A stretch of 28,909 nt of DNA from a virus: positions 1 through 28,909 of the IMG/VR virus record IMGVR_UViG_3300034101_003382; one strand, 5' to 3'. The translations under genes and the position numbers were made by a program. How positions within the stretch are numbered: the stretch's first letter is position 1; each line of letters begins with the position of its first letter. Positions 1 to 28,909 of this stretch are shown one piece after another. The notes beneath the pieces are model-generated. The model ran no database searches and was not told where the DNA came from. It saw nothing but the letters and a program-made list of their open reading frames with translations.

Positions 1-408
1 AAACATCGTATTGGAGTAAGTGTCAACGGAGAAAGTGCTAGATATAAAGAAATTAAAGAAGATCAATATCTTATTCCACAAGACTGGCCCGAAATTTGGA
101 AACAACAACTAGAACATTATACAGAAAACGGACTAAGACTATATCATGAGTGTGTTCAAAGTTTAACTGAAGTTTATGGAATAGATAGAAAAAGAGCAAA
201 AGAATCTGCTAGATTTTTTAGATCCTATAATACCCAAATTACTGCTGATGTTATGTTTAATTGGCGTAGTTTTTATCATTTTCAGTCTTTGCGAAATAAA
301 TCTAATGCCCAACTAGAAATTAGGGAAATTGCACAAACTATGTTAGATTTAGTAAAGAATATTGAAGGCAATCCATTTGAATATACAATAGAGGCATTTG
401 ATTTATAA
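1..408 (+). CDS. thyX: Flavin-dependent thymidylate synthase ThyX, C-terminal part (5' partial)
   Basis: The window opens inside a gene read in frame 1 and ending at TAA 406-408 (135 residues visible). The first residues, KHRIGVSVNGESARY, match the ThyX signature RHRxxSxNxxSxRY, with the leading R presumably just outside the window. The later stretch NWRSFYHFQSLRNKSNAQLEIR matches the conserved C-terminal active-site region. ThyX makes dTMP from dUMP using methylenetetrahydrofolate and FAD/NADPH, and is common in large phages that boost their own nucleotide supply. The C-terminus (IEAFDL) looks complete. Its last bases overlap the 3' end of the converging HNH pseudogene. The family call is close to certain; only the N-terminal half is unseen. 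Confidence 0.95.
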   Translation, partial: KHRIGVSVNGESARYKEIKEDQYLIPQDWPEIWKQQLEHYTENGLRLYHECVQSLTEVYGIDRKRAKESARFFRSYNTQITADVMFNWRSFYHFQSLRNKSNAQLEIREIAQTMLDLVKNIEGNPFEYTIEAFDL

Positions 409-1033
409 GATTTTATCAGATTTTCGGATATTATCAGCAGCCCACAATGGTTGTAAATTAGTATAATGAAAACAGTTCTTTTGGATCTGTTAAATCAAAA
501 CTAGCACAAGGAATTATATGATCTATATGCCAACCATTTTTACCATAGTTTTCCCAATTCATACCTTGTTGAAATAATTTAGATAAATATTCTTTTAAAA
601 ATTCAATGCTGCATCCAATCAACTCCTTTGTAGTTCCATGTTTTTTATTGTTTTTTATCGCTTGGTTTAATCTGCTTCTGAGACTGCCTTTTATCCTATA
701 TAATATATCATTTTGTCTTTTGTTCTTTTCGTATTTTCTTGAGTGTTTTCGATAAACTTTAGAACTTTTATATGTTAAGATTTGCTTTTTATTTTTTTCA
801 TAATATTTTTGATTATATTCCAAAATTTTATCTTTGTTTGAGTCCCTATATTCTATCATATAGTCTTTTCTTTTTGATAAAATCTCTGACTTGTTTTTTT
901 GAAAATGCTGCTTATGATATAGAGCAACACAACTCTTACATCTTGCGTCCAGCCCAAATGCTCCACCTTTTTTCTTATAAAAAGATGTAAATAGCTTTTT
1001 CTTTTTACATAAACGACATACTTTTTTAGACAT
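403..1033 (-). pseudogene. HNH homing-type endonuclease, frameshifted near the C-terminus
   Basis: Start ATG at 1033 is chosen for its good ribosome binding site (AAGGAG) and because the protein then begins MSKKVCRLCKKKKL like its paralogues; upstream in-frame codons are spurious. An N-terminal CxxC zinc ribbon is followed by a long Lys-rich helical linker and the HNH core GWHIDHIIPCASFDL. The open frame stops at 458-460 after KELFSLY. Moving one base restores CFHYTNLQPLWAADNIRKS and a stop at 403-405, matching the two intact paralogues at 9893 and 11868. The likely lesion is loss of one TG from TGTG, giving ctgttt for ctgtgtttt. The lost part holds the conserved Asn of the HNH fold, so the truncated product is probably inactive unless the shift is bypassed or is a sequencing error. 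A class 2 promoter motif lies just upstream (minus strand, 1052-1062). Confidence 0.8.
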
Positions 1034-1044
1034 TTTTAACTCCT

Positions 1045-1062
1045 TATTTATGGATACACCAA
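1045..1062 (-). promoter_or_regulatory. Class 2 promoter motif (TTGGTGTATCC) for the HNH pseudogene
   Basis: Read on the minus strand this is TTGGTGTATCCATAAATA, directly followed by AAGGAG and the HNH start. It is nearly the same as the plus-strand motif before the intact HNH gene at 9893 (TTAGTGTATCCTAAATATAAGGAG). No -35 box is seen. Confidence 0.5.
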
Positions 1063-1115
1063 TTTTCAAGAATTCACACAATTTCCTACTATCGGAGAAG
1101 CATTGGGCTGGAATA

Positions 1116-1295
1116 ATGAAACACTTTAATATCACTGCTCAAGTTTATAAAAATAACGATCTTTCAAAACAAAATTTATTAATAAATGAAGTTCATGATG
1201 GTTTAACTTCTGAAGAAGCGTTAGATCATTTTAAACTTCATTTTCCTTCAATCGAGTATTCTTTAGTAAGAATTTTATCTACAGAAGAGATATGA
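1116..1295 (+). CDS. Small hypothetical protein (59 aa)
   Basis: The product MKHFNITAQVYKNNDLSK...SLVRILSTEEI is not recognised. It looks like a compact alpha/beta protein without membrane segment or signal. An in-frame ATG at 1050 would add 22 residues, but that stretch overlaps the minus-strand HNH promoter and has no ribosome binding site, so ATG 1116 is preferred, although the nearest GGAGAAG (1094) is rather distant. The gene ends in an ATGA overlap with the glycosyltransferase-like gene at 1292, so the two are probably translated together. Confidence 0.6.
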   Translation: MKHFNITAQVYKNNDLSKQNLLINEVHDGLTSEEALDHFKLHFPSIEYSLVRILSTEEI

Positions 1296-2026
1296 ATAAT
1301 AATTACATCGTATTTATTCTATGTAAAAATTTTTCTGATAGAAGTAATAATTATGAAAAAATACTATCGCAAAAAAATATATCTTTTAAGATAATTTGCG
1401 ATTTATGTTCTATTGAAGATGACTCAAAACTCTTATCTGATGGTTTTTATAATTTAACTAGATCACCATATATAAAAAAACCTAGTGCTTGGGATAAATC
1501 TTTTTATAGCATTGTACAATATAATTTATTAGAACAATATGATTACTTCTACTTTATAGAAGATGATGTTTATAGTAAAGAGAACGGTACAATAATTTCA
1601 TTCATATATGATGCACAATCTGAATTTACTGTTGATTTCATAACCAAAAAAATTCGACCAAAATCACATCATCCAAATTGGAAGCATTGGAATGAAGACT
1701 ATATTGATGAATTTAAATTTCCTAGCCAATCTTTTAATCCTTTATGTAGGCTATCTCATAATTTAATTACTAAAATTATAGAATATAAAAACAAATACAA
1801 TCAATTTAATTTTCATGAGATACTTTTTGCTTCATTGTGTTTAGAGCATAATTTATCTTATATAAACTATATTGAAAATAACATTTTGAATAAATACATA
1901 GGAAACTTTAGATATAATCCTATTATATTAAATTCAGAAATTAAAGACAAACTCATTCATCATCCAGTTAAAGATTCTAAATCGGACAGAGAAAAGGGTG
2001 TAGTTTCGCTTGACAAAAGACGATAG
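1292..2026 (+). CDS. Glycosyltransferase-like protein (GT-A type)
   Basis: A 244-residue protein. Residues about 85-95 read YFYFIEDDVYS, an acidic EDD motif after a hydrophobic strand that fits the metal/nucleotide-sugar-binding DxD of GT-A glycosyltransferases; a late IHHPVK resembles the C-terminal His-Pro motif of several small phage and bacterial glycosyltransferases. The N-terminus lacks the classic family 2 pattern, so donor and acceptor cannot be predicted. It may modify DNA, virion proteins or the host surface. The reading frame is very rich in ATA and AAT codons, unlike the uvsE gene that follows. The uvsE promoter lies inside its 3' end. Confidence 0.6.
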   Translation: MNNNYIVFILCKNFSDRSNNYEKILSQKNISFKIICDLCSIEDDSKLLSDGFYNLTRSPYIKKPSAWDKSFYSIVQYNLLEQYDYFYFIEDDVYSKENGTIISFIYDAQSEFTVDFITKKIRPKSHHPNWKHWNEDYIDEFKFPSQSFNPLCRLSHNLITKIIEYKNKYNQFNFHEILFASLCLEHNLSYINYIENNILNKYIGNFRYNPIILNSEIKDKLIHHPVKDSKSDREKGVVSLDKRR

Positions 2027-2037
2027 TATGGTATACT
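2010..2037 (+). promoter_or_regulatory. Class 1 sigma70-type promoter of uvsE
   Basis: TTGACA (2010-2015), 16-base spacer, TATACT (2032-2037). The spacer carries ACGATA, a variant of the CCGATA element shared by this promoter class. The ribosome binding site TTGGAGG and start codon of uvsE follow within 20 bases. Confidence 0.85.
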
Positions 2038-2053
2038 CCCATTTGGAGGCTAA

Positions 2054-2966
2054 TATGCGATATGGTTTGTGTTGTATTTCATTGAAACTTAAAGAACAAG
2101 GAATTGGTCATCAGACCATGACCTTTAAAAGATTTAATTCTTTGCCGCGAGAGGAAGCACTATCAACTCTTGGTGACAGAATTCTCAATAATCTTGTGAC
2201 AACTCGTAAAACTATTGAGTTTTGCGGACAGAACGATTATGTTTATCGTGTTAGTAGTGATATTTTTCCACTAATTACTTATGATGAGGCTAATGTTAGT
2301 TTAGAAGATTTGCCAAACCATGATGATATTCAGGATGAGTTTGATAACATATCACAAACAATCATTTCTAGTAATGTTCGTGTGAGTTGTCATCCTTCTG
2401 AATATAATTCTCTCGCTAGTCTTTCTGATAAGGTTGTGGAAAAAACAATCACAGAACTTAATTTCTACAGCAGTTTCTTCGACAGAATCGGTTTGCCAGC
2501 AAATACTTTTAGTCCAATGAATTTGCACGTTCATAACAATAATGGAACTAGAGAAGAAATCAGTCGCCGCTTTTATGAAAACTTTAAGCGTCTTGATGAA
2601 AATTGTCAGGCTCGACTCACTATTGAAAATGATGATAAACTTAATTGCTGGAGTGTACGCGAATTGGTAGATATTTTTCATCCTATGACTCGTATTCCAA
2701 TTTGTTTCGACTATCTTCACCATAAGTGTCATCCTAATAACCTTACAGAAGTTGAGGCTGTTAATATGTGTTATGATACTTGGCAAACTCGTCCTCTTTT
2801 TCATTATAGTGAAAGCAGAATTGGTAATAATCCAAGGGCTCATGCTGATTATGCTGAAAATGTATTTGATAGTTATGGACTAGAATTTGATGTTGATATG
2901 GAACTTAAAGGTAAAGACTTAGCAATTGAAAAATACGAAACAATAATCAAAGGAGTAACAGTATGA
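2054..2966 (+). CDS. uvsE: UV damage endonuclease UvsE/UvdE
   Basis: A 303-residue protein beginning MRYGLCCISLKLKEQ. The start at 2054 follows TTGGAGG and a promoter; earlier in-frame codons lie inside the promoter. UvsE enzymes are metal-dependent TIM-barrel endonucleases that nick 5' of UV photoproducts, giving a repair route independent of UvrABC. Family hallmarks seen: the RYGLC start, SSDIFPL, RVSCHPSEYNSLAS, LHVHNNNGTREE, ARLTIENDDK, CFDYLHHKCHP and a C-terminal DVDMELKGKD with metal-binding His/Glu/Asp residues. Length is normal. It shares an ATGA overlap with the small membrane protein downstream. In a phage it probably repairs phage DNA under sunlight. Confidence 0.95.
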
Positions 2967-3112
2967 GTGCTTGGTTAATAGGACTAACTGGATGTATCTA
3001 TTTATATGTGGCACTAGAACAGTATATTGTTCACCGAAATATTGGTATGCTTATTACTTATATTGGTTATGCATTTGCAAATATCGGACTTTATATATTG
3101 TCAAGTAAATGA
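2963..3112 (+). CDS. Small membrane protein (49 aa)
   Basis: ATG overlaps the uvsE stop (ATGA), preceded by AAAGGAG inside uvsE. The product MSAWLIGLTGCIYLYVALEQYI...YIGYAFANIGLYILSSK has two hydrophobic segments separated by a short HRN turn, so it is probably a two-helix inner-membrane hairpin. The family is not recognised with certainty; proteins of this size and pattern are frequent in large phages. Translational coupling suggests coexpression with uvsE. Confidence 0.7.
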   Translation: MSAWLIGLTGCIYLYVALEQYIVHRNIGMLITYIGYAFANIGLYILSSK

Positions 3113-3122
3113 GGATATGCTT

Positions 3123-3290
3123 ATGAAAGAGCCAAAAAGAATAAAATTGACCAATAATCCAGAAACTAAAAAAGTCAATTTAATACCACTACCATCAAAA
3201 AGTCAGTACGACATTGAAATAGAAAATGAAAATAATCAACAAAACAATTCGCAAAGCATATCAAAACTGGAGTCCGAATCGTCAAATTAG
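3123..3290 (+). CDS. Small hydrophilic hypothetical protein (55 aa)
   Basis: Start MKEPKRIKLTNN follows GAGGA at 3111-3115 with seven-base spacing. A basic N-terminal half leads to an Asn/Gln/Ser/Glu-rich, probably disordered C-terminus. No domain is recognised. It overlaps the start of the deaminase-like gene by 65 bases in another frame, which leaves some doubt about one of the two starts. Confidence 0.5.
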   Translation: MKEPKRIKLTNNPETKKVNLIPLPSKSQYDIEIENENNQQNNSQSISKLESESSN

Positions 3291-3684
3291 ATGCTATCAT
3301 TATAGCGCCGCATTTGATGGTCAGAAAATGATTTGTTTCACTCAAAACAATCCGATTAAGACTCATACTGGTGCTTATAGGATTGGTGAAGATTTTAATC
3401 TGGAAAAATATAAGGAGTTTCCCTATTATCATTCTGAATCTCGTCTTATTTCTAAACTTTTGGATAAGTATAATACCATTGATCCTAATTGGTCAGTTGT
3501 TGTATTGCGTATCAATAGAAAAGGATTGGTTTTAGGTAGTAAACCTTGCGAAAATTGCGATAAACTTCTTAGTGCTGTTGGATTAAACACTGTTTATTAT
3601 AGCAACGACGATGGAAGTTTTAGCGACAGTTTTGGTTTTTGCGTTCAAGCCAACGAGTTGACAATGCCGATGGTTATGGTATAA
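3226..3684 (+). CDS. Cytidine/deoxycytidylate deaminase-fold protein
   Basis: A 152-residue protein with the zinc-deaminase signature: HSE at about residues 69-71 (H69 zinc ligand, E71 proton shuttle) and PCENC at 107-111 (C108 and C111 zinc ligands). The early strand CYHYSAAFDG fits the start of the fold. Spacing of the two halves is normal, so it is probably catalytically competent. The substrate could be dCMP, a free base or nucleoside, or tRNA; the lack of an obvious nucleotide-phosphate site prevents a choice. With ThyX in the same genome a dCMP-to-dUMP role is attractive but inferred. The promoter of the next gene lies inside its last codons, and its stop codon is part of the -10 box. 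Confidence 0.7.
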   Translation: MKIINKTIRKAYQNWSPNRQIRCYHYSAAFDGQKMICFTQNNPIKTHTGAYRIGEDFNLEKYKEFPYYHSESRLISKLLDKYNTIDPNWSVVVLRINRKGLVLGSKPCENCDKLLSAVGLNTVYYSNDDGSFSDSFGFCVQANELTMPMVMV

Positions 3685-3685
3685 T
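3658..3685 (+). promoter_or_regulatory. Class 1 promoter of the zinc-finger gene at 3705
   Basis: TTGACA (3658-3663), 16 bases, TATAAT (3680-3685), with CCGAT in the spacer. AAGGAG at 3692-3697 precedes the start at 3705. The transcript would start only about 10 bases before the start codon. Confidence 0.85.
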
Positions 3686-3704
3686 CCTCTCAAAGGAGAC
3701 GACC

Positions 3705-3923
3705 ATGAATTGCATTTATTGCACAACTGAAATTCCAGAAGGACGAGCAGAATTCCTTATTGAAACTAACAGACGAGCAACTTGCTTGAAATGTTCTGTG
3801 GAACAGAAAGCGGTCGGTTTTCTTGATTGGTCGCATAAAACCGCTCCTAGTCTTGTTATGGTTCCAGCAAATGCTAAACAAACTATTCGTATTCTTGATA
3901 GGGCCAATAGGAGGGCTAGATAA
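3705..3923 (+). CDS. Small zinc-finger protein (72 aa)
   Basis: Product starts MNCIYCTTEIPEGRAEFL and carries CxxC at residues 3-6 and a second CLKC about 28 residues later, a four-Cys zinc ribbon. Start is fixed by AAGGAG and a strong promoter. A basic C-terminus (ANRRAR) suggests nucleic-acid or protein contact. Function unknown; small zinc-ribbon proteins of this type are often early phage proteins. The TAA stop overlaps the ATG of the next gene (TAATG). Confidence 0.7.
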   Translation: MNCIYCTTEIPEGRAEFLIETNRRATCLKCSVEQKAVGFLDWSHKTAPSLVMVPANAKQTIRILDRANRRAR

Positions 3924-4150
3924 TGAATGTACTAACTTGGATTGATCTTTTTAGGTTTTTAAATGAACGTGCTAGTGATGTTAGAAATTTTGGAAAGTTT
4001 GATTGGTCAGCACCAGTAATTATTCACGATGCTGAAACTGGTGACGAATTTAATTGTGATACTATGTATATTACAGATAATTTTAATACAGAGCGTTTTG
4101 TATTGATGACTAATCTTGATGTTGTAAGAACGGAGAATATTGATGAATGA
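3923..4150 (+). CDS. Hypothetical protein (75 aa)
   Basis: Starts in a TAATG overlap with the zinc-finger gene and has AGGAGG at 3909-3914. The product MNVLTWIDLFRFLNERA...TENIDE is acidic, with an amphipathic N-terminal helix and a beta-rich second half (APVIIHDAETGDEFNCDTMYI). The VIIHDAETG pattern is common in small phage proteins of unknown function. No membrane segment. Probably cotranscribed from the promoter at 3658. Confidence 0.7.
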   Translation: MNVLTWIDLFRFLNERASDVRNFGKFDWSAPVIIHDAETGDEFNCDTMYITDNFNTERFVLMTNLDVVRTENIDE

Positions 4151-4388
4151 ATTTGAAATTGAAAGTTTGCTTTTTAAACAAGTCGAAAAGCCTAAGCATC
4201 ATCTTATGACAAAGATTATTAATGTTTGGGAGAATCGATATCGCATTAATGTTTATACAGAAACTTTTGATGAGATTGATAATCTCACTAAGCGAAAAAT
4301 TCATGCGAGTTATTTTTGTCACTATAATCCTGGCAAACTAGAAATTATGAGTGGCCCTAGTGGAATTTTTCTAAAGACTGCCTCTTGA
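4143..4388 (+). CDS. Hypothetical protein (81 aa)
   Basis: ATG at 4143 is used because GGAG (4132-4135) lies seven bases upstream; a TTG one codon earlier is less likely. The product MNEFEIESLLFKQ...HYNPGKLEIMSGPSGIFLKTAS has no recognisable domain. It overlaps the previous gene by eight bases. Its stop codon TGA (4386-4388) is embedded in the TTGACA of the next promoter. Confidence 0.65.
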   Translation: MNEFEIESLLFKQVEKPKHHLMTKIINVWENRYRINVYTETFDEIDNLTKRKIHASYFCHYNPGKLEIMSGPSGIFLKTAS

Positions 4389-4412
4389 CACTGCCGATAA
4401 CTGAGTTATACT
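4385..4412 (+). promoter_or_regulatory. Class 1 promoter of the gene at 4443
   Basis: TTGACA (4385-4390), 16 bases with CCGATA, TATACT (4407-4412). The -35 box contains the stop codon of the upstream gene. A CAGGAG ribosome binding site precedes the start at 4443. Confidence 0.85.
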
Positions 4413-4442
4413 TGAAGCATAACGCTAACACAGGAGATTACG

Positions 4443-4847
4443 ATGCCTAAAGGTAAAAAGACTTGTCCGAATTGTTCTCACGAAACTGGGCCGCGAGCAT
4501 ATTGCTGCCCTAAATGCAATCATATTTTTTGCTTCAAGCCTAAAAGCAAAGAGGCAAAGAATACAAAGATGATTCAGAATGTTAATTGGCGTGAACTGGT
4601 CAAGGGCGACCGTATTAAAGTGGGTGGCGGCCCATACTTTGTAAGTAGGGGTGAGTTTATTCCTATGGGTTATCGTGGACGCTTTGTTGTCGAAGGTGTT
4701 GATGCTAATGGTATTCTTGCTTGGGGTATTGACAAGAGTGCCGGATTCTGTCATATTTATATGGGTGGAGATATTCAGAATAAGGAAACAGGCGTTTGGA
4801 AAACCAAGCATAAACTTATTAAACTCAAGCAAAAAGAAAGCGTCTAA
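4443..4847 (+). CDS. Zinc-ribbon protein with C-terminal beta domain (134 aa)
   Basis: Residues 8-11 CPNC and 22-25 CPKC form a zinc ribbon; a Lys-rich linker leads to a beta-rich domain (WRELVKGDRIKVGGGPYFVSRG, then GYRGRFVVEGVD) that looks like a small SH3/KOW-like barrel. This combination suggests binding to nucleic acid or the host transcription/translation apparatus, but no function is established. The gene follows a strong class 1 promoter, uses AAG/GGT/ATT codons, and ends in a TAATGG overlap with the next gene. Confidence 0.75.
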   Translation: MPKGKKTCPNCSHETGPRAYCCPKCNHIFCFKPKSKEAKNTKMIQNVNWRELVKGDRIKVGGGPYFVSRGEFIPMGYRGRFVVEGVDANGILAWGIDKSAGFCHIYMGGDIQNKETGVWKTKHKLIKLKQKESV

Positions 4848-5119
4848 TGGATAGCCAAGATAAAGCATTGTCTAATCTCTATTTTTATAGAGAGCAGATC
4901 GAACATAATTTAGCCGAAATTGAGGCTATTTTGGCAGTAAATTTTCCAGAAGAAAGTTCTGTTGCAAAGCAGCACTGGATCGTACAGATAAAAACAGCAC
5001 TAAAAGATAATTTGCCATATCTTCCGAGAGGCGAATATAGTATGGACTACACTCTAAATCGAATACAAGATAAAGTATTTGGTCGGTATGATAAAGGTGT
5101 ATCTAAATATATCAACTAA
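4847..5119 (+). CDS. Hypothetical helical protein (90 aa)
   Basis: MDSQDKALSNLYFYREQIEHNLAEIEAIL... is mostly helical with heptad-like spacing at the N-terminus; no known domain. Start overlaps the upstream stop by one base (TAATG), indicating coupled translation. The C-terminal DYTLNRIQDKVFGRYDKG is basic. Confidence 0.65.
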   Translation: MDSQDKALSNLYFYREQIEHNLAEIEAILAVNFPEESSVAKQHWIVQIKTALKDNLPYLPRGEYSMDYTLNRIQDKVFGRYDKGVSKYIN

Positions 5120-5133
5120 TTGGGAGGCTTACA

Positions 5134-5547
5134 ATGGATGAAGAACTTTATGCTATTATTAACCTCGAAGGCTATGCTTCTGAAATGAGGCAAGCAGCGG
5201 CAAATAGTTTATGTGCAAATAATGAAGATAATTTGGATGAATATATTAGTATTAATCAAATGATTAACTTGGTTAAAGAGCATTGTGCGGGATTCGATAC
5301 TGAAAATCGACCTTTGCTCAATGAGGATACTAACGAAGAAATTTATGAGTCTGTGACAACATGGATTCACAATGTAGGACTTGCCAAATTGGCTGCGAAA
5401 GATTTGGTTCAATGTGCTTGGGATGATAAGATTAACGAAATGGTTTTTTGGGCTAATCCAGAAATGAATCAGCCAGAAAAGAAAAAGAGGAAGTCAAATG
5501 GTCAATCCAACAAACGAAGAAATAAAAAGAAAGATACGGGATCTTGA
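5134..5547 (+). CDS. Hypothetical protein with basic tail (137 aa)
   Basis: Start after TTGGGAGG. An acidic helical body (about residues 1-115) is followed by a strongly basic tail (KKKRKSNGQSNKRRNKKK), suggesting contact with nucleic acid or the ribosome. The segment LAAKDLVQCAWDDKINEMVFW resembles LVNKGLVETAYDAEANDFVFW in the protein encoded at 23183, so the two probably share a domain, possibly winged-helix-like. The tail coding region overlaps the next small gene. Confidence 0.7.
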   Translation: MDEELYAIINLEGYASEMRQAAANSLCANNEDNLDEYISINQMINLVKEHCAGFDTENRPLLNEDTNEEIYESVTTWIHNVGLAKLAAKDLVQCAWDDKINEMVFWANPEMNQPEKKKRKSNGQSNKRRNKKKDTGS

Positions 5548-5677
5548 AGATAAAATACATGACTGTAGGGCGTATATCTCATCAGATTTTTGTGTGAGTT
5601 GTAATGAGATGTACAATAATATTCAAAAGTATGAAAAAGAGATAAAAGTTCTAAAAGATTTATACCATAACGATTAA
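5498..5677 (+). CDS. Small coiled-coil protein (59 aa)
   Basis: ATG 5498 follows GAGGAAG and overlaps the upstream gene by 50 bases in another frame. The product MVNPTNEEIKRKIRDLEDK...NDFCVSCNEM-like body (actual motif SDFCVSCNEM) ends in a Lys/Glu-rich helix. Charged heptads suggest a short helical hairpin, with a CxxC at its turn. Family unknown. Overlap and size make this a moderate-confidence call. Confidence 0.55.
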   Translation: MVNPTNEEIKRKIRDLEDKIHDCRAYISSDFCVSCNEMYNNIQKYEKEIKVLKDLYHND

Positions 5678-5692
5678 AAAATTTCCCAATGG

Positions 5693-5720
5693 TTGACAGG
5701 ACTGATACCGATGGTATAAT
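5693..5720 (+). promoter_or_regulatory. Class 1 promoter of tRNA-Ile
   Basis: TTGACA (5693-5698), 16 bases, TATAAT (5715-5720). The spacer holds CTGATA and then CCGATG, variants of the shared element. Transcription should start about 25 bases before the tRNA. Confidence 0.85.
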
Positions 5721-5753
5721 ACCAATATGACAATTGATGATCTTTCACAACTT

Positions 5754-5827
5754 GGGGCGTTGCAGCCGGTAGTTGCACATACTCTTATAAGGTATTCAAA
5801 AGGTAGGTTCGACTCCTACACGCCCTA
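5754..5827 (+). tRNA. tRNA-Ile(UAU), slightly non-canonical
   Basis: Acceptor GGGGCGT (5754-5760) pairs with ACGCCCT (5820-5826) with one terminal G-U; discriminator A5827. T arm GTAGG-TTCGACT-CCTAC is perfect. Anticodon stem ATACT/GGTAT closes loop CTTATAA, giving anticodon TAT (5786-5788), which reads the Ile codon AUA. The D arm (GCAG/TTGC, loop with GG) has only one linker base where two are usual, and the variable loop is a little long. CCA is not encoded. A matching class 1 promoter precedes it. Confidence 0.75.
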
Positions 5828-5837
5828 TTTAATTTAT

Positions 5838-5847
5838 GGTGTATAAT
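5838..5847 (+). promoter_or_regulatory. Class 2 promoter motif GGTGTATAAT
   Basis: ATGGTGTATAATC lies 69 bases before the small membrane-protein pair at 5916. It combines the GGTGTAT motif with a perfect TATAAT and has no -35 box. Confidence 0.5.
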
Positions 5848-5854
5848 CAAAAAG

Positions 5855-5896
5855 TCCCACCTTTATAGAGAAACAAAGTTGTTTCTCTCCCACCTT
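5855..5896 (+). promoter_or_regulatory. Hairpin flanked by direct repeats in the 5' leader of gene 5916
   Basis: AGAGAAAC (5867-5874) and GTTTCTCT (5881-5888) form an 8-bp stem with a 6-base loop. The 9-base repeat TCCCACCTT occurs on both sides (5855-5863 and 5888-5896). No T tract follows, so it is not a classic terminator; it may stabilise the mRNA or control translation. Confidence 0.45.
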
Positions 5897-5915
5897 ATGA
5901 TAAGAGAATAATAAT

Positions 5916-6083
5916 ATGAAATATAGACTAACTGTAATTTTTTTGTTATCATTACTTTTTGCTTCTTTTTCCTTTAATTGTTTGCATTATGATGCTCTAA
6001 TAAGAGCAGAAAAAATCAATCAAACTGATTGCGAAATGTACGGAAAACTAATCGAAATATCACACGAAAGAGTCGAGGAATAA
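5916..6083 (+). CDS. Small membrane or exported protein (55 aa)
   Basis: MKYRLTVIFLLSLLFASFSFNCLHYD... has a short basic start, one hydrophobic segment (residues about 5-19) and a Cys at 21 that is not in a good lipobox, then a hydrophilic helical tail. It could be a single-span membrane protein or have an uncleaved signal. Its TAA is followed directly by the next ATG, suggesting a two-gene membrane cassette, superficially like a spanin pair but without convincing lipoprotein or coiled-coil features. Confidence 0.6.
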   Translation: MKYRLTVIFLLSLLFASFSFNCLHYDALIRAEKINQTDCEMYGKLIEISHERVEE

Positions 6084-6314
6084 ATGAACTATAGATCAAA
6101 ACACCTAACAGCATATACGTTTCTGATTGGAATGTTGCTTTTTTCAGTAGGAGCAAATATTCTATTCTATAACAGAATAATGATTTTGCAAGACTTTATA
6201 ATAGGTTCTAATACTTGGATGACTGTTGATCAGTTTGATTATATACAGGAAGAAATTCAAAGATTAGCAAATGAAAAGTATCAAATAGTTCCATCAAATA
6301 AATATATAAACTAG
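6084..6314 (+). CDS. Small membrane protein (76 aa)
   Basis: Starts directly after the previous stop with GAGGAA at 6075-6080. One clear transmembrane helix (about residues 10-28, AYTFLIGMLLFSVGANILF) precedes a soluble helical C-terminus (QFDYIQEEIQRLANEKYQ). No family recognised. The G of its TAG stop is the first base of the tmRNA acceptor stem, so the mRNA and tmRNA overlap by one base and must be separated by processing if cotranscribed. Confidence 0.65.
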   Translation: MNYRSKHLTAYTFLIGMLLFSVGANILFYNRIMILQDFIIGSNTWMTVDQFDYIQEEIQRLANEKYQIVPSNKYIN

Positions 6315-6667
6315 GGCGAGTAAAGGTTTCGACTACATATCGGAGATTATATTAGCAAGTAGTGGTTGGTGGACAGGCCACTTTAAAAGTCTACCAAATG
6401 CTGTAACTGGCACAAATCAGTTAGCACTTGCTGCCTAACAAAAAAGGGCAGTAACAGACTGCGATACCGAATGAGGGTAGGTATCAAAAGTCTGTCGTTA
6501 AATCCCTCTGCACTTACAATGTCCAACGGGTTGTAGGTTAAGAGCAGTTGGAAAGATAGAATGAATCTTGTTTGTTCTATAATTCTATCTCACTATGAAC
6601 AAAATAAACTTGTAGAAAATATTTTTGATGCTATGATAGGACAGGGGTTCGACTCCCCTCTCGTCCA
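6314..6667 (+). ncRNA. ssrA: tmRNA (one-piece transfer-messenger RNA)
   Basis: The 5' end GGGCGAG (6314-6320) pairs with CTCGTCC (6660-6666); discriminator A6667. The hallmark GGTTTCGACT follows the 5' acceptor strand, and the T arm AGGGG-TTCGACT-CCCCT is perfect (6643-6659). Pseudoknot 1 is visible: GTGG 6362-6365 with CCAC 6378-6381, interleaved with GGTGGAC 6368-6374 and GTCTACC 6389-6395. After the typical TAACT, the tag reading frame starts at GGC 6409 and reads GTNQLALAA, stop TAA 6436-6438, with the canonical LALAA degradation end. CAGACT/AGTCTG further down marks a second pseudoknot region. tmRNA rescues stalled ribosomes with SmpB and tags the nascent chain; no smpB is in this window. 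CCA is not encoded. Confidence 0.93.
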
Positions 6668-6675
6668 ATAATTTT

Positions 6676-7029
6676 ATGACCAGAAAATTTTGCTCATACT
6701 GCGGAAAAAGAAAAAATAAAGGAAGTTTTCCTAAACACAGTATGTACAAAGACAATTTAGATAGTCGTTGTAAAAGATGTGTTAAAAAACAAACTAAGGT
6801 TCGCAACAAACTTCACAAAAAAGCGCCGCCTCGTCCAGAACTTTGTGAGTGTTGTAAAAAAGTACCACTAAAATGGTGTTTAGATCATGATCATTCTGAT
6901 GATAGTTTTAGGGGATGGATTTGCGAACGATGTAATACTGGATTGGGTAAATTAGGAGATAATTTAGAAGGAATTGTTAAAGCTGTGAATTATTTAATTG
7001 CCAAACAAAATGATAAATATATTAATTAG
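6676..7029 (+). CDS. Recombination endonuclease VII-like protein
   Basis: A 117-residue protein with an N-terminal CSYC...CKRC zinc finger (about residues 6-36) and the endonuclease VII core: CECC, then WCLDHDHSDDSFRGWICERCNTGLG, with the DHDH catalytic motif and the second zinc Cys pair. T4 gp49 (endo VII) resolves branched DNA; the short stand-alone versions with an extra N-terminal zinc finger are usually seen as homing-type endonucleases. It begins nine bases after the tmRNA, a position typical of an endonuclease that targets a conserved RNA-gene end. It overlaps the following glycosyltransferase by 20 bases. Confidence 0.85.
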   Translation: MTRKFCSYCGKRKNKGSFPKHSMYKDNLDSRCKRCVKKQTKVRNKLHKKAPPRPELCECCKKVPLKWCLDHDHSDDSFRGWICERCNTGLGKLGDNLEGIVKAVNYLIAKQNDKYIN

Positions 7030-7630
7030 GCTACATACCAATTTAGAAAAATTTTACAAAACGTTAAATAGTGTTTACAAACAAACGTATAAAAACATTA
7101 ATGTTATAGTATCAATCGACAATAAAGAAATATATGAGTATATCTGCGGTAGAAACAATGATTATCAACCTATATATATAAACCCAAATAATCTGTATGC
7201 TGGAGAACCTAATTTAGATATTGATCATAATTGTAAACATGATAATAAACAAATTTTTGGTAGATTATTTTTGCCTAATATTTATTTTAATATTCTTCAT
7301 CAATATGTTAAACCAGGATATATATTTTACTTAGATGTTGGAGATGTTATCTTAGATGATAATATGTTTCAAAACTTACTTGTTTATATAGAACAAGAAT
7401 ATAATATATTATGGAACGTAATGTCTAAAAATAAAAAAGTTATTCCTAATGAATGGCATGGATATCCAATATTGTGTAATATAGACAGTTCGAATATTAT
7501 GTTCCCAACTAAGTATATAATTCCTTGGACTGGATATAGAAGGGGTGATTATAGAGTGATTAAAGAAATTTGTCAAAAAAATCATAATATATTTGTTAAT
7601 AAATTATATATTCAAAAAGATTTCATATGA
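7010..7630 (+). CDS. Family 2-like glycosyltransferase
   Basis: ATG 7010 gives MINILIRLHTNLEKFYKTLNSVYKQTYKNI, the N-terminal pattern of GT-A family 2 enzymes (strand, RxxxL..sl.SVl.Qty.n). Residues about 103-113 (YIFYLDVGDVILDD) hold the acidic DxGD motif for metal and nucleotide-sugar binding. 206 residues, one GT-A domain, no membrane segment. It ends in an ATGA overlap with a second glycosyltransferase, so the pair is probably translated together and may act in sequence on one acceptor (DNA base, virion protein or cell-surface glycan). Very ATA/AAT-rich coding. Confidence 0.75.
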   Translation: MINILIRLHTNLEKFYKTLNSVYKQTYKNINVIVSIDNKEIYEYICGRNNDYQPIYINPNNLYAGEPNLDIDHNCKHDNKQIFGRLFLPNIYFNILHQYVKPGYIFYLDVGDVILDDNMFQNLLVYIEQEYNILWNVMSKNKKVIPNEWHGYPILCNIDSSNIMFPTKYIIPWTGYRRGDYRVIKEICQKNHNIFVNKLYIQKDFI

Positions 7631-8175
7631 TATATTATTTTACTCCATATCAAACAAAAAACTTAGGACAAGCATATAATCATTACTGTGATCTAGTACC
7701 AAATGATGATGATTGGATAACATTTTCTGATGGAGATGTTATGCAGTTACATCTGAACTGGGGGGAAATTTGGCAATCAATATTAGAACGAAATAATGAT
7801 GCCGGAATAGTAACTTGCTTATCTAATAGAGCGATCAAAGCAAATATAGATCAAGTAGTATTTGAAATGTATGATAAATCAGATATTATCGAACATAAAA
7901 AATTTGCTCTAAAATTATGGAATTCAAATGGCTACATAACAAAATCAATGACTCAAAAAATATTTTCTGGATTTTTCTTTTCATTTAAAAAAAGAACATG
8001 GAAAGAAGTTGGTGGTTTTATGGATGGTATACTTCATGTTGATACCGATTTTTTTCATAAAATTATCATAAAAAATAAAAAATGTTTGGTTGCTCAAGGA
8101 TTTTACGTTTTACATTATTATAGATTAATGGAGGGATGTTTCTATAAAAAGCATCTAAGAATTCCATCAAAATAA
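7627..8175 (+). CDS. Glycosyltransferase (GT-A fold, DGD motif)
   Basis: A 182-residue protein starting MIYYFTPYQTKNLGQAYNHYC. The segment NDDDWITFSDGDVMQL (about residues 26-41) is the canonical nucleotide-sugar-binding DxD, and the later FSGFFFSFKKRTWKEVGGFMD...HVDTDFFHKI is the acceptor-binding and catalytic half (GGF, then an acidic D.D). Similar compact glycosyltransferases occur in phages and capsule loci. ATGA-coupled to the upstream family 2 enzyme. Confidence 0.8.
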   Translation: MIYYFTPYQTKNLGQAYNHYCDLVPNDDDWITFSDGDVMQLHLNWGEIWQSILERNNDAGIVTCLSNRAIKANIDQVVFEMYDKSDIIEHKKFALKLWNSNGYITKSMTQKIFSGFFFSFKKRTWKEVGGFMDGILHVDTDFFHKIIIKNKKCLVAQGFYVLHYYRLMEGCFYKKHLRIPSK

Positions 8176-8215
8176 TAACTATTATTTAGACGATTTATTA
8201 AATTCAACTTCATAA

Positions 8216-8228
8216 GGTGTAAATAAAT
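8216..8228 (+). promoter_or_regulatory. Class 2 promoter motif GGTGTAAATAAAT
   Basis: CATAAGGTGTAAATAAAT lies in the short gap between the glycosyltransferase and the DUF6356-like gene. It matches the GGTGTAT class with one change and has no -35 box. Confidence 0.4.
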
Positions 8229-8254
8229 TATAATCTTTAATGGGTTATAATCAA

Positions 8255-8461
8255 ATGAATCTTTATAAAAAATGGATAAATCATCTTAAAGAAAATAATA
8301 TGACATATATAGAGCATTTAATTTTTGCTCTATTTTATGGATGTTCTTGTGTTTTTGCGGGAATTCTGTTAATCATACATTCTATATTGCCTTGTTTTTT
8401 TCCAACAGCAGGAAGCGATTTAGTCAGAAGTTTAAATAAACGATTCAAGAATAAAAACTAG
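8255..8461 (+). CDS. DUF6356-like small inner-membrane protein
   Basis: The product MNLYKKWINHLKENNMTYIEHLIFALFYGCSCVF has the DUF6356 layout: short basic N-terminus, a YxEH motif, one or two hydrophobic helices (about residues 20-50) ending HSILPCFFP, and a basic tail. The family is small, membrane-bound, of unknown function. Start 8255 matches the family's usual N-terminus; an in-frame ATG at 8240 would add five residues, and neither has a clear ribosome binding site. Confidence 0.6.
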   Translation: MNLYKKWINHLKENNMTYIEHLIFALFYGCSCVFAGILLIIHSILPCFFPTAGSDLVRSLNKRFKNKN

Positions 8462-8472
8462 ACTACCGATAC

Positions 8473-8501
8473 TTGACAATACGCATCCTATGCTGTATAC
8501 T
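8473..8501 (+). promoter_or_regulatory. Class 1 promoter of the DNA ligase gene
   Basis: TTGACA (8473-8478), 17 bases, TATACT (8496-8501). Here CCGATA lies immediately upstream of the -35 box instead of in the spacer, which holds GCATC. AAGGAG (8512-8517) precedes the start at 8526. Confidence 0.85.
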
Positions 8502-8525
8502 GACTAGACACAAGGAGAAATTGGA

Positions 8526-9839
8526 ATGATTCACGATTTTAATTATGTTATGGGAATGGTTCGTGATCTTCGTGCTACTAGCAGCACTATTGATAAACAA
8601 GGAATTATTCTGGATTATTGTGGACACAATAGTGCCGCAGCATCTTTCACCAAGAATATTTTGCTTTATACCTATCATCCGTTGTGGCAATATAATATCA
8701 CTAGTGATAATCTCAAGAAGAAGAATCATCTTGTAGCCAGAAAAAATGAATACAAAAATTTCTTTGATCTACTGGATGCTCTAAAGAGTCGAAAGATTAC
8801 TGGACACGATGCTATCTCTGCTGTGAATAGTTTTATTGAACACTATTCCGAATACGAAGAACTTATCCATTGTATTATTGACAAGGATTTGAAAACCCGT
8901 GCTGGAGATAAGATTATCAATAAGGCTATTCCTGACCATATTCCAGAATTTAGTGTTGCTCTGGCAGATAAGTATGAACCTAAACTGGTAAGTTGGAAGG
9001 ATAATTGGTATGTCTCCAGAAAAATTGACGGCGCTAGATGTATTGCTATTGTTGATAGTAATGGGGATGCTACCTTCTATTCCCGCACAGGAAAAGAGTT
9101 TGATACTCTTGGTATTGTTGCTGGTGGCATTAAGGCTCTTGGTATTACTGATGTAGTATTTGATGGTGAACTTTGTCTTGTGGATGATGAAGGTAATGAA
9201 GATTTTCAGGGAATTATGAAGCAACTGAAAAAGAAGGATCATACCATTCCTAATCCGTCATATAAGATTTTTGATATGATTAGCCATGATGAGTTTTATA
9301 GTAAGAAGGGCGAGAAAAATAAGCCATATTCTATTCGTTTGGCTAATCTAAATGAAGTTATGAAAAAGAATGAGTGTCAGTGTCTTACTGTTCTTGAGCA
9401 AGAACTTATTCATAATGATGAGCATTTTCAGGAGTGGGTTAAAGAGGCCGCTGATTATGGATGGGAAGGAGTTATGCTTCGTGCTGATGAACCATATAAG
9501 GGCAAGCGAAGTAAAGACCTACTGAAAGTTAAGAAGTTTTTTGATGACGAATACGAAGTGGTAGATGTTGAAATGGGACCATTTAGGTATGTTTCTAATG
9601 GTCAAGAGACTGAAGAAACTATGCTTAGTTGTGTAATGATTAAACACAAAGATCATATTGTGCGAGTTGGTAGCGGGTTTACTATTGATCAGAGACAAGA
9701 ATTCTATTGTAATCCGTGTAAAATCCTTGGGAAACAAATTTTGGTACAGTATTTTGAAGAAACCAAGAACCAAGATGGCGGTATCTCATTGAGATTTCCG
9801 ACCTTTAAGTATCTTTATGGAGAAAAAAGAGACACCTAA
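8526..9839 (+). CDS. ATP-dependent DNA ligase
   Basis: A 437-residue ligase that seals nicks in duplex DNA through a ligase-AMP intermediate. Motif I is KIDGAR with adenylated Lys at residue 166; later motifs are FYSRTGKEF (Ia/III region), VFDGELC, YGWEGVMLR (motif IV) and LLKVKKF (motif V). An N-terminal helical DNA-binding domain (about 1-150) and a C-terminal OB domain (about 330-437, ending in a PTFKYLYGEK motif VI-like end) complete the fold, close in size to T4-type phage ligases. Start follows AAGGAG and a class 1 promoter. Codons favour AAG, ATT and GGT. Probably active in phage replication and repair. Confidence 0.95.
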   Translation: MIHDFNYVMGMVRDLRATSSTIDKQGIILDYCGHNSAAASFTKNILLYTYHPLWQYNITSDNLKKKNHLVARKNEYKNFFDLLDALKSRKITGHDAISAVNSFIEHYSEYEELIHCIIDKDLKTRAGDKIINKAIPDHIPEFSVALADKYEPKLVSWKDNWYVSRKIDGARCIAIVDSNGDATFYSRTGKEFDTLGIVAGGIKALGITDVVFDGELCLVDDEGNEDFQGIMKQLKKKDHTIPNPSYKIFDMISHDEFYSKKGEKNKPYSIRLANLNEVMKKNECQCLTVLEQELIHNDEHFQEWVKEAADYGWEGVMLRADEPYKGKRSKDLLKVKKFFDDEYEVVDVEMGPFRYVSNGQETEETMLSCVMIKHKDHIVRVGSGFTIDQRQEFYCNPCKILGKQILVQYFEETKNQDGGISLRFPTFKYLYGEKRDT

Positions 9840-9863
9840 TTCCTCAAAATATTTGTTGTATTT

Positions 9864-9877
9864 AGTGTATCCTAAAT
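9864..9877 (+). promoter_or_regulatory. Class 2 promoter motif of HNH gene 9893
   Basis: TTAGTGTATCCTAAATATAAGGAG places the motif directly before the ribosome binding site of the HNH gene. It is nearly identical to the minus-strand sequence before the HNH pseudogene at 1033, suggesting the promoter moves together with the endonuclease gene. Confidence 0.5.
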
Positions 9878-9892
9878 ATAAGGAGACATTAA

Positions 9893-10501
9893 ATGAAAAA
9901 ATATAAGATATGTGGTAAATGTAATAAAAAACATAAAGAATGGACAAAGGGAACACAATGTAAAAATTGTAGATCTCTATGTAAAAAACAATGTTATCAA
10001 AAAAATAAACCTAAATATTTAGATAGAATCAATAAATATTATCAAGATAATAAAGAAGAAAAATTAAATTACGCTAAACAATATAGAAATAAAAATAAAA
10101 ATAAATGTAGTGAATATTTTTCTATTAATGCTGAAAAAATCTATAAGCAAAGAGCAAAAAGAGAAAAACAAAAAAGAAATACGGATATAGGTTTTAGAAT
10201 ACAATCAAATCTACGCAAAAGATTGTATAGGGCAATAACTACAAATAAAAAGTATCAATCAACATTAGAATATTTAGGTTGTTCGATAGAAGAATTAAAA
10301 ATACACTTAGAAAAACAATTTAAAAAAGGAATGACTTGGAATAACTATGGAAAATGGCATATAGATCATATTAAACCTTGTGCTAGTTTTGATCTGAGTT
10401 TAGAAACTGAACAAAAAATATGTTTTCATTACACCAATCTACAGCCCTTATGGGCTATAGAGAATATTAAAAAAAGTAATAAGATTTCCACCAACATTTA
10501 A
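9893..10501 (+). CDS. HNH homing-type endonuclease
   Basis: A 202-residue protein: N-terminal zinc finger (CGKC, later CKNC; residues about 7-27), a long Lys/Asn/Tyr-rich helical linker (about 28-110) that probably contacts DNA, and an HNH core starting near residue 155 (WHIDHIKPCASFDL, then CFHYTNLQPLW). Intact, and closely similar to the HNH proteins at 11868 and 403-1033. It sits between ligase and a nucleotidyltransferase-fold gene, with its own class 2 promoter and AAGGAG site. Such free-standing enzymes cut cognate sites in related phages and spread by recombination. Very A-rich coding. Confidence 0.9.
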   Translation: MKKYKICGKCNKKHKEWTKGTQCKNCRSLCKKQCYQKNKPKYLDRINKYYQDNKEEKLNYAKQYRNKNKNKCSEYFSINAEKIYKQRAKREKQKRNTDIGFRIQSNLRKRLYRAITTNKKYQSTLEYLGCSIEELKIHLEKQFKKGMTWNNYGKWHIDHIKPCASFDLSLETEQKICFHYTNLQPLWAIENIKKSNKISTNI

Positions 10502-10533
10502 AATTTTGCATGGACCAATAAGAAATATATAAA

Positions 10534-11064
10534 ATGTCATTGAACGATAAAGCAATAGCAGATATTCTTTCTGTTTTATCAAATAAATTTAATGATAGAT
10601 TTATAATTACTGGGAGTTTTGCTGATTATTGTCATGTCGGATATAATGATATTAATGATATTGATATATATATGACCAATACGGACTTTAATCTATTGCA
10701 TACAAAAATATATGAACCACCGAAATTTATATTTGTACAAAAATTTATTGGTATAAAAAAAAATTTAGGAAATACATTGTATAAATTCATATACAAAGAC
10801 TATAAAATAGATATTACTGTTATTGATCCTATATTATATGGGTGGAGATATGGTAATGTACGCAAAAATGCTTTAGACAAAACTGATATATCAGAAATCC
10901 AAATTAATAATAAGTTATATAAAATATTCTCTCCAATAGTTAGGATTAATCAATTAGCATCTCATAATTATACAAAAAAGAATCCGAATTATGAAGATAA
11001 AGTAGCAAAAGCAAATCTAAGGACAGAAAAATACGAGAAACTGTTTGGCTTATCCTGCTCTTGA
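10534..11064 (+). CDS. Nucleotidyltransferase-fold protein
   Basis: A 176-residue protein with the pol-beta-type nucleotidyltransferase signature: ITGSFADYCHVGYNDINDIDIYM (about residues 27-49), where GS lies in the helix-turn and the DIDIY aspartates would bind metal, and a third acidic strand YKIDITVID (about 88-96). Members of this superfamily transfer NMPs to proteins, RNA or small molecules, including AbiEii-type toxins. The GS-to-DID spacing is a bit long but acceptable. Partner and substrate unknown. The stop codon TGA lies inside the -35 box of the next promoter. Confidence 0.65.
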   Translation: MSLNDKAIADILSVLSNKFNDRFIITGSFADYCHVGYNDINDIDIYMTNTDFNLLHTKIYEPPKFIFVQKFIGIKKNLGNTLYKFIYKDYKIDITVIDPILYGWRYGNVRKNALDKTDISEIQINNKLYKIFSPIVRINQLASHNYTKKNPNYEDKVAKANLRTEKYEKLFGLSCS

Positions 11065-11089
11065 CAAGCCGATACTTGTAGTGTAGAAT
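11061..11089 (+). promoter_or_regulatory. Class 1 promoter of the HhH-GPD-like gene
   Basis: TTGACA (11061-11066), 17 bases with GCCGATA directly after the -35, TAGAAT (11084-11089). The upstream gene's TGA stop (11062-11064) is part of the -35. Confidence 0.85.
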
Positions 11090-11125
11090 CATAGCATATC
11101 ACTTGGACACTCTTTGGAGAAAATT

Positions 11126-11824
11126 ATGATTGTTGAGAACACTGTTATCCCGGTTCAGAATAATATTATGGACAAAAGCAAGGCCGATATTTTCTTTGAA
11201 ACTTTTCCGCGAGACAAAGTAGTTTCTTACAAGGAATATTGGGAGAGCGTTCGTCCTCAGAATGTTGAAGATATTTTTCGTCGTTATCTTTTTAGTTTTA
11301 TGAGTGTTCACACAACATGGAAGTCTAATGTTAGTGGATATAATGCAATTAAAGACTTTAATGATTGGATTGATAACAAAGAACTTCTTAGAGATAAAAT
11401 TAAAAACAGTGGGTGTGGACTATATAACAACCGTACAAAATTTATTTGGGATTTTAAGGATAAGTTTTGGGCGAATCCAAAAAACTTTTATCTAACAACT
11501 AAAAAATATCATGTTAAAAAGAGAGATTGGATTGTCAACAATATATCTGGACTAGGTACTGCAAAGGTTTCATTTTCGTTGGAACAGTGTCACCCTAATG
11601 AATGTAGAGTATTTTGTGGAGATACTCATATGTTGGAATTGTATGGTATGAAAACTCTAACTTATCAATCTAAAAAAGGTCTTGAACAGTATAAGAAGAT
11701 GGAAAGACATTGGAGTATTAATTGTGGCAAATTGGGGGTTCCTCCATATATTGCTAGATGTATTTTCTGGGATGCAAAACAAAACAAGTCAGATTCTCGT
11801 TATTGGTCATATGTTTTTGAATAA
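11126..11824 (+). CDS. HhH-GPD-like base-excision DNA repair protein
   Basis: Start ATG 11126 is preferred over an earlier TTG because TTGGAGA (11114-11120) is its ribosome binding site. The 232-residue product has a helix-hairpin-helix (INNISGLGTAK-like, actual VNNISGLGTAKVSFSLE, about residues 137-153) followed by CGDTHMLELYG with Asp at about 166, matching the layout of HhH-GPD glycosylases: hairpin GxGxxK, then catalytic Asp in DxH. Lys147 could act as the lyase nucleophile. The N-terminal 130 residues are helical and family-specific. Substrate lesion not predictable. With UvsE and ligase, it suggests a DNA repair set. Confidence 0.7.
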   Translation: MIVENTVIPVQNNIMDKSKADIFFETFPRDKVVSYKEYWESVRPQNVEDIFRRYLFSFMSVHTTWKSNVSGYNAIKDFNDWIDNKELLRDKIKNSGCGLYNNRTKFIWDFKDKFWANPKNFYLTTKKYHVKKRDWIVNNISGLGTAKVSFSLEQCHPNECRVFCGDTHMLELYGMKTLTYQSKKGLEQYKKMERHWSINCGKLGVPPYIARCIFWDAKQNKSDSRYWSYVFE

Positions 11825-11826
11825 TT

Positions 11827-11838
11827 GGTGTATATAAT
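11827..11838 (+). promoter_or_regulatory. Class 2 promoter motif GGTGTATATAAT
   Basis: TTGGTGTATATAATAAG begins three bases after the HhH-GPD stop and precedes the HNH gene at 11868. It combines the GGTGTAT motif with TATAAT. Confidence 0.5.
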
Positions 11839-11867
11839 AAGCAAATAACCATGCTTAGGAATATACT

Positions 11868-12488
11868 ATGAAACAATGTGTGAGATGTAAAAAAAATAAA
11901 AAATTGACCCAGTTTCATAAACAAAAGGCTTCTGCTGATGGACACAAATCATGGTGTAAAATCTGCACTCAAGAATATGGGAAAAAACATAAACAAAAAA
12001 ATAGAAAGAAAATTAAAAAACAACAAAAAGAATATAAAATCAAAAATAAAAATAATTTGAATGAATATAATAAACAATGGAGAAAAGATAATCCAGATAA
12101 AGTTTTTGAAATCCGTAAAAAATATAGAGAAAAATATAGAGATAAAATTAATAAAAGACGACGACAGAAACGTAAAGCAAATATTAATTTTAAATTAAGA
12201 ACTATCATTAGTAATCGTATTAGAATGGCTTTATCTAGAGGCTCAAAAAATAGTACAGCTTATGAATTAACAGGTTGCTCTTGGGAACATCTGAAACTAT
12301 ACTTAGAAAGCCGATTCACAGTCGGTATGAGTTGGGATAATTTTGGAGAATGGCATATAGACCACATCAAACCTTGTTGTAGTTTTGATCTTACTGATTT
12401 AGAGCAACAAAAATTATGTTTTCACTATACGAACCTACAACCGCTATGGGCTATTGATAATCTAAAGAAGTCTGGAAAATTATTATGA
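11868..12488 (+). CDS. HNH homing-type endonuclease
   Basis: A 206-residue paralogue of the HNH protein at 9893. N-terminal zinc finger CVRCKKNKK...CKIC (about residues 4-35), a Lys-rich helical linker (about 40-110), and an intact HNH core from about residue 162 (WHIDHIKPCCSFDL, CFHYTNLQPLW). It sits right after the HhH-GPD gene with its own class 2 promoter, and its stop overlaps the next start (ATGA). The start MKQCVRCKKNKK follows a weak TTAGGA site. Confidence 0.9.
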   Translation: MKQCVRCKKNKKLTQFHKQKASADGHKSWCKICTQEYGKKHKQKNRKKIKKQQKEYKIKNKNNLNEYNKQWRKDNPDKVFEIRKKYREKYRDKINKRRRQKRKANINFKLRTIISNRIRMALSRGSKNSTAYELTGCSWEHLKLYLESRFTVGMSWDNFGEWHIDHIKPCCSFDLTDLEQQKLCFHYTNLQPLWAIDNLKKSGKLL

Positions 12489-12613
12489 GTACAAACGGAA
12501 AAGGTTCCAAAAAAAGACCACGATTAGTAGATCAAGAAACATGGGATAAAAACTATGAAAGAATTTTCCGAAAAAGTAAAAATACTAAACATGGTAAAGT
12601 TCGAAAAAAATAG
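12485..12613 (+). CDS. Small basic protein with GKGSKKRP motif (42 aa)
   Basis: MSTNGKGSKKRPRLVDQETWDKNYERIFRKS... resembles the short GKGS(K/R)(R/Q)RP...NYDxIF proteins found in many phages, function unknown. Strongly basic, probably disordered at the start. ATG overlaps the HNH stop (ATGA). It overlaps the next gene in another frame, which depends on which start that gene uses. Confidence 0.65.
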   Translation: MSTNGKGSKKRPRLVDQETWDKNYERIFRKSKNTKHGKVRKK

Positions 12614-12857
12614 AACCACTTTCATATTATGCGACTGTAGAAGTGAAGTTTTGGTTTTAGAATACGATAGTGAATATGACCTAATTGAACTATCAATATA
12701 TGAAAATTTATCATCATACAGTCATAAGATGTCATTTTGGCAGAAACTACGTTACATATATCAAGTCTTAATAAAAAGCAGACCATATTCTGATCAAATA
12801 ATCTTAAATAAAGATCAAATTAAACATATAGCTAATTTTTTAACTTCAATAGCCTAA
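12591..12857 (+). CDS. Hypothetical protein (88 aa), phage-conserved type
   Basis: ATG 12591 gives MVKFEKNRTTFILCDCRSEVLVLEYDSEYDLIELSIYE..., a beta-rich N-terminal half with a CxC, then a helix-forming SFWQKLRYIYQVLIKSRPYSDQI. The pattern (SH3-like sheet, C.C.SE..vL..D, then FWxKlRyixqvlk.g.py.Dqi) is familiar from unannotated proteins of large phages. A start at 12555 would add 12 residues. Neither has a clear ribosome binding site; 12591 is chosen on the MVKFEK start. Confidence 0.6.
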   Translation: MVKFEKNRTTFILCDCRSEVLVLEYDSEYDLIELSIYENLSSYSHKMSFWQKLRYIYQVLIKSRPYSDQIILNKDQIKHIANFLTSIA

Positions 12858-12860
12858 ATT

Positions 12861-12874
12861 AGTGTATATTTAAT
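12861..12874 (+). promoter_or_regulatory. Class 2 promoter motif AGTGTATATTTAAT
   Basis: TTAGTGTATATTTAAT is followed by TTGGAGGG and the gene at 12889. Same form as the motif before HNH gene 9893. Confidence 0.45.
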
Positions 12875-12888
12875 TGGAGGGTAATAAT

Positions 12889-13053
12889 ATGGAATACGAT
12901 GTATATATTCAAGACAACTTTTACAAAACAATTTCAGCAACTTTTGTATCAAATATTCTCAGAATAGTAACTTTTGATATTCATAATAATCTTGTTCCAA
13001 ATTTTGACGATTCTAAACCAGCATCAATAAAGATCATCCCTGTAACAAAATAA
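12889..13053 (+). CDS. Small hypothetical protein (54 aa)
   Basis: MEYDVYIQDNFYKTISATFVSNILRIVTFDIHN... follows GGAGGG with good spacing and a class 2 promoter motif. Beta-rich, no cysteines, no membrane segment. Family not recognised; short beta proteins with this look are common beside small phage genes. Confidence 0.65.
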   Translation: MEYDVYIQDNFYKTISATFVSNILRIVTFDIHNNLVPNFDDSKPASIKIIPVTK

Positions 13054-13068
13054 TATGGAGATCATATT

Positions 13069-13257
13069 ATGATTATGAAAAACACAGTTACCGATGAACT
13101 CGTTAACAAAATTTATCACCTAACTAAAGCCCTAGATACTGCAAAAGACGCCATAAATACTCTGCAAAAAGAGAACGAAAATCTTAAAAGCCTATTGGAA
13201 AATATTAGCGGCGATCATGTAGAATATAACGAACACGAATATGCTGGTGTTATATGA
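13069..13257 (+). CDS. Small coiled-coil protein (62 aa)
   Basis: MIMKNTVTDELVNKIYHLTKALDTAKDAINTLQKENENLKSLLENI has heptad repeats over about residues 10-47, a likely dimeric coiled coil, and an acidic tail. GGAG at 13056-13059 supports the start. Its end overlaps the PspC-like gene (ATGA), so the coiled-coil protein may be a partner of that membrane protein. Confidence 0.7.
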   Translation: MIMKNTVTDELVNKIYHLTKALDTAKDAINTLQKENENLKSLLENISGDHVEYNEHEYAGVI

Positions 13258-13436
13258 GTTTAAGTAAATCAAGATCCAATAGAGTATTTTTAGGAGTTTG
13301 TGGAGGTCTAGCAGAGTCAACGGGGATTGATGCTCCAATAATAAGATTAGGCTTTATTTTAGGAACTATTTTTACAGGATCTATTTTATTTTGGATATAT
13401 TTAGTATTAGGATTAATTCTTCCATCTAGAGACTAA
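13254..13436 (+). CDS. PspC-domain membrane protein
   Basis: A 60-residue protein that is essentially one PspC domain: SKSRSNRVFLGVCGGLAEST (the RxlaGVCgGlA motif at residues 8-17), GIDAPIIRLGFIL, then a hydrophobic helix (GTIFTGSILFWIYLVLGLILP). PspC proteins sit in the inner membrane, sense envelope stress and bind PspA/PspB. A phage copy could stabilise or mask membrane damage during infection, but this is inference. Coupled by ATGA to the coiled-coil gene and by TAATG to the phosphoesterase. Confidence 0.85.
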   Translation: MSLSKSRSNRVFLGVCGGLAESTGIDAPIIRLGFILGTIFTGSILFWIYLVLGLILPSRD

Positions 13437-13990
13437 TGATATATTTTCTTTCAGATACCCATTTTGGACACAATAGGGTTATTGGATATTGTCAGCGACC
13501 ATTTTCATCCACAAAAGAAATGGATAGCACAATATTAGACTCTATAAATAGTGTTGTTAAGCCAAAAGATACTATTTATTTTTTAGGAGATTTTTGCCAC
13601 AGGGGTGGAGATCCTAAAAAATATCGTAAAAAAATAGAATGTGATAATGTTCATATAATTCTTGGTAATCACGATGATGAAAAAAAGTTTTCATCTAAAG
13701 ATTTTGCCAGTATAAGTTTGATGAAAGAAATTATTCACTGTAATCAAAGAATAATCTTATTTCATTATCCTATGAGAGCATGGAACAAAAGTTATCGAAA
13801 TAGTTGGATGCTCTATGGTCATGTTCACGGCAGACTTCACAACGAGGATATGTCATTAGGACGCTATACCCTTGACGTAGGAGTCGATAATAAAAGAGAT
13901 GGGGTACAGTTCGGTACACCTTGGAGTTTTAAAGAGGTTCAGCGTCTATTTGTTGACAAGAAAAAGAAATTTTCAAGACTGAGCAGTTGA
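13436..13990 (+). CDS. Calcineurin-like metallophosphoesterase
   Basis: A 184-residue enzyme with all the motifs of the family: SDTHFGH (residues 6-12), LGDFCHRG (about 50-57), ILGNHDD (about 75-81), LFHYPMRAW (about 108-116) and YGHVHGR (about 127-133), which form the two-metal site. Related phage enzymes act on nucleotides, RNA ends or ADP-ribose phosphates; substrate not predictable. Its final codon and stop overlap the -35 box of the next promoter. Confidence 0.9.
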   Translation: MIYFLSDTHFGHNRVIGYCQRPFSSTKEMDSTILDSINSVVKPKDTIYFLGDFCHRGGDPKKYRKKIECDNVHIILGNHDDEKKFSSKDFASISLMKEIIHCNQRIILFHYPMRAWNKSYRNSWMLYGHVHGRLHNEDMSLGRYTLDVGVDNKRDGVQFGTPWSFKEVQRLFVDKKKKFSRLSS

Positions 13991-14014
13991 CAAGCCGATA
14001 CCCTGTGTTAGAAT
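13987..14014 (+). promoter_or_regulatory. Class 1 promoter of the gene at 14092
   Basis: TTGACA (13987-13992), 16 bases with GCCGATA immediately after the -35, TAGAAT (14009-14014). TTGACAAGCCGATAC is identical to the promoter at 11061 over 15 bases. The TGA stop of the upstream gene lies in the -35. Confidence 0.85.
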
Positions 14015-14026
14015 GATACTGTTGAT

Positions 14027-14057
14027 GCGAGGGATTCAATCGTGTTGGTTGACTCGC
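14027..14057 (+). promoter_or_regulatory. 5' leader hairpin before gene 14092
   Basis: GCGAG (14027-14031) pairs with CTCGC (14053-14057) and TCAATC (14036-14041) with GGTTGA (14047-14052), leaving a 4-base bulge and a 5-base loop. It sits near the 5' end of a leader of about 70 bases, unusually long for this genome, so it may protect the mRNA or regulate translation. Confidence 0.55.
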
Positions 14058-14091
14058 TGAAACAAGATTGGAAATGATTTGGAGGTTGATT

Positions 14092-14373
14092 ATGGCTGAA
14101 GTTAATACGGTTGAGAAGCAGACTAGGATTCGTTGCTCTGATGAGGCTTTTCTTGAGGCAGTGTTTTCCAGCAAGACTTATGCTGAGATTGCTGCCAAGA
14201 CAGGGCAAAAGGTCGCTAGTACAGCGGCTCGTTATGCTCGTACTAAGGCCGCTCTGGCTAAGAAGGGCATTGAACTGCCTGAGATGGAACGTGCGAAGCC
14301 AACCAAGACGGTTGATAATGTTGAGGCTATGGCAGAGGTTGTTCGTCGCCTCAAGGCCCATGCTAACGGTTGA
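14092..14373 (+). CDS. Small putative HTH-containing phage protein (93 aa)
   Basis: Start ATG 14092 follows TTGGAGG. The product MAEVNTVEKQTRIRCSDEAF... contains a helix-turn-helix-like segment TYAEIAAKTGQKVASTAARYARTKAALAKKG (about residues 29-59) and an Ala-rich basic C-terminal helix. It resembles small sigma-like or recombinase-type HTH modules but no family is certain. Codons are richer in G+C than the neighbours (gct, gcc, aag, cgt). Strong promoter, long structured leader and codon choice point to high early expression. Confidence 0.7.
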   Translation: MAEVNTVEKQTRIRCSDEAFLEAVFSSKTYAEIAAKTGQKVASTAARYARTKAALAKKGIELPEMERAKPTKTVDNVEAMAEVVRRLKAHANG

Positions 14374-14386
14374 TTAAAACCAAAGG

Positions 14387-14464
14387 GTGATCGGCTACAA
14401 TGCTTAAATGGTTGAGGCACACAAAGATTTCAACCTCAAATCATTACTTGTTGTAGTCGGTCAC
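14387..14464 (+). ncRNA. Long RNA stem-loop between gene 14092 and tRNA-Leu
   Basis: GTGATCGGCTACAA (14387-14400) pairs with TTGTAGTCGGTCAC (14451-14464) over 14 bp with two G-U pairs. The 50-base loop can form a second stem TTGAGG (14412-14417) with CCTCAA (14434-14439). No poly-T follows, so it is not a simple terminator. It lies six bases before the tRNA and is unlike any family I recognise; it may be a processing site or a small structured RNA. Confidence 0.5.
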
Positions 14465-14470
14465 TTGTAT

Positions 14471-14748
14471 GGGGCTTTGGCGAAACAGGCAGACGCAAGG
14501 GACTTATACAATTTGAGTGCATAAGGAGAAATCTTTATAGTAGAACCTGTCAAATTCGGTGAAGGCTTAACTGCTAATACCGAGCCAAGCATAGAAATAT
14601 GAAGGTGTAGAGACTTGACGGCAGGAACCTAAAATGAAAATTATGGTTAAGATAAAGTCCAGACTACAAACCGAAAGGGTAGTGAAAACTATAGTAGTAA
14701 GAAAATCCCTCGGAGAAATCCATGTGGGTTCGATTCCCACAAGCCCCA
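14471..14748 (+). tRNA. tRNA-Leu(UAA) interrupted by a group I intron
   Basis: 5' exon 14471-14505 and 3' exon 14702-14748. Acceptor GGGGCTT (14471-14477) pairs perfectly with AAGCCCC (14741-14747); discriminator A. Anticodon stem AGGGA (14498-14502) pairs with TCCCT (14706-14710); joined loop CTTAAAA gives anticodon TAA for Leu UUA codons. The variable arm (CGGAGAAATCCATG region) is class II as expected for Leu, and the T arm GTGGG-TTCGATT-CCCAC is perfect. The intron splits the anticodon after U34, exactly where the cyanobacterial and plastid trnL(UAA) intron sits. CCA is not encoded. Confidence 0.93.
14506..14701 (+). ncRNA. Group I intron (IC3-like) in tRNA-Leu(UAA)
   Basis: 196 bases from ATACAATTTGAGTGC to ...TAGTAAG. 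The 5' splice site follows U14505; exon ACTT pairs with intron GAGT (P1) giving the required U-G at the splice site, and the intron ends in G. The R-like element GTAGAGACTTGACGGC and S-like element AAGATAAAGTCC form P7 (GACT/AGTC), and P4-P6 pairing segments are visible around AATTCGG/CCGAG. No open reading frame inside. Self-splicing through an exogenous guanosine is expected from the family. Confidence 0.9.
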
Positions 14749-15207
14749 CTATTTATTTTTTGCACGATAGTTGTCAGTTAAAGCATGACAGTTAGGACAA
14801 AGTAATTCAAGATTGGATAAAGTATTATTTAAATTATTACCATCTTTATGATGTAATTCAATAGGAATAAGTTGATTAAGCCAAGTTTTTTGTTTACAAT
14901 TGTTGCATTTATGTTCAAAAATTTGTTCTTTAATTAGTCTCTTTTTAAGTTTCCAACTTTGTATAGTTTGTTTATTAGAAAGATAATCTTGAATAGATCT
15001 TTTTGGACCTAATTTTTGACCTTTATTCCAACCCTGTAAAGTAAAATGAGAAATATCAATATTATACAATTTAATATGTTTCTTTAGACAGGCATAGTTC
15101 CCTCCTGCTGGAGCGATATTCATTTTTTGTAGACATTGACGATAACTAAAAGATTCTGAACAAATTTTAGATAAATTTTCTTTTGTATAATGATGTTTAT
15201 TATTCAT
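14749..15207 (-). CDS. HNH endonuclease converging on tRNA-Leu
   Basis: 152 residues from ATG 15207 (MNNKHHYTKENL), chosen for the AGAGGAG site just upstream. The C-terminal HNH domain has CNNC zinc Cys, IELHHKDGNNLNNTLSNLELLCPNCHALTDNYRAKN: the HHKDG catalytic motif, Asn-rich loop and second CPNC. This is a different HNH subfamily from the three Lys-rich ones. The N-terminal part looks like a DNA-recognition helix region (SFSYRQCLQKM). Its stop codon is adjacent to the tRNA discriminator base, a position fitting a homing enzyme that cuts the intron-bearing tRNA locus of intron-free relatives. Own class 2 promoter on the minus strand. Confidence 0.9.
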   Translation of the reverse strand: MNNKHHYTKENLSKICSESFSYRQCLQKMNIAPAGGNYACLKKHIKLYNIDISHFTLQGWNKGQKLGPKRSIQDYLSNKQTIQSWKLKKRLIKEQIFEHKCNNCKQKTWLNQLIPIELHHKDGNNLNNTLSNLELLCPNCHALTDNYRAKNK

Positions 15208-15218
15208 AATCGCTCCTC

Positions 15219-15246
15219 TTGACATTCAAAAAGCAAACGCTAAAAT
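15219..15246 (+). promoter_or_regulatory. Sigma70-type promoter of gene 15285, no CCGATA
   Basis: TTGACA (15219-15224), 16 bases, TAAAAT (15241-15246). Unlike the other class 1 promoters its spacer lacks the CCGATA element. It overlaps the oppositely oriented class 2 motif of the HNH gene. Confidence 0.7.
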
Positions 15247-15257
15247 AGATATACACC
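15241..15257 (-). promoter_or_regulatory. Class 2 promoter motif for HNH gene 14749-15207
   Basis: On the minus strand TTTTGGTGTATATCTATTTTA lies about 35 bases before the HNH start. It places the HNH gene under the same motif class as the other homing endonucleases. Confidence 0.45.
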
Positions 15258-15284
15258 AAAACCTTTTAAGAACAAGGAAACCAA

Positions 15285-15503
15285 ATGAGCAAAAATACTC
15301 TGGAACTATACAAGATTGGTAGCAAGGTTAAGTTGGCTGAAGATGTTTACGGAACTATCATTGGAATTCATATTACTGGTGATAATAATATTACTTATGA
15401 ATGTGGATGGTGGAATAGTCGTTCATATGCTACAGAAAATTTTTCGTCCAACGAAATCGAAGTTACAGTAGCAGAAAAAACTAAGATTGGTTTCTTTTCA
15501 TGA
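15285..15503 (+). CDS. Small beta-rich hypothetical protein (72 aa)
   Basis: MSKNTLELYKIGSKVKLAEDVYGTIIGIHITGDNNITYECGWWNSRSYATENF reads like a small SH3/KOW-like barrel (YKIGSKVKL..DVYGTI.GI, then YECGWW). Many phages carry such proteins without known function. AAGGAA before the start, a good promoter upstream, and an ATGA overlap with the next gene. Confidence 0.7.
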   Translation: MSKNTLELYKIGSKVKLAEDVYGTIIGIHITGDNNITYECGWWNSRSYATENFSSNEIEVTVAEKTKIGFFS

Positions 15504-15865
15504 ATCACAATTCAAATCCTCTTGACTATCTTATAGAACTTTGCGAAACTGCTGTTAATACTGGCAAGTGGAACCTTACCAGATTTATAATTCTTAATGC
15601 TAAAGATGAATTGCGTCGTTTGAGAGAAAACAAAAAAGAGTTGGCAATTGAAGCGTACAATGCTAATCAATTTGCTGTGGACGAAATGAATCGTAATCTT
15701 GATTACAAAAATGTTGCTTGGGCCAGAATTAATGAGCGTGGAGATTTGTTTGATTTAACTTTACACTACAATAGATTCTGTAATGAAGATGCTTTGATCT
15801 CATTGTATCTTAACGAAAAGGAGTTTAGAACAAAACATGGTAAGTTATCCAAACAGACTCTTTAG
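15500..15865 (+). CDS. Hypothetical helical protein (121 aa)
   Basis: MNHNSNPLDYLIELCETAVNTGKWNLTRFII... is predicted mostly helical, with a charged middle (DELRRLRENKKELAIEAYNANQ). No recognised domain. ATGA-coupled to the upstream gene; its end overlaps the next gene by 29 bases. Confidence 0.65.
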   Translation: MNHNSNPLDYLIELCETAVNTGKWNLTRFIILNAKDELRRLRENKKELAIEAYNANQFAVDEMNRNLDYKNVAWARINERGDLFDLTLHYNRFCNEDALISLYLNEKEFRTKHGKLSKQTL

Positions 15866-16163
15866 GGGATGGTGTTCTAATGAAGGTAATGTACGATCTC
15901 GTATTCTTCATTATCATATTTATACTATTAGAGATATCAGTGACTATGCTGGCGGCAGTATTCCAGAAGAAGTAAACTCTCTTGAAGAGTATTTTAATAC
16001 AGATCTAATGGCTAAAGATGATCCATACTACGCTGTTTACGCAACATTTAAGTTTGATGTTCCTCGCGGCCCAATAAAGATTTTTGAAACTCCAGACTTA
16101 AAAGTAGCAGTATATATGGTTGAGCAATTGACAGGCAACAAAGTCAAAGAAGATGAATATTAA
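15837..16163 (+). CDS. Hypothetical protein (108 aa)
   Basis: MVSYPNRLFRGWCSNEGNVRSRILHYHIYTIRDISDYAGG... has an alpha/beta character and no known motif. The start is the first ATG, with AAGGAG 12 bases upstream, a little far. It overlaps the previous gene by 29 bases and the next by 11. Confidence 0.6.
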   Translation: MVSYPNRLFRGWCSNEGNVRSRILHYHIYTIRDISDYAGGSIPEEVNSLEEYFNTDLMAKDDPYYAVYATFKFDVPRGPIKIFETPDLKVAVYMVEQLTGNKVKEDEY

Positions 16164-16626
16164 ACCATGGATGGATAAACAAGAAATTGAAAAAATTATT
16201 TCTTATTTGCATCCAGAATATAAAATGTTTGAATGGGGTTGTGGAGGATCTACCTTATATTTTAGTAAATATGTATACCATTACCGTTCAATTGAGCATG
16301 ATAAGGCTTGGTTTGACAAGATTATTGGACTACTACCAGCGAATGTAGAACTATATCATGTTTCAAACCAAAATAATTATTGTGAATATATCAATGCTAT
16401 TCATAACTATGAAGATGTTTATGATTGCATATTAATTGATGGAAGATGTAGGGTAAAGTGTGCTATTCAAGCCAAACCTTATTTAAAAAATAATGGATTA
16501 TTATTTGTTCATGATTATTATTCTCGTTTATACTATCATGAAATAGAAAAATACTATACTTTGATTGATGGTATAAAAAATACAGAACAAACATTAGCAG
16601 TTTTTAGAAATGAAATACATAATTAG
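16153..16626 (+). CDS. Class I SAM-dependent methyltransferase-like protein
   Basis: A 157-residue protein. KMFEWGCGGSTLYFSKY (about residues 24-40) is the SAM-binding GxGxS motif I, YRSIEHDKAWF holds the acidic residue of motif II, and DCILIDGRCRVKCA (about 96-109) matches motif IV of small Rossmann methyltransferases; LFVHDYYS is the later strand. This subfamily (FEWGcGgST...sIEhd..W...lIDGR.RV) occurs in phages and glycan loci; the substrate is unknown. It overlaps both neighbours. Confidence 0.75.
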   Translation: MNIKPWMDKQEIEKIISYLHPEYKMFEWGCGGSTLYFSKYVYHYRSIEHDKAWFDKIIGLLPANVELYHVSNQNNYCEYINAIHNYEDVYDCILIDGRCRVKCAIQAKPYLKNNGLLFVHDYYSRLYYHEIEKYYTLIDGIKNTEQTLAVFRNEIHN

Positions 16627-17119
16627 ATCAGACTTTATAAATGAGGGTGGTAGTGCTGAGTTTTATCCTATCTACCAAAATAAAAACTTAGGATTCAAAC
16701 AATTCTCTTCTAAAAAAGAAGCAAATTATGCTTATCAAAAGCAAAAATTATTGTCATCAATTGGTTTTGCCCCCAAAGTAATAGGAAAAGTCTGTAAACT
16801 AAATGTAGATTTAGGTTACTATAAGGATAAAACTAATTGGGGTTTTATAACTGAAAAAGCAAAAGTTTTAACACAACGGACGTTTGGAAAAAAAATTCAA
16901 GAAATACAAAATTTGGTTGATGCTATTCAGCAAAAAACTGGATTAAAATTTTGGGATTGTCACTATTACAATCTTGGGTATATCAAAAGAAAAAATAGGG
17001 CTAAATTAGTTTGTATTGATACTGGAAAAGAAAGTTTTAGTCCGCTATGTAATGCTTGGGGAAATGAAAATCCTGGGCCAAAATGCGGTTATTGCAACGA
17101 ATATCTCTGCAACTGTTGA
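16610..17119 (+). CDS. Kinase-like protein with Cys-rich C-terminus
   Basis: 169 residues with a compact protein-kinase-like fold: LGFKQFSSKKEANYAYQKQKLLSSIGFAPKVIG fits the N-lobe (candidate Lys in FKQF and a helix), and WDCHYYNLGYI (W115-I125, with H118 and N121) followed by VCIDTGKESF resembles the catalytic loop HxDxxxxN and a DxG motif. The classic catalytic Asp after H is missing, so it may be a divergent kinase or a pseudokinase. The C-terminus CGYCNEYLCNC is Cys-rich, perhaps metal-binding. Confidence 0.55.
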   Translation: MKYIIRSDFINEGGSAEFYPIYQNKNLGFKQFSSKKEANYAYQKQKLLSSIGFAPKVIGKVCKLNVDLGYYKDKTNWGFITEKAKVLTQRTFGKKIQEIQNLVDAIQQKTGLKFWDCHYYNLGYIKRKNRAKLVCIDTGKESFSPLCNAWGNENPGPKCGYCNEYLCNC

Positions 17120-17141
17120 GATATTTTCTGATCTGAATAAT

Positions 17142-17156
17142 GGTGTATTTCTTATT
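17142..17156 (+). promoter_or_regulatory. Class 2 promoter motif GGTGTATTTCTTAT
   Basis: AATGGTGTATTTCTTATTAAAGGAG precedes the gene at 17171. The motif and the ribosome binding site are almost adjacent, as at the HNH genes. Confidence 0.4.
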
Positions 17157-17170
17157 AAAGGAGTAATGCC

Positions 17171-17530
17171 ATGTCTAAAGAATTTGACCAAATATTAAGA
17201 GAATTAAATAAACAAAACAAAGATTTACATAGCATAGATGTTCAAGTATCTAAAGCGTTAGTAAAAGATATTGTTGATCTAAAAAAATCTGTTAGAAACA
17301 TTGAAACTAAACTAATCTTAATGGAAAAAGTATTAAATCAATTATTTGAAGTTATTAATAATTTAACTATATTTATAGACGACGCAGAAGATATAGCGAA
17401 CAGCGAAGATTTAGATGATGAAGAAGATTGGACTCCTTATGATGAGAGAAATTTCTCTTATGAAGACGATAATGACGATGAAGATATAGGAGGGGACGAC
17501 TATTGGTCATCAAAACAGGATGATAGTTGA
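17171..17530 (+). CDS. Coiled-coil protein with acidic tail (119 aa)
   Basis: MSKEFDQILRELNKQNKDLHSIDVQVSK... forms heptad-patterned helices over about residues 1-75, then a very acidic tail (about 75-119, rich in D/E with W and Y). The acidic tail echoes the one on rIIB. Such proteins may be DNA mimics or adaptor proteins, but this is inference. AAGGAG supports the start. Stop overlaps the next ATG (TGATG). Confidence 0.7.
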   Translation: MSKEFDQILRELNKQNKDLHSIDVQVSKALVKDIVDLKKSVRNIETKLILMEKVLNQLFEVINNLTIFIDDAEDIANSEDLDDEEDWTPYDERNFSYEDDNDDEDIGGDDYWSSKQDDS

Positions 17531-17781
17531 TGGGTAGTTTAGCGTTATTAGTTAGTTTAATGCTTTTATTTGTAATACTTTTGGGTCCAGCAACTTGGTT
17601 ATTAAGTAAATCAGTATATATGCCTAAAGAAATTATATGGATTATGGGATTATTGAGTATAGGAATTGGAGTTTATTGGTTTTTCTTGCCAGTAAATTTT
17701 TTACGATTTTTTGGACTCCTTACGGCATATTTAGGATGGTTGGCGATAAGTTCTAAAGAGAAGGGTCTTGACAGCCGATAA
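17530..17781 (+). CDS. Small integral membrane protein (83 aa)
   Basis: ATG 17530 overlaps the previous stop (TGATG). MGSLALLVSLMLLFVILLGPATWLLSKS... has three hydrophobic segments (about residues 3-20, 36-52, 57-72). Probably an inner-membrane protein; no family recognised. Its last codons and stop run through the rIIA promoter: LDSR-stop is encoded by the -35 box and CCGATAA. Confidence 0.65.
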   Translation: MGSLALLVSLMLLFVILLGPATWLLSKSVYMPKEIIWIMGLLSIGIGVYWFFLPVNFLRFFGLLTAYLGWLAISSKEKGLDSR

Positions 17782-17795
17782 CCTTATGGTATGAT
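17768..17795 (+). promoter_or_regulatory. Class 1 promoter of rIIA/rIIB
   Basis: TTGACA (17768-17773), 16 bases starting GCCGATAA, TATGAT (17790-17795). The leader carries a repeated TCACAGGA/TTCACAGGA before TTGGAGA and the rIIA start. Confidence 0.85.
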
Positions 17796-17839
17796 GACAG
17801 CATCACAGGAACGATTCACAGGATTTTTGGAGAAAAACA

Positions 17840-20506
17840 ATGAAGTTGGCTGATCGTGTTATTGAGACTCACAGTGCTGGTGTTCAGAGTGCATCGGGTT
17901 TTACGATTGCTCAAACCAGCAAAATGTTTAAGATTCTGTCGGACTCTCTTTATTCCGATAAGGTAATGGCAGTTATTCGTGAACTGTCTACCAATGCTTA
18001 TGATAGTCATATTAGTGCTGGCAATAAGAATCCTTTTAAGGTGACGCTGCCCACTGCTGCAAACCCTAATTTTATCGTGCGTGATTATGGTACTGGTCTT
18101 AGTCAGGCAGATATGGAGAGTCTTTATACTACCTATGGTGCATCCAACAAGAATGATAGCAATGATTTTGTTGGTTGTCTTGGTCTAGGGTCTAAGAGTC
18201 CTTTTGCTTATACCAAGAGTTTCACGACCAGTTCTTATTATGATGGTCAAAAGTATACCTATATCGCTGCCATTGACGATAATGGTGTGCCAACTCTTAA
18301 TCTGTTTAATGTGAGCGACACTGACGAACCTAATGGTCTTGAAATTAGTTTCGCCGTTAAGCAGTATGACTTTACTGAATTTAGTCAGAAGGCTATTCGT
18401 ATCTTCCATTATTTTAAGATGAAGCCAATTATTGAGGGTGGAGTTATTACTTCTCTCAAGGATCATGCTTATAGCAATAAGAACATTGTGATTAGTGGTG
18501 AGGGCTGGAGAGTCTGCCGACTTGCTAATGACAATAATCATTATCCCAGCACATATCATCATATTGATAGTGGTATTGTTGCTCTTATGGGTAATATTGC
18601 ATATCCTGTTGTTGCATCTCAACTTGTTGGCGAACAAAAAGCCGATCAACCTGAGCATATTGCCAAGTGGAATAGGGCTTTTGGTAAGGCAGATATTGAT
18701 AGTTGGAAGAGTTTCGTAACAGAAATTCTTAACCAGAATCTTTATCTTGAACTGGACTTTGGTATTGGGGAACTTGAAATGGATGTTTCCCGTGAAGGAT
18801 TGCAGTATACCAAGGCTGTTATTAAAGCCCTTCGTGAAAAGACTCAGGGTATTTATCTTGAGATGAAGGAAGAATTTAGTAAGAAAATTGCCGCTGCTAA
18901 AACCAGAATCGAAGCGATCAGTACATATTACCAGTTGAACGATCTTGCTGGTGGATGGGGCGTTGGTGCTTCATGGACTGATAGTAATGGCAAGGTTCAT
19001 AATATCAATAGTGGAGAAGATATTGAATATAAGATCCCTGCTGGTAAGGCTCTGTATGTTTTTAATTACAGAACCTCTGGCTATCGTTCTCGTCGTATGA
19101 TTTATATGACCAATCATCTTCACCATAATACTCTTACTGGTAAGGGTGAATACTATTATAGTGGTCAGCGTAAAACTGGGCCTCTTAGTTTCTTCGTATG
19201 TGATGTTAAGAGTGAAGAAACCGCCAAGAAGATTGTGACTCGTTATTGTAACGAGAAGGATTGCTTTGCTTATCTTATGATTGATACCAAGGATATTTCA
19301 AAGTCTAATGAGGGTTTTGACAAACTTATCGAAGATGTTGGTAGCGATAAGATTCTCAAAGTCAGCGACTATAAGGACTTGATTAAGAGCAACTCTCCCC
19401 GAAAGGCTGGGGTTAGAGGTTCAAAGGGTAGCGTGAGCGATCAAGATGTATTCTTTATTGTGGGGGAATCTAAACTTTTAGGATATTCTAAGAAGAGCGG
19501 TAAACTTAGCATTGAATACAATGACTCTCTTAATCTTAAGACTCTGACAACTGATGAACTGGATGACTTTAATGATAGTGATTCTATCATTTATGTTCCT
19601 ATTCTGCGTTATCAAAGCACACCAAATTTTCCAAAGATCAATAAGATCACATCACTGTTCAATAATGAGAACATCAAGGGATTGTTTGGGGATGTAAAGA
19701 TTTATGCTATCAAGAGCAACTTTGTAGCAAAAATGACTGATGAAGGATATAATCTGATTGATTTTAATACTTGGTTCAAGAAGATTCTATCAATAACTAA
19801 GGATTATTTTAACAGCACTAATGAATACAACTCTATCGTTGAATTCTATAAGAAGGAGTTTATCGCTAGGGATGACGATCATAGTCATTACTGGAATCAT
19901 GGCACATTAGTTAATCAGTTCTCTTGTCATATGTTGAGTATTTTTGGTCTTGACTATAAGAAGTATATCAAGAATACTGAATTGGTTAGTATCATTGATG
20001 GATTTCTTGTTATGGAATTTTTTGCCGATACTGTTCATAGGGAAAGTTATGATATTAGAAGATTCTCTCAGACTGAGTATTTTGATCACATTAATTCTTT
20101 GTTGAAGGATTGTGGGATTGACAATCTGGATAGCAAGGAATTGAAGAAAAAGAATGTGCAATACAATACTCTCCTTAATATTGTTGAACATCATATGTAC
20201 GATAATAGTGAGTCATATGTTAAATTGTTTAAGTCTGACGCAAAGGCGGCTACTAAGAAAAAGTTGACTAAGGTGGCGGACTTGAAGAAAATTCTTAAAG
20301 TCGAGGTTGACAAGAACCCGATGCTGAAGTATATTATGGGAAGCAACCAGCACAACGGCAATCTTAGAGATTTGGATAGTAAGAACAATCCTATCTCTCA
20401 ATTTGCTGACTCTTATTACGGTAAGAGAAGTGCTATTTGGGTTGAAACTATGGATAGTGATAAGGTTGAGTTGTTTAAGATTCAATTGAGTAGTCTTATT
20501 AAGTAA
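17840..20506 (+). CDS. rIIA: rIIA-like protein (GHKL ATPase)
   Basis: An 888-residue protein with an N-terminal GHKL/Bergerat ATPase domain: N box ELSTNAYDSH (E48, N52), G1 DYGTGLS (D82), G2 GLGSKSPFAY (about residues 113-122). The long C-terminal region has no recognised catalytic motif. T4 rIIA, with rIIB, is an early membrane-associated protein that blocks Rex-type exclusion and affects lysis inhibition; the same gene pair is conserved in many large phages. Length is somewhat above T4 rIIA. Strong class 1 promoter, TGGAGA site, and AAG/GGT/CTT-rich codons suggest high early expression. rIIB follows 28 bases after. Confidence 0.93.
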   Translation: MKLADRVIETHSAGVQSASGFTIAQTSKMFKILSDSLYSDKVMAVIRELSTNAYDSHISAGNKNPFKVTLPTAANPNFIVRDYGTGLSQADMESLYTTYGASNKNDSNDFVGCLGLGSKSPFAYTKSFTTSSYYDGQKYTYIAAIDDNGVPTLNLFNVSDTDEPNGLEISFAVKQYDFTEFSQKAIRIFHYFKMKPIIEGGVITSLKDHAYSNKNIVISGEGWRVCRLANDNNHYPSTYHHIDSGIVALMGNIAYPVVASQLVGEQKADQPEHIAKWNRAFGKADIDSWKSFVTEILNQNLYLELDFGIGELEMDVSREGLQYTKAVIKALREKTQGIYLEMKEEFSKKIAAAKTRIEAISTYYQLNDLAGGWGVGASWTDSNGKVHNINSGEDIEYKIPAGKALYVFNYRTSGYRSRRMIYMTNHLHHNTLTGKGEYYYSGQRKTGPLSFFVCDVKSEETAKKIVTRYCNEKDCFAYLMIDTKDISKSNEGFDKLIEDVGSDKILKVSDYKDLIKSNSPRKAGVRGSKGSVSDQDVFFIVGESKLLGYSKKSGKLSIEYNDSLNLKTLTTDELDDFNDSDSIIYVPILRYQSTPNFPKINKITSLFNNENIKGLFGDVKIYAIKSNFVAKMTDEGYNLIDFNTWFKKILSITKDYFNSTNEYNSIVEFYKKEFIARDDDHSHYWNHGTLVNQFSCHMLSIFGLDYKKYIKNTELVSIIDGFLVMEFFADTVHRESYDIRRFSQTEYFDHINSLLKDCGIDNLDSKELKKKNVQYNTLLNIVEHHMYDNSESYVKLFKSDAKAATKKKLTKVADLKKILKVEVDKNPMLKYIMGSNQHNGNLRDLDSKNNPISQFADSYYGKRSAIWVETMDSDKVELFKIQLSSLIK

Positions 20507-20534
20507 ATTTCACAGGTAACAAGGAGTTTTAATT

Positions 20535-21413
20535 ATGGCCGTTCCGTTTATGTTTGTTGATGGCAACCTTACGGTTGTTCTTAATAATAAGAGTTATCAG
20601 GTTTTGCCGGATCATATTAACTATAAGATGATTCTGGAGGCTCTGCCTACTGCAACATCTGATGAATTGCTGGAAATTGTGGATGTAGAAAAGGCAGTCG
20701 CCGCATTTAGCGACGGTCTTGTTGAGATTAAGAATGGACAGGTCACTTATGAGGGTGAGGTTGTTCATGGTAGCATCAGTAAGCGTATTCTGGAGTTTAT
20801 GAGCAAGGGTCTACCTTTCCAGCCCCTTGTTACATTCCTGAATAATCTTATGGAAAATCCTAGTATGCAGAGTCAGAAGGAACTTTATGATTTCCTTGAG
20901 CATGAGCATCTGCCTATTACTGAGGACGGTCATTTTCTTGCCTATAAGGCAGTCAGGAATGACTTTATGGATAAGTATCGTGGAGTTTTCGACAACCATG
21001 TTGGAAATGTCTGCGAAATGACACGATCAAAGGTTGATGATGATCGTGGTCGAGGTTGTTCTAATGGGCTTCATGCTGGTGCATTGAATTATGTGGCCGG
21101 TTATGGTAGTCTTGAGTCTGGCGATAAGATTGTTATCGTTAAGATTAATCCCCGTGATGTTGTGAGTGTTCCTAGTGATTGTAATTTTGAGAAACTTCGC
21201 ACTTGCCGATATGAAGTTGTCGGAGAGTATCAAGGCGAACTTCTCAAGCCACTTTATTCGGCTAGTCTAGACAACGGTGTTGATTATGACTACGAAGAAG
21301 ATGAAGAATATGATAACGATTATGATTGGGGATGGAATGATGATGACGATGAGGATGATGGTGCTTACGCTGAAGATTATGATGACGAGGAAGATTACGA
21401 CGATTACAACTGA
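20535..21413 (+). CDS. rIIB: rIIB-like protein
   Basis: 292 residues. Family features: MAVPFMFVDGNLTVVLNNKSYQV start, PFQPLVTFLNNLMENPS, and ITEDGHFLAYKAVRNDFMD followed by CSNGLHAGALNYVAGYG, the typical rIIB core. It acts with rIIA. The last 45 residues are almost only Asp, Glu and Tyr, an acidic tail not seen in T4 rIIB, coded by GAT/GAC/GAA runs. AAGGAG supports the start. It belongs to the rIIA transcript. Confidence 0.92.
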   Translation: MAVPFMFVDGNLTVVLNNKSYQVLPDHINYKMILEALPTATSDELLEIVDVEKAVAAFSDGLVEIKNGQVTYEGEVVHGSISKRILEFMSKGLPFQPLVTFLNNLMENPSMQSQKELYDFLEHEHLPITEDGHFLAYKAVRNDFMDKYRGVFDNHVGNVCEMTRSKVDDDRGRGCSNGLHAGALNYVAGYGSLESGDKIVIVKINPRDVVSVPSDCNFEKLRTCRYEVVGEYQGELLKPLYSASLDNGVDYDYEEDEEYDNDYDWGWNDDDDEDDGAYAEDYDDEEDYDDYN

Positions 21414-21427
21414 TTCTTAAAAAAGAA

Positions 21428-21513
21428 AGTGGAGTTTGGTGACTAAGATCATAGCCTCTAGTTGATAAACTCAACAAACGCTATGTGAGAGAGGTTCGAT
21501 TCCTCTCCCGCTA
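21428..21513 (+). tRNA. tRNA-like element of unresolved identity
   Basis: A perfect T arm (AGAGG-TTCGATT-CCTCT, 21490-21506) is followed by CCCGCTA. AGTGG (21428-21432) can pair with CCGCT (21508-21512), giving an 86-base unit of class II length. However I cannot fold a canonical D or anticodon arm: the strongest stems are CATAGC 21450-21455 with GCTATG 21480-21485 and GAGTTT 21432-21437 with AAACTC 21467-21472, which interleave. It may be an unusual, degenerate or intron-bearing tRNA, or a tRNA-like structure. Confidence 0.4.
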
Positions 21514-21581
21514 TTTTGCTGATAATGATAGTAATGGGTTTGCTATCCCGGCATGGTTAATTAATCACAGGAATAAAGATT

Positions 21582-22757
21582 ATGTTTAATGGAAATCTTG
21601 GTTTTAATCCTTACGACAAGAACACAAATAATGCTTTTGACGATGCTCATTGTAAAATGAGAGGACAGTTCATTATGTCTTTTGGTAGTCAGCAGATTTA
21701 TTGCTACAATGGTAATCCTCGCAAGAAGATTAGTAGCATGGCTCATACTGACAACCTAACAACAGCAGTTCATGCTAATCTGAATAACGATTCAGACGTT
21801 TACTTTTATGTTAATGGTGGACGAAAGCAGTATGCTATTAACGAAGTACGAGCCTGCTTTGTTGATATTGATGCTGGTCGAGACTCTAGTGGCAATTATC
21901 TACCTTCCAAGGAAGTAATGGCTAAGAAGCGAGAATTTCTTGATAAGATCAATAATTTCCCCGTTAAACCTAGTTGGGTAGTTGATACTCGTAATGGATA
22001 TCAAGTCTATTGGGTTCTTGATGGACTAAGTAGAGAGTCTCTTAACAAGACTCGCTGGAACGGTATTCAGAAGAAACTAGTAAATTACTTTGGTGGAGAT
22101 GCAAGAGCCATCAAGATTAATCAAATTTATCGTGTTCCTTATACTTGGTGGCGTAAGTGCTGGGAGAAGAAGGCTCCTTATTACTCTACTATTCTACAAG
22201 GTTCGTCTGGTCAGACAATTAATGTCAAAGACTTGATTGAGGCATTAACTGGTCAACCAGCAACGGTAACTATTGTTCCTAACGCAACAAGTGATGCTTG
22301 GTTTGAACAGTGGCGTAAAACATACAAGAAGTCTGATATTACAGGAATTCCTGTGACAGTTGATGCTGCTCAAAAGATTTTGAATGAACTAAATAATCAG
22401 AAGGCTGTTTACTCTAATAGTAGTGCTGATTATTGCGGTCAAAAGAATACTAAGGATAGCGTGTGGGGAGACTTTAACAAGAAACTCGACAACACTAATC
22501 AGTATGGTGAATATAAGTGCAACAAGTCTTTTAATAATAATTACGAAAAGGCTTATGGTGATCCGTCGCCAGTGCTTCCTTCTCACGCTGGTGACAGCGG
22601 TTTAGATTTGAGTGAGTCCCAGGCCAAACTCTTAAAAACCGTGGTCGAGTACCTCAATCAAGCGTCTACAGCGTTGTATTTCAGCAACAACCGATTCCTT
22701 TCTGGTGCTGCCCGTGATCTGGCAAGTCAGATTAGTGATAAGTTTTGCATAGGTTGA
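21582..22757 (+). CDS. Primase-polymerase (AEP superfamily, RepB-like primase)
   Basis: A 391-residue protein. CFVDIDAGRD (D95, D97) is the metal-binding DxD of archaeo-eukaryotic primases; SWVVDTRNGYQVYWVLDG (about residues 129-146) is the second motif as in RepB/RepE-type primases (GxYQvyW), and DARAIKINQIYRVPYTWW (about 173-190) supplies the third motif with D and the RxP end. The C-terminal 150 residues are linker-like with a helical end. AEP primases start DNA synthesis and are found in plasmids and large phages, often in place of DnaG-type primase. Start 21582 has a weak upstream site. Confidence 0.75.
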   Translation: MFNGNLGFNPYDKNTNNAFDDAHCKMRGQFIMSFGSQQIYCYNGNPRKKISSMAHTDNLTTAVHANLNNDSDVYFYVNGGRKQYAINEVRACFVDIDAGRDSSGNYLPSKEVMAKKREFLDKINNFPVKPSWVVDTRNGYQVYWVLDGLSRESLNKTRWNGIQKKLVNYFGGDARAIKINQIYRVPYTWWRKCWEKKAPYYSTILQGSSGQTINVKDLIEALTGQPATVTIVPNATSDAWFEQWRKTYKKSDITGIPVTVDAAQKILNELNNQKAVYSNSSADYCGQKNTKDSVWGDFNKKLDNTNQYGEYKCNKSFNNNYEKAYGDPSPVLPSHAGDSGLDLSESQAKLLKTVVEYLNQASTALYFSNNRFLSGAARDLASQISDKFCIG

Positions 22758-22760
22758 ATT

Positions 22761-23174
22761 ATGAACAATCAAGAATATCCAGAAGATAATGATCCTTACA
22801 AATTCTACTTTCAGATAGATACTGAATGGGTCGAGAAATATATGGATAGTCTGATTAATAAGATAGAATATAAATGGATAACTAAGGAAGTTATAGAGGA
22901 TGCGTTAAAGAACCTACCCAATTATAATACCCCGTTACTTCCAGATGGATTTTCTCCGATTGCGTTACCTGTGAATAGTTGGCTCTCCAGTACAGCGGAG
23001 AATAAAACCTCCCTGTACTTGGGGAACAACTATTGGAACGAAGGAGTATGGAAACAAAAACACTTCGTAACAGATAAATTACAAAGCGAATACATCAAAC
23101 ATTTACAATCTAATGCTAACCATTTTTTATATCAGCCAAAATATTATAAAGGGCTGTATGAAATACTTAACTAG
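22761..23174 (+). CDS. Hypothetical protein (137 aa)
   Basis: MNNQEYPEDNDPYKFYFQIDTEWVEKYMDSLI... is acidic at the start, with an amphipathic first half and an aromatic-rich second half (LYLGNNYWNEGVWKQKH). No domain recognised. It lies three bases after the primase stop and before another unknown, within the replication block. Confidence 0.65.
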   Translation: MNNQEYPEDNDPYKFYFQIDTEWVEKYMDSLINKIEYKWITKEVIEDALKNLPNYNTPLLPDGFSPIALPVNSWLSSTAENKTSLYLGNNYWNEGVWKQKHFVTDKLQSEYIKHLQSNANHFLYQPKYYKGLYEILN

Positions 23175-23182
23175 GATATATT

Positions 23183-23614
23183 ATGGATTCTACAAATGAT
23201 GAGTGGTTTATAGTTAAAGATATTGATGGATTAATTAATTCCTCAAGAGCATTAGTTTTTAATAGTTTTGGCCAGCATAATGATCAAAAAGACATTGACT
23301 TTTTAGATCTAAAAATAGATGATCATGACAAAGAAGAGCTAGATAAGATTTTATCTTATGATGAATCTAAAATAATTATTACTGATATTTTAAAAAAACA
23401 ACGCAATAAAAAAGCCTCAAAGATTAGATATTTGCTTAATGATAAGCTGTTCCTAAAAATAATAGAATCTCTAAATGATCGGATGGTTAGTAATATATTA
23501 AATGGATTAGTTAATAAAGGATTAGTAGAAACAGCATATGATGCTGAAGCGAATGATTTTGTATTTTGGATAAAAACTGATGAAAACAAAATTGAAAGTC
23601 CAGAAGCCGATTGA
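23183..23614 (+). CDS. Hypothetical protein (143 aa), possible winged-helix end
   Basis: Acidic helical N-terminal half (about 1-65) and a C-terminal domain ending LVNKGLVETAYDAEANDFVFWIK (about residues 108-130), which resembles the end of the protein at 5134 and has the shape of a winged-helix wing. Possibly a paralogous domain family in this phage. Overlaps the next gene by 35 bases. Confidence 0.65.
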   Translation: MDSTNDEWFIVKDIDGLINSSRALVFNSFGQHNDQKDIDFLDLKIDDHDKEELDKILSYDESKIIITDILKKQRNKKASKIRYLLNDKLFLKIIESLNDRMVSNILNGLVNKGLVETAYDAEANDFVFWIKTDENKIESPEAD

Positions 23615-23990
23615 AATAGACGTATCATTAAAATATAAATGCACAAATAAAGATTGTGGTTTTGATCATTGGCTCTTTTTAAGAGAAGCCAAGACAAAAA
23701 ATTTCAAGATAGTGTGCGATTGCGGCACGATTTTTAAACCAAAACGCATACAAAATATAGAAGTAGTCTACGCTATAAAAGAGTCAGTTGAAAAACCAGT
23801 AGACAATCCAGAGGAATCTGGTAAAATGGAAGATATAGAATGTGTATCTCGTGCAATAAACATGATGATATCTTTAGGATATTCAAAAAAAGACGCACAA
23901 GATAGTGTAATTTTTATTTTCAAAAACGAACACATTTTTGATCCATCAGTTCTTGTTAAAAAAGCAGTCTTACATATTGGAGGAATATAA
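23580..23990 (+). CDS. Zinc-ribbon protein with RuvA domain III-like C-terminus
   Basis: 136 residues. The N-terminal half (about 15-60) has CTNKDCGFDHW and later CDCGTIF, a zinc ribbon. The C-terminal segment (about 88-134), CVSRAINMMISLGYSKKDAQDSVIFIF..., matches the three-helix RuvA domain III / UBA-like pattern (a..aL..LGy...eA...v), the part of RuvA that contacts RuvB. The gene sits directly before ruvB with a TAATG overlap. No RuvA OB or HhH domains are present. It may recruit or stimulate the phage RuvB in place of host RuvA. Confidence 0.65.
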   Translation: MKTKLKVQKPIEIDVSLKYKCTNKDCGFDHWLFLREAKTKNFKIVCDCGTIFKPKRIQNIEVVYAIKESVEKPVDNPEESGKMEDIECVSRAINMMISLGYSKKDAQDSVIFIFKNEHIFDPSVLVKKAVLHIGGI

Positions 23991-24895
23991 TGAGCAAGGG
24001 TATAAGACCATCAACGTTTGATGAAATTATTGGGCAGGATGCTGTGATTAAGCGTCTGCGAGTGTCTGTGACGGGATGTAAAAACATAGGCAGTGTGATG
24101 CCTCACGTTTTAATAGACGGCCCTCCGGGGCTTGGAAAGACTACTATAGCGAGTGCCATAGCCAACGAGATGGGAGTTAACCTGTATACAACAAATGCCG
24201 CTAGTATACGAAGTATTAAGAATATTATGCCATATATTATGGGAATGACTCCAAGATCAGTATTATTTATTGATGAGATACATAGGCTACCAAAGATTGT
24301 TGAAGAATTTTTGTATCCTGTAATGGAAGATTTTGTTCTTAATATTACGGTTAAGGATGACGAGGATAAAGAAGTTGCAGAAAAAATTGATTTACCAATA
24401 TTTACCATTGTTGGAGCAACAACAAGCGGCGGTAGTCTAAGTCAGCCATTTTATGACAGGTTTACTATTAAGGAGCATTTATCGTTTTATACTGATGATG
24501 ATCTAGCTAAACTAGCAAGGTTGAACTGTACAAAATTGAACATAGTCATAGATGATTCAGACCTCTTTGAAATTGCTAAAAGAAGTAAGGGTACTCCACG
24601 AATTCTTAATGCTAGACTACAATGGTATAGAAATTATCGTTCTTGTCATACTGACAATGCTAGTATTAGTGAGATTTTTGATGTTCAAGGAATTGATGAG
24701 AATGGTTTGGATATGTATGATAGAATGTATTTAAACGCTCTAAAAAAGAGCAAGGGATCCCCACTTGGGTTAAAGTCTATATCTTCAATGACAGGCATTG
24801 CTATTGATACTATCGAGAATAGTATAGAGCCATATCTCGTTAGAAAAGGATACATAGTCAGAACACAACAAGGTAGAATTATTGGTAATTTATAA
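23990..24895 (+). CDS. ruvB: RuvB-like Holliday junction branch-migration helicase
   Basis: A 301-residue AAA+ ATPase with RuvB layout: RPSTFDEIIGQD start, Walker A GPPGLGKTT (44-52, K50), Walker B LFIDEIHRL (D95, E96), sensor 1 GATTSGGSLS, YDRF with Arg157 at the arginine-finger position, and a C-terminal winged helix ending in GYIVRTQQGRI. RuvB drives branch migration with RuvA and RuvC; in phage it would process recombination or replication intermediates. Length is slightly below the bacterial enzyme. GGAGGA site; a strong terminator follows. Confidence 0.93.
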   Translation: MSKGIRPSTFDEIIGQDAVIKRLRVSVTGCKNIGSVMPHVLIDGPPGLGKTTIASAIANEMGVNLYTTNAASIRSIKNIMPYIMGMTPRSVLFIDEIHRLPKIVEEFLYPVMEDFVLNITVKDDEDKEVAEKIDLPIFTIVGATTSGGSLSQPFYDRFTIKEHLSFYTDDDLAKLARLNCTKLNIVIDDSDLFEIAKRSKGTPRILNARLQWYRNYRSCHTDNASISEIFDVQGIDENGLDMYDRMYLNALKKSKGSPLGLKSISSMTGIAIDTIENSIEPYLVRKGYIVRTQQGRIIGNL

Positions 24896-24921
24896 AACAA
24901 TATACTATTCTATTTAAACCT

Positions 24922-24945
24922 AGGGGCCTTTTGGCCCCTTTTTTT
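24922..24945 (+). terminator. Rho-independent terminator after ruvB
   Basis: AGGGGCC (24922-24928), TTTT loop, GGCCCCT, then a run of seven T (24939-24945). A GC-perfect stem in an AT-rich genome; the only classic intrinsic terminator I find in the window. Confidence 0.95.
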
Positions 24946-24955
24946 ATTGACTATT

Positions 24956-24965
24956 GGTGTAATAT
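24956..24965 (+). promoter_or_regulatory. Class 2 promoter motif GGTGTAATAT
   Basis: CTATTGGTGTAATATTC follows the terminator and precedes gene 24988. TTGACT lies only seven bases upstream of TAATAT, too close to act as a -35. Confidence 0.5.
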
Positions 24966-24987
24966 TCAGTAGAGGCTTCAAATCATT

Positions 24988-25275
24988 ATGGAAATATATT
25001 ATATAGTTATTATTAATATTTTGGTGTTTTCAATTGGATATTTTTATGGAAAAAATTATTGCATTGGAACTAATACAACAGGATTAATTAATAACAAAAC
25101 TAAAAACCCTATTGGTAATAGTCAAAGACAATCGGTATCTATTGACGAAACAAAAGTTGTAACTAAGATAGATACTAGTAACCTAGAAAAAAAATATGAT
25201 TCTATTGGAGAGACTAAAAATACCCAAGATAATATATCTTCAGCTATTAATAAATTAAAAAATATGAAAGGGTAA
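24988..25275 (+). CDS. Membrane-anchored small protein upstream of actin-like gene (95 aa)
   Basis: MEIYYIVIINILVFSIGYFYGKN is one N-terminal transmembrane helix (about residues 3-20) followed by a hydrophilic, Ser/Thr/Asn/Lys-rich linker and a short C-terminal helix (ISSAINKLKNMKG). It is separated from the actin-like gene by only three bases. A membrane anchor with a flexible soluble tail before a filament-forming ATPase could be an adaptor or membrane linker, but there is no known family to support this. Confidence 0.65.
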   Translation: MEIYYIVIINILVFSIGYFYGKNYCIGTNTTGLINNKTKNPIGNSQRQSVSIDETKVVTKIDTSNLEKKYDSIGETKNTQDNISSAINKLKNMKG

Positions 25276-25278
25276 TTT

Positions 25279-26280
25279 ATGGCAAAAGGTTTAGATGTAG
25301 GTACAAGTTATATTGTTTTATCACAAGAAAATAATCAAGGTATACAATATAAAGATTTTAGAGACGCATTTTACATTATAAAACCTACAACACCAGTAGC
25401 CACTAAAATGATAGAAAAAGGACTAAATGGAAAAGTTTTTATTAAAGATAGTGATGGTTCATTTATTATCTTAGGAAAAGATGCTATAGAAAAAGCTGTA
25501 GAAAGAAACGACACGGCCAAAAGACCAATGTATAGAGGCGTCGTTTCTGCTAAAGAAAAAGATGCTAAAAGAATACTCGCATTTATACTCAAAGAAGTAG
25601 TTGGACAGGCATCTGAACCAAATGAAAAAATAGTATTCTGCGTACCAGCACAACCAGTAGATCAAGAAGACGATGATTTTGATGTTGGATATCATGAAGA
25701 TATAGTAAAAACTATATTATCAGAATGTGGCTATGAAGCCAGAGCAATAAATGAAGCAGAAGCGTTGTGCTATTCTGAACTAGAGCAAGATGATTATACA
25801 GGAATAGGTGTTAGTTGTGGCGCTGGTATGACAAATGTGTGTGTAATGTTAAATGGTGAGCCTACAGTGGTTTTTAGCACAACAAAGTCTGGTGATTGGA
25901 TTGATAGAATGAGTGCTGTTGCAACCGGAGAGCCAGATAGTGTTGTTCAAGCAGAAAAAGAGGGAGGGGTATTTAAGATTGGCGAACATAATGATAATCC
26001 TATTTTGTCTGCGGTATCATCTTATTATGAAAGACTTATAGATTATACAACAAAAAATCTAAGCCTAGCTTTACATAATCATAAAGCATTACCAAAATTT
26101 AAAAATCCATTAACAATAGTCATAGCTGGTGGCACATCTCTAGCGAATGGCTATATCGAAGAGTTTGCTAAAAAAATGAACGAAAATAATTTTCCAATTA
26201 AGATTAAAGAAGTCAGACACGCTATTGATCCATTACATTCAGTTAGCAAAGGATGCTTAATAGCATCTAAAATATTATGA
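25279..26280 (+). CDS. Actin/Hsp70-fold ATPase (ParM/MreB-like)
   Basis: 333 residues with all motifs of the actin-like ATPase fold: phosphate 1 LDVGTSY (5-11), connect 1 INEAEALCYSE (157-167), phosphate 2 GIGVSCGAGMTNV (174-186) and adenosine motif VIAGGTSLANGY (281-292). Length fits ParM/MreB and is shorter than DnaK, with no substrate-binding domain. Such phage proteins can form filaments that position DNA or virions, but a chaperone-like role is also possible. Overlaps the next gene by ATGA. The class 2 promoter at 24956 probably drives the unit. Confidence 0.85.
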   Translation: MAKGLDVGTSYIVLSQENNQGIQYKDFRDAFYIIKPTTPVATKMIEKGLNGKVFIKDSDGSFIILGKDAIEKAVERNDTAKRPMYRGVVSAKEKDAKRILAFILKEVVGQASEPNEKIVFCVPAQPVDQEDDDFDVGYHEDIVKTILSECGYEARAINEAEALCYSELEQDDYTGIGVSCGAGMTNVCVMLNGEPTVVFSTTKSGDWIDRMSAVATGEPDSVVQAEKEGGVFKIGEHNDNPILSAVSSYYERLIDYTTKNLSLALHNHKALPKFKNPLTIVIAGGTSLANGYIEEFAKKMNENNFPIKIKEVRHAIDPLHSVSKGCLIASKIL

Positions 26281-27485
26281 GTATTAATATAACAGAAGAT
26301 TGTCCACAAAGATGTCCAATATCAACAAAATATAGTTGTGATACCTTTGGTCGTTGTTTTGAAAGTGATACTGGGCCATATAACAAACTGAGCGATTGTC
26401 ACGATGCTATACTAAGAGGATATTGCGGATCACCAAAACCAACTAATACTCCAGGCCCAACCTCTACTCCAGAACCAACGTCGCCTCCTCCCAATGTTGG
26501 AGTTAATTCAGCAAATTATAATGCTCTGGCAGAGTGGGGTGGCTATAAAGGCAAAGTAACCACAGTTGGTACTAATGGTGGACCAAGTTATTATGGTACT
26601 TACGACCAAAATGGTAATGTAAGAGAAATAATACAATATAATTATACTATTACAGTAACTAAAGGTGGCGGATATGCAGATAATGTACTTACGATGGTAT
26701 CTTTTTATCAAAATAATGTTGGAGGAACTCTAATAACTTTTCGTAATAGTTTTAATTCAATAACAATATATGGAAATTATGATGGATTTAGATTATGTAT
26801 ATGTCCAGCATCTAATCCGGGATCAGCATTACCAGTTAATACATCTCGTTTTTGTTTAGTTGGAGATGAACGAAATAATAATGATTTTAATAATTTGGGA
26901 TCAGTTTCATTACCATATTATATAGGAAAATATCCTGTCACAAATTGTGAGTATGTTGAATTTTTAAATAGCGTTGCCAGATATGACATAACTAATTATG
27001 CTTCACAATTATACATAACCTCTACAGTACAAGCGGTTATACAAAACTATGGTATAGTACGAACAGGATCACCAGGAAACTACTCATACTCTGTTAAATC
27101 TGGCTATGAAAATAAACCAGTTATAGCCGTATCATATTTGAATGCTGTAAGATATTGTAATTGGTTAAGTCTAGGAAAACCATCTGTTTTGGCGGTATCA
27201 GCACTTAATGGTGTGTTAAATGGTACTACTACACCATATTATATTGGTGGGTCAATAAGTATTCCTACTATTACTAATAATTTTCAAGCACATTTATATA
27301 CTCTACCAACAGAAAGTCAGTGGTATAAAGCAGCATATTATGATCCTACAAAAGCATATAAATATAATACTTTTGCAACCCAGGTAAAAACATCACCTGT
27401 GGCTGGACAAATATCTGCTCCTTCAACAATAACAGCAAATTCTAACGGAGACGGACCAGAGCCTATAAATTACAATTGTCCATAA
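26277..27485 (+). CDS. FGE/SUMF1-fold protein with swapped halves
   Basis: 402 residues. Residues 1-50 are a Cys-rich module; 51-75 a Pro/Thr linker (PKPTNTPGPTSTPEPTSPPP). Residues 76-175 match the C-terminal half of the FGE-sulfatase domain (NSANYN, YGTYDQNGNVREI, GGGY, YDGFRLC); 185-360 match its N-terminal half (YYIGKYPVTNCEYVEFLNSVA, VSYLNAVRYCNWLS, LPTESQWYKAAYYDP). The order is thus reversed relative to normal FGE. The usual catalytic Cys after the GGS region is absent, so enzyme activity is unlikely; a C-type-lectin-like binding role, as in phage receptor-binding proteins, is more likely. ATGA-coupled to the actin-like gene. Confidence 0.75.
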   Translation: MSINITEDCPQRCPISTKYSCDTFGRCFESDTGPYNKLSDCHDAILRGYCGSPKPTNTPGPTSTPEPTSPPPNVGVNSANYNALAEWGGYKGKVTTVGTNGGPSYYGTYDQNGNVREIIQYNYTITVTKGGGYADNVLTMVSFYQNNVGGTLITFRNSFNSITIYGNYDGFRLCICPASNPGSALPVNTSRFCLVGDERNNNDFNNLGSVSLPYYIGKYPVTNCEYVEFLNSVARYDITNYASQLYITSTVQAVIQNYGIVRTGSPGNYSYSVKSGYENKPVIAVSYLNAVRYCNWLSLGKPSVLAVSALNGVLNGTTTPYYIGGSISIPTITNNFQAHLYTLPTESQWYKAAYYDPTKAYKYNTFATQVKTSPVAGQISAPSTITANSNGDGPEPINYNCP

Positions 27486-27503
27486 AGATTTACTAAGGAA
27501 TAA

Positions 27504-27512
27504 GGTGTTATT
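27504..27512 (+). promoter_or_regulatory. Weak class 2-like motif GGTGTTATT
   Basis: TAAGGTGTTATTGTG lies directly before the GTG start at 27513. It partly overlaps the ribosome-binding region (AAGG), so it could be chance. Confidence 0.25.
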
Positions 27513-28909
27513 GTGATCAATCAATTATTATTTAATAGTCTAGAAAATAGCCCTGGTTCTACAAATATTAAACCAACAGTTAGGCTTTTTGATACTGATA
27601 TAGCATCTATTGTTGGACCAACTCCTTTTGTAGACATATCTCGTTCTTTTGAAAGTGATGATAATACATATTCTATAACATTAACTGGTAAAATAGCACC
27701 AATAGGTAGTGGTAGTATTACTTCTATAGCTTCCGGTATTAAAAATTTAGAAGGATTATTACAAAAATGCAAATTAGGACCATTCCAAATACTATGTAAT
27801 AATGTTGAAATTTATGGTGCTAGTGGAGTATCAGTAAAACAATTTCAAGTAGATAAAAACGATAATAATTGGGTAAGATTTGCTGATTTTTCAATAACGC
27901 TAGAGCAAAAACTGCCAACAATTAGCGGAGCAACCATATATGATTATGTAGAAAGCAAATCTGATATATGGACTATAGAACAATTAGAGGATGCTCAATA
28001 TCATTCTTTCATGATTGGTACAGCAAATAATAGTGGACCAGAATATTTATCTAGAAATATGAAGCCTACAGAGCCATCGACCAATGCTCCACGACCGCGA
28101 CAAGCCGTTCAGGGTGGCTCTATTACTAATAGTCAAGATGACTTGCAAGTCCATCATGCTGCTCAATATAGAATAACAAGAAGACTATCTGCTAGAGGCC
28201 TACCCATTATTCCGAGTGGAAATTCAAGCAGATGTATAACAAGCTCTGCTGAAGTTGGAGCTATAAAATTAAATAATGCTAAATTGTGGGTAGAAAATGA
28301 AGCATCAAAAAATATATCTAGTTCAAGAATATTAAATCCGGGCTCTCGTTTGCCATTAAATCAATCGAATAGTACTACAGGAATGATACAAGTTCCTGCT
28401 GCAACTCATTTGTATAATCATATAAGAACAGTGTCAGCCGATTTATATAGTGGCACATACGAATTGAATGATTCTTGGTTAGCTATGCCCACAGGCATTA
28501 ATCATACTGAAAAATATACAATAGAATGTTCTACTTCAGAGAATTTTACAAAAACCATAAGAGTTGTAGGAAATATTAATGGATTAACTAAACATGAGCC
28601 TGAGCATCATCTTAACAACGATTCTTTTTTTAAGAAAAATCCTAATCCTAACAACAATACTCTGCAAGTAAATGTTAGTGGAGGATCAAAATATAGCAGT
28701 ATTACTGCTTCTGGTCCTCATAGTCTAGCAAGTGCTAGTGGTCAACAATCATTATCTACGAATATTAATCAAAGTAAATATACAAATGCTTTAGATGCAT
28801 GGAACAAAGATATAAAACCATATCTATATCGAAGAGCATGTTTGGGAATTAATACTGGTGATAGAAACCCTAGATCTCCTACTCTAAAACAAGACCCAAT
28901 AGGAAACAT
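27513..28909 (+). CDS. Probable virion/tail protein (3' partial)
   Basis: An open frame of 465 codons from GTG 27513 to the window end, with no stop. The GTG follows AAGGAA/AAGG sites and no ATG fits better. The product INQLLFNSLENSPGSTNIKP... is rich in Ser, Asn, Thr and Gly. Its first 170 residues look like a baseplate or tail domain (VDISRSFESDDNTYSITLTGKI, LEGLLQKCKLGPFQI, NWVRFADFSITLEQ); SDIWTIEQ also recalls structural proteins. Without homologues the exact role is uncertain. It follows the FGE-fold gene in the same direction. Confidence 0.6.
   Translation, partial: MINQLLFNSLENSPGSTNIKPTVRLFDTDIASIVGPTPFVDISRSFESDDNTYSITLTGKIAPIGSGSITSIASGIKNLEGLLQKCKLGPFQILCNNVEIYGASGVSVKQFQVDKNDNNWVRFADFSITLEQKLPTISGATIYDYVESKSDIWTIEQLEDAQYHSFMIGTANNSGPEYLSRNMKPTEPSTNAPRPRQAVQGGSITNSQDDLQVHHAAQYRITRRLSARGLPIIPSGNSSRCITSSAEVGAIKLNNAKLWVENEASKNISSSRILNPGSRLPLNQSNSTTGMIQVPAATHLYNHIRTVSADLYSGTYELNDSWLAMPTGINHTEKYTIECSTSENFTKTIRVVGNINGLTKHEPEHHLNNDSFFKKNPNPNNNTLQVNVSGGSKYSSITASGPHSLASASGQQSLSTNINQSKYTNALDAWNKDIKPYLYRRACLGINTGDRNPRSPTLKQDPIGN

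Follow-up and report, generated by a model that had tools for sequence, protein, structure and literature searches.

A complete one-piece tmRNA gene conserved in a lineage of uncultured phages

Introduction

A putative transfer-messenger RNA (tmRNA) gene on a phage genome raises the question of whether it is a complete, selected gene of the virus, where it came from and what it might do during infection. Such genes have been reported in mycobacteriophages Bxz1, Cali, Catera and Wildcat and in Bacillus phage G (PMC4131195), and 402 of 18,146 phage genomes were found to carry one (PMC9004378). The DNA analyzed here (the window) is a virus record of 28,909 bases with 33% G+C, a fragment of an uncultured phage that apparently came from fresh water. 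It encodes RIIA, RIIB, an ATP-dependent DNA ligase, a RuvB-like ATPase and an actin-like protein, together with a glycosyltransferase, a UV-endonuclease-like protein and several HNH/endonuclease VII genes. No close annotated phage was found among 50,697 records, in which relatives of the ligase and the RuvB-like protein stayed below 60% identity. Relatives are abundant in IMG/VR, and our impression is that their source waters are mainly fresh.

Results

Identification of the tmRNA gene

Two independent detectors, ARAGORN and the Rfam model RF00023, were applied to the window, and both detected a tmRNA. ARAGORN placed a one-piece gene with the tag GTNQLALAA* at 6314-6667 on the + strand, on which all features of the RNA described below also lie. 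RF00023 matched 6314-6670 over its full length (model positions 1-374) with 111 bits (E 7.1e-43), the gathering score being 47 bits. Both gave the one-piece order, which excludes a permuted (two-piece) arrangement. Thus, the original prediction of a complete phage tmRNA with this tag was borne out, and the elements that it had reported as readable, namely both ends, pseudoknot 1 (PK1), the TAACT motif and the LALAA end, are all present.

The 5' strand of the acceptor (GGGCGAG, 6314-6320) pairs with 6660-6666 (CUCGUCC) in the window's own sequence, with a G-U as the third pair. Its first G is also the final base of the TAG stop of a 76-aa ORF with a hydrophobic N-terminal stretch (6084-6314, +), just as had been noticed from the sequence. 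Such an overlap is optional, being present at 21 of 93 distinct phage tmRNA loci. At the other end, CUCGUCC-A is followed by AUA (TCCA then ATA in the DNA); because CCA is not encoded, an enzyme must add it. The tRNA-like domain is completed by a D-loop with the motif AGGUUUCGAC (6324-6333), one base off the E. coli GGAUUCGAC, and by a T-arm with a UUCRA-type loop (AGGGG-UUCGACU-CCCCU, 6643-6659), which accompany a 7-bp acceptor containing G3-U70. Between them, UAACU (6404-6408) immediately precedes the resume codon GGC, and its U, A, A and final U are invariant in 52 copies. The tag frame (6409-6438) reads GGC ACA AAT CAG TTA GCA CTT GCT GCC TAA, and thus has a resume signal upstream and a hydrophobic/Ala C-terminus.

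Conserved structure of the phage tmRNAs

The predicted fold was examined by comparison among phage copies. RNAalifold on 52 distinct phage tmRNAs gave 75 pairs, 47 of which had changed on both sides in a compensatory way at least once. In addition, a structure of 68 pairs, drawn up from the window's own sequence and with the pseudoknots counted in, was scored on 52 distinct phage copies: 95.3% of cells were paired, and 50 pairs (487 cells) showed two-sided change. On no measure did any of 500 shuffles match this structure; relatedness of the sequences can inflate such tests, and a control that retains relatedness, with partners slid by 1-3 columns, gave at most 47% paired. PK1 (6361-6395; stems 6361-6365/6378-6382 and 6368-6374/6389-6395) had two-sided compensatory changes in 9 of its 12 pairs. 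PK2 (6455-6508), PK3 (6513-6552; two-sided changes in 13 of 13 pairs), the main stem of PK4 (6554-6590) and the T-arm all form in the window; covariation was found for the crossing stems of PK1, PK2 and PK3, and the test of PK4 covered its main stem. These comparisons indicate that the tmRNA structure is under strong selection.

The third acceptor pair was GU in all 51 scorable copies, and pairs 4-7 swapped among GC, CG, AU and UA, changing on both sides. Since G3-U70 is the identity element of alanyl-tRNA synthetase (AlaRS) and is invariant here, selection for alanine charging is the simplest reading.

The same data bear on the idea that the RNA is a decoy which mainly titrates host SmpB or ribosomes and thereby inhibits host rescue, as proposed for phage DS6A. 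DS6A does have a tag-less tRNA-like form, and a similar molecule inhibits tmRNA (PMC4131195, PMC11915505). However, a decoy would have no need of a tag frame, a resume signal or pseudoknots, all of which are conserved here with compensatory changes, and we therefore consider this explanation very unlikely.

Variation of the tRNA elbow

The window tmRNA and the majority of phage copies have a canonical elbow, with GG in the D-loop and UUCGAYU in the T-loop. Two sets of variants were observed among relatives. In the first (A18 with G55; L271, L178, L195, L066, L060, L025, L078 and L214), A replaces the first D-loop G and the T-loop reads G-G-C-A-G-x-x or U-G-C-A-A-A-U. In the second (L203, L169, L184, L077, L189, L015, L075 and L183), the T-loop has six bases and the D segment is mostly shorter by one base. 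ARAGORN misses several of these variants, and suspected absent or broken tmRNAs in relatives proved mostly to be complete genes that it had missed, often on account of odd T-loops. The D-loop and T-loop changes occur together although they lie approximately 300 bases apart, a co-occurrence in which shared descent and repeated change are not separated. Such apparently coordinated changes are the most unusual thing that we observed.

Distribution and genomic context

Conservation was analyzed at 36 loci, defined as relatives of the ligase with at least 4 kb of upstream sequence. A profile of phage tmRNAs detected the gene at 33 of them, almost always on the same strand as the DNA ligase and 0.2-5.3 kb upstream of it. 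Thus, the original view that phage tmRNAs are uncommon holds for phages generally but not for the lineage of the window. A tmRNA above the Rfam cut-off was also present in 16 of the 18 long records (100-233 kb), some of which had been picked for a matching tag pattern. Because three of the 36 loci have no tmRNA near the ligase and the copy of one relative is interrupted, the gene is not strictly essential. The interrupted copy (L036, 7942-8921) is split inside PK1 by approximately 590 bases that contain an endonuclease VII-type ORF (8101-8640); the insertion shows no recognisable group I intron. In one exception to the usual order, L076, the tmRNA lies downstream of the ligase; the same record has a match to the abiF RNA family (5554-5590; 41.7 bits, above the gathering score). 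In the phage collection, the tmRNA region of the window found just a 29-base T-arm match in two crAss-like phages. The crAss-like phages cr7_1 and cr124_1 (L317 and L318, 1440-1796) have annotated tmRNAs, which ARAGORN reads as permuted with an odd tag.

Upstream of the tmRNA, the window has a perfect-consensus sigma-70 promoter (TTGACA-16-TATAAT with an extended TG; 5693-5720, +) approximately 33 bases before a tRNA-Ile (UAU) gene (5753-5828, +; ARAGORN). The best promoter within 1.5 kb upstream of the tmRNA matched at 12 of 12 positions in 22 of 76 loci, compared with none of 76 for shuffled sequence, and at 11 or more in 45 loci, compared with 5. Where a tRNA-Ile is present, this promoter is often just 5' of it, and the two RNAs are probably co-transcribed. 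The UAU anticodon is uncommon for tRNA-Ile among bacteria; the gene is retained upstream of the tmRNA in many relatives.

Directly 3' of the tmRNA is an endonuclease VII-type, homing-like gene (6676-7029, +; PF02945, E 6e-11; phrog_2633, E 1.6e-21). Other homing-like HNH/endonuclease VII-type genes are found at 458-1135 (-), 9893-10501 (classed by resemblance only), 11868-12488 and 14749-15225 (-), and one gene of this group adjoins a group I intron. The anticodon loop of a tRNA-Leu(UAA) gene (14471-14749) is interrupted by a 196-base group I intron, and introns resembling it are present in two Chloroflexota genomes (78-79% over approximately 157 bases). Elsewhere in the window, the actin-like protein (25279-26280) matches Pfam Volactin with 219 bits and has relatives in the phage collection in two very large uncultured phages only, and the RuvB-like ATPase (23990-24895) has a P-loop and a C-terminal winged helix and matches clamp-loader families as well.

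SmpB, proteases and the fate of the tag

The original prediction had seen no smpB and suggested that the host protein was used. Our search found no SmpB in the window and, when extended to 18 related records of 100-233 kb (which are possibly incomplete), none there, while SmpB was found in 10 control bacteria. On these grounds, use of host SmpB would be the natural reading. A ClpP-like gene occurs in 16 of the 18 relatives, and a phage ClpP was considered as the protease for the tag. This was disfavoured because the two cases examined look like head maturation proteases, which are their best PHROGs matches, and one adjoins terminase; the tag is thus probably directed to host proteases.

Tags in the lineage follow the pattern G-x-x-Q-(L/F)-ALAA, with GTN, GET, GVN and GNT as common starts. 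Their uniformity could favor a phage-specific rerouting, in which a viral tag that differs from the host tag sends proteins to a particular fate; the original prediction had named rerouting of tagged proteins as one possible role. However, ALAA is an ordinary degradation-tag end, G-x-x-QLALAA tags are also present in some bacteria (mostly Chloroflexota), and the ClpP-like genes point to head maturation as noted above, so this speculative alternative seems even less likely than a decoy.

Origin and host

When 193 tmRNAs were placed in a tree, those from phages (72) fell into one clade with support 1.0. No sampled cellular tmRNA exceeded 53% identity with the window tmRNA, the sample being Chloroflexota, Acidobacteriota, Bacillota and E. 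coli only, with many phyla missing. Being one clade and distant from every sampled cellular copy, the phage tmRNA appears to have been viral for a long time and not to have been captured recently. A functionless passenger captured from a host, for example by imprecise excision at ssrA, finds some encouragement in ssrA being a frequent site of integration among bacteria (PMC11915505) and in the window being a fragment, but it is extremely improbable in view of this clade and divergence (many phyla being unsampled), the conserved position across relatives and a covariation that shows long selection.

Several routes to the host were tried. First, the phage clade joins AT-rich Bacillota in the tree (support 0.75), which is probably a base-composition effect. 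Second, a search for G-x-x-QLALAA in 84,980 bacterial genomes gave 44 stretches, mostly from Chloroflexota. This tag lead was undercut because a looser pattern was matched by just 11 of 201 evenly drawn Chloroflexota, Acidobacteriota tags read A-x-x-QLALAA, and the search pattern itself had fixed the first G; the tag shared with some Chloroflexota is at most a weak lead to the host. Third, protospacer and DNA matches in 400 Chloroflexota genomes were confined to the group I intron region with its tRNA exons, plus one 24-base hit. Finally, ribosome-binding sites precede 19 of 34 genes (13% background); together with the consensus TTGACA/TATAAT promoters, these sites speak against a host from the Bacteroidota.

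Discussion

The gene, its fold, its tag frame, its conservation and its position are direct observations. From the sequence, we consider it very probable that the phage makes a functional one-piece tmRNA which acts as a normal tmRNA with the host AlaRS, CCA-adding enzyme, SmpB and Clp protease. Host RNA polymerase would transcribe the tmRNA and tRNA-Ile from the promoter at 5693-5720, host RNases would trim the transcript, a host enzyme would add CCA, and host AlaRS would charge the RNA with alanine via G3-U70. With host SmpB, the tmRNA could then enter ribosomes stalled on broken mRNA; translation would move to the GGC codon, (Ala-)GTNQLALAA would be appended, and the LALAA end would mark the chain for ClpXP-type proteolysis by the host. 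The likely benefit is that ribosomes are kept free and rescue capacity stays high while host RNA is destroyed or outnumbered in infection.

A bolder view would be that an old, purely viral tmRNA lineage stands in for the rescue RNA of the host and carries a viral tag that hardly varies, and that some members have rewired the otherwise near-universal elbow, either from G18-U55 to A18-G55 or through six-base T-loops combined with a D segment shortened by one base, which would imply altered SmpB contact or avoidance of host factors. We regard this combination as doubtful. The elbow variants could serve as natural experiments on the tmRNA contacts that SmpB truly requires.

Far from being a curiosity, the tmRNA gene is nearly universal and under strong selection in one widespread lineage of uncultured phages, a finding that argues for the importance of ribosome rescue in phage infection. 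Moreover, the recurring order of promoter, tRNA-Ile and tmRNA gives a simple, testable hypothesis for its expression.

Phage tmRNAs are already known, and what is new is a well-supported example in an uncultured lineage. The window copy resembles bacterial one-piece tmRNA (ssrA; RF00023) in its acceptor with G3-U70, T-arm, D-loop motif, pseudoknots, resume signal and ALAA tag, but differs in being phage-encoded, in having no detected smpB and no encoded CCA, and in its distance from the sampled cellular copies. With Bxz1, Cali, Catera, Wildcat and Bacillus phage G (PMC4131195) it shares a phage tmRNA gene, whereas it belongs to a different phage lineage with no DNA similarity found to those tmRNAs in the phage collection. 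Methylophage Melnitz (PMC9004378) likewise represents an aquatic phage with a tmRNA, for which early expression was proposed; however, the Melnitz tmRNA is two-piece and permuted with a glutamine riboswitch, whereas the window copy is one-piece, and none of the riboswitch families in Rfam passes its threshold in the window. Finally, the tRNA-like RNA of mycobacteriophage DS6A is also a phage RNA related to tmRNA, but it extends scarcely beyond the tRNA-like domain, whereas the tmRNA of the window is complete.

Follow-up and report, generated by a model that had tools for sequence, protein, structure and literature searches.

A leucine tRNA gene with a group I intron and an antisense neighbour

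The stretch of viral DNA analysed here, called the window in the following, corresponds to a virus record in IMG/VR and is 28,909 bases long. It encodes rIIA, rIIB, an ATP-dependent DNA ligase, a RuvB/clamp-loader-like ATPase and a tmRNA (6314-6667, with the tag GTNQLALAA), as well as a protein (25279-26280) that has relatives only in two huge phage genomes (32-34% identity) and that by reading is putatively ParM-like. At 14471-14748 on the plus strand lies a split tRNA-Leu(UAA) gene. The 5' exon (14471-14505) ends at U34 with GGGACUU, while the 3' exon (14702-14748) starts with AAAAUCCCU and ends at A73, the CCA not being encoded. When joined, the exons give a full cloverleaf tRNA-Leu(UAA) with a long variable arm, the anticodon UAA and A73. 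ARAGORN calls nothing at 14471-14748 without its intron option, and with introns allowed it calls this tRNA and places a 196-nt intron after U34. A sequence-only reading of the window had proposed a tRNA-Leu(UAA) split at this base, the insertion position used in cyanobacteria and plastids, and was right about the position and exact in its coordinates.

The intron (14506-14701, plus strand) contains no ORF. It matches the Rfam model RF00028 at 14496-14683 with 57.8 bits (gathering score 50, E 2e-12), and thus passes a check against a group I covariance model. P1 is formed by ACUU at the end of the exon (14502-14505) and GAGU in the intron (14515-14518), with a U-G pair at the splice site, and the terminal intron base is G14701. 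The two strands of P7, GACUU (14612-14616) and AAGUC (14655-14659), are paired in 99% of the cells in a structure alignment of 25 diverse phage introns from the same site, including a U-A/A-U swap. The P1 U-G pair, the terminal G and the P7 elements were already recognised in the sequence-only reading. Across the same introns a 47-pair structure comprising P2-P9 and the P7 pseudoknot has 98.0% of its cells paired, and 28 of the pairs have changed on both sides, a value reached in 0 of 500 shuffles. The pre-tRNA also folds better than shuffled sequences (z -2.97). A chance match as the origin of the intron signal is ruled out by the covariance model, the covariation and the homologs. Cyanobacterial trnL introns at the same position are homologous to the window's intron, as one profile, one alignment and one tree hold both, and the intron therefore probably belongs to subgroup IC3.

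The sequence-only reading overlooked the gene next to the tRNA, which is likely to be the source of the locus's mechanism. This gene (14749-15207, minus strand) is antisense to the tRNA gene, and no base separates its stop codon (14749-14751) from the tRNA 3' end. The probable start is the ATG at 15207, behind the ribosome-binding sequence AGAGGAG; the mechanical ORF reaches 15225. A candidate promoter (TTTTGGTGTATATCTATTTTA) is found at 15241-15263 on the minus strand, and similar sequences precede the HNH ORFs of related loci and an HNH-like ORF at 11868. The encoded protein matches phrog_10822 (E 2.3e-39), which is annotated as an HNH endonuclease only, with no target described there. The HNH residues (H125, H126, N138 and H147) and the zinc residues (C107, C110, C143 and C146) are invariant in the alignment, and the predicted model (pLDDT 84) displays a beta-beta-alpha fold made up of strands 123-126 and 139-142 and helix 144-156. 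The dN/dS of 0.09-0.21 indicates purifying selection. No match to this protein was found in Pfam, searches against solved structures gave no significant match, and Foldseek gave no confident structural match. Its similarity to I-HmuI covers 34 residues only, is not significant and was set aside.

Three further HNH-like reading frames are present in the window (458-1135 on the minus strand, 9893-10501 and 11868-12488). They have no Pfam match, their C-terminal parts look alike by eye, and the last of them has a promoter-like motif (GGTGTATA) as at the tRNA-side gene. The idea that the G1-U72 pair of some of the tRNAs serves to supply the HNH stop codon was dropped, since U72 is also present in HNH-free loci of the lineage and there is no such overlap in the window.

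Distribution and descent of the intron

Introns in phage tRNA genes had been regarded as rare, which the wider search does not bear out. A pattern scan of IMG/VR with the intron end and the 3' exon gave at least 119 stretches, with tRNA-Leu(UAA) introns in the majority and a few chance matches. At many related loci ARAGORN reports intron-containing tRNAs for Phe, Lys or Tyr; judged by their ACTT|intron|AAAATCC junctions, these are misread tRNA-Leu(UAA) genes. The bacterial genomes among the matches listed for the same pattern include cyanobacteria, alpha-, beta- and gammaproteobacteria, Bacteroidota and Acidobacteriota, some contigs of which could be misbinned. In GenBank, phage LR756501 (735 kb) and Agrobacterium phage Atu_ph07 carry a tRNA-Leu(UAA) with an intron at the same position, and in phage LR756511 the intron at this position has an HNH reading frame inside.

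The intron is found in other settings as well. Many phages (L012, L033, L035, L041, L119 and others) have it in a tRNA of 73-76 nt with the anticodon UAA and A73 that lacks the long variable arm of tRNA-Leu. In Pelagibacter phages, introns of the same type lie in the region of the capsid gene (L005:1953-2154 and L006:1954-2132) and match parts of the window's intron at 74-88% identity; related introns thus use both tRNA and protein genes. At L298:1665-1938 the anticodon loop of a tRNA-Met(CAU) is interrupted by a group I intron of 200 nt; next to this tRNA gene are an HNH gene and a tRNA-Leu(UAA) without an intron.

According to a review of bacterial group I introns from 2014, all phage introns then known were in protein-coding genes despite the many phage tRNA genes (PMC3984707). 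Against this statement, group I introns turn out to be common in one phage tRNA gene. A literature search that covered few subscription journals found no report of group I introns in phage tRNA genes. The word "intron" is absent from the papers on the huge phages (PMC7162821) and on Atu_ph07 (PMC6102473), both of which deal with genomes of a type in which these introns occur, and tRNAscan-SE is stated as not designed for such introns (PMC8450103). Existing counts of phage tRNA-Leu(UAA) are for these reasons probably too low.

The sequence-only reading had suggested that the phage copy was acquired from, or shares history with, a cyanobacterial-type trnL. The shared insertion point and the homology of the introns favour a transfer of an intron-bearing trnL from a cyanobacterium or a plastid-like source, and an AU test that joins the window's cluster to the cyanobacterial clade does not formally reject it (p 0.098). 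However, several other phages have introns 100% identical to that of the window, while the best alphaproteobacterium reaches 72.0% and the best cyanobacterium only 64.8%. A careful tree of 83 introns places the cyanobacteria in a clade of their own (support 100/100) and the window's intron with those of phages (96/96), in starred sets that comprise 13 and 22 of these, and a wider quick tree agrees. The exons are no closer to cyanobacteria, with 71.9% identity as compared to 75.8% for proteobacteria. Acquisition from cyanobacteria is thus not supported, and we consider it highly improbable; what survives of the suggestion is a likely remote common ancestor of all these introns.

The introns and the tRNA genes that hold them differ in history. 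Two phage loci (L033 and L114) have introns 96.4% identical to that of the window in tRNAs that are only 68.6% identical to it, and a third (L045) has a tRNA 98.8% identical with an intron at 87.9%. Since the histories of introns and exons disagree, the introns appear to move between phage tRNA genes.

HNH genes and the state of the anticodon arm

Two scans for relatives of the HNH gene gave 99 nonredundant loci, 90 of them with a full-length match. Eighty of these 90 are in or beside a tRNA-Leu(UAA) gene, and several of the remaining loci are within 4 nt of another leucine tRNA, some abutting it. The arrangements vary: the HNH gene may be antisense at the tRNA 3' end with or without an intron, inside the intron in either orientation (L270, L283, L290 and L362 hold homologous genes inside the same intron, both orientations being represented), or outside it in the sense direction. 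A freestanding HNH gene beside an ORF-less intron in the same tRNA gene, as in the window (14506-14701 and 14749-15207), is found at about 28 loci before deduplication. On the best HNH tree the presence of the intron changes at least 20 times, and seven of the changes are forced by supported branches.

If the HNH protein cuts the anticodon arm, a phage that carries its gene needs an interrupted or altered site. This prediction was recorded after the first loci had been seen and before the second HNH scan, with the 13-mer GGACTTAAAATCC stated first as the site. It is kept in 3 of 33 intronless tRNA-Leu(UAA) genes with a full HNH gene beside them, as compared to 41 of 118 and 50 of 110 in two HNH-free intronless phage samples (p 0.004 and 8e-5). 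With the 11-mer GACTTAAAATC, a criterion chosen after the data had been seen, the numbers are 8/33 against 104/118 and 92/110 (p 3.5e-12 and 4.3e-10); the contrast is weaker when distinct arms are counted once (6/27 against 30/44, p 2e-4). The HNH-free samples were picked by D-arm patterns blind to the stem and are only partly matched controls, because many HNH-bearing tRNAs have unusual D arms. Scans with patterns demanding AAAATCC were kept out of this test. Phylogenetically independent pairs on supported branches typically give six in agreement, none opposed and one tie out of seven (median p 0.031). The altered stems beside HNH genes are varied (for example AAAACTTAAAATTTT in L265, GGCACTTAAAATGCC in L267, and GGGTCTTAAAAACCC) and mostly still paired. 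An intact HNH gene beside an intact intronless site is found at eight loci (L281, L345, L358, L377, L381, L382, L387 and, at 124 nt, L397). The allele pattern across phages thus fits, with these exceptions, an intron placed at the predicted HNH target, as in collaborative homing.

The gene upstream of the tRNA (14095-14373, plus strand) served in tblastn searches as a marker of the same locus in other phages. Among the loci that have it, 15 carry both intron and HNH gene, 20 the intron alone (and one more the intron with a partial HNH gene), four the HNH gene alone, and 12 neither or a remnant. All intron-bearing alleles, 15 with HNH gene and 20 without, have AAAATCC 3' exons. Since AAAATCC was part of the pattern by which most of them were detected, the test is confined to the intronless alleles, and the canonical exon beside an intron may partly reflect the needs of P1/P10 and of exon pairing. 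Of the intronless alleles, 0 of 4 with an HNH gene keep GGACTTAAAATCC, as compared to 9 of 12 without a full HNH gene (p 0.019), which is the cleanest test of the site but a small one. An intact intronless site is found in L311 beside an HNH remnant of 20 codons. A search of IMG/VR with the window's own exons joined gave no exact match, and the empty alleles came from loci with other tRNA exons. In L045 and L110 the tRNA is nearly that of the window and holds an intron, the HNH gene is absent, and the downstream gene (15285-15503, plus strand, in the window) directly follows the tRNA; these boundaries were read by eye, as in a MAFFT alignment of the HNH cassette the downstream gene began at the wrong place.

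The 20 introns at this locus that lack an adjoining HNH gene show that the partnership is loose. They might be taken to mean that the intron is old and neutral, inherited vertically or occasionally transferred, and that the adjoining HNH gene is an unrelated freestanding endonuclease, a view to which the ORF-less introns at the same site in many bacteria and the other HNH-like genes in the window also lend themselves. It leaves aside, however, the concentration of full HNH homologs at tRNA-Leu(UAA) in varied orientations and positions, both inside and outside the intron, and the altered sites beside HNH genes, and we regard it as unlikely. The homologous HNH genes inside the intron instead raise the question whether the window's intron once held such a gene, so that its present neighbour is a relocated copy or a replacement and the adjacency a relic and not a working partnership. 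An alternative of this kind has been raised for collaborative loci (PMC10448857). It mostly concerns history and not present function, and both the dN/dS of a maintained gene and a site pattern that suggests ongoing activity speak against it, which makes it quite unlikely for this locus. At L276, where the tRNA-Leu(UAA) is split by the intron, a frameshift breaks the adjacent HNH gene; the intron can thus persist without a working partner.

A possible two-part mobile unit and its known relatives

The intron, the HNH gene, their association, the allele pattern and the discordance of intron and exon histories are observed features of these genomes. Compared across many phages, the loci suggest that an uninterrupted tRNA gene is cut by the endonuclease, and that a carrier is safe if it has either the intron or an altered anticodon stem. 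We therefore favour, with a probability of about 0.72, collaborative homing at the tRNA anticodon arm, where the HNH protein would cut intronless tRNA-Leu(UAA) genes and the intron would be both passenger and self-protection. The steps that we infer are splicing, cleavage and transfer by repair.

On this view the locus would be a mobile unit made of two parts and situated at a phage tRNA gene. One part, the group I intron without an ORF in the tRNA-Leu(UAA) anticodon, would remove itself from the precursor tRNA; the other, its antisense neighbour, would encode a homing endonuclease recognising the anticodon arm of the uninterrupted gene, with the predicted core GACTTAAAATC and in the window's subgroup probably GGACTTAAAATCC. 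Because the intron would split this site, the carrier would not be cut. If another phage with an intronless tRNA-Leu(UAA) gene infects the same cell, the enzyme could cut that gene, and the break would be repaired on the carrier's copy, with transfer of the intron, the HNH gene or both. HNH-bearing phages that lack the intron may escape through paired changes in the anticodon stem.

A broader reading, which we put forward tentatively, is that a widespread HNH family has specialised on this arm and acts as gene drive and weapon at once. It would destroy or convert the gene of competitors, and possibly also that of the host if it shares this arm, with carriers made immune by a self-removing intron or a changed stem. 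The locus family might then have kept every stage of the partnership: neither partner, the endonuclease alone with an altered site, the intron alone, the two side by side, and the endonuclease inside the intron in either orientation.

How introns and homing endonucleases come together is a discussed question (PMC3984707; PMC10448857). A single genomic locus here offers natural alleles of every intron/HNH combination, and the predicted target is 11-13 bases long, which makes the question directly testable. Collaborative homing is already known from phage protein genes; a literature search covering few subscription journals found no case in a phage tRNA gene.

The cyanobacterial trnL intron is the closest in place, being a homologous intron in the same tRNA at the same position after U34. 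The cyanobacterial introns form a separate clade, however, and the phage ones seem to move between divergent tRNA genes, often with HNH partners. Another likeness is to I-Ssp6803I, a homing endonuclease aimed at a tRNA anticodon region that holds a group I intron. I-Ssp6803I is bacterial, is encoded inside the intron, belongs to the PD-(D/E)XK family and acts on a different tRNA.

A freestanding homing endonuclease described from phage T4, SegB, targets a phage tRNA gene region when phages infect a cell together (Brok-Volchanskaya et al., 2008, cited in PMC3984707). Unlike the window's locus, it involves a GIY-YIG enzyme, no intron and no interrupted tRNA. The system of F-CphI and the intron-bearing psbA gene of cyanophage S-PM2 is presented as collaborative homing, in which the uninterrupted gene is the target at its insertion site and the intron protects its own carrier from cleavage there (PMC6083498, citing Zeng et al., 2009). 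There the target is a protein-coding gene, the enzyme is of the Endo VII type and cleavage has been shown, whereas the window has a tRNA gene with an antisense gene for an HNH enzyme whose cleavage is predicted. Unlike F-CphI/psbA, the locus family of the window offers natural alleles with mutated sites.
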